From Chytridium lagenaria (taxonomy: Eukaryota; Chytridiomycota; Chytridiomycetes; Chytridiales; Chytridiaceae), in NCBI GenBank assembly GCA_025449115.1, contig JAHLKC010000158.1, positions 1 through 64,000 of the forward strand: DNA of 64,000 nucleotides, given 5' to 3'. The translations under genes were made by a program, and so were the position numbers. This document shows positions 1 to 64,000 of this stretch, piece after piece (the stretch's first letter is position 1; each line of letters starts with the position of its first letter). The notes beneath the pieces were generated by a model. That model searched no databases and was not told the origin of the DNA. It saw only the letters and a program-made list of their open reading frames with translations.

Positions 1-1
1 C

Positions 2-201
2 AACTACCAGATTGAACACCACATGTTCCCATGATTCCGCGTCACCAGTTCCATCGTATTCAACCGCTCGTGGAGTCTCTTTGCAAGAAGCACGGGATTA
101 ATTATCATAAGACGTCGTTCTGGACTGGATTAACGGAGGTTGTGTCGAGGCTTGCGTCGATTGCAAAGACGGCTTCGTCTATTAGACCTAAGGCTGCTTA
201 A
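2..201 (+). CDS. Front-end fatty acid desaturase, C-terminal end (partial)
   Basis: The window opens inside the last part of a membrane front-end desaturase, an ER enzyme of the delta-5/6/8 type that introduces a double bond between an existing one and the carboxyl end. The visible part starts with NYQIEHHMFP, the third histidine box with the glutamine that marks front-end desaturases. It continues MIPRHQFHRIQPLVESLCKK and ends TASSIRPKAA before TAA at 199-201. The two parts are in different frames: after codon 10 (bases 29-31) one base is missing, so the literal frame stops at once. The downstream reading matches the family so well that I treat this as a consensus error. The cytochrome b5 domain and first two His boxes lie outside the window. 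Regiospecificity cannot be told from this piece. Confidence 0.85.
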
Positions 202-670
202 ACACTCTTATTTTTGAACTCGCTGTTATACTGTCATATATTTAATAAAGCTATAATGACTCGAATTTTTTAAAGGCGCGTAAAGTTAGTTGAAACCTTT
301 ATGCTCTTGATGGCGATTGTAACGATGTCATTTATTTCCTATGGATTTTACATAGGTACTCTACAAGGCAGCACGCGTCAAGAAATACTCATGAAACCCG
401 TTGAGTATAGAACGAACAATGATTCAACGTGCACAATTTCTTTTCGAGACTTTACGAAACAGCGAACGATGATAACGAGTAAAGGATTCTAAAGTCTCTT
501 CTGCTCTGTGCGTATCGTCGGATGTGGTGGCATCACGCCGTCATGATTTGTAACAATAGTGACTCATGTGAAAAGAGAGAAGCACAGAAAACTGCGAAAT
601 TTACTCAAAAGGCTTTGAACTTTACATCGTTCCCCATCATCCCAGTGCATCCGTCAAATTTAAGACCCTG
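202..670. other. Intergenic, desaturase 3' end to next gene
   Basis: The first 45 bases hold an AATAAA at 243-248, a likely polyadenylation signal of the desaturase. An open frame of 63 codons at 301-492 has no family resemblance and a codon use unlike the neighbours, and I do not call it a gene. No RNA gene or repeat seen. Confidence 0.5.
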
Positions 671-2653
671 ATGCCTGATTCATACGAGACAGAAGGTTGC
701 GCCGCACCCGTGGATTCCAAGATCGTCGGTTATGGTTCGCAAACTGAACCTGATGCAGCAAAAAACTCAACTCAAGTGAGCGACCCTTCCCTACTCAAAA
801 AGCCGTGCTCTTTCCCTAACTAACCCTGGATTTACTCCAACCCCCCAGACCGAAGCCGCGCACCTCCAACGTCTCAAGGACATTCGCGAACGCCTCTTCA
901 ACCTTCGAAAAGCCACAGGATCCGGAACAAAGCGAGAGAGCAAGGAGACTGCATTTTTATGGAAAGAGGTGTCGGGGCTTGTGAGACTAATCACGGAAGG
1001 TCGAGCGAAAAAGGTGGAAGAGGATGAGGAAGTGGAGTATTCGGAGATGGATCAGATTTTGGAGGATATCATTCCAATGTTCTTTCAGGTGGGTTTGCAT
1101 TTTTATTTAAGAGGAGTTGGGGGTTGTTGGTTTTGACGGAAGTTATTTCTTTCTAGTATTGGTCGTCGAATGGGAGATGCTCGGAGCAATATGTATCCTG
1201 GTGAAGTTCACTCCCTTTGTTTTTAAAAATCATTTTAAAATCGTTTTGGAATAGTATATGTGAAGCTTGCGAAAATGAAGCATACGCTGGATCACCTTAA
1301 TGAGTCAGGGCTCTACACAGAAACGTTGTCGCGGATATCGAGACCAAATATAAAGACCTTAAAGACAAGGTTCAGCATTTTCTCGCTTTCTAAGGAAGGT
1401 AAAGAAAGAGGCAACAAGTCCAGTCTTGCCCTCTACAATCCAAGATGTACGCTGCCGGTGAGGACACAGCCATGTTCTTTTTGCGGATTATTAATTTACT
1501 CAGAGGAAGCGCTATCCATCATCAAAGAGTCCCTCTCCACCATTTCCCCCGCCCTCCTCCCCGTCCACACCCGCCTCAACGAAATCAAACACGAGCTTCA
1601 ATCCCTCCTCCGTCGCAACTCCTCTCACGCCTTTTCTCTTGCCGAAGTCCAAATGCTTCAAGACGAGCTTCGTGAAATCGATTCCGTGCGGATCGATGGA
1701 TCGTATCTGGGTATGGACGGAAGCGTGTTACCTGGGCAAGGGCGGTGATAGCGTTGATTGAGTCGGCTTATGATGATGTACATGAGTTATTGTCGATGAG
1801 GGAGGCGATTGATGGGGATAATCCTTTGAGAGGGGTGTATGAAAAGTTGATTAGGATAAAGGGGACTTTGGAGAAGATTCAGATTGTACATCGGTGGACG
1901 TTGAAGCCAGAGGATTGGTCAAGTTGCAGATGGAGTTGGGGCCATCGATAATTTAAGAGTTGACGGGAAGTTTTTGGTGAGTTTGTTTTTATAATTGGTG
2001 TCAAGTGAAGCTTTTTTTCTGATCTTTTATTGCAATGTAGGATGAGAAGGGTCAATGCCCCGAAGGTCAAGCCGTTCTACACTTTCTTCTTCACAAAGTA
2101 AGCAGCGTACTGTTGCCTATACTTCAAATACTTATTAACATATAATAGTGCTATAGACTTGTTTATAAGCTCCAAACATCATCCGAAGAAACCGTCGCCG
2201 ATAGTCTTATCCCTGTCCGAAACCAACTCATGACCCTCAAGAAATGTCTTCAAGAGCTCCAACGCTGGAAAATCAACTCTCGCCACGTGAACTCACTGTC
2301 TATCAAATGCGATTAGCCTCGACGACAACATGGTACGCTCTCTTTCTCCTTACTTCACTTTGCCTTTTTTTTTTCTTTTTCGCTAAATAATATCATTACA
2401 GCGCGTTGATGGTAAATACCTCGACTCTGACGGAACTGTACCCGAGGGCCAAGGTATCCTCCACGCCCTCCTAAACGAATGCTATGAGATTTTGCGGGCA
2501 CTTCAACATGCGGCTCAGGAGTTGGAGGACGAGGATGATTTTGATTATGGGGATGACGATGATTTTGAAGAGGAGGAGGTGGAGGATGAAGAGATTGAGT
2601 GTGCGTTCCCGGTCCACGAATTAGAGGTCGGGCTGGCGGCGACACAGTTGTAG
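671..2653 (+). CDS. DUF2408-type fungal protein
   Basis: Multi-exon gene, start MPDSYETEGC at 671, stop TAG at 2651-2653. Introns with GT-AG ends are visible after codon KNSTQ (about 777-848), after DIIPMFFQ (about 1088-1156), after GKFL (about 1979-2040), after FLLHK (about 2098-2155) and after DDNM (about 2338-2400). The protein is alpha-helical and repeats a pattern of a long helix followed by RVDGKYLDSDGTVPEGQ or a variant (SVRIDGSYLGMDGSVLPGQ, LRVDGKFL). This repeated pattern is what I associate with the fungal DUF2408 family, whose function I do not know. The C-terminus is very acidic. Single-base losses near 1742, 1917 and 2328 break the frame; restoring them joins the repeats. Assignment rests on the repeat pattern from memory, so a distant helical family is possible. 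Confidence 0.6.
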
Positions 2654-2937
2654 AACTTTAAGTTTTGGTCTTTTTGGGGAACTATACGTATTGTTATTCT
2701 GATGTTGAAAATGGCTTATTTGGCTGGCGCTATACATATTGTTATTCTATGCTGAAATATGCTACAATCACATTTTTTTGCTTCTTCCTTTAATCTCATT
2801 TAAAAAAAAGTGAGAAGGATACCCGCACTGCTATACGTGATTAATCTAGAACTTTATTATTTGATACGTATCAGCCCTTCCAAAAGCCATAGAGATAAAT
2901 AATTTGTTTTCTTTTGGAGACCTTCAAAATCCACCCC

Positions 2938-4223
2938 TCACATAGCAACTTTTGCACTCTTTCGCGAAAACCTCCCCACAGTCACAGCCCTTTTTACATT
3001 GAACATGGGTTCCTCCTCCCCAGCCACCTTCATCTCCTCCATTTTCTCCACCTTCCCAAAAAACCCTGTCGAAGCCTTCCTCAACATCGGTTCACTCGGT
3101 CGTCTCCTCAACACCTTCCACGGCGACTCTACCGTTGGTGATATCGGCGTCAACTCACAAGCGGAATCAGCTGTTGACCGCGTTGATTTAGGGGAAGTGG
3201 GGTCGTCGTCGGATAAAGGTGGGGTTTCAGCGTCAGGTTGGCGACGGGAGAGGGAGAGAAAGGGGAAAAGGGAGGGGAGGATGATTTACGGGAGATGGAA
3301 CGACCGAGAGTGGAGGCGCGACGGGTTGGAGGGGAGGGTTCGGGTGTTGCGTAGACGATAGGTTCTTCAGGTGCGTCAAGGCCGGGACGGGAAGCCTTTC
3401 GAGATATCGTGTCCGTCTAAACACAAAACAAGGTTAACTACAACTAATTGATCCAATAGCCTACCCTCATTTGACTCCTTAAACCCCAAACTCCTATCCC
3501 CGCGATCCGTCGCCGCAACGACAAGGGCCTTTCCCAAATAATCCACTTTCCTCATGTTTCTCACTTTCTCCTCATGCGGTCTAAAGATCCCACTCCGTTC
3601 AACCCTAAACGGCCTACACCCTCCCATATCATCCATCATCGCCATCTCCATCCTCCCATGCCGTTCCGCATCGACCCGTTTGCGCATAGCATCGTCAAAG
3701 TCGGATACCGCTGCCTCCCGGTGTCCAAGACGAGAAAAGGCGAGACCGCGGTTAAAGTGGAGCTCACAGGCGTGGAGACGATGGGTGAGACCGAGTTGGG
3801 TGTAGTCAATGATAGGTTTCCACGGAGATGCTGCAAAGGATGAGAGGCGGTCCATGTTATGCTTTACTCACTGTAATGGCGTCGCTGAAATCGGCGAGAG
3901 CTTCTGTGAACATGTTTTCAGTGTAGAAAAAATAGCCGCGTTGAAAGTAGGCGACGGCGAGGTAGGTGTCGCAGGTGATGGCTTGAGACATTGATGAGAT
4001 CTATGACGTCAATAACGGCTGGTACATGAAAAACCTTACAGCTTGTTCGGGCATGTTGAGGTTCCAGAAGGTCATGGACATGTTGAAGTGCATTTTAGAG
4101 ACATCGGCTATGGGCTCGGGGTTGTTAGGTTAAATGTGAGTCAAAGTAAGGTAGTTTTACCTCAAAGATGGACACAGCGGTCTGAAAGTCACCTTCATCG
4201 AAAGCAACACACCACGATGCCAT
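2938..4223 (-). CDS. noxR: NoxR / p67phox-like NADPH oxidase regulator
   Basis: Regulatory subunit of fungal NADPH oxidase: its N-terminal TPR domain binds Rac-GTP and activates Nox. Reading from ATG at 4223: a first TPR piece (WCVAFDEGDFQTAVSIFE), an intron, DVSKMHFNMSMTFWNLNM, an intron, then YLAVAYFQRGYFFYTENM and the family hallmark LRGN followed by IDYTQLGLTHRLHACELHF. The stretch RPHEEKVRNMRKVDYLGKA matches the segment that follows the TPRs in NoxR. One base is missing near 3810, between LRGN and IDYTQ. An intron near 3400-3480 leads into a Ser/Pro/Arg-rich tail ending at TGA 2938-2940. Filamentous NoxR proteins normally carry a C-terminal PB1 domain; none is recognisable here. No Nox catalytic subunit lies in the window. 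Upstream extension of the start is blocked by a stop, so ATG 4223 is the best start unless an exon is missed. Confidence 0.85.
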
Positions 4224-4952
4224 TCCATGATATCATCCTGCCATCCATCCATCAGCACTGCACCTTCCACATACGCCTTCAAACCTTTATTCCCATGATG
4301 CTCTTGATCGTCCGTCCTTTTTTTATTTTGTTGGAAACTGTACAGAAACCGTCAGCGGCTCTTATTTTGCAATTGTCAAGAGGTCCTCCTTTGCTTCTAC
4401 TTTTGGCGGGTCTGGTGGCGGGCGACGTTTTTGACGGACGGAGTTGACTGACGTGTGAGACGCGTCCGACCCCCTGGTTTCCGAGCGGAGTTTGCTGTTA
4501 AAGCGCGTCAGCCAAATTCGCTTTGAGAAAAATTGTCAGATTTGAAAGGTCTGGAACGCTTTGAGGAATGCGAAGTTTGGTCAAAGCCGAATTTACCCTT
4601 CGTTGACTCTTGAGGAGTCAAGATCTTTTCTGTACTCTAGATGGATTGATGATGAAGTGATAACCTCACGTCAAGACGCGATGCGTCGAAGTGCCATTGA
4701 AAAACTGTAATCACTTTGTCGCATGACGTTATAGACGCGTTCATAATTTACATCCTCGCGCGTATTGCTGCATATGCATCATACATACTCAACGTTGTAG
4801 AGATTATATATTTTCATTCCCACGTATCCTTCCATTTCCAAACCTTTACAAACACAGCCTTCCTTCCTCAACAGTAGATCATACAAGTCACTCGAAAAAT
4901 ATATTGTGTACATGCAGAAGGAAAACCAAAACAGTGCGTCCTGACCCAACTC
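4224..4952. promoter_or_regulatory. Intergenic between NoxR start and Rvs167 end
   Basis: This 730-bp gap holds the NoxR promoter side and the 3' flank of Rvs167. It has ACGCGT at about 4448 and 4734, the core of the fungal MluI cell-cycle box, which may be chance. No gene seen; the open frame covering 4224-4447 is an extension of antisense sequence. Confidence 0.35.
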
Positions 4953-6373
4953 TCACAAAAGCGTCACATAGTTCGCAGGGAACGATCCCGTCCTCCCATT
5001 CAACTTCCCCGTCCACCAGTCATTCGGATCATCCGACTTTTCCAATACCTCAATCTTATCGTCCCTCCTGAACGACAAATCCCCTTCCGCCTGTGCCTCA
5101 TAATCATACAGCGCAACCACAAACTCCTTCCTCGTTAACGACAACAATGGCGGTGCGCTACCTGTCGATGAAGACGCCATGGCGCTCAAAGGGTTTGGAT
5201 AGGAAACAGGAGTATGTGGAGCGCTGCTTTGATGAATGGATCCAAAGGTGTTTTGAGTGCTGGGTTTGCGAGTTGCGTTGTATTCGGGGGCGGTAACTCT
5301 CCGTCTGGTGAATTATCTGCGGATGCCGTGTAATAGCCTTGATCGATTTCAAGGGAATTCCTAATCTTGTTGCGAACCACCAACTTCAAATCCGCAAGCA
5401 GAGCTGCCTGTGCATCAATGTGCTTCAAGAATTCCTCAGAGGGTGGAGTGGCCTTTCCAGAACTTTGTCGGAAGAAAGGGTTGCTCATCAACTCTCGACT
5501 CCCATCAGCGAGTGTTCTAAATACTCTCAATTGATACCAATACAGAGTCAAAAAGCAAGGATCCATGAAGGGTGCCTTCAACGCCAGCAACACCGGTATC
5601 TGCTGTTTCAACAGATTATTGATTGCGTTGTATTCTCGTGATGCCTGATCCAGGTTAGCCTCATATTTCCCCAACGTCCGTTCATCCGTCCCTGTGCGAT
5701 CTGGTTTTTCACGCATCTTTTTGACACTGTCACGGTGTCGGTCGTAGTCGAGAAGTTTGTGGGACCGTTTGAGGGTAAAGCGTTTGACTCGCTCAATCAT
5801 GGCCATGAGTTCTGAGGTGGGAAGAACTAGGCGACGCTCTATAACGTCGAGGTCGGGGAGTAGGGATTCGCGGGCTTTAAGGGTTATCCTTGCGTAGTCT
5901 TCGGCGGCGCGAAGGGATTCCGGTGGAGTTTCTTTGTCAAGCTGTTAGGACATATGAGGGTCAGTAAACTGTACATGTCACCAAAGGAATGAATATTTAA
6001 GGGTAGAATAAGTCATTGATAGGGCATAGTCTATCGCTAGAAGGTTGCTCACCGATCTGTTACTCCGCCCAAGCGACGTTTCCGACGCCCCGCCCTCAGA
6101 AGTCGACGTCCTCCGTGACCCCATCTTCCCAATCGGCTGATACACCTCCTGCAGGGTCGCCGCAAACGAAGCCTGATGGGCTAAAAGACAAGACAAGGCG
6201 TCCTTGAACTTTTTAGCATCCTCGTGAAGTTTCCTGGCTTCTCCTTCAAAAGCCTTGAACCTTTCTTCGAGTTCAGTGAACTCGGGATCGATGGTTTCGT
6301 CCGAGTAGCCGGCTTTGGACATCACCATCTGAGGAAGACGGGCGACGGCCTTTTGGAAGCCTTTCCAGGACAT
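4953..6373 (-). CDS. RVS167: Amphiphysin-like BAR-SH3 protein Rvs167
   Basis: Membrane-curving scission factor of endocytosis, acting at cortical actin patches with its partner Rvs161. It starts MSWKGFQKAVARLPQ, the amphipathic N-terminus of the family, at ATG 6373. The BAR domain runs over roughly residues 5-280 (ELEERFKAFEGEARKLHEDA; VKRFTLKRSHKLLDYDRHRD; DPCFLTLYWYQL). An intron of about 108 nt (5942-6052, GTGAGC to AACAG) interrupts after GRSNRS. A Ser/Pro linker follows, and a C-terminal SH3 domain (ALYDYEAQAEGDLSFRRDD, WWTGKLNGRTGSFPANYV) ends with TGA at 4953-4955. A single missing base near 5225, in a TTT run, shifts the frame between BAR linker and SH3; the downstream frame restores the expected linker. 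Length is near the family norm of about 480 residues. Confidence 0.95.
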
Positions 6374-7314
6374 GGTGGTGTTCGCACGGGTGGAGGATGG
6401 GGGAGTGGGGGAGCTGTTGAGTTTTTGAGTTGAAGGTGATGGGATCAAAACAACTTGTCAAGAATTTTTGGAAGCCAACATCAACTGTTTGGGTTGTTCG
6501 TCTCAGCAACATCGACTGCTGTGGTCCCAAGTTCCTTCTAATAGTACTGCGGCAGTGAGTATTAGTTGTGAAGTTAAAGTTTTGGAATAGTTTACGATGG
6601 TCATCATATTCATCACCACGAAGTACAACTTGCAGCCAGCTCCTTTTAGTTTTCACCGAAACAACTGCATCAAGGATCATCTTTTTGATAAACAAACGGA
6701 GCATGGTTCAATGCTGTCTCTTTTCGACAGTGTTTATTGTTCCCATCAAACGACTTGAGGATGCTCGGACGCTTATGAATAACAATATTGAAATAGGGGC
6801 AAATCTGGACCTCGTCCCCCGTGTCATAGGGCTCTATCGAGTCTCACAGATTAGACATGCTGCCAGTATTTGATCTATATATATTATCAACGAGCTTAAA
6901 AGCATTCCGCATTCACAATCAATATCGCGGTGGATATTTGCCATTTTTCCCATACATCAACGGTGATATAGATGATACATGATATCTGACAGAAAGAAAA
7001 GGTAAAAAGAATAAATCTGGTAAGATATTAGTCTCGTCTATTTTAGACACCGCTATAAGACGTAGAAAAAGGAAACGGTATCCGACGCGCCAGAATAAAA
7101 GAAATTATATAGAAAACCGTGGTAGCAGCGGACTCGCCCACCCAACCTCAGATCGCGTCTAAAAGCATTTAGCTATGGAACCGTATCGCATAGACAAAAT
7201 CCCGAATGAGAGAAACAAACTAATAAAAACACAACGTCCTCACCTAAAATCCAACGTCCTCATACAGTTTGAATTCGTGTTCGTTCCAGACATATCTCAA
7301 AATCGGTCAACCTC
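6374..7314. other. Gene-free stretch
   Basis: Upstream flank of Rvs167 followed by AT-rich sequence. An open frame at 6568-6873 on the plus strand shows no domain or plausible codon use. No RNA gene or repeat recognised. Confidence 0.4.
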
Positions 7315-7500
7315 ATGGCCTCCAAACCTCATCGGATCATGTTCTTAACGGTTTATAATGAGTAGAGCATGGGAGACCTCTGCAAGCAGATCATGCGAAA
7401 TATCCCTCGGGATCCTTGTTGCAGCCCTTGTCTTTGAACCGTCGTAGAGACAAAGCAGCGTCGCCCTCAGCCGTAAGCATACATTCAAGGTAGTCTGAGA
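7315..7500 (-). pseudogene. GH76 relic, part matching exon 4 of the gene at 10.5 kb
   Basis: Read on the minus strand this segment is a decayed copy of the fourth exon of the intact GH76 gene at 10520-12237. The string TGCAACAAGGATCCCGAGGG corresponds to TGCAACAAGGACCCTGAGGG in the gene, and GTTAAGAACATGATCC to GTCAAGAACATGATCC, in the same order and at the same spacing. In translation LCLYDG, then after a frameshift KDKGCNKDPEGY, then RGLP mirror LCLLDG, RDRECNKDPEGF and RGLP of the gene. Stops and frameshifts are beyond what sequencing error explains. Together with the exon-2 relic at 9138-9365 it shows a whole inverted gene copy that decayed. Confidence 0.75.
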
Positions 7501-8292
7501 AGAGCACGCGGTACGATCCATCATGTTAGGTCTAATGTTTGTCGACGTCTGATGCGTAGAGGATCCCTCCCCACCATCCTCGGCATCCTCCATAGAATTT
7601 TCCACATTCGCAGTAGTCTGAACATTTTGCTGCTGTGGCCGACCTATATCAGCAGGAACTCCTGCATCATGATTCATGGCGACCTTGAATTCGGAAAGGA
7701 GGGTGCTGCCAGTGAGTCCTTTGAATTAAGTTGAGGGTTTGAAGTTGACGGCTTCGGAATTTGCAGTTGAGAGGATATAGGTTAAAGTAGTATTCTCGAT
7801 AACGGGGGAATACGTCGACTTTTTATACCCGTGACTTTCGAGACGAACAAAGGAAGTGGTGGCCTTGTCAGGGCTGTGTGATGATCTTGCGATCAACACA
7901 GTCGATCGAATGCAATGGGTTAGGATTGCCGCGTTGTGGCTCCTATTTTTTGAGGAGTCGGTCAATCCTGAATCAAGAAATAGAAGCGCAACTGAGGTCG
8001 CTCTGTCAGTACTTTGCTTTCCAGTCTTCTTCACGTGTCATTGTGAGGGTTCTGTTTAAAAACATCAGCCGACTATATCATACAACTCTTTCAAACTTAA
8101 GCCCAACTCCAACGACATCCCTTCCTCTTGCAAGTCATCACTCGATCTCAAGAAAGCAACAGCGCTACATACAGCCTTATCTAATCAACCCATCGCTCTC
8201 AGAAGAACATTAGTAGTACTTACCCATCTCAACACCGAAGCGTTTTCTTATCAAAAACAGTCGACTCTCTAGTATTTAGTACCAACTCCACA
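7501..8292. other. Non-coding stretch inside the decayed GH76 interval
   Basis: Open frames on both strands here (for example 7726-8034 minus and 7878-8213 plus) overlap one another and show no domain. This is probably eroded sequence between two GH76 relic exons plus the promoter of the small gene at 8293. Confidence 0.35.
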
Positions 8293-8682
8293 ATGACTTC
8301 CACTACCCGCTTTTACCACCCACCACCGTCAACCTTTCTGCGATCCGAACTTCCTGGCTCGTTGAGCCTCGCGAAACCCCCGCCTCCGTAGAATTCCGTC
8401 GTCGATCTCTCAAAACCTCAAACATGAAGCCCACCTACGTCTCCTACAAGAACGCTGGGCCAACTGGTTTCGTAAGCTACAACTTTCTTTCTTCAGTCAT
8501 CTCATGAGAATCTTTAGGGCGAGCAGTTTACTTCTACACCAGCTGCTTTTGGCAAAAAGTTGACCTATGCGGCCGCAGTTACATCCCACGCGAAGTTGCC
8601 GATGCTTATGAAAAAGGTTACGGATTCTGGTGTTGCGGGACAGCTGTCGATGCCTACATTGAAGCTTGTTAGGAGCAAGTGA
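8293..8682 (+). CDS. Small hypothetical protein
   Basis: A two-exon reading of about 114 residues: MTSTTRFYH, then after one missing base near 8322 a clean frame LSAIRTSWLVEPRETPASV to KNAGPTGF. A 46-nt intron follows (GTAAGC at 8472 to TTTAG at 8517), and exon 2 reads GEQFTSTPAAFGKKLTYAAA and ends LSMPTLKLVRSK at TGA 8680-8682. The frame continues across the intron without a break, which supports a real gene. The protein is basic (many Lys and Arg), lacks a signal peptide or membrane segment, and I do not recognise a family. It sits between the two relic exons of an inverted GH76 copy. A conserved protein of unknown role is the most that can be said. Confidence 0.45.
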
Positions 8683-9137
8683 GGACTCTAAACGACAATA
8701 GAAAAGTGATTAGCTATTTCAACCCTCAATCCCAGATCCCTCCAGCCAAAAGCACATTTTACTTTCCTTTTCCTTTTCCAACATATTTCTCTCATATATA
8801 GACTTTGTTTCCTACCTACTTTTCGTACGTCAAACTATGTTTTCTTTTTCTCTTGATAATTCAACACATTCCATGTATAAATATAATAAAAAGAATAAAT
8901 ATTCCTCTTAAGTCATGCGATATTGTAAAGTCCTCAACATGCTTAAGCCCAGCTCCACCTCACTCAAAAGGCGACAACTGGAACGAAAAAAATCATCGTG
9001 GGGGGAAAGCAAGTTAACAGGAATAGGCCGAGAAAGAATGAAAATGAAAGAAGATGTTTGTAAAATACAAGTCGATTAAGGTCGCAAACAGATTTCGTGA
9101 AAGGCGAAACTGGGGAGTAATATAATTCCCCATATTA
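8683..9137. other. 3' flank, no gene seen
   Basis: Pyrimidine-rich then A-rich sequence with AATAAA-like motifs near 8883-8897. No open frame with support. Confidence 0.35.
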
Positions 9138-9365
9138 CTTCTTATCCTTGCTACTCGTCTGCAGCTGCGTCTCAATCCACTTACTCCCCTCATGCCTCTC
9201 CCCCTGCGTCAACTCCATGAGGTACCTCTGCCAGTACAAACCTGCAGGCTCGTGCTGCAGTGGAAAGCACTTTACCCCATCCTGAATTCTCGTACGGAGG
9301 CTATTCGTAGTAGCCGAGCCGTCTGCTGGCAGGCCTCGCGGCTTCCTACGGTAGCTGGCGGCGCG
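9138..9365 (-). pseudogene. GH76 relic, part matching exon 2 of the gene at 10.5 kb
   Basis: On the minus strand a three-frame reading recovers exon 2 of the neighbouring GH76 gene. EAARPASRRLGYYE, then a stop, then PPYENSGW corresponds to EAALLASRWLGYYYQSPFDN of the gene. In another frame HEPAGLYWQRYLME corresponds to HESGMYWQTYLEY, and GERHEGSKWIETQLQ to GDKQYDQFVSTEMAK. The in-frame TAG and two frame changes mark it as a pseudogene. It is inverted relative to the intact gene and in correct order with the exon-4 relic at 7.3-7.5 kb. Confidence 0.75.
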
Positions 9366-10519
9366 GGTGATGTTAAAGCGCACGTGCTCAAAGAATTGGT
9401 AGAAGAAAGGCCGAGGTGTTAACATCCAGGATTCAGACTGAGTCGAAATATTCAATTGAAAATGACGACGTCGCCAGCAGGGTCGTCGTGATTTCAATGA
9501 AGACTGAATAGCATTCTTGATGTCTTATCGGCCTCCACTAATTGACTACAAATGAAAAAAAATATATGATGAAACGAGTTACGCAAAGCCTTCCAGCTGT
9601 TATGAGGATTCCAAAAATCCTTCCATGTTGCAGGACGGCGAGGCACACGATGAAGCCCTAACCGCAATACGATCTGCACTCGGGTGTGAAAAGTGCTAAT
9701 AGCTCTAACTGGAGTCTGTATTAACTCCCTAACAATTATTCATTTGGTGTGTAATTGGTAAAAACAAAGAACGTCGAGGACCAGCGAGCAATTAAAGTAG
9801 AAAGGTTGACGGCGAGGGGTCCAGATTGCTTATTTAGACGTTGCTTGTTGTCAGTGTTCCAGCCATATCATTTCAGTGAAATGAACTATGAACAAACGTA
9901 TTTATAGAAAAATAACAACAGCTGCGTAAAAAGTATATATTTTAGTAATGACCGTTTAGAAGAGAGGCATAAAATGAGCTTTCTCATTGCTTTTAAAAGC
10001 TGAAAGTCGAAATGAATTCAGCTCTGTCGGCGTGTAATTATGATTGTTAATGTGATATGAACGAACACTGCACTTTTAAAGTCGAATTTTGAAGTCCTGT
10101 TTAAGGCATCGTCTAGATTACTTGTCAAAAATCGTCGCCGAGGTGGAACAATAAACATTGCGTGTGTTAAGTCGTGCTGCCAGTCCTGTAGTATTTCGTC
10201 GTTAGGCATGACCATCCAGCTTCAGCGAAACTATGCAGCAGCACGGTATTCACTCAGTTTCGCGTATAAGGACTACGCGATTGTCTGTGAACGTGAAATG
10301 AATTGGACACGTACCGATATTGTTCAAAATCCATCCTCCAGAGGGAAAGAAATCAGCCTGGCCAGCTTGGAATGCGCCCACAATTTCAAAAAAGCCAAGT
10401 CAAAATGGAAGGTCTTGGCAAAGACACCCTCATTCTGGTATTCATATAAAACGAAAAAAAAAGAGACAATTTAGCATTCCATCCTGCATCATCACCATCA
10501 CCATCACCATCAACGCAGG
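9366..10519. promoter_or_regulatory. Intergenic, upstream of GH76
   Basis: AT-rich sequence with no supported gene; open frames at 9494-9679 (minus) and 10018-10474 lack domains. Just before the GH76 start, at 10487-10511, lies a short (CATCAC)n run in what is probably the 5' leader. Confidence 0.35.
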
Positions 10520-12237
10520 ATGTTCATCACTTCATCAAAGATTGCTGCAGCGGTGTTAGCGACATCGTCATTGACGATCGGGTCTCTCGCTTCTGTTACT
10601 CTGGACGTCAAGAACGCAGGTTCGTACATATAGTCTCTCTGTATACTTCAACCATAGATCACCTTCAATATTGTTAACACCATCCAGTTGCCATCAAGGA
10701 AGCCGCCTTACTTGCCAGCAGATGGCTCGGATATTACTACCAATCTCCCTTTGACAACGCCGCATGGGATGAGGACGTTTTCCACTGGCACGAGTCCGGA
10801 ATGTACTGGCAGACCTACCTCGAATACCGGAAATGGTTTGGAGATAAACAGTACGATCAATTCGTATCGACCGAGATGGCGAAAGCAACGCATTATGAGC
10901 AAGGAAGTTTCTTGGATACCTCTAGTGGTCTCGAGAATACCTTGCGTGGGAAATGGAATGATGATATTCTGTGGTGGGGACTTGCTGGTATGTTCTTCAA
11001 CTTCTCGGCGAAAGGTCTTAACGGACATTTTAGCATTGGCTGGTGCGGATAATTTCGGAACAAGGGCCATGATTAACCCATACGGTGGCGAAGGCCAGCG
11101 AGGTCAAACTTGGGTCTACGCAGCAAACACCACCTTTTTTCAAGTCATGGAGCAGTTGGACATGACAACATGCAACGGAGGAATTTACTGGTCACGTAAT
11201 AGGAACGATTTAGATCGAAAGGATTACAAGTCCTCGATTACCCACGGGCAGATGTTGCTTGCTGGAGCAAAGTTGTATGAGATGACAGGGGATGTGGTGT
11301 ACAAAGATATTGCGGATATGCTGTACAAGTGGATGAAGACGTATTTGATTACGTCGGATTACATCGTTGTAGATGGGATCAAGTCTTTGAGACAGGGCGA
11401 CTCTCCCGATACGTGCGGTGACGTTACTTACAATCCGGTAAGGGCAATTTTCGGGATTTTTTCTGCTTTCAATCTTGCATATCTCATTTATATGTACTAA
11501 CAATGAAAAATTCACAAAGTACTCTTACCAACACGGCACAATCATCCCCGCCCTCGCCATCTTCTACAACACCACAAAGGATGAAACCTACCTCAACGAA
11601 GCCCACCGCCACTTCAACGCCTTCCACGGTTACTTTATCGATAAGGACGGATCCATTTACGAACCCCTTTGTCTATTGGATGGTTTCAGAGACAGAGAGT
11701 GCAACAAGGACCCTGAGGGCTTCTCATGGTCCGTTTACCGTGGACTCCCGTTGCTTTACGCCGTCACACCTAACATGACCGTCAAGAACATGATCCAAAG
11801 TGCCGTGGAGGCGACAGCGTTGAAAAATTTCAAGCAATGCCCTGGAACCAATGCGGACTGGAACTGTGTGAGGACTTTGGATCCAGGTAAGAATATGGTT
11901 TCTGCTATGGTTTCTGCTCTTTTCTTTCTGCTGTCAATGTTATTTAACAACGGGTTTTTTTCTAACATCCATTTTTTAAAATCTAGTTCCGAAAGAGTAC
12001 ACATTCCCTAACGGCACCAACCCGCGTGATCAGGTTGAGACGATGGAGCTTTTGGCTGCTCTTGCCATCATTCAGGGTTTCAAACCTGTCGTCCCTCCTC
12101 CTGTCTCGGTTCAAACTGTCCCCATTCCCATTTCTACGTCCACCCCACCAAAGTCGTCGGTTGCTTCAAATGTTCCTTCGGTTTTCGCGTATGCGGGTGC
12201 TGCCTTTGTCGTGGTTGCTGCCATTTTCCTCGCTTAA
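10520..12237 (+). CDS. GH76 alpha-1,6-mannanase-like, Dfg5/Dcw1-related, with GPI-type tail
   Basis: Cell-wall enzyme of glycoside hydrolase family 76. Dfg5/Dcw1 relatives process GPI glycans and join GPI proteins to the wall. Five exons are clear: 10520-10619, 10688-10987, 11034-11437, 11520-11886 and 11987-12237, all with GT-AG introns of 46-100 nt and continuous frame. A signal peptide starts MFITSSKIAAAVLATSS. The catalytic region has the two adjacent aspartates in WNDDILWWGLAALAGADNFG, then INPYGGEG, TCNGGIYWSRN, ITHGQMLLAGAKLYEMTG and YSYQHGTIIPALA. The C-terminus has a Pro/Ser/Thr-rich spacer and a hydrophobic end (VFAYAGAAFVVVAAIFLA) typical of GPI attachment. This is one of the few genes here with no frame error. 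Decayed inverted pieces of a second copy lie upstream at 7.3-9.4 kb. Confidence 0.93.
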
Positions 12238-12584
12238 TTCTTTTGATACATTTGTTTTCTAATGAGTTATATCTGTTCTAATTTTGATCGTTCCTTTTCT
12301 GGTTCCTTCGTTCCATTTGCTACCACCTTTTTGTTTCTTCCACCTTTACGTGGTTTCAAAAGTGCCGACAGACGTTTTACGTCCTCTCAAGTTATTCACA
12401 TTCAGTTCCCTAGAAATATAGACTGTACACTTTCCTTTTCGACCCCTAATACAAAAGTAATTCTTCGAAAACGGATTTCCTCTTTGTTCATACGCATAAG
12501 CCTTTTGAGCTTTTATCCTCATTTTAGAGCTTTAACTTGTATCTTTTAACTTGCAAAGTTAAAAGATAAAAGATGTGTGAAGTA

Positions 12585-12869
12585 TCAAGCCAAACAAACA
12601 TAACCAGAATACAGTAAAGAAACTGATGGATGCGGAATGTTGTTTTCTTTTCCATAGGTCAAAACAAGACAGTGTTTGCGACCAAGGATGCGATGAATCG
12701 CAAGGCGCAGGGCATGGGTGCGTTTGCAGAAGTGGATGGTGTCAGGCTGATTGTTTGAGCAAATACTTTTATTGAAATGTTGAGATGGCTCAGGAATAAG
12801 AGAACTTACCCACAATTGTGCACTGGAAGAGTGAGGACTAGGTTTACCATTGATGGTGAGGATTTCCAT
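12585..12869 (-). CDS. Possible small spliced ORF, unknown
   Basis: Open frame on the minus strand starting MEILTINGKPSPHSSSAQLW. It can also be read with a GT-AG intron of about 67 nt (GTAAGT to CAATCAG) that joins to PDTIHFCKRTHALRLAIHRI. No family recognised and no codon evidence beyond the neat intron. It lies tail-to-tail with the GH76 gene and may be chance. The following stretch to 13174 holds nothing else I can support except the leader of the next gene. Confidence 0.2.
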   Translation of the reverse strand: MEILTINGKPSPHSSSAQLWVSSLIPEPSQHFNKSICSNNQPDTIHFCKRTHALRLAIHRILGRKHCLVLTYGKENNIPHPSVSLLYSGYVCLA

Positions 12870-13174
12870 GTCTTAAACGGATGACTGTACTTTTACCGAA
12901 ATTTGTACATCAAGTCCGTTCATTCTACTCGATCAAGCTACGAGCAAATAACTTGAAGGCTCTTCACCTGCGTATCGTAGACCATGTCGAACATTTGCAG
13001 CGTCAACAGCGCGCTTATTTTCAAACTGATCCGTTGATACTGCACCACAAAGTGATGGCCGTCACTGAAAGAATTATAAGGCAAGGGACACAAATTTGAA
13101 AGACACAAGCATACTTTTTTGCACCTCAAGCCATCCATCGTCACAGCAATCCATCCCACATCCATTCATCCATC

Positions 13175-14921
13175 ATGGGCGACGTTGATCTTGAAGTTGG
13201 GGAGAGGTACAGTGTCATCTCAACATACATTCCTTTGCAATCAGGTAAGAAATAGCCTTGAAAAACATTCGATCGTTTTTATGGTTGCCGGTTTTAACAT
13301 ACTTTTATGGTGTAGATGAGCTTTACTTGAACGTTGGTGATGTGGTGGTTGTTCAGGAAACTTTCAACGACGGTGAGCTCTCATCTCTTTCAACGTAGAC
13401 GTATCTAACTGCATTTTTAATGCAGGTTGGGCTCTCGCAGCCAACGAAAAGACCAAAGAAGCCGGTCTGATTCCCACCAACTTTGTCATCAAAATACGTC
13501 CCCAACGCCACCGACAGAGCTACAACGGCCACCGCGTTGAAGCGAGTGACGTCGTTGCTGTACAAGAAAGCGGCGGCAAAGGATTTGAGTGATAAGCAAT
13601 CAGAGGTGCAGAAGAAGCTTGCGGCGTTGAATGAGGGGAGGGATAGCAGAGCAAAGGTTGCGTCGAATATTGGATCGTTGAAGGTGTTGGTTGTGGGTGA
13701 TAGCGGGATTGGAAAGGTGAGGACACATGCTTTGTGGGTGCCTTTGATGGCATCACAATTTTGAGTTCGTTACATAGTTTCTATTCTTTGAATGATTATA
13801 TCTACGTAACGGCATGATCACTGTTTGATATTGTATAATATGCAAAGGCCCCCAGACTAGGGATGGTAGACTAATCTCTTATCTTCCACAGAGCTCCCTC
13901 ATCGAAACCTTTTTCGAAAGCCCCGAAATCGTCGACCACGACCCCGTCCCCCCAACGACGGCATCCCCGCCATCAAAGAGCTCCGCGCCTCCACCATTCC
14001 CTCCATCGAGCTCCACACTGGCGAAGAACCCTTCAACCTCACGTTTGTCGATGGACCTGGTTTTGGAACATTCATGGACGCCATGATGATTATCCGTCCC
14101 ATCATTGATTATCACGTTGCGCAGTTTGTCAAGACGGATAAGGTGTTTGCAAGGGGGAATGTGATTCCGAATTTAGTCAAGTTTTTGAATTCGGGAACGG
14201 GATGTCATACGCATGTGGATGCGTGTATTTATGGGATTTTGCATAGATTGAAGCCTGTGGATATTGAGTTTATGCGGTTGTTGTCGAGTCAGGTAATAAT
14301 CGAGTGCTTGCTTGTCCATCTTCCGCTTTTTTAAAAAAAACAATGCTTTAATTCTTTGTTAATTCTTTATTCATTTTTTACTTTTTTCTCTCTATATTTT
14401 CGGGGGTTAGGGTTATTAGATTAACGTTTCCATTTATAATCCCTCATTCATTCAAAAAGGTCACCGTCATTCCCGTTATAGTGAAATCCGACACTCTAAA
14501 ACCCAGCGAAATTTTTGAACTCAAACTCAGTGTCCTCCAAGATCTCTCCAAAGCCAACATCCCCGTCTACGGATTCGGTCTCACCATGGACGAAGCGCTT
14601 GAACTCGCCAAAGGAGAAGTTCCAGGTGCCATCCCGTTTGTCGTGTCAAGCCCTGGAGCGGCACCCAAGGGAGCGTTGATTGGATGTTTGAATGAATTTG
14701 AGACGTTGAAGAAGGCTTTGTTTTATACTCATATTGATGATTTGAGACAGTTGTCGGCGGAGAGGTGGGAGGCTTTTATTTTATTTTATATACATATTTG
14801 GTGCTGATGTTTTCTTTGTAGGTTGTGTCTTGGCGGTCTGCTAAAATTAGTGGTGGATCGAGGTAAATTCTCTTCTCGATATACCGCCTCTGTTTCTGGA
14901 ACCCGATACGTTCCGCATTAA
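13175..14921 (+). CDS. Septin-like GTPase with N-terminal SH3 domain
   Basis: Starts MGDVDLEVGERYSVISTYI. Exons 13175-13244, 13316-13372 and 13428-13716 encode an SH3 domain (DELYLNVGDVVVVQETF, DGWALAANEKTKEAGLIPTN) and a Lys/Arg-rich linker. A septin-type G domain follows: P-loop VVGDSGIGK then SSLIETFF across an intron (13717-13891), G3 FVDGPGFGTF, septin-specific LKPVDIEFMRLLSSQ, and after an intron (14293-14459) VTVIPVIVKSDTL, the G4 motif with VKSD instead of the usual AKAD. The C-terminus is short, without the usual septin coiled coil; the last exon could stop at 14866 or 14921 depending on splicing. Single missing bases near 13485 and 13965 are needed to keep frame. Septins form filaments at sites of division; an SH3 fused in front is not the normal septin layout. 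Confidence 0.85.
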
Positions 14922-15249
14922 GGAATTTTCCGTACCTACTTCTCCCACCACTAAGTTCCCCTCCTGCACTGTTTTCACGCCAACCTTGTCCTTAACTGTC
15001 CTCTTATGTTATTTTCTGTTATTTTTTTCGTCTTGACTAGATGAATATATGGGATTTATTCGAGCTCAAACATTGCTGTTGCGCGTTTTGAATTGCAGAC
15101 GAAAGCGAAAAATAGAAGAAGTAAAGAGAGCGATCAAATCATGCCGAGTTGAAAACTAATTCTTAACCAACTGTCAAATGCATGTAAATTTATAGGTACA
15201 CACTCTACATCTAAATCCCCAGCGAGCCTCTCTCACAAAAAAATATATA
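14922..15249. other. Intergenic, convergent gene ends
   Basis: Short 3' flanks of the septin-like gene and the minus-strand acyltransferase; no gene or repeat seen. Confidence 0.4.
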
Positions 15250-16623
15250 TTAATCCCTGGAATCCAACCCACCGTCGTCACCCCAAAAAACCCCATACAA
15301 TGCCACCCACTCCATCCCGTCAACCCGCGAATCCCAACGCGCCCCTCTCACAAAATATAATGAAATTCCTGGAATCATTTTCACCGCCATCCCAATCCCC
15401 CAACTCACCACCACAGACGCCACAGCCGTGACCCCAAAAATCCCCAAATAATGCCACGTAGTATACCCCGTCATCACCGCCACAAACGTGATCACCACAG
15501 GCGTATGCAACAAATAAACCGCATAAGCAGCTCCCATCACCCGTTTCCCCAATTCCGTCGTCTCCCCATCCCCCCAAATCTGAAACCCCACCACCATCAC
15601 CATCCACATGGACACCGTCACCCCAGCTTCCAACACAGCAAACGCCGCACCACCCCCTCGATCTCCTTTATACGTGTCCATGAAATGACCGTTATGCAAC
15701 CACGTCCACGTCACCCCATACATGGCAGCAGCAAACGCGGCGGCGAACACCACGGCACCGCCAAACAACCATCGTCGGGATGAAGGTGTCGCGGGGAGCA
15801 TTCTTGGGAATATGGCGTGATGGTGAAACACGACTCCCATGGTATACGCGAGGATGTATTGAGGGAGGTACCCCATCCCCCTACAACGGGGTACACCACG
15901 CCAATAGGAAACGGTATCCTCGTGATAACCGTTACAACGGCCAACCCCACAAACGTCACCACGGCGCCGGCGACAACGTTCCCGGTGTTCAACACCCCTC
16001 TCACGGGTGCAGGTGTGAGGAGGATCCGGTTCAGAGGCGGTACAGCACATCTCGCAACAACGTAGACGAGGTCAAAGGCAAACAAGAGGATGACGAACCA
16101 AAGATGGTTGTTTGGGAATTCATGAAAGTAGGTGAAATACGTGTCCATGAGCGTTTTAGCGTCAAAGGTGTCGCCTCGAGCGTCTTTGGCGATGGCGGCG
16201 ATGGAGAGGACGAGGATGGGGTTGATGGTGAGTTCGTAGATGGGGATGGGGAGGAGGAGGCGGAGGAAACGGTCCATGAGGAAGTATAGGGGTTTTTTAC
16301 GATTGTAGGAACGGGTGATGAAAGTTCCTGAGAGAGGAAGAAGAGACCCATAAAATAGGATTGGTTGAAGGTGAGGATGAAGAGACCGACTTCGAGGGTT
16401 TTAAGGTCGGGATGGATGGTGAAGAGAGGGTACCAGCCGCCGACGAGGGTGTAGATGCAGTGGTGGGTGATGACGGTTGCGGTGAGGAGGCATTTGAGAC
16501 GGTCGATCCAGGTTTGGCGGGGAGGTTTTGAGGGAGGGGTGGTTGTAGGGTCAATTTGGATCTGTGAGGAGGGTCGGGGGGTGCTGGATGGACGACGGCG
16601 AGATGAGAGGTCGAGGAGGACAT
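15250..16623 (-). CDS. Acyltransferase-3 family membrane protein (copy 1)
   Basis: Multipass membrane O-acyltransferase-like protein (acyltransferase 3 family), which transfers acyl groups to sugars or other acceptors at a membrane. It begins at ATG 16623 with a Ser/Pro-rich head. In corrected frame it runs through WIDRLKCLLTATVITHHCIY, NQSYFMGLFFLS, MDRFLRLLLPIPIYELTINP, FHEFPNNHLWFVILLFAFDL, an IPFPIGVVYP stretch, and AYAVYLLHTPVVITFVAVMT near the end. The stop is TAA at 15250-15252. Frame breaks fall near 16500, 16300 and 15900. Almost every segment has a counterpart in the divergently transcribed gene at 16927-18234, so the two are paralogues from an inverted duplication. The acyl donor and substrate are unknown. 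Confidence 0.85.
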
Positions 16624-16926
16624 GATGAGTAGGTTTGGATGGGGAGATGATAGAGTGGTCGTTATTTATTTGGTTGGGTGATCCTCGCGTAAATCACATC
16701 TTGGACCTGATTTTGTGTTTGAGGAGTCCAATTACAGTATATGAAGCGACGTCTCCTTCATTCATCGGACAAGAAGAAAAAAGGGTTCCAACGAGAGGGC
16801 CTTTTCTCCGTCAACCTTTAATAATGCTGACATAAACATACATATCGGATCTTCAACACGTTCTCGGGCATCTCTGGAGGTGTAAACCGTCAAACAAAAT
16901 TAATTGTCGAGTATTTACACACAACC
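16624..16926. promoter_or_regulatory. Shared divergent promoter region of the two acyltransferase genes
   Basis: 303 bp between two oppositely oriented start codons of paralogous genes, so it must contain both promoters. No specific motif is recognised. Confidence 0.5.
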
Positions 16927-18234
16927 ATGTCTCCCACTTCAGGAGATCATGCCATCTTATCCTCAAAAGACCCCGATCCTCTATCAAGTTTATCCCACGA
17001 TCCAGAATCATGCTCCGCATCCACCCTCACTCACCCCCCTTCAACGTTTCCCACATCCAAAGCCTCATCAACGACACCACCTTCAAACCCCGCCAATCCT
17101 GGATCGATCGCACCAAAGTCTTCCTCACCATCACCGTCATCATCCACCACTGCATCTACACCCTCGTAGGCGGTTGGTGGCCTCTCCAACCCATCTACCC
17201 AGACCTCCTCACCTTCCAAGTCGGTCTCTACCTTCTCCAACTCAACCAATCCTACTTCATGGGTCTCTTCTTCCTCCTCTCGGTCTCTTCGTCACCCCCT
17301 CCTACAACCGTAAACGTCCCTCCGTTTCATCATCGACAGATTCATCCGTCTCCTCATCCCAGTCCCATCTACGAACTCCTCATCAACCCCTTTGTCGTCC
17401 TCGCCGTCGCCGCCATCCAATCCAAAACCATAGACCCTCCCCGCATCCTTCAAGACTACTACCGCATCTTCCATCCCTTCCCCAACAACCACCTCTGGTT
17501 CATCATGCTCCTCTTCGCCTGCGACTTCTCCTACCTCCTCCTCCGTCTCCTCATCCCCCACTCAACCGCTCCCTCCTCAACCCCCCTCCAAACCCTCCAC
17601 AACCCCATCCCGCCTCCCCACCATCCTCATCATCACAACCGCCCTCTCCCTCTTCCTAGGTATCACCACCTACCTCACCCGAATCAGCTTCCCCATTGGC
17701 ATCGTCTACCCCGTCGTCGGCGCCGTCTCCTACCTCCCCCAATACATCCTCGCCTACGCTCTCGGCATCACCCTAACCCATCACACCATCCTCTCATACC
17801 TCCCCCACCGTTCCCCACATCTCCTCCTCACCTCCCTCACCATCGTCGCCATACTCTCCGCAAGTCTCGGCTGCACAACGTTCCTCTCTGACCTCTCCCT
17901 GATCTACGGTGGCACATCCATACCAGCCTTCCTCTTTGCGGTTTTCGAATCGGGTCTCGCGGTGTTTATGTGGTTGTTGATGGTGGTGTTGTTCTCGGGT
18001 TGGTTTAATGGGAACAATGTGACGGGATGCGAGAAACGTATCGTAGAGTCGGCTTATGCGGTGTATTTGTTGCATCCGCCTGTGGTGATTATAATGATTG
18101 CGTTGTTTGTGGTGTACGTCAAGTGGATGCATTATCTGGGTGTGTTTGGGGTGACGAGTGTGATTTGTGTGGTTGTGAGTTGGGGGATTGGGGTGATGGT
18201 GAGAGCTATTCCGAGGGTGGATGTGGTGCTTTGA
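16927..18234 (+). CDS. Acyltransferase-3 family membrane protein (copy 2)
   Basis: Paralogue of the minus-strand gene next door. ATG 16927 (MSPTSGDHAILSSKDP). After a one-base correction near 17030 the frame gives RQSWIDRTKVFLTITVIIHH, CIYTLVGGWWPLQPIYPDLL, NQSYFMGLFFLLS, PIYELLINPFVVLAVAAIQ and PFPNNHLWFIMLLFACDFSY. A further correction near 17600 leads to TYLTRISFPIGIVYPVVGAV and LPQYILAYALGITLTHHTIL, and the gene ends with ESAYAVYLLHPPVVIIMIAL to RAIPRVDVVL. The stop TGA is at 18232-18234. The last 240 bases are repeated twice more directly downstream (see the repeat entry), each extra copy retaining the open frame and the same stop. No intron is needed. Confidence 0.85.
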
Positions 18235-18722
18235 TGGTCTCGGGTTGGTTTAATGGGAACAATGTGACGGGATGGGAGAAACGCATCGTAGAATCGGCTT
18301 ATGCGGTGTATTTGTTGCATCCACCTGTGGTGATTATCATGATTGCGTTGTTTGTGGTGTACGTCAAGTGGATGCATTATCTGGGTGTGTTTGGGTGACG
18401 AGTGTGATTTGTGTGGTTGTGAGTTGGGGGATTGGGGTGATGGTGAGAGCGATACCGAGGGTGGATATGGTGCTTTGATGGTCTCGGGTTGGTTTAATGG
18501 GAACAATGTGACGGGGTGGGAGAAACGCATCGTAGAGTCGGCTTATGCGGTGTATTTGTTGCATCCGCCTGTGGTGATTATCATGATTGCCTTGTTTGTG
18601 GTGTACGTCAAGTGGATGCATTATCTGGTGTGTTTGGGGTGACGAGTGTGATTTGTGTGGTTGTGAGTTGGGGGATTGGGATGATGGTGAGAGCGATACC
18701 GAGGGTGGATGTGGTGCTTTGA
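17993..18722 (+). repeat. Three tandem copies of the acyltransferase 3' end, unit 244-245 bp
   Basis: The segment starting TCTCGGGTTGGTTTAATGGG at 17993 recurs at 18238 and 18482. Each copy encodes GWFNGNNVTG to RAIPRVD and ends with TGA (18232, 18476, 18720). Copies differ at only a few bases (GATGCGAG versus GATGGGAG, one G lost in copy 2 at about 18397 and one T-context change in copy 3 at about 18629), so the expansion is young. Only the first copy is joined to the upstream gene body. Confidence 0.95.
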
Positions 18723-19285
18723 CGCCCTCCCATTTGCGGTCGTCTTTGGTGGTTACTATATACGTTGATATTGTTCTTTATAGACGTTTTTGTATGTGTT
18801 GCGTTAAATTCTTTGACGTGAGGCGGGTGTTTTCGTCTTTAATATACACACGCGCAGAGCAGTACTTTATACCAAATGATGTCTGCCCGTAGATCAACGA
18901 GCCTTTTGTCCAAAGTGTTTTTTTCTTCCTAAAAGTACTACCAGGCTACTTTTTCCTTTTTAATTTTTTATATACTAAAAGCGTGCAGGACACTCGTGTT
19001 CAGAAAGGGCGAGGGTCTGAATGAATTGACGGAGCTCGGTGTTGGGCAATGACTTTTACCCGCAGACGAGAGAGCTAGAGAAATCCAAAATGCGGATCCT
19101 CACCCTTTTTTTGGAGAGTGGCTGATATGAGAGTCTTTTTTCAAAGGGGGTGAAGGTGGTGAAGGACAATAATGAAATCACGAGCGAGTGGGAGGGGATG
19201 GCGATGGTGAAAGTATATTAAGAGTGCCTGCCTCTCCCCACCCGGCCTTCACTTTTATATTTTATTCCCTCGGAAATACAACAGA
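18723..19285. other. Intergenic
   Basis: 3' flank of the repeat array and promoter of protoglobin copy A. No gene seen. A TATATTAAG at about 19213, 70 bp before the start codon, is a possible TATA element. Confidence 0.4.
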
Positions 19286-20249
19286 ATGTCGTCCTCAACT
19301 CAATTCCAAGAAATCGACCGCGAGAAGCTCTACACAGACAATCTCTACCGATTCAAGTATTTTACAAACTTCTATAAACACTAACCCTCTCGAAATCAGA
19401 TACGTCTCTGGATTCATTGACTTTGATGCATCCGACGTCACGGCAATCAAGAATTCGGCATCGTTGATCGCACCCCTCGTTCCAACGATAGTAGACGCAG
19501 TGTATGAGCGATTGTTTTCGTTCGATATAACAAAGGTGTTGGAAGACTTTTTTTTTTCTATCCATACGATTCTATACACTCATCTTAATTAAAACACCCA
19601 TTGTTCTCGCTTCTAGTAGCGCGTTACTAACATGTCAATGGCTGGTAGAAAGTCTTTCTTCAAAGAAACGATGGCTTCAAAGGGGCGGTTGCGAGCTCCC
19701 TCAAGGACTTGACGGCAAATCAAGACCAGATCAAGTTTCGTAAAGACCATTTATCAAAATACCTCGTCAAGCTCGTGACAGCAGAGTAAGGTAGTCAAAG
19801 TCTACGCCCCATGCTAACCAAAAAGCAGATACGATGATAAGTTTATCAAATACCTTGATCACGTTGGTCAAATCCATACAGACACGCCAGACAAGAAATC
19901 GCGAATCAATGTTGAATACATCCACGTCAATGCTTTGTTTGGATGGTTACATGGATTCCTCGCTCAAGTGATTGACACGCATGAGGCGTTGCAGGGGGAT
20001 GCACAGAGGAGGGCGAAGGTGTTGTCGGCGTTTAGTAAACTGTTGTGGATTCAGAATGATTTGTTTGCGAAATGGTATGTGAAGGATATGGAGAGTGGTC
20101 AGCATGTAGGAGTAGGATTGAAAGGTGGAGTGGGAGAGATGATGCAGGAGCAGCAGCAGCAGATGAATCAGTTGGGGATGGGGTTGCTGGTGGGAGTTGT
20201 GGTTGGGTATGTGGTATCGAGGGTTGGGCATGTTGTGATGATGGGGTGA
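19286..20249 (+). CDS. Protoglobin-family heme protein, copy A
   Basis: Single-domain sensor-type globin of the protoglobin family, binding heme and small gases. Exons 19286-19356, 19400-19535, 19649-19785 and 19829-20249 join without frame error. Key segments are RFKYVSGFIDFDASDVTAIK, SASLIAPLVPTIVDAVYERL, FRKDHLSKYLVKLVTAEYDD, YLDHVGQIHTDTPDKKSRIN, VEYIHVNALFGWLHGFLAQV and FSKLLWIQNDLFAKWYV. The conserved histidine in VEYIHVNALFGW or VGQIHT is the likely heme ligand by family analogy. The C-terminus adds a Gln-rich linker and a hydrophobic segment (GMGLLVGVVVGYVV) that could anchor it to a membrane. A close paralogue lies at 36827-37684 in the same orientation, with only the first intron in common. 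Confidence 0.9.
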
Positions 20250-20835
20250 AGGTAAGAGGCGAGAGTTTCTATGAGCTGTATATGAGCTGTTGTGAGGGTT
20301 TCTGAGTGAAAATAAATAGTTTTTCTCTTTTCCATTTTTCATGTATGTTTTGAGAGTGTTGTTTTTCGCTGTTGAGTTGACGGTTGAGTTGACGGACGAC
20401 GCCGTCATTGAATTTGAGACAAGACTCCCAAGAGGCAAGGTAAACTGAATAATTCTTAACAAATGAATTAGAAGATTAATTAATTATAGGATATGCTCGG
20501 CGGTTTACGGGAGGAGTCACCCTTTGATCGAATGTTCCATTTAAATAAAAAAAGGATGGTTCATTGGAAAGAGGGAAAAGGAATTATAAAAAAGGAGGGA
20601 TAGTTTCCTAAAAAGGAGAAGGAATGAGATGGAGTGAATTGATTGGCTGAATACTAGTTTGAATAAGAATGATCGGCAGCGGAATTGAACCGAGATGGAA
20701 GAGAGAGAGAGTGGCTTAACTGGCTTTTATGGTTGACTCACTCCTCAGTTATTGCATGGTGAATCATAACCCTAAATAGGAATGAATTAATTGATAGTTA
20801 ATTAAATGTAGAAAAGAATGAATGAAATTATATGA
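20250..20835. other. Intergenic, left flank of the Helitron
   Basis: AT-rich host sequence after protoglobin A. It contains GAATGAATGAA runs like those on the other side of the Helitron (26783-26810), as expected for one original locus split by the insertion. No gene seen. Confidence 0.5.
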
Positions 20836-20860
20836 CTAGGGGGTAGGCCCGCCTTCGGCG
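20836..20860 (-). terminator. Helitron 3' terminal hairpin and CTAG end
   Basis: Short palindrome CGCC/GGCG with a GAA loop, 14 bases before the CTAG end; this is the transposition terminator that Helitron Rep recognises. It sits about 100 bp beyond the stop codon of the second Helitron gene. Confidence 0.88.
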
Positions 20861-20961
20861 AGATTTTTTTTTGGACGAATTTTGCAAAAGCAATGATGAA
20901 TTATATTTCAATTTTTCAATATATATACAGCGATTTGCATACGGCATGGCTAGTAGATGGT

Positions 20962-21944
20962 TCAAAAGTCCGAATCATCATCCAAAGCTCCTCGGAAGTC
21001 TCCAGTAGCTAAAAGGAAGCAATGGGTGGTGAGATTGATGTAGAGGTTTGTTTCACCAGTCCGGGACGATTTTCCTCTTTTCATTGTCACAGGAACCATC
21101 AGAAGATTACCCTCTCGTGGAGTAACCGCAATGGTGTTCTTGGTCAGAGCAGTTGGTTTGACGTAGAAGTTTGAAGTGGTCGCATCATAGACTGGGACTG
21201 TTTGGTTAGTTTTGTTTTGGTTTTTGCTTACATGGTATTTGTTGTCCGGTTCGGTTTTTTGAAAATGTAGTCATAGTGATTCCGTAATCACTCATTCTGA
21301 TTTCTGGTGAGTTCGTTTTTTCGCAGATTGTTCTGAATATGTCTAAGTGCCCCGTGGTTGGCTGAAGAGCGATCAGGTATCTGTCGCCTTGTCCTCGGTT
21401 GAAATCTCCTTTGAGTTCCACTTTGAGGGCTGCACCAATTATATAAAAGGTGAGGTCTTTGTTTGATATCATCACATTGTTGTTCGACACGGTGGCAGGA
21501 ATAGTGGAGGATAGGATGGATACGGTTTCAGGATTGGTATTTTGGAGGATCAGGAGTTTTTCTGTAAGGGAGTGAAGTAGGGATACGTTGAGACCGGCGG
21601 CGGAGGTTTCAGGTGGAAGGGGATTTTTGATGATTTTGCGCTTCATCAATTCACGGTTTCTATTTTCGGGTTTTTTGTTTGCTTTTGTCTATAGTGCCAA
21701 CTTCCGTTCTTTTTCGTTTTGGTTCCAAAGTTTGTTGGGATGTTGAAGATTCCAAGGGGTTATCTGCAGCAGTTGCGTTGGGAGAGTGTGGGTTTTCTGA
21801 ATCAGGTGTTTGGAGGTTCATGGATTTGAGGTCGTTGGGCTGAGGAACGGAAGTTTCACTATCCATTTTATTTTTTTTTGGGTGGAGAATTTCTTCGATG
21901 GTTCCCTTTTTTCTTCTTTTATGTTCGAAGTTCGTGTCTCCCAT
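20962..21944 (-). CDS. Helitron accessory protein with acidic Phe-ended tail, possible ssDNA-binding protein
   Basis: Second gene of the Helitron, same strand as Rep-helicase and downstream of it. It starts MGDTNFEHKRRKKGTIEEIL at 21944, with basic clusters KRRKK and KRKR (possible nuclear signals) and a low-complexity Ser/Pro/Asn region. After one missing base near 21675 a folded domain follows: LNVSLLHSLTEKLLILQNTN, LTFYIIGAALKVELKGDFNR, GQGDRYLIALQPTTGHLDIF. An intron of about 38 nt (GTAAGC to AACAG, near 21199-21236) joins GQQIP to PVYDATTSNFYVKPTALTKN. The C-terminus is GDFRGALDDDSDF with stop at 20962-20964. The beta-rich domain followed by a short acidic tip with a final Phe resembles bacterial and phage single-strand-binding proteins. 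Family membership is not recognised; the ssDNA-binding role is inference. Confidence 0.72.
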
Positions 21945-22118
21945 TGTTCCCTTTTTTTATATGTCTTTGTATTCGTTTTTGTATATAATTAGTCTCTCTA
22001 TAATTTTTGTTATCTTTTCAAGTTTTTTTCGTAATGGTTTATTTCCTTTGTTCCTATATTCTATTCTCTTTTTTTTATTTTATTTTACATTAAATTGGTT
22101 TTAAAGTATGGTCTTTAT

Positions 22119-25100
22119 TTATTGACTTAGCACTTCAGTATATACAACATTTTTCGTTCGTTGCAACTTTTCTTCTGATATTGCTAGAATCTTGACGTTG
22201 GCTTGGTTTGTTGCTCTTGATAATGCGACATATAGTTGACCGTGAGTAAAGACAGGTTCGGGTAAGTATATTCCAACAACCGGAATTGTTTGACCTTGTG
22301 CTTTATTGACGGTAAGGGCATACGCGAGTTTTATCGGAAACTGTTTTCGTCTCAACGTGAAAGGAAGGCCGGATGAAGATGATGATGACATCGGAATTCG
22401 TGGAATAAATACACGTTTTCCTTTATGTGATCCGATCACAATTTCCGCTTCAATTACGTTTCGATGGAGTTGTTTGCAAATAAGACGTGTGCCATTGCAC
22501 AACCCAGCCGGTGGATCAAGATTACGTAATAATATGATAGGGCTGTGTTGTTTCAAGCGAAGTAGGTGGGGCGATATTCCGGAAATCTCTAAAGTATTTA
22601 GAAATTCGATTTGGTATAAACCATTTGGATCTTCAGGCACTGAATCAAAACTGGAGTATATCGTCTCTTCCCCCGGTAGAAGCTCGAGAATTTTGCTGTT
22701 TAAATGATTTACGTATTCGTTGCGTGTGGCCAAAATAGCTCGATCTACTATCCATCTCGGATTGCGATAATGAGAATGAATATCGGAAAAGACAAAGTCT
22801 ATCAATTCTTGTTCGGCGTCGGATAAAGTGTCAGGAGTTGCAGAAATTATTATAGAAGGTGGTATTTGAATACGACCTTCTTCATCTCTTTCTTCGTCAC
22901 CATTTCCGACACGCAAAAGCCATTGACGAAAAGAAGCATCGTCCGACACTCGCATATTTTGTCGAAGACGAATTATATGAACGTCATGCCATATATATGA
23001 TCGAGAAAGTGAGCTACTGATAATTTGTTCCCTTGATCCTTTTGGGATGACTGTAAGAATCTGACGAAAGTCTCCGCACAGAACTATGGTTTCCCACCAA
23101 ACATCTTTTCACTGTCTGCCAGATCTCGAAAGGTTCTATCTACCGTTTCGAAAACATGCTTGTGCATCATAGGCGCTTCATCCCAAATAATAAGTCGGGT
23201 TTCGTGTAGCAACTTCGCAGTTTCACTATTTTTCTTAATGTTGCATGTTGTCGCGGTATCTGTATCGAGGGGAATTTTAATCTTGAGTGCGATGTGCGAC
23301 CTCCGATCATATTAATTGCAGCGATGCCCGACGATGCTGTGGCAAGTGCAATTTGGTTTCTATTTCGAATCGTCGCGAGAAGACATGAACAAAGAAATGT
23401 TTTTCCAGATCCTCCTGGACCATCGATGAAAAACACTTCTCCCAAGTTTTCTTCAACACTCGTCATTATCGTTTGAAATGCCTCGCGTTGATCATTATTG
23501 AAGACGTTATATCCATTAAGATGCTCTTCTGGAATGGCGAGATTCAACTCTTCACGAATAAGTACAGGCAAACCGTCTATAGAAGATATTTGGTCAAGCG
23601 TGGGAAGATCAAAATCGTCAATATTTCGATGATGTTGTTGAACTATGTTGCTGATATGTTGGAGCACGGCTTGTTGGCGGAGCTGATCATTCATGATTCC
23701 TTGATGGAAAAAATCTTCAGACATGGCTTCCCAGTAGTTATTCCAAAGGTCAATAACTGATGCGGGCTCACAAAACACTAAAAGTATTGCAAATAGCTGT
23801 CTGAGCGCATATGGAGACTGGAAAATTACGGCTTCTTCCATGCAATCTGTAACGTGAGAATCCGCTTCTAACAGATGTAGCTCTTGTGCAGCAGCTTTAA
23901 AGGTTGGGAAAGGCACGCCATTGACTGTTCGGAGAGATTGAAAACTTGTAGGTCCGCGTACATGCAATAAAAGTAAACGTAGAAAATATCGTTCACCCTC
24001 AGAAGGATGAACTGTATACATTCGTCCAACAGCATAATTCCGTTGTCTCCAAACCCACTTTCTTCCTGTGTTTTGCCAAACGAAATGTTCTGGTAATTCT
24101 GAGTACGTATAAACGCGAGCAGATTCGTCACGTTGATTGAGAGTGAAAAATTCGGTCAACATAGTTTTTCGTAGTCTCTCATCGTTTGCAATAGTTTGAA
24201 GATCGGCGGACTCATTATAGACAACGTAATTAGCATTCGGCAAATGCACTTGAAGTCTATACACAACAGGAGATAATTCACCAAGGGTGAAACTAAAAAT
24301 TCGCCAACATGCTTCCGGTGCGGCAATCCATCGAGTGTCAACAAACTGTTTAATCTCGTCGGATGAACTAACTTCTACGAAGGCACTATCATGACCTTGA
24401 TAATATGTTAATGGAAGAACGGCTTAATAACGAATACCTTTTAAAATATACTTATACAAATACTTAACCGCTTTAATACTGCTGCAAACTTCGACGTTTA
24501 TATGGCAGTTGAACTTTACGCTAAGATAGGGATTGTAAGGAACTACCCATCGATTATCCAAGTTTACTCCATGTTTTCTCACTCTTCGTCCGTCATCTCG
24601 TCTACGATATAATGGATATGAGTCCCTTCCTTGCGTAGTAGCTTCTTGAAATTCACGGGGATACCGTTTCGAACAATGCCCATTTTGCATGCATGCACTA
24701 TTAGGTCTAAAAGCACCACACGGTCCATGAACCATGTGATCGGAAACGACTGCGTATAATTGAGGTTCTTCTTCCCGATCAGGAAATTCTGCGCGAATTA
24801 CAGCATCGTAATCATCAGCCGTGGAGAATCGATGATGTGGAGCAAGAATGATTAACAGGTGCACATGAGGTAATCCTCTTTTCTGAAATTCAACGGAGTA
24901 AGCCCATGCTATCACGTCACCAAATATTTTCTTGGTAACAATCTCGTTTTTGAGCTCCTTCACTTTCCCGTTGAAAACTCGAACCACAACATCAGGTCGA
25001 TCTTGCGCTGACTGATTCGGTAGTAATTCTCGACGAATCTCCCGCCAGTTCGGATTACACGTCATCGTAACAAATAAAGATGGTTTTCCAAACTTCGCAA

Positions 25101-26389
25101 CAATCTTCATGGCATCTTGGTATCGTTGGTGTAAATACCGTGGACTACCAACAAATGACGACGGTAATACTGTTCTCCCAACATTTGCGGCATCTGTTTC
25201 CCCGTTCTGTACTGCATCTTGAATACCAAAATATAAATCAGATCGAATCGCGTCTTGCTCACGTCGAAGATAATTTAAACGCTCAGATTCTATCTTAACA
25301 TAATTATCAACCACATATTGCTGCAACAAACGCCCGCCGCGAAGAATTAATGATGTAGACTCGTCTCGTAACTGAAGCTTGAAACAATAATAATCGCGAC
25401 TTGTAACTTTTTTGTTTTGACGATTTAAAACATTAGGAGACCATCCTTGATCGCCGAAAGGAAAGAATAATGGATATTGCATAGCGTCATATGCACCGGA
25501 AAGATCCGATATTCGTTGCAATTGATTATCAAAAGGCCGCACAACAACTTCACGGTTCATTATACCGGAAGGATTATGTCCTTATGTGAATGTTAGAATT
25601 TATACATAGAAAGTTTATATACCATCAGTCCATAAGGCGGCAACCTGTGACGCTTGAGGTCTATTATACCGTCGTTGATCAAGATTCGGAATATCAAGGC
25701 GTAAAGACAAAGAAAACCCATCCAAATTGGGAAGTTCTGCCGCGGAACGAAAGACGGAGATATATGGATTCACATCACGTAACAAATTCTGTAATGTCCG
25801 AACTTTAACGGGATCCAAGTCTGGGAAAACGTCCATTCTATGATCGAATTCGTGTTCGGTATCAAAGAAATATAATTGTAAAAACTTTGGGCGTTGATTT
25901 CCATCAGGCAGTAATGATCCTATCCTATGATAAATAGAACCATGCACCCGAAACGTATATACTCCATCCCGACCATTCGCCAATTCTATATCCAATTGTA
26001 CTCCCAATGACGTAAAACCAAAAAGGGAATTATAACTCCGAATGTTGCGACAAAACTCAGTATTATTAGAGAAAAGCTCCAAGAGATACGGAGGAGGAGA
26101 CGACGATGGTAACGAAATCTTGCCCCCATCACAACAAAATAACGGTGACTCCAAGGAAATCGTCGAGCAAAACAGTATTCACATAAAACAGCAGGCGGAA
26201 GCAAATGTTCAACATCTGTAGGTCCCTCGAAAAAAAAGCAAGCTAACCGAGCACTCCCATGTCGTCTTCTATAACGCTCTCTACGTATACGCCGAATTTC
26301 CTGTCGCACATTTTCACTTTGAGCTGCTCGTTGACGGCGACGTCTATCAGTATTGGATTGCCTACATCCGTATCACTATACATATTCAT
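22119..26389 (-). CDS. Helitron Rep-helicase (RepHel)
   Basis: Replication initiator plus 5'-3' SF1B (Pif1-like) helicase that drives rolling-circle transposition. N-terminal Arg-rich region and zinc-finger piece (CEYCFARRFPW, then after a one-base shift FCCDGGKISLP), then RSYNSLFGFTSLGVQLD and HGSIYHRIGSLLPDGNQRPK. The Rep core has the HUH motif in KRGLPHVHLLIIL and the two catalytic tyrosines in VKYLYKYILKG. The helicase has Walker A FIDGPGGSGKTF, Walker B LIIWDEAPMMH, LCGDFRQILTVIPKGSR, and near the end LAYALTVNKAQGQTI and LYVALSRATN. Two 42-nt introns (24396-24437 and 25581-25622) carry in-frame stops but splice to KGHDSAFVEV and WTDGHNPSG, both family-like. One-base losses near 23255, 23100 and 26120 remain. 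The exact N-terminus is uncertain. Confidence 0.93.
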
Positions 26390-26810
26390 TGAACTAAAGA
26401 ACCTCTCAGTCTCTCGCTGCACATCACTCTGCTGATGTCGTCGACGTCTTCGAGCAAAAGTGTTTGCTTCGCGCCGACTTTGTCGAACCGAATCCGTCTC
26501 TTGACTATCAAATCAATACCACTTCCCACGTCATTCAATACCTTGAATCCATCCACCGTAACCGTTTGCAACAAACTACGGAAATATTTATAAATAACCC
26601 ACTATATGATTCCCCCACCGTCTCAAAACACGGATAACAACAATAACATCATCAATTATTAAAATTCTACTTTTTTTTATTTTATTTGTTCACGTGGGAA
26701 CGACCCAATGAATACGATCCGTTAACCCGCCAATAAGAATGGTCGGTGAGGACGGACACCATAAGAATTTTATAATATTAGATGAGTTGAATGAATGAAT
26801 GAGAATGAGT

Positions 26811-27289
26811 TGTGAAGGGATGGACGTGTCTATAGGGTGTTAGGCGCGTTTTGGGGGGTTTTCGTAACGTGTCTTCACGCGGTGACGCGTCTGTAACGCG
26901 TGTATTGTAGCGTGACGCGTAACGAGAGGGCCTATAGTGGACAAGAAGTTAGTATTTTCGTGTCTGCGCTTGGAGAGTGTCTTAGGAGGGAGTGTCTTTT
27001 TCTTGGAAATACCTTTTGTCTTCTGGTGACGCTAGGAACGGGGTGCTTGTTTGTTGAACGGTTTCCTGTATGTGTCTAGGGGGAGTAAAGGGGGATTTTA
27101 CCTGTTTGGAGGACGTCTCGAGAGGGTACACTTTGTAAAGGCGGTTTTGAAATAAATACGTTCTTTATTCACTACACGCGTTCATCGTTCCTATACATAG
27201 TTTGATACCGTCTCGCCATCCCTATCGTCCTCCACGAGGTTCCAACACGACGAGTCAAGCTTACCTGTCACGGTACCCGTTCCTTGACA
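26811..27289 (+). repeat. Left LTR of the Ty3/gypsy-type element
   Basis: 479 bp starting TGTGAAGGGA and ending TTGACA. Near-identical to 36151-36623, with about ten differences and three small indels. It holds ACGCGT four times (26885, 26896, 26915, 27176). After it comes GAAGTGGTTGCGTCC, whose TGG a few bases in is the normal start of a tRNA primer-binding site. Confidence 0.95.
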
Positions 27290-27357
27290 GAAGTGGTTGC
27301 GTCCAGTTTTGAACAAAACCGATCGAGTCCCCAAGGTTAGAACTCGATCACCTTCCA

Positions 27358-30021
27358 ATGATGACGGCACTTGCCTCTTCCGACGTCCCGATCTTCGATG
27401 GTACCAACGAGTATCGTTTCCGAGAAGAGCTGGCCAAGCTCTACTCCAGGATCAAGCTGATGGGTTCGAAGGCTACAGATGATGCCATCATCGAGTACAT
27501 TATCGCTCACTGCTTCCCAGGAGCGGAGCATGTCAGGTCCACGGCAAAAGAATGGCAGCGGGTCACAAAGTCGGCAAAGCAGCCCATCCTTTTCGTTAAC
27601 TTTTTGAATCATTTGAAGGACGTATGGGGCTATGCAAACACAACAGTGACGCTTCAGCACCTCTACGCCCTCTCTCATCGATATAAAGGCATGCCAATCA
27701 CCAACCCGTGGTGGGAAGGGATTGTAGCAAACTTCAAGAGGTTGCAAAGCAGGATGGCTACGAAACCGACGGATCCGGAGATGGTGGACTTTGTGATGGC
27801 CCCTATGAGTGACACCATGAAGAATGGTGTTGCAGAGACCATCTACAGGTTTCGACAGACGGCGGCAATCAAGGCATCGATGGCAGCGGCTTCGGGTTCG
27901 ACGGCAGCTTCAGTCTTGGTTGAGAGTGTTGGGGGGTCTGGTATAGCTACCCAACCGTCGGGAGGAGCTCCAAGCATCAGCATCAATGACGTCGAGCGGC
28001 CGTTCACGCTGGATGAGGTTGAAGCCGCTGTAAGGAGCTACCTCAAGGTGATGAGACAGTTTACGGTGTTCGGCATGGAGGAGAGGGGTGCTGGGGTTGT
28101 GGATCCCGTAACGGAGGTGTTGGCGAAGGGTGCTTTCGGTTCTCCAGGGTGGCAAAGTGGTTTTGGAGGAGTACAGTTGGGCGAGGGTTTTGGACAGATG
28201 GGTGGTTTTAACATGGGGCATCAGGCGATGGGTGGAGTTCACGGCATTGACATTTTGGGAGGGGTTGGGGGGGAAAATCTACTGGAGAAAGCGAGGCTAG
28301 AAGAGCAGAGCAAGGCAGATAACTTTGCGAGGCTCATGAGTACAACTCCGTCTAAAAACCCCTCCCAACCTCAAGCAAGTACCCAGCCCGGCAAGCAAGT
28401 CCGTTTTGCAGACCCCAAGCAGGATCAAGCGCTGCAGGACCTCACTCTGCAGTTCCAAGACATGAAGCTTTTCGTCAACAAAGTCAACAAACAACTAGAC
28501 GTACTCACGAACGCAATTCTGAAACCATCGCAAGCGGTCAAGGCTAAGAATCCGCCAGGGGAGAAGACAGCTACGGGGCTTTTTCATGAGGTGGACTCCA
28601 TGGTGATGGGGACGGCGGCGTCTCAGGGTGTAAGATGTTACTATTGCGGTCTCCCAGGACACTATAAGGATCAATGCGAGATCCTTGTTAAAGACATCCT
28701 AGCAGGCGCTAAGGTGATTATAGCACCCGACAGACGGCTCCATTGGGTGGTGACGGACGTAGAGACGGGTGCAAGGAAGTTGGGAGAGGAGGTTAAAGGT
28801 CACCGCGAGGGGGCGCGGCATCATGTGATGGAGGTGGGGGAGGACCCGACTTACCAGGCAGCTCTCTCTCAAGTGGATTTCTCCCTGACTATCGAGGGGT
28901 ATGCGTTCAGCTTGGGCTCTGCTCTTGCAACGGAGGGGACACCACGCTGCAAGTCACCACCTGGAGCATCAGAGTCGGTTGTCACGGGGGAAACCACAGA
29001 AGAGATCCTAGTAGTAGAGGTCCAGTCGTTTTCGCCGTCCATAGCACCGTCAGACGTCTCAGAGGCGGAAGCACTGCGAGTGGTGGAGTCTCTGAACATG
29101 GAGGGTATCGGAAAGCCTGGTGATGGGGTACCGGTTTGGGTGATCTGTGAGGAAGTAGCCAAAGCGAGGGGCACGGCTGTTGTGGATGTGCAGGTTAAGA
29201 GGGTTAGGGATCCATTGGATGAGGGGGAGCAACCCCCACGTGTTGCGATCGACTGGCCCCCGAAGCCTGGTCAAGCGGTGGTCTACCCACGGAGGATGGA
29301 CCGACCCTCAAAGACGACCACCATAGAACCGACAACCTTACAACCAAGAATACCTTTACCGACGGGAATAAAGACGGGGACCCATACGAATCCTACTGTG
29401 ACGGCCACAGTTCCCACGGTGCAACAGGGTCCGGGTTTGAGCGTGGAAGAGTCGTTTCCGAGGGCTCCAGCGGATAATGTGGTGGCAGACGTCGATGAGG
29501 ACGCGGAGATGGGTGAGGAAGGAGATGCGCAAGGGAAAAGGAGCAGGAGAAGGAAGAAGAAGAAGAGTTCGGGAGCGGAAAAGTCGGCAGAAAAAGCGAC
29601 AACGTTGGAAGCTGGAAGTGTTGAGAGGGGAGGATCAGTAGGGCCTGGGGGTTCAGAGACGGGTAACGAAGCGTCAAAACCACTAGGCCCCTCTATATCC
29701 TTACCCGCTCCTCCCCCTCAAGACTACGCTATGCGCAGGGGCATCCATCTGACTCAAGGGGAGCTTCTTGTCGTGATAGACAAGCTTTTCAACCAGTCGG
29801 TGGATGCGTCAATGACGTGGGGACAGTTCCTGGCCTTTTCCCCAAGAGCAGTTCGTATGGTGATGGACAGGATAAAGGCTCGAAAGGTCCCCTTTGACGC
29901 TATTCCTGAAGGACCAGATGGCATGGCGGTGGACGAGGCTGTACTCGCAGCGTTCAACACGAAGGCTGTGCCTGAGGAGGACATGTACGACAGGTTTCTT
30001 AGCTGCTTTCTGGATGAATAG
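27358..30021 (+). CDS. gag: Gag-like protein of the LTR retrotransposon
   Basis: Uninterrupted frame of 887 codons starting at ATG 27358 in the primer-site-proximal leader. The N-terminal part (PIFDGTNEYRFREELAKLYS; WGYANTTVTLQHLYALSHRY) is the helical capsid region of the retrotransposon gag type. A CCHC zinc knuckle CYYCGLPGHYKDQC lies at residues 427-440. The long C-terminal half is low complexity, with a Lys/Arg-rich segment (KRSRRRKKKKSS) and acidic patches, and ends with a compact helical piece DMYDRFLSCFLDE. Gag this long with a large tail after the knuckle is typical of fungal gypsy elements. It has no frame error, in contrast with pol, so selection or good sequence here kept it open. 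Confidence 0.92.
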   Translation: MMTALASSDVPIFDGTNEYRFREELAKLYSRIKLMGSKATDDAIIEYIIAHCFPGAEHVRSTAKEWQRVTKSAKQPILFVNFLNHLKDVWGYANTTVTLQHLYALSHRYKGMPITNPWWEGIVANFKRLQSRMATKPTDPEMVDFVMAPMSDTMKNGVAETIYRFRQTAAIKASMAAASGSTAASVLVESVGGSGIATQPSGGAPSISINDVERPFTLDEVEAAVRSYLKVMRQFTVFGMEERGAGVVDPVTEVLAKGAFGSPGWQSGFGGVQLGEGFGQMGGFNMGHQAMGGVHGIDILGGVGGENLLEKARLEEQSKADNFARLMSTTPSKNPSQPQASTQPGKQVRFADPKQDQALQDLTLQFQDMKLFVNKVNKQLDVLTNAILKPSQAVKAKNPPGEKTATGLFHEVDSMVMGTAASQGVRCYYCGLPGHYKDQCEILVKDILAGAKVIIAPDRRLHWVVTDVETGARKLGEEVKGHREGARHHVMEVGEDPTYQAALSQVDFSLTIEGYAFSLGSALATEGTPRCKSPPGASESVVTGETTEEILVVEVQSFSPSIAPSDVSEAEALRVVESLNMEGIGKPGDGVPVWVICEEVAKARGTAVVDVQVKRVRDPLDEGEQPPRVAIDWPPKPGQAVVYPRRMDRPSKTTTIEPTTLQPRIPLPTGIKTGTHTNPTVTATVPTVQQGPGLSVEESFPRAPADNVVADVDEDAEMGEEGDAQGKRSRRRKKKKSSGAEKSAEKATTLEAGSVERGGSVGPGGSETGNEASKPLGPSISLPAPPPQDYAMRRGIHLTQGELLVVIDKLFNQSVDASMTWGQFLAFSPRAVRMVMDRIKARKVPFDAIPEGPDGMAVDEAVLAAFNTKAVPEEDMYDRFLSCFLDE

Positions 30022-30119
30022 ACCTGGACAAGGTTACTGGTGGGAAAATCACAGCAGAGCGGGCTGGTCAGGGCGCTGACGGGGTCACGGTCGAGTCCAA
30101 CTCCTTAGACGTCGTCAAC

Positions 30120-30790
30120 GTGATGAACTACAAGGTTTCTGTCGATGACGTCTTGAGTTTTTCCACAGAACTAGCCGAGGAGGACGGTGGAGAGTTTGGG
30201 AGGCCGGAGCACAATTACGAAACTCGCTGCAAGGTTGTGTGTGCGAGTCCGTCAGTGCCCCACGTCAAAGTCGGTCTCGGTCCAGACGCGGTTTATCTGG
30301 AAAAGTTACGTTAGATGGGGGATCACAAGTCATCACCGTTCGTCTATCCATTTATGAACGTGTAGCAGCAACAGCGGGGATTGAAGAGGGTGCTTCTATC
30401 AGCATGCGCGGTGCTCATGGCCACACTAGGAAACTAGTTGGTCTGGTGCCACGGCTTCCTGTGGGCATTTTTGGATTCACGTACTTTGTACAAGCCTTCA
30501 TCATCGACGACCGCATTGACCCGAAGCCTCCTTTTGGCCTTCTCTGGGCCAACCCTTCCTGGATCTTGCGCGAGCAGAGACCTCGTGGTCGGAGAATGGT
30601 GACCAGTGGACGCGTTTTCGAAGTCAGCAAGACCCCAAACTCGCCCTTAAAGCCAAGACGGTGGATGTACGCGACAAGGACAACCATACAACATGTCGAG
30701 TTTCCGTCAAGCAAGAGCGATGCACAACGACAGCTTCGCCTGTTTCTCGTGAAGCCTAGACGCACTATCTTGGCTGGAACAGGCACGCTT
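30120..30790 (+). CDS. Retropepsin-like aspartic protease region
   Basis: After gag the frame moves and encodes MMNYKVSVDDVLSFSTELAE. Following a shift near 30300 it gives KVTLDGGSQVITVRLSIYER, where LDGGS occupies the place of the D-S/T-G active site of retroviral-type proteases. GLVPRLPVGIFGFTYFVQAF follows, and PFGLLWANPSW resembles the F-[IL]-GxP/W motif downstream in fungal gypsy proteases. The catalytic triad variant DGG is non-standard. Two short frames must be joined, so the exact limits are uncertain. The protease would cleave Gag and Pol. Confidence 0.62.
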
Positions 30791-30799
30791 ACGTTCTTG

Positions 30800-32240
30800 C
30801 GTGTTAGCGCGTTTTGCGCGTCAAATACGTGTTCTTTTACTGGGATTCCTTTATTCTTTTCGTTTCTCTATTCGTTTCTTTTACACTCTTTTCTTTCTCC
30901 TTATATTTCCTTTCTTTTCTTTTTTTTATATCTCTTTTCCTACTTTCGTTTATTTGTTTTCAAAAAGTTACCGCACTTAAGACAGCGGCGCAAGCCTGAG
31001 GGTGGGCCCGGGCGATACGAGGGTCCCGTTGGCAGCCATGGCCACGGTGAAAAGACTAGTGTTCCCGTTCTAGTAGGGAGGACTCTTCTGTTTGGAAGTG
31101 TACGCATTTTATTCTCGTGCTTTTAAGCGTTTTTCCTGTATTTTTCTTCTTTGTTTCTTTCTACCTGTTATGGTTCTTTTCATTGGGAGGTGTTTGGCAA
31201 GTGACTCTTGCGTTGTTAACGCGCAAAGGAGCGCATTAGTCTTTTTCGCACTTAATGTTTTCTGGACCCCTAATTTGTTCTTCTCTGGTGGGTGTGTCTT
31301 TTGTGTCTTTCTTGTCTTGTCTTCACTTTGTGTCTGTTCCTATACCCTTGTCTCGGGAGTTAGCAAGCTGCTTGGATTAGGGGAGGAAGGAGGAAGTTGG
31401 ATCCAAAAATAAACATACCAGGAGGAGTCTCAAACCATCCCTTCTCATTCTCGCTCAGTGAACAGGCAGCATCAGGGCATCCGAGGCCGGGACACAATCA
31501 GCCGAGCCTTAACGAAGAGAGGGGATGACGAACAAGCGCGGCATCAACGCTCAAGAGGGTCGGGCGTCGTTTAGGGGAGAGACTGGGACGGTTAGCGATT
31601 GGGGAGAGTCTGACTGGACAGCAGGGGTGGACTCGTTCACTGTAACTGGACGGGCGGCTCACCTAGGCTGATGGGTCCACCTTCAAAGGGGTGTTGAGGG
31701 GTCTAGCAGAGGATGGTGGGACGTTGCAACGGCGATGGTGGGGGTTCAGGGGAAGCTAGGTCGTTCCTCAAGAAGAAGGTGTTTTGGGAGAGACTCTATC
31801 AGTGCCGTGGTGACAGCGGTCCACTCCATGGACACGCGAACCCTCCTCAAGATGGCTCTCCTTCGAGAGGAAGGCGTCGGAGTAGGCCACTGGACTGTGA
31901 GCTGTTGGATTGGTGCGGTGAGGTTGCTGGCTAGGGCGATGGGCTTTGGAGAGGTCCTTTTTGAGGAAGAAAAAGGGGGGATGGTGGACAGCATGACTAT
32001 GTACAAGCCACGTGGAGGAAGGTTCGCCCGTCGGCAAGTCCTTAGAAGGTGGTGTTGCCCCGCAGCCATGGGCAGAACAAGGATGACGAGTTGATGAGGA
32101 GGCGGTGAGGCTATGACGGCGGAACGTATCGAAACGCTTTGTAGTGAAGCGTCGTGGCTTCAAGCAGAGAGATGGGGCCCTCAAGTCGATGCTGAAGGAG
32201 GAAGCGGAGTCTTTCTCTTTCACCTTGGCCGACCGTGGAA
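30800..32240 (+). other. T-rich spacer and poorly conserved linker between protease and RT
   Basis: About 1.4 kb inside the retrotransposon. 30835-30960 and 31110-31330 are very T/C-rich on the plus strand. Between them is a motif that recurs near the 3' end of the element (see internal repeat). Open frames 31713-32286 on both strands have no recognised domain. A separate promoter or leader for pol could lie here; I see no proof. Confidence 0.4.
30960..31085 (+). repeat. Internal direct repeat of the retrotransposon, copy 1
   Basis: GTTACCGCACTTAAGACAGC and the following 100 bases resemble 35957-36070 (GTTACTGCACCTTAGACAGC, then CCTGAG, and a GGGAGG box about 110 bp later). Identity is clear over the first 35 bases and patchy after. 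Confidence 0.55.
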
Positions 32241-32249
32241 AGTTGACCA

Positions 32250-35200
32250 GCATCTGTGACCCGTCAAGATCCACACTATCCCTCACACGGCATGGAAGTT
32301 CAGACCACGCAAGATCCCCTATGCACAGTTAGACAAGCTGGTTGCTTCTTACGGGAGAAGTTGGACGCAGGGATAATGGAGCCATGCTTTGGTCCTTATG
32401 CCGCCAATTTCTTTGTCGTCCCAAAGAAGGATGGAGGGGTACGATGATTCAAGACCTACAGCCACTGAACGGGGTAACGATAAGGGACGCGGGGGTGCCG
32501 CCTCGTGTGGAGGAGATCGTCAACGCATACTCAGGATTGTTTATGGTGTCGCCGTTAGACTGTCACTCCTTTTACGACCAGTTTAGTCTGGACGTCGAGA
32601 GCAGGGACCTGACAGCGATAGCAACGCCGTTAGGCCTGATGCGCATGGTGACTCTTCCTATGGGGTGGACAAACTCGGTCCCATCGCTCAACGGGCTTCA
32701 GTCAAAATATTACAACCGTTCATCCCGAAGGAGGTGGAGCCCTACCTGGACGACTACGTAGTGAAGGGCCCGAAGGCAGCGGAAAACAGACCATCGGGAA
32801 ATCAGACTGGGCGTGCGGCATTTTGTTCAGGAGCACCTCGACACTCTACGAGCCATCTTGCAGAGGATTCGTGAATACGGTGCCACACTCTCGGGTACGA
32901 AATCCGTTTCTTTGCATTGGCGTGTGAAGTGTTGGGCCATTGGGTTAGCAGGGAAAGGCAACCGGGCCGATAAAAGCAGCAAAACTAGCGTTGTGGGAAA
33001 CATCAGCACTGTACAGGAGGTTCGCCTTCCTAGGACTTGCTACATTCTTTAGGAGATACATCGCACTTTCAATGAGGGCTGACCCTCTTTATCGAATGCT
33101 TAGGAAGAATGCGAGGTTTACGAGCGAGTGTTGGGTGGAAGTGCAACGTGCTAAGCAGGACTTGGGATCGGCGTTGGGTGCACAGCCGGTACTGCGGCCG
33201 ATAGTGTATGGGGGGAATGCTGGTCGACTTTACCTCTCAGTGGACGCGTCGCCAAAGGGTTGGGGTGCGTGGGTTGGTCAAGAGGATGGAGCGGGGGGAA
33301 GGAATGCGGTGTCGTTCTTTTCTGGTCGTTTTAACGGCACGGAGCAGATATACGACCAGACAAAGAGGGAGGTTTTAGCAGCGTTGAGGGGCTTGAAGGC
33401 CGCGCATCAGTACGTATGGGGGGCCGACTTCACACTGGAAACGGACGCCAAGGCGCTGATTGGCTCACTAGGTCGGATTGAGACGCTGGACGCTACGCAG
33501 CAGCGATGGTTGCTGGCCATAAGGGCTTACCATCCGACAGTCCGTCACGTGAGTGGAAAAGTTAACACGGTTGCAGATACGCTGAGTAGGCACAATCTGG
33601 ATAACGCACCAAGCGACGATGGTGAAGACTTGGAGGATCACGTTGATGATATCCTAGGTATGCCAGCGGTTCATCAGGCGGGGCAGGGTCTCCAAGCGGT
33701 TCATCAGCCGAGGCGCCTCTCGATCAAGATTCTTTCCTGGAATGTTAACTCGACGCGTAACGCTGCTAAGCGTATGGGTAGCGCCTTCGGGACCACCATT
33801 CTGTCCTATGACGTTATTTTCTTGCAGGAGACACGTCAAGGAAAATGCCGCTTTGACCGCGTGCCTGGTTTCGACTTTGAAGAATCTCACAAAGCGTTCT
33901 TTGTCGATTTCCCGGTTGTGGATGGAGTAGGGTGGGGGAGGAATGGTGTGGCTATACTAGTGAGGAAAGGTTTCTTCGGGGGTGACATACCCGATGAGCG
34001 GAGGTTGTGCTTTGATGGATGGACAATAAGGAGATGGAAGGAGATACATAGAGCTACGGTTTGGAAGGGTGGTTCTCATCTCTGTTTACTTTCCAGCGGC
34101 GATCCGCAATAGGGACTTCCGTATTCCGTACAAGATGGCTTTCTCCCGCGCGGCAACGGCACGTTTCTCGGCGCTAGAAGACAGAGGGAACTTGCTACTG
34201 ATTGGTGGTGACTGGAACGTGTCTCAAACACCTCTGGATATCCACCCATCAGCTCTCAGTCTTATCAACTCCGGGTTTCGGGACGAAGAACGCGAATGGC
34301 TGTCCGACCTCTGTTCTAAGTTTATCGACACCTACCGTATCAAGCACCCGCATAGGGTGTCGTATACAACGTGGTGGCGTCAGGATCGACGTCATAATGT
34401 TGGTTTCCGTTTGACGGTATTCTGGTTTCGAAGGGCAACATCTTGAAGGCAGACCATCTTGTTATTAGGGGATCTGATCACATCCCTGTCACTGCGGAGG
34501 TGATTTTGCGTAGATACCGTCATTGTGGGGATTGAGAAAGCCGATGGACGTTGGAAGACTTACACGTAGCAATGGCGCTGGAGGGGTTGGACATTTCTAC
34601 GCGTTTGGGACAGGTTTATTGGTTTCTTTGGAGGGGTTCACCACCAGATGGTCAGCAGGTCGGCAGCGGCTAGCCTGAAGAGGCAGGCCACGCTGTACTT
34701 CATTGCAAACGGTCGTCTCTTCGCCACCCGCAAGGCAAGCGCACTACACCCAGAGAGTCGTCGGCTCTGTAGAATGGCGGGAGAGTATTGTCAAGGAAGC
34801 CACGAGGGTTTTGGTGGGGGGCACCGGAGTGTCATGGGGACAGGCGAGAAGGTACAACGTCGTTACTTCTGGCCAGGTCTCTGGGATGACGTGAAAGCCT
34901 TCATCAAGACCTGTGATGGGTGCCAGCGGCAAAACCCCAAGCAATTCTACGAGAAGCTGGAGATTCAAGAGGGTCGCCTGATGCCAACAGCGTTCAGGAG
35001 GTGGCATATCGATCTCGTTACGATGGAGGTACAAGGAAGTACTAGCGCTATTCGTGGAAGAGATTACAGGGTGGGTGGAGGGTGTACCATGACTGCTAAG
35101 ACGGCCTTGCCGATACTGAAAGTCATGGAGAGAGAGGTGTTTTCGCGATACGGGGTCCCAATGGAGGTGGTCATCGATGGCGGGGAGCTTGATGGACACG

Positions 35201-35916
35201 AGATTCAGAAACTGGCGTCGAGGATGGGGTTTGACGTGAGGGTTACAATGGCATACGGCCAGCAAGCTAACGGTTTGGTTGAGCGTGCAAACGTTCCTAT
35301 TGTCAGCGCGCTAGCCAAAGCCTGTGAAGGCCGCGCATATCAATATGAGCGTTACCTGCCAGCCGCGTTGTGGGCATCGAGGATAACGGTCCGTTCCACA
35401 CGCAGTTTAGCCCTTTCGAGCTCCTGTTTGGACAGGAACCAGTTCTACCCATTGAGTTCGCCATTGACACTTATGCCGTCATCCAATGGACACGTATGAC
35501 GACGGTTGAGCTCCTGGCGGCAAGGATTCGCATGCTTCAGCGCAGGGACTACGACATCGAGGAGGCAAAGCGACGTATTGAACGAGCTAGGGTTGTGAGG
35601 GCGGAGGCATTCAACAAAGGACACTTGATTCGCCTGCATCAGAGGCGATTGAGGAGGGGGACCTCGTTGTCGTAGGGACTCCAAGCTGGACAATATGAAA
35701 GGAGTGAAGCTCAGATGGAGGTACTTCGGCCCATTTTGGGTTCGCGGTAGAGGACGAACACATACCTACTGGCGGAGATGGACGGGTCCCATACAGAAGC
35801 CAATTCAAGGGGCACGGGTCCGCTTTACCGGAAACGGGACGAAGGCCCGGATGACTTCCCGGTTCACCTACTTGACGAGGAGGAAGACGAAGAAGGCAGC
35901 TCCAGTGAGGACGTAG
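32250..35916 (+). CDS. pol: Pol of the LTR retrotransposon: RT, RNase H, endonuclease, integrase (frame broken)
   Basis: Reverse transcriptase begins near 32250 (WKFRPRKIPYAQLDKLV), with VVPKKDGGVRMIQDLQPLNG, LTAIATPLGLMRMVTLPMGW and the active site YLDDYVVKG near 32741. After frame breaks at about 32370, 32690, 32790 and 32990, a frame of 373 codons (32991-34112) covers the connection, RNase H (LSVDASPKGWGAWVGQ, KREVLAALRGLKAAHQYVWG, TDAKALIGSL, HVSGKVNTVADTLSR) and the first half of an APE-type endonuclease. That domain finishes at about 34534. Integrase follows from 34648 with a chromo-like or SH3-like end to 35916. Order RT-RNase H-endonuclease-integrase is unusual. Breaks may be partly sequencing error and partly real decay. 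Confidence 0.9.
33718..34534 (+). other. APE/ExoIII-type endonuclease (EEP) domain within pol
   Basis: Complete EEP fold signature in order: SIKILSWNVNSTRNA (catalytic Asn), DVIFLQETRQG (catalytic Glu), NGVAILVRKGF, then after a one-base shift near 34065 VLISVYFPA (the Tyr motif), LLLIGGDWNVSQTPLDI (Asp and Asn), and after a missing base near 34415 FRLDGILVSK and RGSDHIPVTAEV (the Ser-Asp-His motif). All positions known to be needed in AP endonucleases appear present. Domains of this kind are standard in LINE elements but not in LTR elements, which integrate by integrase. It is fused in frame to RNase H, and no LINE reverse transcriptase is nearby. Confidence 0.9.
34648..35916 (+). other. Integrase domain of the LTR retrotransposon
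   Basis: Begins with a helical piece and the HHCC zinc finger (GHRSVMGTGEKVQRRYFWPG then IKTCDGCQRQNPK). The DDE core has AFRRWHIDLVTM (first Asp), MEVVIDGGELDG (second Asp) and GQQANGLVERANV (Glu). The C-terminal end after frame changes near 35390 and 35670 reads LKLRWRYFGPFWV-like sequence, the GPF/Y-type module of gypsy integrases. With the duplication GAGT this explains the insertion mechanism. Confidence 0.88.
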
Positions 35917-35954
35917 GGGTGGAGTTTTGGGATGCGTGTAGATAGAGTGAGGAG

Positions 35955-36070
35955 GGAAAAGGTTACTGCACCTTAGACAGCAGCGCTCGCCCTGAGTGAT
36001 GGAGGGGTTCCACCGAGTTTTGTCGCGGCTGGTGGCTAAGAAGTTTAGCGTCCCTACTAATCGGGAGGCC
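35955..36070 (+). repeat. Internal direct repeat of the retrotransposon, copy 2
   Basis: Copy near the right LTR matching 30960-31085, starting GTTACTGCACCTTAGACAGC. It lies in the 3' untranslated part, before the purine stretch GAGAGGGG (about 36134) that could be the polypurine tract. Confidence 0.55.
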
Positions 36071-36150
36071 GGTGGGGTGTGGTCACAAGAACGCCACTGA
36101 TGGACTGGGTAATCCAATGAGGGCATTGGACCTGAGAGGGGTTCATCAGA

Positions 36151-36623
36151 TGTGAAGGGATGGGCGTGTCTATAGGGTGTTAGGCGCGTTTTGGGGGGTT
36201 TTCGTAACGAGTCTTCACGCGGTGACGCGTCTGTAAGCGTGCATTGTAGCGTGACGCGTAACGAGAGGACCTATAGTGGACAAAAAGTTGTATTTTCGTG
36301 TCTGCGCTTGGAGAGTGTCTTAGGAGGGTGTCTTTTTTGGAAATACCTTTTGTCTTCTGGTGACGCTAGGAACGGGGTGCTTGTTTGTTGAACGGTTTCC
36401 TGTATGTGTCTAGGGGGAGTAAAGGGGGATTTTACCTGTTTGGAGGACGTCTCGAGAGGGTACACTTTGTAAAGGCGGTTTTGAAATAAATACGTTCTTT
36501 ATTCACTACACGCGTTCATCGTTCCTATACATAGTTTGATACCGTCTCGCCATCCCTATCGTCCTCCACGAGGTTCCAACACGACGAGTCAAGCTTACCT
36601 GTCACGGTACCCGTTCCTTGACA
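36151..36623 (+). repeat. Right LTR of the Ty3/gypsy-type element
   Basis: 473 bp, TGTGAAGGGA to TTGACA, followed by the target duplication GAGT. It lies about 200 bp upstream of the protoglobin B start codon, so its promoter activity could reach that gene. Confidence 0.95.
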
Positions 36624-36826
36624 GAGTCAGTTCTATATTCCTTTCTTTTTATGCACATTCTATTACTACCATCACATAGGTAAAGAAAAGTATTTAAACC
36701 CCCAACCACCAGTGCTTTCACCCCCTTCTTTTTCTTTACTCATTCCATCCACTCTTTACGCGCTAATCACTGCTCTACTCTCTACTCTCTACTACTCCTA
36801 CTCCTATTCTACAAATCATACTTAAA
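36624..36826 (+). promoter_or_regulatory. Remaining promoter and leader of protoglobin B
   Basis: Only about 200 bp of original promoter separate the right LTR from the start codon. It contains TATTTAAAC (about 36690) and then a CT-rich leader with repeats of CTCTACTCT, a usual fungal transcription-start feature. Confidence 0.5.
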
Positions 36827-37684
36827 ATGACTTCAACTTCTGCTGAACAAATGATTGACCGTGACAGGCTCTACACTGACACCATGTACAGATTCAAGTG
36901 AGTATTTAGCCCTTTTATTTATTTTATCCAACATACTTACTTCTTCCCTCTCACGACAATAAACTAACCCCTTATTATCTTACCTTTTTAAAAAAGATAC
37001 GTCTCAGGCTTTGTAGACTTTGGCGCATCCGACATTGCCGCATTAAAGGACGCCGCACCACTCATCGCCCCTCTCGTCCCCACCGTCGTCGACGCCGTCT
37101 ACTCCCGTCTCTTCTCCTACGACATTACAAAACAAGTCTTTCTCCAACGCAACGACGGCTACACCGGCACCCTCGCCACAAACCTCAAAGACCTCACCCA
37201 AACCCAAGCCCAGATTCAATTCCGCAAATCCCATCTCTCCAAATACCTCGTCAAGCTCGTGACGGCGGAATACGACGAAAAGTTTGTCATGTACCTGGAA
37301 CACGTTGGCAAGATCCACACCAACACGCCTGGAAAGAAATCCAAGATCAATGTCGAGTACATCCACGTGAATGCTCTCTTTGGGTGGCTGCATGGGTTCC
37401 TGGCTGAAGTCATTGACCAGCATGAGGCTTTGCAAGGGGATGCGCCGAGAAGGGCGAAATTGATTTCGGCGTTGAGCAAGTTGCTTTGGATTCAGAATGA
37501 CTTGTTTGCAAAGTTTTACGTCAAGGAGGGCGTCAACTCTCCTGCAGCGGAGGATGTGGAAAAGGGCATGTTGGGCGGTTACTTGAAGACCATGCAAGCT
37601 CGTCAGCAGGTGAATCAGTGGGCTCCTGCTATCGTGATGGGTGTGGCCTTGGGTTATGTCGTTGCGAGATTCACTCACATGTAA
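36827..37684 (+). CDS. Protoglobin-family heme protein, copy B
   Basis: Same family and orientation as the gene at 19286-20249. Exon 1 36827-36897 (MTSTSAEQMIDRDRLYTDTM), one intron of 100 nt, then a single exon 36998-37684 with no frame error. Matching segments: RYVSGFVDFGASDIAALKDA-like start, LIAPLVPTVVDAVYSRLFSY, HLSKYLVKLVTAEYDEKFVM, YLEHVGKIHTNTPGKKSKIN, VEYIHVNALFGWLHGFLAEV and ALSKLLWIQNDLFAKFYV. The C-terminal hydrophobic segment WAPAIVMGVALGYVVARF could anchor it in a membrane, as in copy A. It lacks two introns that copy A has (after TK and inside TAEY), so intron gain or loss happened after duplication. Higher GC at third positions than copy A hints at different expression. Confidence 0.92.
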
Positions 37685-38327
37685 AATCTCTAACAACAAA
37701 ATGCCCCAATCTATCCTCTCTCTCCATACCCATCATCACGTACACACACAACGACTCTTCTCTCCCCATGCTGCAGTCTTTTACAAACTCTCTCTCACCA
37801 ATGTTACTTTTTCGTATATTTTATTAATAAACAAGATTTGGGATCAAAAAATGGCCTTATATATCTTACTCGTTCATCATTTTTTAATTATTTGAATTAT
37901 TTTATTTGGCTACCGCCAACTACAATAAAGTATTGCTTAACATGTCATGCCACATAACCGTTTTTCACTAGTATCTTGACTTTGATGCACTCCCTTGACT
38001 TTATGTGAGATAGGCGTTACTCTTTTTTAAAAACCACAGGCCGGTATAAGCAAAACTTACAAAGAAAAATCCGCTAACGACATACGTTTTTATAGAAAAG
38101 AAAAATATGATGAAATGCGGGCCAAGATAATAACGTACGACCACAAAAATAAATACAGGGGGGGTGGGAGGAGAAGCGAAAAAAGGAAAAGGAATAAGTT
38201 GACGGCGTAGACAAGTAGGAGTGGCTTTCCTATAGAGAAGCCGACTGAGAAAACCAACGATTAAAAGCCACAGCCCATCAACGAACGACATGCTTGCAAA
38301 AGAAAAAAACGTCTAAAAGTAAACCTC
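37685..38327. other. Intergenic, convergent gene ends
   Basis: 3' flanks of protoglobin B and RPL7, AT-rich, with a G-run at 38159-38165. No gene seen. Confidence 0.45.
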
Positions 38328-39314
38328 CTAATTCATCTTCTCCACAAGCTCATTAATCATATGCCCCCGATTTCCAGACCCCCTCCCCCCTCAACAAGCA
38401 TCTCCGCCTTCTTCCCCTCCAACCGTCCATGCGGGTTCGACATCATAAACGGCGCCAAAAACCGATTGACCTCTTTAAAATGCTCTCCAACGGTATAAAT
38501 CTGATGCACCACGTCCTCCACACAAATCACCCCGCATTTCCCCAACTCGCCTCAACCACAGCGTTATCCGAGATGGCGACACGCTTGTTATCGAGTTTAG
38601 CGAAACCACGCTTGAAGATCAGGTCTCGCACGGATTTCATGGAGGGGTATCCCCAGGCGACGTAGGGGTTGACGCATTGGAGCATGTGGAGGGTGGATTT
38701 GTTGAGTTTGAGGAAGACGCCAGAGTTGATTTTGGTGAGACGGAGGAGTTGAAGGATTTTACGGGGTTTAGGGGCAAGATGGTTGATTCTAATTGTTATG
38801 TTTGTGTTTAATCATGTCGTCAATCATCAATATAGTTGAACCCAAAACTCACCCCTTCACTCTCACCACAAACGCCAACTTTTCATCTCCAACATTCAAC
38901 TCCATCCTCAGGTGCTTTCGCAATCTTTCTCATGCGAATCTCATCTCTCTCCCTCGTTCTAAACTCTTTCACAAATTGCTCGGCTCGCTTAAAGACGACC
39001 TTTTTCTTCTCCTTCTTTTCCTAGTGAATGGTTAGATGCGAGGAGAGCGGGGGAGAGAGGGGGGGGGTTGTACCTGTTTTTGAGTCAACGCACGGGCTGC
39101 ACGTTCGGCTTGAAGCTTCTCTAGGTCTTGCGCTTCTTGAGGATGGCTTCTGGACGGTGGGTTTGCGGCTGGTGTTGGGGGCAATCTCACTGTCAATGAA
39201 ATGTTAGCGACATGATCTCCCATCTCACACATGCATGCATGTAAGGATGATAAACAAGAACGTAGACGACGATGCCACTTACACTGCAGCTGGTTGTGCT
39301 GAAGACGTCGACAT
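38328..39314 (-). CDS. RPL7: 60S ribosomal protein L7 (uL30)
   Basis: Large-subunit ribosomal protein contacting 5S/25S rRNA near the central protuberance. ATG at 39314 ([11 protein letters not shown]), an intron with GTAAGT to GACAG (about 39192-39281), then a Lys-rich N-terminal helix ([16 protein letters not shown]). A second intron leads to [20 protein letters not shown], and a third (near 38785-38855) to [20 protein letters not shown]. The core follows: [60 protein letters not shown] and [20 protein letters not shown]. The end is [12 protein letters not shown] at TAG 38328-38330. At least three single missing bases (near 39130, 38545 and 38395) are needed. Because the gene is essential and otherwise intact, this argues for sequencing error. 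Decayed pieces lie at 42.9-43.2 and 44.6 kb. Confidence 0.95.
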
Positions 39315-39647
39315 GATGGATTTGAAACAAAAAGAAAAATAAGTCGAGTTTGTCACTCTTCAAAAACCAAATCAAGTTGAATCAAACGCTAAACTTCCTT
39401 TTATATCGTCTCGTATCACATCCAAACCTTGAAACCCGCTTTTACTAAAGCAGAAGAAATACGAATTGCTGACTAACTGACAAACCTTGGGTATGTCATG
39501 ACCTCCCGATCCCGAATGACCTTCTTCTCACCCCTCTCATCAGCTCTCCCTTCGTTTTTTCCTTATAAAAAAACCTTACACCTGCAACTTACCTTCATCT
39601 GCATCTTCGACACAACTCACCTTCATCCGCATCAATTCTAAATTAAG

Positions 39648-42457
39648 ATGAACGACCCCTCTCCTACACCTCTCGCCGCTCCACCGTCTACTCAACACGC
39701 GGCATGGTCTCCACAAGGTACATCCCCTCCCATCCCCCACTAACCCCCTCAGTCAACCCCTCGCCACCCGCGTCGGTCTCTCCATCCTCGACCAAGGCGG
39801 TAACGCCGCCGACGCCGCGGTAGCCGTCGCGGCCGTGTTGAATCTGACGGAACCCTGTTCAACGGGGATCGGGGGGGACGCCTTTTGTTTGTTTTATGAT
39901 GGGAAGGAGAAGACGGTGAAAGGGTTGAATGCGTCTGGGAGGGCGCCAGAAGGGTTGACGTTGGAGAGGTGAGGGAGATGGGGATTGAGGGGGAGGCGAT
40001 ACCGGCGAGGAATATTAATTCGGTGACGGTGCCTGGGGCTGCGGCTGGATGGGTGAGTGGTTTTTTTTGTTTTTTTTTTTGATGGACGTTTGGTGTGGAT
40101 GGGATGGGGGAAGGTTGATGAAGCGAAGAGCGGCGTGTTTCGTGAACTGCTGAACAGCTTGACCCATAACAGTGGTTTGTTAGCAACACTACGCTTTAGC
40201 TTTCCCTTCTACCTACCTACCTCATACAACAACCATTACTTTACCAATTCATACTCATACATATATATTCATACTCACCCCTACCTTCTCCATCTCTCAC
40301 ATTTTACAAGGTCGACACCATCGAAATGTTTGGTTCCGGAAAACTGACCATGAAGGAGATCCTCGCCCCCGCCATCAAACTCGCAGAGGAAGGATACCCC
40401 ATTTCCCCTCTCACCGCATTCTTTGTAAGTTCCATACCCCCACCCTCACCTCCTTTCATAAACTCGAGAAAGATGAACCGCACTCTTTTGGCGACATATT
40501 TAACAAGTGATGAAACAAAAATCGACTCAAATCACTCCACTCTGACTCGTCCACATTCTACATTCCACATCCGTCTCCTTGCGCATCTCTCCATTCTAAC
40601 CACTCCATACAGTGGGGTCGTTCCGAAAACCTCCTCAAAACCGCCTCCCCAAACGGCCACGAAATGCTCAAAAACGGCCACGCCCCAAAAGAAGGCGAAA
40701 TCATGAAAATGCCCACCCTCGCCAGGTACTCCCCCGATCCCTTCCCTGACTCTAACAAAAAACCACAGAACCTTCCGCGCCCTCGCCGAAGAAGGCAAAC
40801 CCGGTTTCTACACCGGCCGTATCGCCTCCTCCATCGTCTCCCTCATCCAATCCCAAGGTGGTCTCATGACACTCCAAGATCTCTCCACCCACATCTCCAC
40901 GCCCACCACCCCCGTGACCTACACCTACTCCTACGGCGTCGACACCCCTGTGACGGTCCACGAGTGTCCGCCAAATGGACAAGGCATCACGGCGTTGATT
41001 GCGTTGGGGATTTTAGAGGCGTTGCAGGAGTCAAGACGATTCGACCGATAAAGGAGATGGAGTTGAATAGCGTTGAGTATTTGCATGTGTTGATTGAGAC
41101 GATGAGGATTGCGTTTGCGGATGCAAAGTATCATGTGGCGGATCCGGAGGTTGTGGATGTACCGTCTGAGGGGTTGCTTAATAAGGTATGGACGTGATTT
41201 TTTCGTGTGTGGTCTTTGCATGCTTTTCTCTTCTTCTCATGCTTTTTCCGGTCATCTTTTGTCCTACTTGTCTGTCTTCGTCAATGATTTTCTTTAATGC
41301 CTTGCTTTTTGCTACTCCTCTTCCTGCCTTTCTTACGTTTCCGTCAACTACTTTCTTCAATGCCTTGCTTATCACACTCCTCTTCCTGCATTTTCTTGCA
41401 TTTCCGTCAACTGCTTGCTTTTCACAACTCCTCTTCCTGCTTTTCTTGCGTTTCCGTCAACCCCTCCCGTCGATGCCTTGCTTTCTTCTTTATTTTCGGC
41501 AATGTACTTTTCAATCATCCTCTTCATTTCGGCAACCCCGTGCTTCCGTTAACGTATCACCTTTATTTGCTTACCTTTGCCTTCAACCTCCTTTCCATCC
41601 AGCAATACCTCGCCGAACGCGCCAAACTCTTCAACCCCACCCGCGCAACCATCGACGTCAAAGAAGGCTCCCCGCCAATTCCAGCAGCACCGTCTACTTT
41701 TCCATCGTCGACAAAGATGGCAACGCGTGTAGTTTCATTGTAAGCCGCACCACACGTTCCTGTTCTTTTTTTTTTTTTTTGGTTTGTTGACCAATTGTGT
41801 TTAGAACTCGAATTACGAAGGGTTTGGGACGGGTGCGATTCCAGAGGGATGTGGGTTTACGTTGCAGAATCGGGGGAGTAATTTTGTGTTGAAGGAGGGA
41901 CACCCGAATTGTCTTGCGCCAAGAAAACGACCTTATCATACGATTATTCCGGTTTGTCTGCCTTTTCTCTATTTATTTCACGCAATATTGAACTTGACGA
42001 AAGAAAAATTGAGACAAAAAAAACAAAAAGGAAAAGAAAAAGAAAAGCATAAACACGAAATTAACATTTTGCATATCAGGCCATCGCCACCCGCGACTCC
42101 AACCTCTTCCTCTCATACGGCGTCATGGGCGGTTTCATGCAACCCCAAGGCCACGTCCAAGTTCTCCTCAACCTCCTCCATTTCACACCAACCCCTCAAC
42201 AATCCCTTGACGCGCCACGATTCTGCATCACCCCTGTATCGGGACTTGTGGATCTTGAGGAAGGCATCAGCGAGGAGGTGGTGGAAGGATTGAGGAAGTT
42301 GGGACATCATGTGAGAGTGTTGAAGGGACAGGGAAGGGCGCAGTTTGGGAGGGGTCAGATGATTGAGATGAAGAGGGATGAGGGGAGTCCGACTGGGTTT
42401 GTGTTGGCGGCGGGGAGTGATCCGAGGGGGGATGGACATGCGGCAGCGGGGTTGTGA
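39648..42457 (+). CDS. Gamma-glutamyltranspeptidase family protein
   Basis: N-terminal nucleophile hydrolase that splits the gamma-glutamyl bond of glutathione-like compounds. Start [20 protein letters not shown] at 39648. Exons: head; [20 protein letters not shown] and [20 protein letters not shown]; an intron; [93 protein letters not shown] long CT-rich intron (about 41188-41605) comes before [19 protein letters not shown]. The autocleavage Thr heads [17 protein letters not shown] near 41690, followed by [20 protein letters not shown]. After another intron come [20 protein letters not shown] and [12 protein letters not shown] with TGA at 42455-42457. No signal peptide, so probably intracellular; the layout resembles the small YwrD-like class. 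Several one-base errors are present (for example near 39968 and 41028). Confidence 0.94.
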
Positions 42458-42959
42458 GTGGGATGATTTTATAGGTTTTGTGTGTTTGTCCTTTTTGTTT
42501 TTGTTTTTTCCTGTGTTTTTTGGAATCATTATTCCTTTTTCCTGGGTTTCGTTATCTGTTTTTTTTAGGTTGTGTTCCCTCATTTGTGGATGTTTTCACG
42601 TATGTGTTGACGTGCATCCTTAACTGCTGTTCCCAGTGTTTTTTTTTTCCCTCGTGTACGTCAACGTTCACACCACGCTTATAAGTTTTTTGTGAATGTG
42701 GAACTTCTGTTTCCTCTTTGAGTGGCTTCTTACGACTTTTAATAAAGACACGTCGAATTATGGCAAGCCAAACAACGTGACGCGTTTCATCCACTCGTTG
42801 AAAGCAACGAATTGATGTATCTAACGATTCCCCTTTTCATCCATTCTCTGACCATGAATCGATTTGTAGAAAGTTTTGGCGCGTTCTTCCTCGTTTCGCG
42901 TATATCGTATGTTTTCTAGGGATACGTGGTCTTGGCAGAATTGCATTGTACGTGGACGG

Positions 42960-43200
42960 TTTTGATGTGACGACGCAACTGCAAAAACGTGAACTCTTGA
43001 GGAAAAGCCTCTCAAAATTCATAAAAGCGTCGCGGCTGTGATAAGTGGAGATGAAGCGGAGTTGGGGAGCTTTTCGGGGTGATTTGTGTTATGTGTCAGA
43101 TTTTTACGGTTGGAGAAAACTTTGAGTATATAATGTCGAAACCGTTTGGACGGACGGAGGGGAAGAAGACGGAGACGCTCATTGTGGCGGGAGAGAGGGA
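42960..43200 (+). pseudogene. RPL7 relic
   Basis: Nucleotide sequence GAGTTGGGGAGCTTTTCGGG then GTGATTTGTGTTATGTGTCA and GATTTTTACGGTTGGAGAAA follows RPL7 bases for [20 protein letters not shown] in order. In translation QIFTVGENFEYIMSKPFGR then TEGKKTETL mirrors [12 protein letters not shown] then [17 protein letters not shown]. About 80 bases upstream also align loosely with the segment for [12 protein letters not shown]. It is on the strand opposite to the real RPL7 gene 3.7 kb away, with an internal deletion and frame loss. Confidence 0.75.
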
Positions 43201-43521
43201 GGTCCTTTTCCAAAAACGTTTTTACAAACGTATTGTTTTCATGCGCTCTTTTCGACTTTCCCCAGCACCCCTCTAATCTCATATGCGCTTCTATTTAGCG
43301 GTGCGCTCGTTGCCAGCCCGCATAATCGTGTTTTGGTTTACTTAAAAAGGTGGATATCGTCAGTTGCTTGATTACTTGTTACCGCAGAAAAGGTGTGGAA
43401 ATCATACTGATGCTGTAATTACGTGTCTTTATGTTTTAATGTTCCAAATCAAGTTTAACGATATTCATGTGTGGAAAAGGGTTTGAGTTGCGGCACGGGC
43501 CTTGGAAAGGGTTCAGTGAAA
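43106..43521 (+). repeat. Long direct repeat, copy 1
   Basis: Starts inside the RPL7 relic (ACGGTTGGAGAAAACTTTGA) and continues through TTTATTTAGCGGTGCGCTCG-like unique sequence to GGAAAGGGTTCAGTG. Very similar to 44585-45062, so the relic was already decayed when the block duplicated. Confidence 0.9.
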
Positions 43522-44054
43522 GGCTGGCTCATGAAACGCTAAAAATAAAAAAGGAAGAGTGTCAGATTTATGTACACAATAATAAAGATATAATATCTCT
43601 TACATACCGAGATCTTATCATAAAAAGGAATGATATTTCTTCCTGGATCTTCCAGGCACACGCGACAGTAAGCTTGTCCTCCTCAGATGATTCAATTATA
43701 CCAAGAACGGCAATAAAAGCCGATCAGAATCAGGGCCCCACGCGAACTGAGCACATCAACGGCACCGATGACAGAACAGACCTTTCCGGTGACGGCGGCA
43801 CTAGCGGTGGCGAGGCAACGGCGAGCTGTGGATATATCATAGACTCAGTTAGTATTTAGAAATCCATAAGAGGATGTCACATGCAAAACTTACAAGAGAG
43901 GGAGGAGCCAAAAGGCCGATTCATATCCTCCTCAATGATTTTTAAGAAACCCAAAACATACGCATGATGAGAGGCTCTAATTGCTTATAAGAGTAAGTTT
44001 AACATGTACATTACAACAGCGGAGACGCCTTGAAGAAGAAAAAGCAAGACTCGT

Positions 44055-44459
44055 CCAGCGGAGACATTCCCACCCAACCAGATCATCAAAGTAGTTCAAT
44101 TACATTGACTCAACCGGGTCAAAGTGGTTCAATCATCTTGTACAATCCCTTTTAAAGGAATCGCCGCCAGGTCCAGCGCTAAACCGTCCACCTGTATGGA
44201 ATCACGACGGGTCGGGCCAGCCACATCTTATGGCAGAGTCTTTGCACAAGAAAAACGAGCAAGAGGAAGTGTGAAGGGTCCCAGCGGAGACATTCCCACC
44301 CAACCAGGTCATCAAAGTTTCAATTACATTGACTCAACCAGGTCAAAGTGGTTCAATCATCTTGTACAATCCCTTTTAAAGGAATCGCCGCCAGGTCCAG
44401 CGCTAAACCGTCCACCTGTTTGGAATCACGACGGGTCGGGCCAGCCACATCTTATGGCA
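44055..44459 (+). repeat. Tandem pair of a 180-bp unit
   Basis: Unit CCAGCGGAGACATTCCCACC to CACATCTTATGGCA occurs at 44055-44235 and 44281-44459, separated by 45 bp, with few differences (three bases AGT missing in copy 2). No coding sense is recognised; both contain GGAATCGCCGCCAGGTCCAG. Confidence 0.9.
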
Positions 44460-44584
44460 CCTTTTCCCACACCATAAACTTGCACGCACAATGTAAGGAA
44501 TGGGGTGAGGGGAGCAGGGTTCACTCATCTGATCTCTGAACTATGTATTGAACACTCTCAAGTTAAATTTTCATTCATGTTGCA

Positions 44585-45062
44585 TACGGTTGGAGAAAAC
44601 TTTGAGTATATAATGTCGAAACCGTTTGGACGGACGGAGGAAAAGAAGACGGAGACCCTTATCGTGGCGGAGAGAGGGAGGTCCTGAGCATCGTGGTGGG
44701 AATACGATCAATGGGATTTTGGAGAAGATAAAGTATACATATTGTTAAAGCCTCTTTCCATTCTAAAACGTTTTTACAAACGTATTGTTTTCATGCGCTC
44801 TTTTCTTTCCCCAGCACCCCTCTAATCTCATATGCGCTTCTATTTAGCGGTGCGCTCGTTGCCAGCCCGCATAATCGTGTTTTGGTTTACTTAAAAAGGT
44901 GGATATCGTCAGTTGCTTGATTACTTGTTACCGCAGAAAAGGTGTGGAAATCATACTGATGCTGTAAATACGTGTCTTTGTTTTAATGTTCCAAATCAAG
45001 TTTAACGGAATTCCTTTGGAAAAGAGTTTGAGTTGCGGCGCGGGCTTGGAAAGGGTTCAGTG
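44585..45062 (+). repeat. Long direct repeat, copy 2
   Basis: Matches 43106-43521 but has about 66 extra bases (about 44687-44760, GAGCATCGTGGTGGGAATAC onward) between the RPL7-like part and the rest. Confidence 0.9.
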
Positions 45063-45287
45063 TGGTATCTAGGAGTACCCGACGTGCTCATGACACCGCC
45101 GCATCCACGATGCTGATCAGAAACTTGACCTCTTGGGGCAAAGCCTTCGAAGCAAGCAAACCAATCAAATTGTCATAAACGGGCGCTGTCCAAAAAAAAC
45201 CCCTAAACGTCCTTTAAAAACGACTCACAACTCCCCTTTGGTTTACCGAAAAAACCCACAACGTATTTTAAACTTTAGGATATATAA

Positions 45288-48173
45288 ATGGCGCAAGAAA
45301 CAAACGAAAAGAATATGTCAAGATGTATCCGTCGATACCGCGGGACCCTCTCCCTCTTTGGACCCGACATTGACGTCCTTGCACCTTCCGCACCTAACCC
45401 GCCTCACATCACACTCCTCCTCCCATCCGAGATGAAAAGCTTACCCTCCGACACGGTTGACGCTGCGTTCGCCGGGCTCAAAGATGCGAGGATCTATCGG
45501 CTCGGTGTGTCAAGTGACGGTTCGTGTCAAGTGATCGCGACGCCTTTGTTGCAAAAAGCGAGGATGGGGCTTGGATTTGGGTGGAAGGATTTTCATGTGA
45601 CGGTTAAGGAGGGGTGTGGAGAGACGGGGGTTGCAGCGGTTGATGTTGGGAGATGTGGGGATCGGGAGTGGGAGAATGAGGTTTTAGAATGTTTGAAGGA
45701 ACATGTGAAAGTGTTTGGGAGGACGGCGAATTGTTTGTTGAGGGTGTGAGTGGACGTTTTGTTGAAAAGATGAGCGATGAAGGACGATGGAGGGTTGGGT
45801 TGGTGATGGCCGGGGTGAAGTTTCGGGAAGGTGATTATGAGGGGAGTCTTGGGGATGCGGTTGGGGTTTTAGGGGAGGTGAGAGGGAGGGAGGTTGAGGT
45901 TGAGGCGCTTGTGAGGGTTGGAGATGCGGCGATCAAGTGTGGGAGGTGGGGGGTTGCGGGGAGGGCGTTTTGGGGGGTTGTAGCGGTGGATAGTGGGAAG
46001 GCTGGGGAGTATGCTTGGGAAGGGTTACGGAAGTGTTGGGGAGAGGAGGGTGGGCGTCGATGGAGCTTGTGCCAATGGAAGGGGATGGCGTGTTGGAGAG
46101 GGTGGAGGTGAGCGAGGAAATGAGGAGGGTGTATGTTGGGAGGAGGTTTGAGTTGGTGGAAGCTGAGAGGGGGACGGAGGGGAGGAGGTTGAGGAGCCTA
46201 GGGAGAGGTATAGCATCGATCCAGCGTTTTTAAAGGAGATTGTGAGGTCAGATGATTCCAAGAATGGGGCGTATCGACTCCCACGATTCTTCTCATGGCT
46301 TGTTCCACTCGTCATTGCTGGGATATCGACACCGAAATGCGCTGCGGATGTACGAGCTCTCAAGACGCTTGGGATACGCACAGTCATCACGTTGACGGAG
46401 GAAGAGCCACTCCCCGAGAAATGGTTTGATGATGCATCGTCGTCATCACTTTTGGCCGGTCCGGAATTACCATCCACCATGTGTATCGCACGCTGACCAG
46501 TTCATCCGGATTGTTGTTGATGCCGTACACGGAAAAGATCGACATGGTGTGCTTGTGCATTGTGGTGGGGGCAAAGGACGTGCGGGGTCTTTGCTTGCGA
46601 CCTACCTCGTGAGGTTTGGGCTGGAGGTGCCCCCTGCCCGTGTGACGAGTGCAAGGATGGTTTGACGTTATGGTGCACCGACTCTTCGTGTTCGTTTGGC
46701 AAGTACCCTGTGATGAATGCGACGGACGCGGTGACGCTGTTGAGAAGGTTGCGGCCTGGTAGTATTGAGACGGAGAGGCAGGAAAAGTTTGTAGCGGATT
46801 ACGTGTCGGAGATGTATCGAAGATCTGGGTTTGGAAAGAGGATGGTGGAGGGTGAGGAGGAGGTTGAAGGTGGTGGGTTAGTCGTGGAAGGCAACACGGC
46901 GAATCCCCCAAAAGTACTCTTACTTTGTGGGTTACCCGGATCCGGCAAATCATGGTTCTCCACCGCCTTGCCGAATCCGAAACCGAATGGACGCGTCTCT
47001 GCCAGGACGACATAGAGGGAAGTCGCGACGCTTTTGAAAACGCCGTCTCCAACTTCAAATCCAGCGGGACCTCCCAGCGTCTCATCATCGATCGCTGCAA
47101 CCCGACCGCCGACCAACGTAAACACCTATTTGCTCTCACGAATCTCCCCGTCCATACGCCATTGTTCACTTCGACGCTGCAGCAAAAACATGCACCGAAC
47201 GAGCGTTCCGTCGTCTAAACCATCCTACCGTCCTCCCCCATTCCGCTGCAAACGTGTCGCATCGTTTGAGAAAACCATGGAACGCCCGGAACTCCGGAAA
47301 GACGGCGTTGACATCATTTACCGCGTGTCAACATTCGCAGCAGCCCGTGAGCTCCTTGAACGCTTTGGTGTAAAAACCACCGTGAAAGAACCACAGGAAA
47401 GCGCAACGCTAAAAGATTCTTTCTTCAAGTACCCTAGGACTCGACATCTCATCGATCTTGGTGGAGCTACTCGTGATGATCTTGTGATGGCGGATGCGGA
47501 GGTTCTCGCGATTCTACAGCCGCACCCAACGCTAGGCGACGTGACTGTCACGGTTGAAGAGAAAATTGACGGTGCGAACCTTGGTTTCAGACTCGTATGG
47601 AGCGAGTTCAAGTTTTCATTTGAAGTAGTTGCGCAGAACCGCGCACACGATCGCATTACAGCTGATACGCATGTTCAGTTCAAGGGACTTGGAGGATGGA
47701 TCCAAAACCACCGTGATGCCTTGGAAAGGATCTTGAGAGGCGTTGAAGACGGTGGGGATGTTTCGGATGGACCTGGACGGTTTGTGATATTTGGGGAATG
47801 GATGCGGGCGAAACATTCTGTCGCCTATGACCGCCTCCCTGACCTTTTCATCGCCTTTGACCTCTACGACACCCAAGCCCTCAAATTCCTTTCCCGCAGG
47901 ACCTTCCACAATCTTTTACGAAACTCTGGAATCGCCCATGTCCCTGTTATAGAATTAGATTTAGCGCGAAAGGATCCCAAGGAGTCTGTTTTGGAGGCCT
48001 TACAAGGGATATCGGCATTTTCGACGAGTGAGAGGAGGGAAGGGGTTGTTGTGAGAGTGGATAAGGGGGATTGGTTGTTGGAGAAGTGTAAGGTTGTGAG
48101 AAAGGACTTTTTGGCGGGAAGTAGACATTGGATGAAGAATAAGGTGGAGTTGAATGGCGTTGTGAGGGATTGA
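45288..48173 (+). CDS. Multidomain RNA repair protein: 2H phosphoesterase, PTP phosphatase, kinase, RNA ligase
   Basis: One long intron-poor gene starting MAQETNEKNMSRCIRRYRG. Domain 1, a 2H phosphoesterase, has both HxT motifs: NPPHITLLLPSE (His codon 45405) and WKDFHVTVKEG (His codon 45594). A helical segment follows (KFREGDYEGSLGDAVGVLGE). Domain 3, a dual-specificity-type phosphatase, has LVIAGISTPKCAADVRALKT, HCGGGKGRAG (Cys 46561, Arg 46579) and RPGSIETERQEKFVADYV. Domain 4, a polynucleotide-kinase-like P-loop, has LLLCGLPGSGKSW (about 46930) and IIDRCNPTADQRK. Domain 5, an Rnl2-like RNA ligase, has KYPRTRHLIDLGGAT, the nucleotidyl Lys in VEEKIDGANLGFRL (47562), EGVVVRVDKGDW and KCKVVRKDF. 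The set matches what has been named Swiss Army Knife RNA-repair proteins. Frame breaks near 45740, 46110, 46205, 46455, 46660, 47010 and 47200 are read as errors. TGA 48171-48173. Confidence 0.85.
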
Positions 48174-48645
48174 GAGGTGGTGGTGAAAGGCCTGTTATTT
48201 GCTTATGGTCGACACCACACTTTAATAAAACTAAAACATAGAACCATCCATTATTTAACCGCTGTCTTTTCGCCAGTTCTGAAAGTGCGATGAGTCGCGT
48301 GTCTTTGTCCGTTTACTCGCATCCATGCATGATGGCGCCTGTTTTGTCGCCTGTCGATCTGCGTCGCCAGCCCCTTGTTTGGACGCGACAGGAAGAGTTG
48401 TCACACATCAAATTCTTTCTCGCCTTCAAGACCATCATCATCACAAGGAGTGACCCCGTTGTCCCATAAGCTAGCTTTGCGTTGTCTCGCTTCCCTTCTC
48501 GTCTTGGTTTCTCGTACAGCACCGTAAAGAAACTCACCGGGAGTAGCGGAACAGGCCTATCTGTTTTTCATTGCGTAAACAGCGCATCTTAAGAAGCTTG
48601 ACTGGAAGAGAAACTGGCAGTCTTCAGCGACTCTGAAGTGAGGGT
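48174..48645. other. Intergenic
   Basis: 3' flank of the RNA-repair gene (AATAAA at about 48223) and promoter of the next gene. No gene seen. Confidence 0.4.
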
Positions 48646-49933
48646 ATGGCGCTTTTACTGCAGCCGTGGGAAGGAGGGCGGGACCCTAACTCCATCAACT
48701 CACCGCTGTCCAAAGACGAACACCAAGATCTCTCAGAAGTCTCCCCATCATCTTCCACACCGCCATCAACCACCATCTCCGACGACCCCTCGTCAATCCC
48801 CACATCCACCGCCGTCTCTTCCCGCGCCATCACCACGCAACCAACTGACAGTCACAACGGCGCGCATTTATTAAACGCCCCTCCTGAACGACTCAGCGTC
48901 GTTGAAGTTGCGTCTGGCTCGATTGCACACATATCATTGGCACCTTTGAACCCTCCATCACCGTCCTGCTCACAACCTGGACACTCTAGTCACGCACTTA
49001 AACACTCACATCCTGACCATGTCTTCTCTCCGCTTGTCAATCTCTCTCCCGCACTCACACCTCCGCGGAACGATAAACAGAAACAAAGTCAGGACATCAA
49101 CGACCCTCTACATCCAGTTTTTTCGGCAAGCACAAAGAGCTCTGGAGACGAAGCCATGGCCATCCTCGCTTATCCATGCTCCGAGGCCCAGACAACGTAG
49201 TTTGGGGAAGCGGAGACGGGAGACGATGTCGGGGGGCGGAAGCGACGAGGAGATGGAGCTGTTGCATTTGAAATGCTGGGTGACGGAACCGGGTGGATGA
49301 GGAGGAGGTTGGAAGATGGGTCGAAGGGATTTTACCTATGGAACGCTTGGAGGAGAGTGATGTTGAGGCGGATGTTATTGTGGGAGGGGATTATGGGGTT
49401 GCGGAGGCGGAGTCTGTGGGGCTGAGAGATGAGAGGGTGAAGAGACAGACGGAGATGATAGCAAGTGAGTTTATCAAAATCACTTTCTTCCTATATACTG
49501 TTCGGTGTTTCCTGCATTTTGGTTAGTATATGGTCTAATTATTGTATATGTTAGCTATCACCCGTCTCATCAACTCTGAAATCAATCAACTCGCCCAATC
49601 TCAAGCTACGCGCGACCTTAACGTCCGCCTTGAATCCGTCCGTCTCGCAACCCTTGTCGCTCAATCCAAAATTCAAGAATCCCGCCGAGTCCGCGCGACT
49701 ATTAAAGAAACTGCCCGTTGCGCCACATTACTCAAAGCGCGGATTGAACAGACTGAAAAAAAGATTGAACGGATCAAGAGTTTGAAAAGGGGGGTCGTTG
49801 AGAAGATATTTTTGGAATGACGCGAAAGAGATTTTGGAGGAGGATGAGACGTTGGTGGATAAGGCTACTAGGTAGGATTACGGAACTGGAGGAGGAGACT
49901 GGAGTCCGATGTACGAGTTTTATAGATTTTTGA
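48646..49933 (+). CDS. Hypothetical coiled-coil protein
   Basis: Starts MALLLQPWEGGRDPNSINSP. The first 180 residues are Ser/Thr/Pro-rich and probably disordered. After one missing base near 49199 come an acidic stretch (SGGGSDEEMELLHL) and EEEVGRWVEGILPMERLEES. An intron (about 49465-49554, GTGAGT to TTAG) leads to a strongly helical segment ITRLINSEINQLAQSQATRD, RVRATIKETARCATLLKARI, EQTEKKIERIKSLK and, after further one-base shifts, ILEEDETLVDKAT and ITELEEETG. The last part is a good coiled coil. I recognise no family. It may act as a scaffold or complex subunit, but nothing in the neighbourhood fixes this. The end (49875 or 49933) depends on the frame used. Confidence 0.5.
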
Positions 49934-50440
49934 GGGCTTGTACGGGGATGGAGGAGGAGTTGGATGAGTTCTGGATGGGTTGGCAGAGGAGTTTGGAATG
50001 TGATAGAGTCTATGTCGCATGTACAACTATATTGGCGTGTCGAGGGGCCATGACATCTTTTCTTCTTCATCTTTTTATTACCTTTAACTTGTTTTTTTTA
50101 TAGATCTCCCTTTTGTTTAGATTTTATACGCTGACACCTACGGTTTCCCTGTAATTTCACACCATTACCGCCCTCCTGTTTACTATTTTACCCTAAAGAT
50201 CCCTGTGCGCTTTCCCCCTTACCCCCTCTTTAACACCAGTCTTGTTTATATACCTCCGCAAACCTAAATATCTGATTTATATCATAAATATCCCTTATTA
50301 CATGTTGCCTTTATTCGGGTCGTCACGGTCTAGAGTGCGAATGTGTGAGTAAAACACCTTCGCCATGATTCCATGCTACAAGTTTAGCCACTAAGGCCTG
50401 TACAACGTGCGAATGTTACAAGTGACGTCGTCTCTCCACC
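49934..50440. other. Intergenic
   Basis: Pyrimidine-rich sequence upstream of the next gene. A frame 49909-50103 continues some residues but has no recognised content. Confidence 0.4.
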
Positions 50441-52240
50441 ATGCGAGGTGATCGCTTAAACATTGTAGAGCCGCTGGACATTGTCCTCTTCAACGGGAAC
50501 GATGTCATTGGAAACTTTATCTCCTCTGTGCAGGCAAAGTTTGTAGTGCCAGGGTTGAAGAATCCGTTTGGGGCATTATGGACGCATGCAGGTGGGGAGT
50601 TTGTGTGATGATGTCCAGTTTGACGTTTGTGTGTTAATGGGGTGTATAGGTATGATTGTGGACAAGACGGTGTTGCCGCTACCTTGTTTGGATGATGGGA
50701 AACTTTACATCTATGAGAGTGTGTTTAGTGGGCAAGTGCTCGGTTATGTTTGTGAGTACGCCGACTTCATCGTTACCACCTTTCATCGCCAACCTCCTAC
50801 TTACTTTCTCACGATCGAATGCATTGCTTTACGTACGATCTCCTAAACGCTATAAACTAGACTCAAAAGTTCTCCCCGTCGACCATGAAGTCCCACCGAA
50901 CGGCTTTCACCTCGGCCCTCAACTCCGCAACTTCTACGATGTCGTCCAAGAACACCCCGTCGACGTCGCCATATGCAAACTCGACCCACAAGAACGAAGA
51001 CGTCTCATGTCTGATCCTCAACGCATTCAATCCATCCTTCTCGAATTCTACAGAAAATACGAAAAATGGGGGTACCCGCTTAACCCCCTCCCTCAATTTG
51101 CAGCCGCATCACCAGTATTATTCAACACATTAGTAGGAATGCGAAATGCGGTGGATGTTTTTAGTAAAAAGGATCGAAAGAGAGATGGCACGGAAAGCGG
51201 AGGTGGAGAACAGAAGGTGTTTTGTTCGGAGATGGTAGCTCTGGCTTGTAGGGATTTGGGGTTGAGGGATTTTGCGTTGGGGCAGATTACGCCTCCAGAG
51301 TTTACGCCGGTGGAGTTAAATGCGATGCCGTCGTTTAAGACTTGGTTTTATGTGAGAATTAGGGATGTGAGTTTTTTGGCGAGTCCGGATGGTAGGAATG
51401 TGAATCCAGTTACGTAAGTGAATTGATGTTCTTTTATAAAGTGACGTTTTGACATGCTGAATTTATATCTTGGTTCGTTCGCTCATAATATTTTACCTAT
51501 AGAGACGAGTTTTTTGCTGCTGCGTTCCCAGGGTTAAGAGTAGTTAGCAATTCACGATGGCAACCCGTACAACCTGGCTCACTTCCTCCTGTTACAAGTG
51601 CCGTAAGTATTTTGTTGAACCTCTCTTCTTCCTTTCTTTTCTTACTTTTCCTTTGACACCAGCCTGGATACGATGAAAACTTTCAACCACTTTTCGTCTC
51701 CCGAGCTCGATTTGGGACTAGCGTTATTCTCGGCATGACGAATTCTCAGGGGATTGGGAAGTTTGCGTGGCATGGAAATAAGATTGCTGTCGAGTATACG
51801 CATGAGATGTTGACGGATTATAGCGGATTGGAATGGGTGCGTGCGAGACGGGGAGTGACGCCTAAGAATGCCGTGCAGGGAGGATGTGATGAGAAGGGAA
51901 ATGTAAGATATTTTTCTTTACATTTTTTCTATTTGGTTCGCACGGTTTCGTTTACTATTTGTTTTGCTATCGCTCCATTCTTTCCTTCTTTTTTGTCTTG
52001 TTACTCATCAGTCTGCTCTTCGTCCAGCCTATTTTTGTCGCTCGTGTAAAAGTGATTGATGATAGCAAACTCAAGATTGGTTTACGTAAACCTCCACGCT
52101 TACTTCCTGGAGGCGCATGCCCAGAGTATGGCGGCGCAAAAGTTCCCGCGTTTGGGAAAGAATACCTCTTTAAAGAGGAGTATGAGGTGCTTGTGGAAGT
52201 GCAGCAGGAGCCAAAGGATAAAAAGTGCGTTGTGATGTGA
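50441..52240 (+). CDS. Permuted papain-like (YiiX/NlpC-type) protein with DM9 repeats and CaaX end
   Basis: Start MRGDRLNIVEPLDIVLFNGN at 50441; exon 1 ends at 50591 and an intron to 50649 follows. The N-terminal half is like permuted papain-fold hydrolases: WTHAG (His) early, then DDGKLYIYESVFSGQVLGYV, an intron (about 50752-50852), KLDPQERRRLMSDPQRIQSI and the Cys motif KVFCSEMVALACRD (permutation puts Cys last). After introns near 51416-51502 and 51603-51663 the C-terminal half has two DM9-type (DUF3421) repeats: YDENFQPLFVSRARFGTSVI and LEWVRARRGVTPKNAVQGG, then IFVARVKVIDDSKLKIGLRK and ACPEYGGAKVPAFGKEY to YEVLVEVQ. DM9 units bind mannose in animal lectins. The protein ends KDKKCVVM, a farnesyl-type CaaX box with a Lys patch, so it is probably membrane-tethered. 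Confidence 0.8.
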
Positions 52241-52508
52241 GGGAGGTCGTTTCACAGCTTTTTATGGCAGTTTTAGAGGTTTTATACTGGGTCTTCTATG
52301 ATTTAATTTATTACACGCGTTACTTCGTTTAGCTTGGAATTTAATACACCTGCAACATTTCTTTTTTTCTAATTGTGAGGGAATTGGTAAAAAGCTTGGT
52401 TACGGTTCAGATTGCACGGATGGGAAGAAATCAACCGAGCACCTCATAAAATTGGACACCGTCACACCCCCCTATCTTTTCTGATTCGCTTCACAGCAGG
52501 AACGGACC

Positions 52509-54324
52509 ATGATATCCATCAAGACGCTCCTAGCGACAGCGGCGCTCGTCGCAACCGCCGTGCACGCTCTCGACAATGGCGTTGGATTGAAGCCAGCCAT
52601 GGGATGGTCGTCCTGGAACCTTTACGCCTGCAAGATTGACGAAAACCGTGAGTCCCATACATCAATTGACATGGTCGAGTTCTAAGCATGGCTGAATGAC
52701 TCCTTTTTCCAGTCATTAAAAGGATGGCAGACGCCATGGTCTCCACAGGCCTCATCAATCATGGCTACACCTACATCAACATCGATGACTGCTGGCAACA
52801 CAGCTCTCGAGACGCCCTAGGTCGCATTGAAGCCGATCCCGTCACATTCCCAAGTGGTATTAAAGCGCTCGCCGATTATATTCATTCCAAGGGTTTGAAG
52901 TTTGGTATTTACTCATCAGCTGGTAGCAAGACTTGTGAGAAACTTCCGGGATCTCTGGGGTATGAGGAGAACGATGCGGATAGTTATGCAGAGTGGGAGG
53001 TGGATTACGTCAAGATGGATAATTGTTTTACGGAGAATTTGGTGGATCGAGCGGGAACTATTAAGAGATATTCAGCCATGAGAGATGCCTTGAACTCGAC
53101 GGGGAGGCCGATGGTGTTTAGGTTTGTGGAGCTTTGAAATGCGAGGCTCACACTAATTACTCTACCTATTAAAAAGTCTTTGTAATTGGGGATTCGCTAA
53201 TTCTTGGGAGTACGCCGATGATCTTGGAAACTCATGGCGAACAAACTGGAGATATCTGGTAGGCTATTTTATTTACATCCTTCGATAAATGTTAATGCTT
53301 CCGTATTTCAGCGACTCATTCACGGGAAAATGGTGCTCCGCGATGGCGATTCTTGATATGGTAAGTTTAGCCCCCGTTTTAAATCTCTATCTGCCATCCC
53401 TTTTTGTAACAATCAATATTTAGACCACCGACATCACCAGCTACTCTCACCCTGGCGGTTTCAACGACCTCGACATGCTCGAAGTAGGAAACGCGGAATG
53501 ACTCTCACTGAATATCGCACCCACTTCTCCGCCTGGTCGCCCTCAAATCCCCCTCATCCTCGGTAATGACTTGACCGCAATGACACCCGAAGTCCTTTCC
53601 ATTCTTTCCAACGACGAAGTCATTGCCATCAACCAAGACGCGCTTGGAAAATCCGCGCATTTGATGACCAGGAAAGGGGGGATTGATACGTGGGTGGGTG
53701 AACTTGAGGGTGGGGAACGAGTTGTATTGGTGCTGAATAGGGGGGCGGAAGTGGCAGAGGTGGAAGTTGATTTGGAATTGCTAGGTGCGACGGAGGGACA
53801 GGAAGTGAAGTTTAGGGACTTATGGAAGAAAGAGGATGTGGGCGCTTTCAAGGGGAAGCTTGTGGTGAAGGAAGCTTTAGCTAAGCATGCTTCAGTTATG
53901 TATAGGGTAAGGATTTTACAAACATCATCTATTTTTCTTTCTGACACTTAATTTTTCCAATCATCATGTCTGTTCTTTTTCTATGGTGTTGAAACAATCT
54001 AACCTACTCTAACATCCTCATCTGTTTGTTCCTTCAAATCTTGGTGTAAAAGGCTTCTAGCCCTACCCCCTTTCTCCCATCGCTCCCCCACCTCCCGGTA
54101 CCTTTAAGATAACTGGCTGGTGGTGGCCCCTCGTCCAATTTGTTCGCTGGAAGGATACACTCACTGAAGATGATATTGCATGGCTCATTGTCAAAGTTGG
54201 TGCCCCGTTCATCGTTGGTGTAGTCGCACTGGCCGCTTTCCAACTATTTATGATGGAGTCACCAGAGGCTGCTGAAAAATCAAAGAAGGAGAGGGAAGCC
54301 GCGAAGAAGGCCAAGAAGGAGTAA
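52509..54324 (+). CDS. GH27 alpha-galactosidase with C-terminal transmembrane tail
   Basis: Secretory glycosidase removing terminal alpha-galactose. Signal peptide MISIKTLLATAALVATAVHA, then the GH27 N-terminus GLKPAMGWSSWNLYACKIDE. An intron (about 52650-52712) leads to DAMVSTGLINHGYTYINIDD, KALADYIHSKGLKFGIYSSA, the nucleophile Asp in WEVDYVKMDNCF, CNWGFANSWEYADDLGNSWR, and the acid/base Asp in GGFNDLDMLEVGN. The beta-sandwich domain includes INQDALGKSAHLMTRKGGID. At MYR a GTAAGG donor (53907) can splice to CCC at 54061, adding PYPLSPIAPPPPGTFKITGW, a membrane segment GAPFIVGVVALAAFQLFMM and a Lys-rich tail to TAA 54322-54324. Without splicing the protein would stop at 53951. Frame errors occur near 53125 and 53500. 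The tail exon as part of this gene is inferred. Confidence 0.9.
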
Positions 54325-54504
54325 ATCGTGTGACTCGTTCTCTTTCCATTTGTTCGATCTTTGTCGCGTTTCTGCCAATACGGTCCTTCGTTTCTTTCAC
54401 TACTTTCGTTTCTAAATCTTTTTTTTTTCTGATGCGATTGCCTAGTTTTCGCGTTCAATCCAAATGACCTCGTCTTTTCCAATAAAAAGCCTCTTTAATC
54501 ACAT

Positions 54505-55434
54505 TTATTTTACCAAATACCTAAACGTCAAATTCATCCTCTCGCCCTTACCTTCTTTTCTTTCGGAACCCCATGTTTCCAAAAACTCTGCATCTTTCCG
54601 CCCATCACAAGCAACGACCCATGATCCAATGATATTTCACAACCTCCATCTTCAACGTGGACAGTTTTAACGCATTTCATAACAGGTTGCCTTCAAGTCT
54701 GTCATTTTTCCAATCGTCCACTTTCATGGATTGAAGCGGCGTCATCACTTTTCCCGGTACGGTTTGCAGGTTTCACGATGAATCGACGCGCAACACCGAG
54801 ACTAAGAGAGGCGATAACGGGTCCCCACCCAGCTCCTTTTCGTTATCCGAATGCAGACCCATGTAATCCTCTCCGGTTCGGTAAAGGTTTGCGAGGCAAG
54901 AGTTGAATGTTGATGAGAGGGTTGATTCGAGGGATTGTTTTAGGGTGAGAAGAATGGGGGGGAAGGCGTGGACGATTTGAGGGGTGTTGGTGTAGGTGTA
55001 GGTGAGGTCGGGGGATGTTGCTAGCCATGCTGTCAGTCGGGGTTGGAGGATGGGTTTGCCGAACATTTGGATGGGGGTTTGGAGGAACGGGATGGTGGAG
55101 CGAAGGGACGAGAGGAGGTTAGGTCGGGGAGTAGAAAGAGTCGAAGATGGAGGGGAAGAGGTGAGTGCTGCAGAGGAAAGGAGGGAGGGAAGGGAGGTGA
55201 GGAGTGGGTTCTTGTGGAGAAAATGAGGAAAATGGATCATAAAGCCGGTGTTTTTGGGAAGGATGTAGAGGGCATAGGTAAGAGTGGAAGCTGGCATAAT
55301 GGGAGGAGGTTGGTCTTGAAGGGGATATTGTCGATGTGAGCTCGTTTGTTGGGGAGCTCTTCATCTTCAGCCGGTCGTTTCATTTGCATGCTTTTTAATG
55401 GGGTTGTCATAAGTTTCTGGACGTCACTCGTCAT
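54505..55434 (-). CDS. AlkB-type Fe(II)/2-oxoglutarate dioxygenase (ALKBH2/3-like)
   Basis: Oxidative demethylase for alkylated bases in DNA or RNA. ATG at 55434 (MTSDVQKLMTTPLKSMQMKR) with a possible nuclear signal; after a missing base near 55310 the frame gives TLTYALYILPKNTGFMIHFP. The core has MFGKPILQPRLTAWLATSPD, STFNSCLANLYRTGEDYMGL with the iron motif HSDNE (H-x-D), then after a shift near 54815 PVIASLSLGVARRFIV. A further change leads to SLDHGSLLVMGGKMQSFWKH with the distal His in WKHGVPK, and the final 2OG-binding Arg pair in RMNLTFRYLVK. Stop at 54505-54507. All catalytic positions are present. The order and the FNSCLANLYR signature fit the ALKBH2/3 group. Confidence 0.92.
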
Positions 55435-55679
55435 TGACGCGTTATCGGTTGCATATCAATCTCTTAGCCACCTTCCACACTTTATCGCCACATCCTCAAC
55501 CCGCACAAGTCCCTTGAACTCAACAGCCACTCCTCTAACTTGCCTCAAAGCACATGGGATTTTTATGGAGATTGATATACGTGTTTGTGAGGTTGAGGCT
55601 GTATATCAACTATGAACCGAAATAAAAGAATGTGTTGCACTTTAAAAACAGGGCTTTTATGGAAAGAGTAATTCTATGA

Positions 55680-55857
55680 CGGCTACGACATGAGGACGAC
55701 AAGAACTTCTCCGTTGATAACGTGGTTGGTCCGGCGATTGACGTTCTCGCACCGTCTGAAATGCACCCGCTACATCACACTGCTCAAGGGCTATGAAGGC
55801 TTGGACTGATGATGGCGGGCTACCTTTCGAGAAGGTGATTATAAAAAGTCTTAAGGA
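55680..55857 (+). pseudogene. Relic of the RNA repair gene (2H and linker parts)
   Basis: On the plus strand GGTCCGGCGATTGACGTTCT then CGCACCGTCTGAAATG and CTACATCACACTGCTC follow the bases for FGPDIDVLAPS and PPHITLLL of the gene at 45288. GATGATGGCGGGCTACCTTT then CGAGAAGGTGATTATAA, ending AGTCTT, follows the part for VMAGVKFREGDYEGSL. About 380 bases between these parts are deleted, and stops are present. It lies about 10 kb from the intact gene, at the 3' edge of an SDR gene. Confidence 0.7.
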
Positions 55858-57003
55858 TCACGCCATTCCCGCAACCCTCCTCATATCCTCGGTATGTCTC
55901 CAAACCATCTCCCGATATTCCTCCGTATGCATCTTCAACTTATCCAACTTCATCCCCCGATGATTCGCAAGACTCCAACCCCTCTAAACGTCTCATTGAC
56001 CAACAAATACGTCATCGCATCGCCCGCGTCGTTTGCAGAGGTTAACAACGGCGCAAGCAGTTTCGCAGCGACGCGGAGGGCGGGATGGAGGTCTCGAAAG
56101 ATGTTTGTGTTGACGACACCGGGGTGGGCGTGGATGAAGGAGACGGTAGGGTGGAGAAGGGAGAGGCTCTTAGCGAGTGTTAGTGGGAACATGAAAGAGA
56201 GAAGGAAGAAGGGTAGGTCAACCTCTGCTGCTAGATCCGAATAAAAGGTGGTAGCGTCGTGACAGTTTTTCATGGAGAAGGTTTTTTTAAGGGCTAGATC
56301 GTTGAGGTCGGGTGGCATTTGACCGATACATGAGGATAGGACGTTGAGAACGCGAACGTCGGCGTTTGGGAGTTTCTGTTAAAAGTAAAACAAGAACGAG
56401 GAAAGGAGTAAAGTTAAACGTGAAAAAACAGCGGGGAGGGACTCACAGCGGTTTTTTCGAGAAGCGGCATAAGGGATGAGGTGAGTTCCATTCTACAAGG
56501 ATACATTAGAACAACACCAACAATCGAAAGCAAAGCAGAAAAACAGTACAAAAGAAAACAGTTTCAGCAAGAGAAAGAATATAAGCATCCCCAACCCCCT
56601 ACCTCCCATAATAATTCGTCGCCATCTTCTCATCCACCCCCTCCTCCGTCTCCACCCGTCCCTGCATCTTCATAATCCCCGCCGTCACCACCAAAAAATC
56701 CAATCTCCCCTCCCGTCCCCCAACCCGTTCCCCCAATTCCCTCGCCCTCCTCAACAACGACACATCACCCACATCATAATCCACCTTCCCGGACCCCATC
56801 GCCTTGATGGTTTGAACAGCATGGACGCCAGAAGCTTCAGTGCGGCCTATGACGGTGACATGGGAGCCGAGGAGGTAGAGACGCCGGGCGATACCGAGAC
56901 CTATGCCAGAGGTGCCGCCTACGACGAGGGAGCGGGTGGAGTGGAGGGATTTGGAGGTGATGTGGCGTTGCATGGTGGAGAGGGAGATGGAGGGAGTTGG
57001 CAT
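55858..57003 (-). CDS. Short-chain dehydrogenase/reductase, copy 1
   Basis: NAD(P)-dependent oxidoreductase of the SDR superfamily with Rossmann fold. ATG 57003 (MPTPSISLSTMQRHITSKSL), dinucleotide-binding SLVVGGTSGIGLGIARRLYL, VTVIGRTEASG, and LDFLVVTAGIMKMQGRVETE (the NAG-type motif as TAG). An intron follows YYGR (about 56494-56601), with short exons MELTSSLMPLLEKTA and PNADVRVLNVLSSCIGQMPP, then KKTFSMKNCHDATTFYSDLA, where FYSDLA takes the place of the usual YxxxK. After another intron (about 56160-56230) comes TVSFIHAHPGVVNTNIFRDL, and after a shift near 55977 RGMKLDKLKMHTEEYREMVW. Stop 55858-55860. A tandem paralogue follows upstream at 57485-58882. Substrate unknown. Confidence 0.9.
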
Positions 57004-57484
57004 GATGGCTGTGAGATTAAGGTGTTAGTAAAGAGGCCATACCCATATCACTAATCCCTGCTTTCAACCACCTCAGCTTCATCCGCGTCTATTCATTCAA
57101 CATTAACGCTCACCTATTGTAAGACTTTAGAGAATGCGATGATGGTTCAACAACGGCCTTTAAGCTTAAATTGTCGACGGTGGATTTGATTTTCCACCAC
57201 TGATCCGCTACCGGACCCAACCGCAAAGTCTTTGTCGAGTCATTCTTCTATCCCTAAACACGTATCCCCGAAACCATTCTAAAACAGACCGCAAAAACCG
57301 GCATACAGCCCGCGTTTATTTATACCGTCGCTATTACTTACAACTACAACGGCTCGCCAACTGAACAAAATTCGGCTGCATAATAAGCATTCTCGACACA
57401 TGGTAAACATCTCCATTCTTCACAACATCCCAACCCACATATCATTTACAGCACTCCAAAAAACCTCCCCGAAACCCCAACAAA
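57004..57484. other. Intergenic between the SDR copies
   Basis: Promoter of SDR copy 1 and 3' flank of copy 2; no gene seen. Confidence 0.4.
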
Positions 57485-58882
57485 TCACACCCCCAAAACC
57501 CGCTTCACAATCTCCTCCGTATGTTCCCAAACCCTCCTCCGATTCTCCTCACAATGCTCCCCCAACTTCTCCAACTTCATCCCCCGTTCATTCGCAAGGC
57601 TCCATCCACCTTTAAACGTGTCATGCACAAGAAGATACGTCATGGCGTCCCCGCGTCTTGCGGCGTCGACAAAAAGAGAGGACCGAGGAGTTTCAGCGGG
57701 AGACGGAGGGGAGGGGGAGGGATCGGAAGAGGTTTGTGTTGACGACACCGGGGTGGGCGTGGATAAAGGTGACGGTAGGATGGAGGAGGGAGAAGCTCTG
57801 AAGCGGATGTGGAAATGAAATTAAGGAAAGAAAATGGTTGTGCTGAATAAGAAAACAAGGGGAAGAGTTCAAACCTCTGCGGCGAGATCCGAGTAAAAGG
57901 TGGTCGCGTCGTGACAGTTTTTGATGGAGAATGTGGTTTTGAGGTCTAGGTCGTTTACATCGGGTGGCATTTTACCGTGACATGATGAGAGGACGTTGAG
58001 GACACGAACGTCAGCGTTTGGGAGTTGCTTAAAAAGAAAACAATATCAATATATTATAAAGAAACGACGAGAAAAGTACTTACGGCTGTTTCTCGAGAAG
58101 CGGCATGAGGGCGGATATGAGCTCGAATCTGAAAATATGCAGATAATCAGCATCGTTATGAAAGGTAAAAAAAAAAAAAAAGAAAAAGAGAGAAAGATGC
58201 TTAAAAAAAGGGGTATACGCTCAACCCAACACAAATCATAACCAAAAGTAAACCACACATTCCACCCCCCCAAAAAAACGCCAAAAGTCATTGAAAAGGT
58301 AAACCACACATTTCACCCAAAAAAACCGCAGACCACTCACCTCCCATAATAATGCGTCGCCATCTTCTCATCCAACCCTTCCACCGTCTCAACTCTTCCC
58401 TGCACCTTCATAATCCCAGCCGTCACCACAAGATAATCCAATCGATCCCACTCCAAAACTCTACGTGCAAGGTCTTTCACATTGGCTAGGATCGAGATAT
58501 CACAGACATCGTAATCTATCGATCCCATACTGTCTGGAACCCTCTGCCTCCATTCGCTTCATTCGCTTCATTCACCCCACCGCCCCATTCGCACCGTTCG
58601 CTCCATTCGCTTCATTCGCACCGTCCGCTCCATTCGAACCATTCGCCCCCCGCTCCATCCACACCTCCCCCCTCCCCCCTCTCCCCCCTAACCCCCTCAA
58701 CAACCCTCCCCCACTCTCCACCGACCTCCCCACAACCACAACCCGACACCCCGCCAACACCAACCTCCTCGCAACCCCATACCCAATCCCAGACGTCCCC
58801 CCACCACAAGCGCACGGCGACCACAGAGTCGAGTGGATGCGACGTGTGATCGCATGGTGTCAAGTGGGATGGGTGTGGACAT
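57485..58882 (-). CDS. Short-chain dehydrogenase/reductase, copy 2, with minisatellite insert
   Basis: Tandem paralogue of the previous gene, same strand. The probable start is MSTPIPLDTMRSHVASTRL at 58882, then RALVVGG with the glycine motif in a neighbouring frame. It continues ARRLVLAGCRVVVVGRSVES, then a Gly/Ala/Asn tract (GANGSNGADGANEANGANGA) made by a short tandem repeat at 58545-58645. After that MGSIDYDVCDISILANVKDL, LDYLVVTAGIMKVQGRVETV and KMATHYYGR match copy 1 closely. Introns lie at the same places (after YYGR; before SLLHPTV). The end is TYLLVHDTFKGGWSLANERG and HTEEIVKRVLGV with TGA 57485-57487. The repeat falls in the region after beta-2, where copy 1 has none. A frame break near 57740 is present. 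It may be less functional than copy 1. Confidence 0.8.
58545..58645 (+). repeat. Minisatellite of a degenerate 9-base unit (CATTCGCTT-like)
   Basis: CCATTCGCTTCATTCGCTTC then CATTCGCACCGTTCGCTCCA and related units repeat about ten times with substitutions. On the minus strand they code Gly-Ala-Asn triplets inside SDR copy 2. Confidence 0.85.
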
Positions 58883-59404
58883 GGCTAGTGGCGTATGTAC
58901 GTTATTCAAATGTAAGAAGCTGTAAGGTGGTACATACTGATTCAAACGGCGGTGAATTATTCAGAAATGGGTAAATAAAACATGGATAAAAAACAAACTC
59001 TTAAAAATATATCAGAAGGGAGGCGGAACTGTACAAAAACTAAACTCCATCAAGTCAACCGCTTGATTCCCATAACATGTACAGTCACACTTCGCTAAAC
59101 TATCATGAAAAAGAGGCCCATCTTTATTACTCTAAACATAAAAAGTCTGCCCTAAAAAAAGCAAATGACAGATAAAGAACCAGAAAAGGGGGGATTAAAA
59201 ATATAAAGGTCCAACAGCTTTCCATGCACGCGGGGGGAAGCGTAAACTAGAAAAGGAGGGTCCAACCCCCCAAGAAAAAAAAGAAAGAAAAAAAAAGGGA
59301 GGTACGTAAAATGGTAACTTCAGCGGATCAAAAAAAGACGATATGAGGTTCCGTCCACAGAAAACACGTAAAGAAAAAAAAAAGTAAAGGATGGCGAATG
59401 AGGT
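58883..59404. other. Intergenic
   Basis: A-rich sequence with several runs of A; upstream of SDR copy 2 and downstream of the DUF3712 gene. No gene seen. Confidence 0.4.
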
Positions 59405-62400
59405 TCACCCCAAAACAGTCTTAACCCCCTTCAACTCATAATCAATAACAGTCGCAAACCCCCAACCCTCGTCCCCAACGTCGCCCCAATATCCACAACA
59501 AGTCTCCCCTCAATCCCCTCCACCAAAGCCCTCAACGCCTCCCGACTCACCTCCAACGCCATCCTAATCCCCCTCGTCTCCACATTCGCACCAGCCGCAA
59601 CAACAACAGGGTCATCAGAGAGGTCTTGGTCAATGTGCCAATGGCGTTGTTGTTGTACATGACCGTGGAGGTGAGCCGGGTGAGCGTGTATGGCGCCCCG
59701 AGGGGGTTGGTGAGGGTGAGGACGGTGATGGCGAGTGCGGGGGTGACGGAGAGGTCGATGGAGAGGAGGCGGGCGGTGAGGACGAGGGGGTGGTGATGGC
59801 GGGGAGGGTGGAGGTGATGGAGAGGGCGGAGAAGGCGGGTTGGAGGGAGGTGTAGGGGGTGGAGGATGCGGAGCCAAAGATGCGCTGGGGTTGGTAAAAC
59901 AAGGGTTAGCGTTGATGACGCAAAAAAAAAGATAAAAGTGACGATGAATGATAAGTATAAGAATAGATAAAAACGGGAAATACAGAGCAATAAAGACGCA
60001 AAAAAAAAAAAACGAAAAAAAAGAGTAAAGGGATGACGGTGGATCGAAAAAAAAAAAAGGAAACGCGCTGTACAGGTAAAACATAAAGATAAAGAGAATT
60101 TACGGTGCCAAAAGAATAAAAATGACCAATAAAATAAGAGCAGTTGAAACGGGAATAACAGCGTTATAAAGACGCGCCAAATAAAAAAAAAAAAACAACA
60201 AAAAAAAAACAAAAACAAAGGGATGACATTGTCTCTTAAAAGCCAAAAAAGGAGGGAAAAAAAGCAAAAAAAAACAGCGACGCACTAGCCAAAAAAAACC
60301 AGAAACGCAAAAAAAAAAAACAGGAAAAAAAAAAGCAAAACTCACCACCGCCTGATCCTTTGCCTGCAAAATTCGACAACATAACCCTCCCCGCCGCCAC
60401 ATTCCCCTCCCCAACCGGTTTAAACAAACTCCTCGCCCTAACCACATTCCGTCCTGGCACCAACTTCATCAACGGAATAACCACACTCCCCACAACACTC
60501 CCCTCCGTTCCCCAACCCCAAGTCCAAGCGTCACATCCGCCCCCAAATCCATAGCCAACTGCGACGGATTCTCAATGACCGTATCAATCTCAAGTTCAAT
60601 CCCATCCTCATCTCCACCCTTCACATTGACCTTTTCCACCGTGACAGCAGGGAGTCCTCGAAGCCCCGCAAACGTGATGGAATCGTGAGGGTGACGTTGG
60701 CAATGGTGACAAGTCCACCGGCGGTGTCGGCTTTCGCGAAACGCGTCCGACAACGTTGAACGTGTATTGATCGGTGGTGGTGAGGGCTTTGAGGAAAGAT
60801 TGGAAGGCCGTGTTGTCATGGAGGTGAGTGGGACGTTGGTGAAGGAGGTTTGGAGGGTTTGGGCGGTTTGGTTGGCGACGGCGGGAGTGAAGGGGACGTT
60901 GATGCGACCAAAGGGGGTGGAGGTGGTGGGGTCGATGAAGGTGAGGTCTTGGGCGGCGTCTTTGATGTTGAGGGGAAGGTGAAGGGGGAGCGGAAGGTGG
61001 CGGAGATGGAGGGGGCGGAGGATTTGAGGGAGTAGCCGGTGGGGTCGAGGGGTCGAATTGGACAGAGATGCTGGGGATCTGTTGGGGTGGAGATATATGT
61101 TTTGGAAAGGTGTTGTTAGGAGATGGAAAGTGGATGTGATGAGAGTATAGGAAAAGTCATGGTATAAAAAAGATGGGTGTATAGAAAAGTTGTAGAATAA
61201 AAAAGTGAGTTTGAGAGCGCGATTAAAATGATAAAACGAAAAGAGTATAGGAGATGAAAAGGGAATGAGGATAGGATATGAAAAGTGCATGTAATGAGTG
61301 CATAGGAAAAATGGAATGAAAAGACGAGTTTTAAGAGAACGATTAAAATATAATAGAAAAAGAGTATAGAAATAAAAGAGAATTCAATAAATAGGCCGCA
61401 TGGGGCTACCTTGATACCAGAAACAAGCTGCTGAGCACCAGTAGGAGGCGAAAGTTTAACCTCCATAGGCAACCCACAAACCCATCTGACAACCACTTAC
61501 AAGCACCCGCAGGCGGCACAACCGCATCTCCAACAACCGTCAAAGCGGTATCCTGTCCTCCAACATAAAACGAAAAGACTTTTCCAAGAGTCTCCACATC
61601 CTCTGCCTTGATAGCCTTGAGATGCCCCGACAGAGGGAGAAGGTTGACACCAGGATAGAGGGTGACGTTTTTAGCAGAGAGGGTACCAATGTTGGAGGTG
61701 GAGACGTAGGAGGTGAAGGTGAGATCACCGAGTTGGATGGCGATGGGGGAGGGTTTGATGAGACGGGTGGTTGTTTTGATAAAGATGCCTTTGATGAGGT
61801 CGGAATCGGGAAGGTCGAATTCAGTGATGGTCACAATTCCTTTAAACCGAGAGAATCCTAATAATTTTTTGTGGGTTTGTTGTTAGTGCATGGTTAGGTG
61901 TGTGTGTGTGTGGATTGAAGTTATTTAATAATCTGTCCATCCTCGCTTTGCTCGGCCATCCTACTAGGTGATCTATATATCCAATCCATCCTCGCTTTGC
62001 TCGGAATAAACTACTAACACCTCGCTTCGCTCGGTATGAAACTATCTATATATCCATCCTCGCTTCGCTCGGTATAAACTATGCTAATGCCTCGCTTCGC
62101 TCGGACTCAGACTCGCTTTGCTCGGAAACCCACCCACCCACCCCCCAACGCCTCGCTGGACTCGCTTCACTCGGCTGGCTTCGCTCGAGGGACTCACCAT
62201 TAAGATTGACAACCTTGTTCAAATTCAAGTCCCTGACAGTGATTCCCAGAGCCTTGCCTCAGCCTTTCCCTTCAACCTCCAACTAAAAGCGCCACCTCTG
62301 ACCAAGAATTTAGAAAAACTCTGCCATGGCATCGACACTGTCAACGACGACTCGAGCAGGGGGGTCAATGACGACCTTTCCAGATTTGGGAGCAGCACCC

Positions 62401-62984
62401 GAGACATCGAAACCAGGCAAGACATTGATAGCACCGAGGAGAAGGTCTGGTTGATTGTTTGGACGGTTGGTCCAGTAGACTTGGACGGGGGAGGGAAAGG
62501 AGATGGCAGCATCAAAAGAGCCAGCGTTTTTGACAGAGCCGTAGGAGGTGAGGAGGTAAGAGGCGTCGGTGATGTCGGTGATGTTGATGGTGTCAAAGGT
62601 GAGCTCAGAGTGGTTGATGGAGTCTTGGGCTGTGTTTTTGTTGTTGTTGTTGGAAAGAGGAAGGAAGAGGACGCGGTTTTAAAATTAATAAAAAGTAAAA
62701 AAAGATGTGATGCCATGCAAGCATGGGGGTATAAAGAGAGAGAGCTCTATCGAGCATCATGTTTTACATTCTTCCATTCTACTCTATAAAACAAAATTAC
62801 CAATCTTTGGCATGATGACGAGCAACAACACGGGGATCATGATGGCGGTGATGAGGAGACCGACACCGAGACACACGCCGACATAGATTTTTCTCTTTCT
62901 TGTCCAAAAGGAGGATGGTTTATCTGCAGTGGATGCAGGGGATGGGAGGGTGTCTGTGGAAGGAGGAGAGGCCGACGACGACAT
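59405..62984 (-). CDS. DUF3712-type single-pass membrane protein
   Basis: Large protein with a short N-terminal tail, one membrane span and a repeated lumenal or outer region of beta-rich units. ATG 62984 (MSSSASPPSTDTLPSPASTA), basic patch FWTRKRKIY, membrane segment VGVCLGVGLLITAIMIPVLL. After an intron (about 62640-62800) come FDTINITDITDASYLLTSYG-like sequence and PWQSFSKFLVRGGAFSWRLK. After the intron that holds the 15-base repeats come TITEFDLPDSDLIKGIFIKT and KPSPIAIQLGDLTFTSYVST, then GNLLPLSGHLK-like and WLSDGF. Further units follow near 60480-61070 and 59430-59900, ending EGWGFATVIDYELKGVKTVL at TGA 59405-59407. The units resemble the DUF3712 (LEA-like) repeats of fungal vacuolar membrane proteins such as Tag1. 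Introns are T/C-rich on the coding strand. Exact exon limits are uncertain. Confidence 0.78.
61941..62190 (+). repeat. Cluster of short palindromic units CCTCGCTTCGCTCGG in an intron
   Basis: CCTCGCTTTGCTCGG or CCTCGCTTCGCTCGG occurs at 61941, 61990, 62020, 62058, 62090 and, with a changed first base, 62111, with degenerate copies at 62151 and 62176. Spacers of 15-35 bases are AT-rich (ATCTATATATCC). Each unit is near-palindromic (CGAGC-GAA-GCGAG), able to form a small hairpin. All lie inside an intron of the DUF3712 gene. Confidence 0.9.
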
Positions 62985-64000
62985 GGTTGATGGATGGATG
63001 ATGGATGGATGGATGAGGTCTGTATGTACTGATGGTAATATCAAAAGACAAAAGGAAAAGAAGAATGGATAAATAAATAATAGAAAATAAGGAGGGAGTG
63101 AAGGAATAAAAGGTCAAGGATGAAATAACATAATAAACTATAATTATTATATAATTATGTTAATTTTGAATATATAGTCATTTACCCCCAAACAGGAACA
63201 AGTTACACCAAACACAAGAGTCGGTTTCTATTATATTTTGAATAAGAGTGTGTGTTTGTTGCTGTGTGACTGTGTTGCATGTGTGTGTGTGTGTGTGTGT
63301 GGTCGTGTGCCCCATTGCATAGTGTGTGTAACCTTTATAGGCTGAGAAGAAGAAGAGGAAAACAAGTTGATCTCGTGAGAGAGATATAAAAAGATCATGC
63401 ATGCATGAAAAAGGTTGTATGTATTTAAATATTATGTAATAGTATATAATAGGCGTCATGCTGGGCTATTAATAATAATAAATGTATTTAATTATTTATT
63501 TATATATTACCTATTATATAGTCTGTCTGCTGATCTTTAAAATGGTTTTTTTTTGAATTGTTTACAGTTTGTCTCTCTCTCTCTGTGCTGTGACTTGTCT
63601 TTTTTCTTGTTTGTTTGTTTAATTATGTATTTAAATATTTATTTGTTTATTTGTTTATTCACACTTATTCTGCACAGCAGCATCAAAGCAGCATTTACTT
63701 TTGTAGATATATGTATTAGTGACGTAAGAGATTCTTGCTATTATCATCTATTTCATCATGGGCATCTCCACCTTGGAAAACAGCCTACCATCGCTGCTAC
63801 TAGCCTGCTGCTGGCACCATGCTTACCGCCAGTTGTGCTATCACATCATCACACCATTACAGAGTAATAAGTAGTAAGATGGAATGAGATGGAATTCTAT
63901 GTAAGTATCTTTTTTATTGAGCTTTATTCATCACTCAAAAGCACAAGCGATAGAAAGAACAGAGAAATGAATGAAAAAAAGAGTTATGAGGGACACGATA
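62985..64000. other. AT-rich end of window, no gene seen
   Basis: Upstream region of the DUF3712 gene followed by AT-rich sequence with simple repeats: GGATGGAT runs (62990-63010), a (GT)n run at 63281-63301, ATTTATTT-type tracts and GTTT/TTTA runs (63600-63660). The open frames at 63178-63459 and 63553-63867 are low complexity and unsupported. Confidence 0.5.
63281..63301 (+). repeat. (GT)n microsatellite
   Basis: About ten GT units in a row, with shorter GTGT clusters just before (63248-63275). Confidence 0.9.

Follow-up and report, generated by a model that had tools for sequence, protein, structure and literature searches.

An ExoIII/APE-type nuclease domain between RNase H and integrase in Ty3/gypsy-type retrotransposons of Chytridium lagenaria

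Introduction

Many Ty3/gypsy-type elements in the genome of the chytrid Chytridium lagenaria carry an ExoIII/APE-type nuclease (here called EEP, after its superfamily) as a regular domain of pol, placed between RNase H and integrase. LINEs have their EEP domain ahead of the reverse transcriptase (RT), lack both LTRs and an integrase, and use homologous EEP domains to nick target DNA. To our knowledge, LTR elements have been taken to need integrase only to deal with target DNA, and an EEP domain has been read as the mark of a LINE. The published list of parts for active Gypsy elements of Batrachochytrium salamandrivorans consists of GAG, an aspartic proteinase, RT and a DDE integrase (PMC9926174), and a fungal survey places Exo_endo_phos under the LINE order, with the domain being not exclusively TE-derived (PMC10799480). 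We analyzed a window of 64,000 nucleotides (assembly GCA_025449115.1, contig JAHLKC010000158.1, positions 1 to 64,000), in which a first-pass annotation had proposed an LTR retrotransposon with a complete APE-type endonuclease between RNase H and integrase, together with related elements in the genome searched (41.9 Mb, 356 contigs).

The window element

A Ty3/gypsy-type LTR element occupies window positions 26811-36623. Its borders were fixed from the TG/CA ends and the target duplication: the 5′ LTR (26811..27289, TG...CA) and the 3′ LTR (36151..36623), both placed by the LTR alignment, lie between two copies of the target sequence GAGT (26807..26810 and 36624..36627), a duplication read for one insertion, that of the window copy. 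The LTRs are identical at 474 of 481 aligned bases, with 6 gap positions (26805-27291 aligned with 36145-36625). A genome search with the 5′ LTR gives 14 matches, both window LTRs counted, and these include C94, C115, C63, C23:373385 and C240; in the C94, C115 and C63 elements the 3′ LTR match stops at base 170, and the flank is common to all three. Elsewhere in the window, positions 43105-44984 hold direct repeats of 41-180 bases that are 94-100% identical and lie about 1.5 kb apart.

All features of the element are on the plus strand. A gag-like open frame of 902 aa (27313..30021) has a weak CCHC knuckle, its zf-CCHC match scoring 15.8 bits, under the cut-off of 20.8. It is followed by a protease-like stretch in frame 2 (30299..30556), so named for its DGG motif, which shares 81% identity with the corresponding region of the related C11 element; Pfam returned no protease family match for the window frames or the C11 frame. 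The RT (32027..33025) is frame-shifted and was located by tblastn with the C11 frame, its RVT_1 match of 15.9 bits being under the cut-off of 29.6. RNase H (PF17917) lies at 33228..33530 with 74.6 bits. The EEP nuclease comes next, in three pieces: a first part with SWNVN and QET in the RNase H frame (33720..34043; 138.9 bits against the C11 EEP), a middle part with VYFP and GGDWN in a different frame (34033..34416; 189 bits), and a last part with SDHIPV, recognized from the translation after another frame change (34416..34502). Downstream are the integrase zinc-binding domain (PF17921; 34783..34938; 56.1 bits), the frame-shifted D..D..E region of the integrase core (34990..35340, approximate borders), with WHIDLV, VIDGGEL and NGLVER in its translation, and an integrase C-terminal part without a Pfam match (35400..35772). 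Frame 34570-35499 gave no rve match in Pfam at E up to 1.

The Pfam profile search confirms that the RNase H open frame runs into the EEP domain and that an integrase follows. Frame 32949-34109 (387 aa) matches RT_RNaseH (E 8e-20) and positions 1-82 of the 225 in Exo_endo_phos (E 1.4e-5; 25.4 bits with a cut-off of 24.5), and Integrase_H2C2 is matched downstream in frame 34570-35499 (E 4.9e-14). The description of the integrase as a zinc-finger DDE enzyme likewise held, with its H2C2 match and its D, D, E residues kept; all three residues stand in one frame in 6 of 9 frames (L067, L068, L054, L061, L035 and L032), and L049 and two L033 frames each have part of the set. The word complete, as applied to the endonuclease, holds for single frames of relatives but not for the window copy, where the EEP is split over frames. 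Since the window pol carries frame shifts, this copy encodes no intact polyprotein.

Relatives and genome-wide occurrence

In relatives, the three domains are read without interruption. The L033 frame at 4992-6953 matches Exo_endo_phos over positions 1-225 of 225 (E 5.4e-14), with RNase H ahead of it and Integrase_H2C2 behind; the L067 and L068 frames likewise have RNase H, a whole EEP and integrase; and C198, C95 and C11/C137 have RNase H, EEP and integrase within one natural frame. That of C198 (2573 aa, 2335 examined) and a 1604-aa natural frame at C95:93985-98799 each contain RT, RNase H, EEP, H2C2 and rve. The pol domains border the EEP directly in natural frames, which supports an APE-type nuclease as a standing, selected part of the pol of an LTR element.

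The window frame has 73 matches in the genome. C63, C115 and C94 are 85-89% identical to it, with RNase H and EEP present; C11 and C137 show 70% identity to it across query residues 104-362, and in each of them a 653-aa frame matches RNase H, EEP and H2C2; and C95:105k is a broken relative of the window type, 49-62% identical. The copies are not independent insertions, because the C137 and C11 EEPs are 100% identical and C63, C115 and C94 are near-copies with a common flank. Copies lacking the domain had been named in advance as evidence against the reading; all seven located window-type pol copies (the window, C63, C115, C94, C11, C137 and C95:105k) retain some of the domain or all of it. Closest among the elements without an EEP are C194, C160 and C356, which form a sister lineage and are not copies of the window element.

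Genome-wide, the Pfam EEP model has at least 105 matches, and the lists of EEP, RNase H, H2C2 and RT matches are lower bounds. Loci were joined by coordinates, using 105 of 105 and 60 of 61 EEP rows, 82 of 82 for RNase H, 84 of 84 for H2C2 and 113 of 150 for RT. Among the matches listed, 57 of 78 merged RNase H loci have H2C2 less than 9 kb downstream, and an EEP lies between the two in 31 of these 57 (30 by coordinates, plus C13, where a 75-aa EEP piece of 91 bits sits inside a gap of 2462 bases). The gap between RNase H and H2C2 measures 1222-2545 bases in the 30 EEP-holding loci, with one of 7318, and the remaining 26 of the 57 listed loci, without EEP, show ordinary gaps of 199-496 bases. 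At four further listed RNase H loci, an EEP is present without an integrase call (one EEP being 4 kb off), and 17 have neither. Viewed from the nuclease, 30 of 107 listed merged EEP loci lie between an upstream RNase H and a downstream H2C2, 16 have H2C2 only, 4 have RNase H only, 23 are LINE-like with RT directly downstream, and 34 have none of these; as the omitted RT rows affect the LINE label alone, some of the 34 may be LINEs.

A second and larger group of elements, the C type, to which C198 and C95:93985-98799 belong, has a conserved module of about 150 aa ahead of the EEP, perhaps repeated in C324 (L054:2206-2778; L057:2335-2832 and 2980-3357; L067:3016-3513; L068:4503-4910). This module has no Pfam match, and a search against the PDB gave weak ubiquitin matches only, the best at E 0.0017. 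A PUA/ASCH-like identity, guessed from reading the module, was dropped on these results.

Kind of nuclease and selection

The EEP domain belongs with ExoIII and APE. The L033 EEP matches ExoIII (5j8n) at E 4.6e-29, which together with the recurring domain order described above excludes a chance arrangement, and the best match of a second EEP query among solved structures is again ExoIII-type, at E 8.9e-29. Among solved structures, bacterial ExoIII and ExoA, plant ARP and APE1 come closest, the APE1 entries ranking below those of ExoIII type, and no LINE endonuclease appears among the structure matches of either query at E up to 1. The sequence match extends over the whole domain, and the N, E, Y, D/N, D and DH catalytic residues, whose roles we assign from APE1, are present. 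Among 50 unique EEP fragments, those spanning each site keep N in 29 of 32, E in 30 of 33, Y in 27 of 29, D in 25 of 26, N in 24 of 26, D in 23 of 24, D in 19 of 21 and H in 19 of 21; fragments without a catalytic residue look shifted or decayed. The window-type EEP has Ala in place of the Asn of the APE1 YxPN motif, and if this Asn acts here as it presumably does in APE1, the preference of the window type for AP sites may be weaker.

Selection keeps the EEP of these elements. We made 17 EEP comparisons of dN/dS (NG86), of which 11 are saturated at synonymous sites and thus silent on selection, and the 6 unsaturated ones range from 0.04 to 0.12. These are C76/C155 at 0.10 (95% range 0.05-0.19), C324/C234 at 0.04 (0.02-0.07), window/C94 at 0.12 (0.05-0.22) and 0.04 (0.01-0.10), C11/C95a at 0.10 (0-0.19), and C11/C94 at 0.09, the last at dS 3.0. 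In the C76/C155 pair, the integrase stands at 0.15 and the module before the EEP at 0.31. The proposed check for purifying selection was answered by low values in 6 of the 17 comparisons, with catalytic residues mostly kept.

Origin of the domain

Trees of the EEP domain place the element EEPs with ExoIII/APE and away from the LINE EEPs of the same genome, which is the comparison that the first-pass annotation had called for. The separating branch has support of 100/100 with two LINE rows and of 92/93 with three; two of the LINE rows have an unusual amino-acid make-up. The partial rows C56, C229, C94 and C95a were left out of the EEP trees, as was LINE row L074, and the two-LINE tree was also built without LINE row C47. 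In a search for a host APE1 as donor, C71:40039-40915 emerged as a spliced candidate, and L080 is a piece of a likely APE2; both stand outside the trees.

How many times the domain entered gypsy elements was asked of different parts of pol. In the EEP tree, the window type and the C type each make up a group of their own, both on long branches, and a tree constrained to place both in one clade is as good as the free tree (AU p 0.504); derivation of the C-type EEP from APE2 is not rejected (AU p 0.309). The EEP tree is thus compatible with one capture or two and cannot tell between them. The tree of RT-RNase H groups the window type with C194, C160 and C356, which lack the EEP (100/100), and places the C type apart from them, beside C131b, a long row that is also EEP-less (85/86). 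A single clade of EEP-bearing rows is rejected in this tree (AU p 1.7e-9, 26 rows) and in an 11-row repeat in which the C type is poorly resolved at 46/73 (AU p 1.7e-4), both runs carrying a warning of long branches meeting. An integrase tree of 8 rows, with no outgroup, sets the window type, an element of Obelidium mucronatum and EEP-less relatives apart from the C type. From these trees, it is possible that the EEP was gained twice, that it was exchanged between elements, or that it was gained and then lost.

Relatives in other species were sought among 5.8 billion proteins, and EEP relatives were found in three named chytrids: Chytridiales sp. JEL 0842 (P0001; 42% identity over 88% of the query), Obelidium mucronatum (P0002; 36% over 89%), and Chytridium lagenaria itself (P0004; 94% over 34% of a C-type EEP, the gene model stopping inside the EEP). 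P0002 is collinear with C11 from RNase H through the EEP to integrase, at 38% identity across 590 aa; parts of the EEP are missing from its gene model, in which Pfam recognizes H2C2 but not the EEP. By this alignment, the fused order that had been sought in fungal genomes exists in one named chytrid besides our species. In P0001, the stretch after the EEP matches a pre-RT region (29% over 160 aa), so here the EEP may precede RT. Structure prediction gave no usable model, either for P0004 or for P0001 taken together with three database proteins (mean pLDDT 34.7 and 30.5). P0003 and P0005 are EEP proteins that are not from LTR elements; P0003, 933 aa from an ENA contig of 3308 bases, has an ExoIII-like domain followed by a group II intron-like RT (PF08388, PF13655). 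A scan of IMG/VR with two EEPs gave no relative.

Comparison with known systems

As in Ty3/gypsy elements (Metaviridae), the elements studied here have LTRs, a short target duplication, RT, RNase H, H2C2 and a DDE integrase in the same order; domain searches of the window relatives and the genome recover the order RT, RNase H, integrase. For the C198 RT-RNase H, the E values are 6e-87 against Ty3 (7q5b) and 1.7e-87 against 4ol8, and the window RNase H frame matches 7q5b at E 1.2e-11. The difference lies in the EEP between RNase H and integrase, to which the C type adds the conserved module ahead of the EEP. We found no report of an EEP in Ty3/gypsy pol in the literature searched, whose scope ended short of Repbase and most subscription journals; within that scope, the order is not a described standard class, as the first-pass annotation had supposed.

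With APE-type LINEs, these elements share an RT and an EEP-superfamily nuclease in a single element. Unlike LINEs, they have the EEP after RNase H, together with LTRs and an integrase, and the LINE EEPs of the same genome separate from theirs in trees. Two endonucleases in one retroelement are also reportedly found in the Dualen/RandI LINEs, which Kojima and Fujiwara are said to have described in 2005; there, an APE is paired with a restriction-like endonuclease in a LINE, whereas here an ExoIII/APE-type nuclease is paired with a DDE integrase in an LTR element. The match to ExoIII, APE1 and APE2 covers the whole domain and its catalytic residues, but the element enzyme sits in a retrotransposon polyprotein, and the window type departs at the Asn of YxPN. 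Some lentiviruses have a dUTPase, an enzyme against uracil damage, between RNase H and integrase. In both cases, an additional nucleic-acid-quality enzyme occupies the same pol slot; the enzymes are unrelated, however, and dUTPase blocks the entry of uracil, while an AP endonuclease would come into play once a base has been removed.

Possible functions of the nuclease

The function we prefer for the EEP, tentatively and at a little under an even chance, is repair or end-cleaning of the cDNA rather than target nicking, a choice favored by its ExoIII/APE character and by its position in pol. The nuclease would be produced within Gag-Pol and carried into the virus-like particle, where it would act on the element's own cDNA, cutting abasic sites or cleaning blocked or frayed 3′ ends, after which integrase would insert the DNA in the usual way. 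The architecture itself we regard as nearly certain. As a whole, the account of a selected pol domain that is packaged and works on element cDNA has, in our judgment, about an even chance of being correct.

The nearest rival, which we consider unlikely, is that the EEP serves reverse transcription, by removing the primer, trimming cDNA 3′ ends or supplying a 3′-OH for priming. Enzymes of the ExoIII type act as 3′ exonucleases and show an RNase H-like activity, and the EEP follows RNase H in frame. Downstream of the 5′ LTR, 14 bases that may serve as the primer site recur exactly at one other place in the genome (C165:54113-54126), a place absent from the 86 tRNAs listed, so that priming by a tRNA is no more than possible. 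With 62 of 1880 tRNA candidates scored, a matching tRNA may well exist. EEP-less gypsy relatives exist in the same genome, so a step carried out by the EEP is not a general requirement of the class.

Nicking of the chromosomal target by the EEP, which would give the element two target-cleaving enzymes, for instance for site choice or for opening a strand for the integrase complex, is improbable. Homologous LINE domains do nick their target, and the EEP precedes integrase in pol; the distance of about 0.4 kb between a window-type LTR at C23:373385-373863 and a tRNA gene (C23:372893-372964) is a lone pointer to site choice. However, the EEP resembles ExoIII/APE and not LINE enzymes, and the two target-cleavage activities suggested in the first-pass annotation are not shown. 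The full LTR ends and 4-base duplication of the one readable insertion and the kept integrase D, D, E are as expected for integration by integrase alone, the duplication in itself disfavoring a LINE-like nick as the main route. Of 49 EEP-bearing loci, none lies less than 3 kb from a site in a partial tRNA list (55 of the 86, cluster neighbors left out), and the same test gives 2 of 26 EEP-less gypsy loci and 6 of 24 LINE loci; in view of the C23 LTR, EEP-bearing elements may nevertheless target tRNA genes. In these six LINE loci (C80:169506, C114:110794, C114:127607, C291:14120, C314:10917 and C148:37546, some of which may be near-copies), the EEP midpoint is 2.0-2.4 kb from a listed tRNA gene, which suggests a tRNA-associated LINE family.

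We reject, as having a negligible probability unless all the families were joined wrongly, the reading that the domain does nothing for the element and came in as part of a nested LINE, by misassembly or as an exon of the host. In its favor, the window copy is frame-shifted and LINE EEPs are common (the 23 listed loci above). Against it, single natural frames span both junctions in three families, dN/dS is low, the Obelidium mucronatum protein aligns in the same order, and the EEP is not LINE-like in structure matches or in the tree.

Implications

A broader reading, which we regard as rather unlikely, would make these elements a dual-nuclease class of chytrid LTR retrotransposons that took up an AP endonuclease on two or more occasions, in the window and C lineages, and use it in replication or insertion, an APE-type cut being combined with integrase. 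For annotation, the finding means that elements with both EEP and integrase can be mistaken for LINEs. The presence of the EEP in two separate gypsy lineages suggests a recurring need that the domain answers. EEP-bearing elements and EEP-less relatives in one genome form a natural comparison set for asking if the DNA made by reverse transcription has to be repaired at abasic sites or cleaned at its ends before it is integrated.
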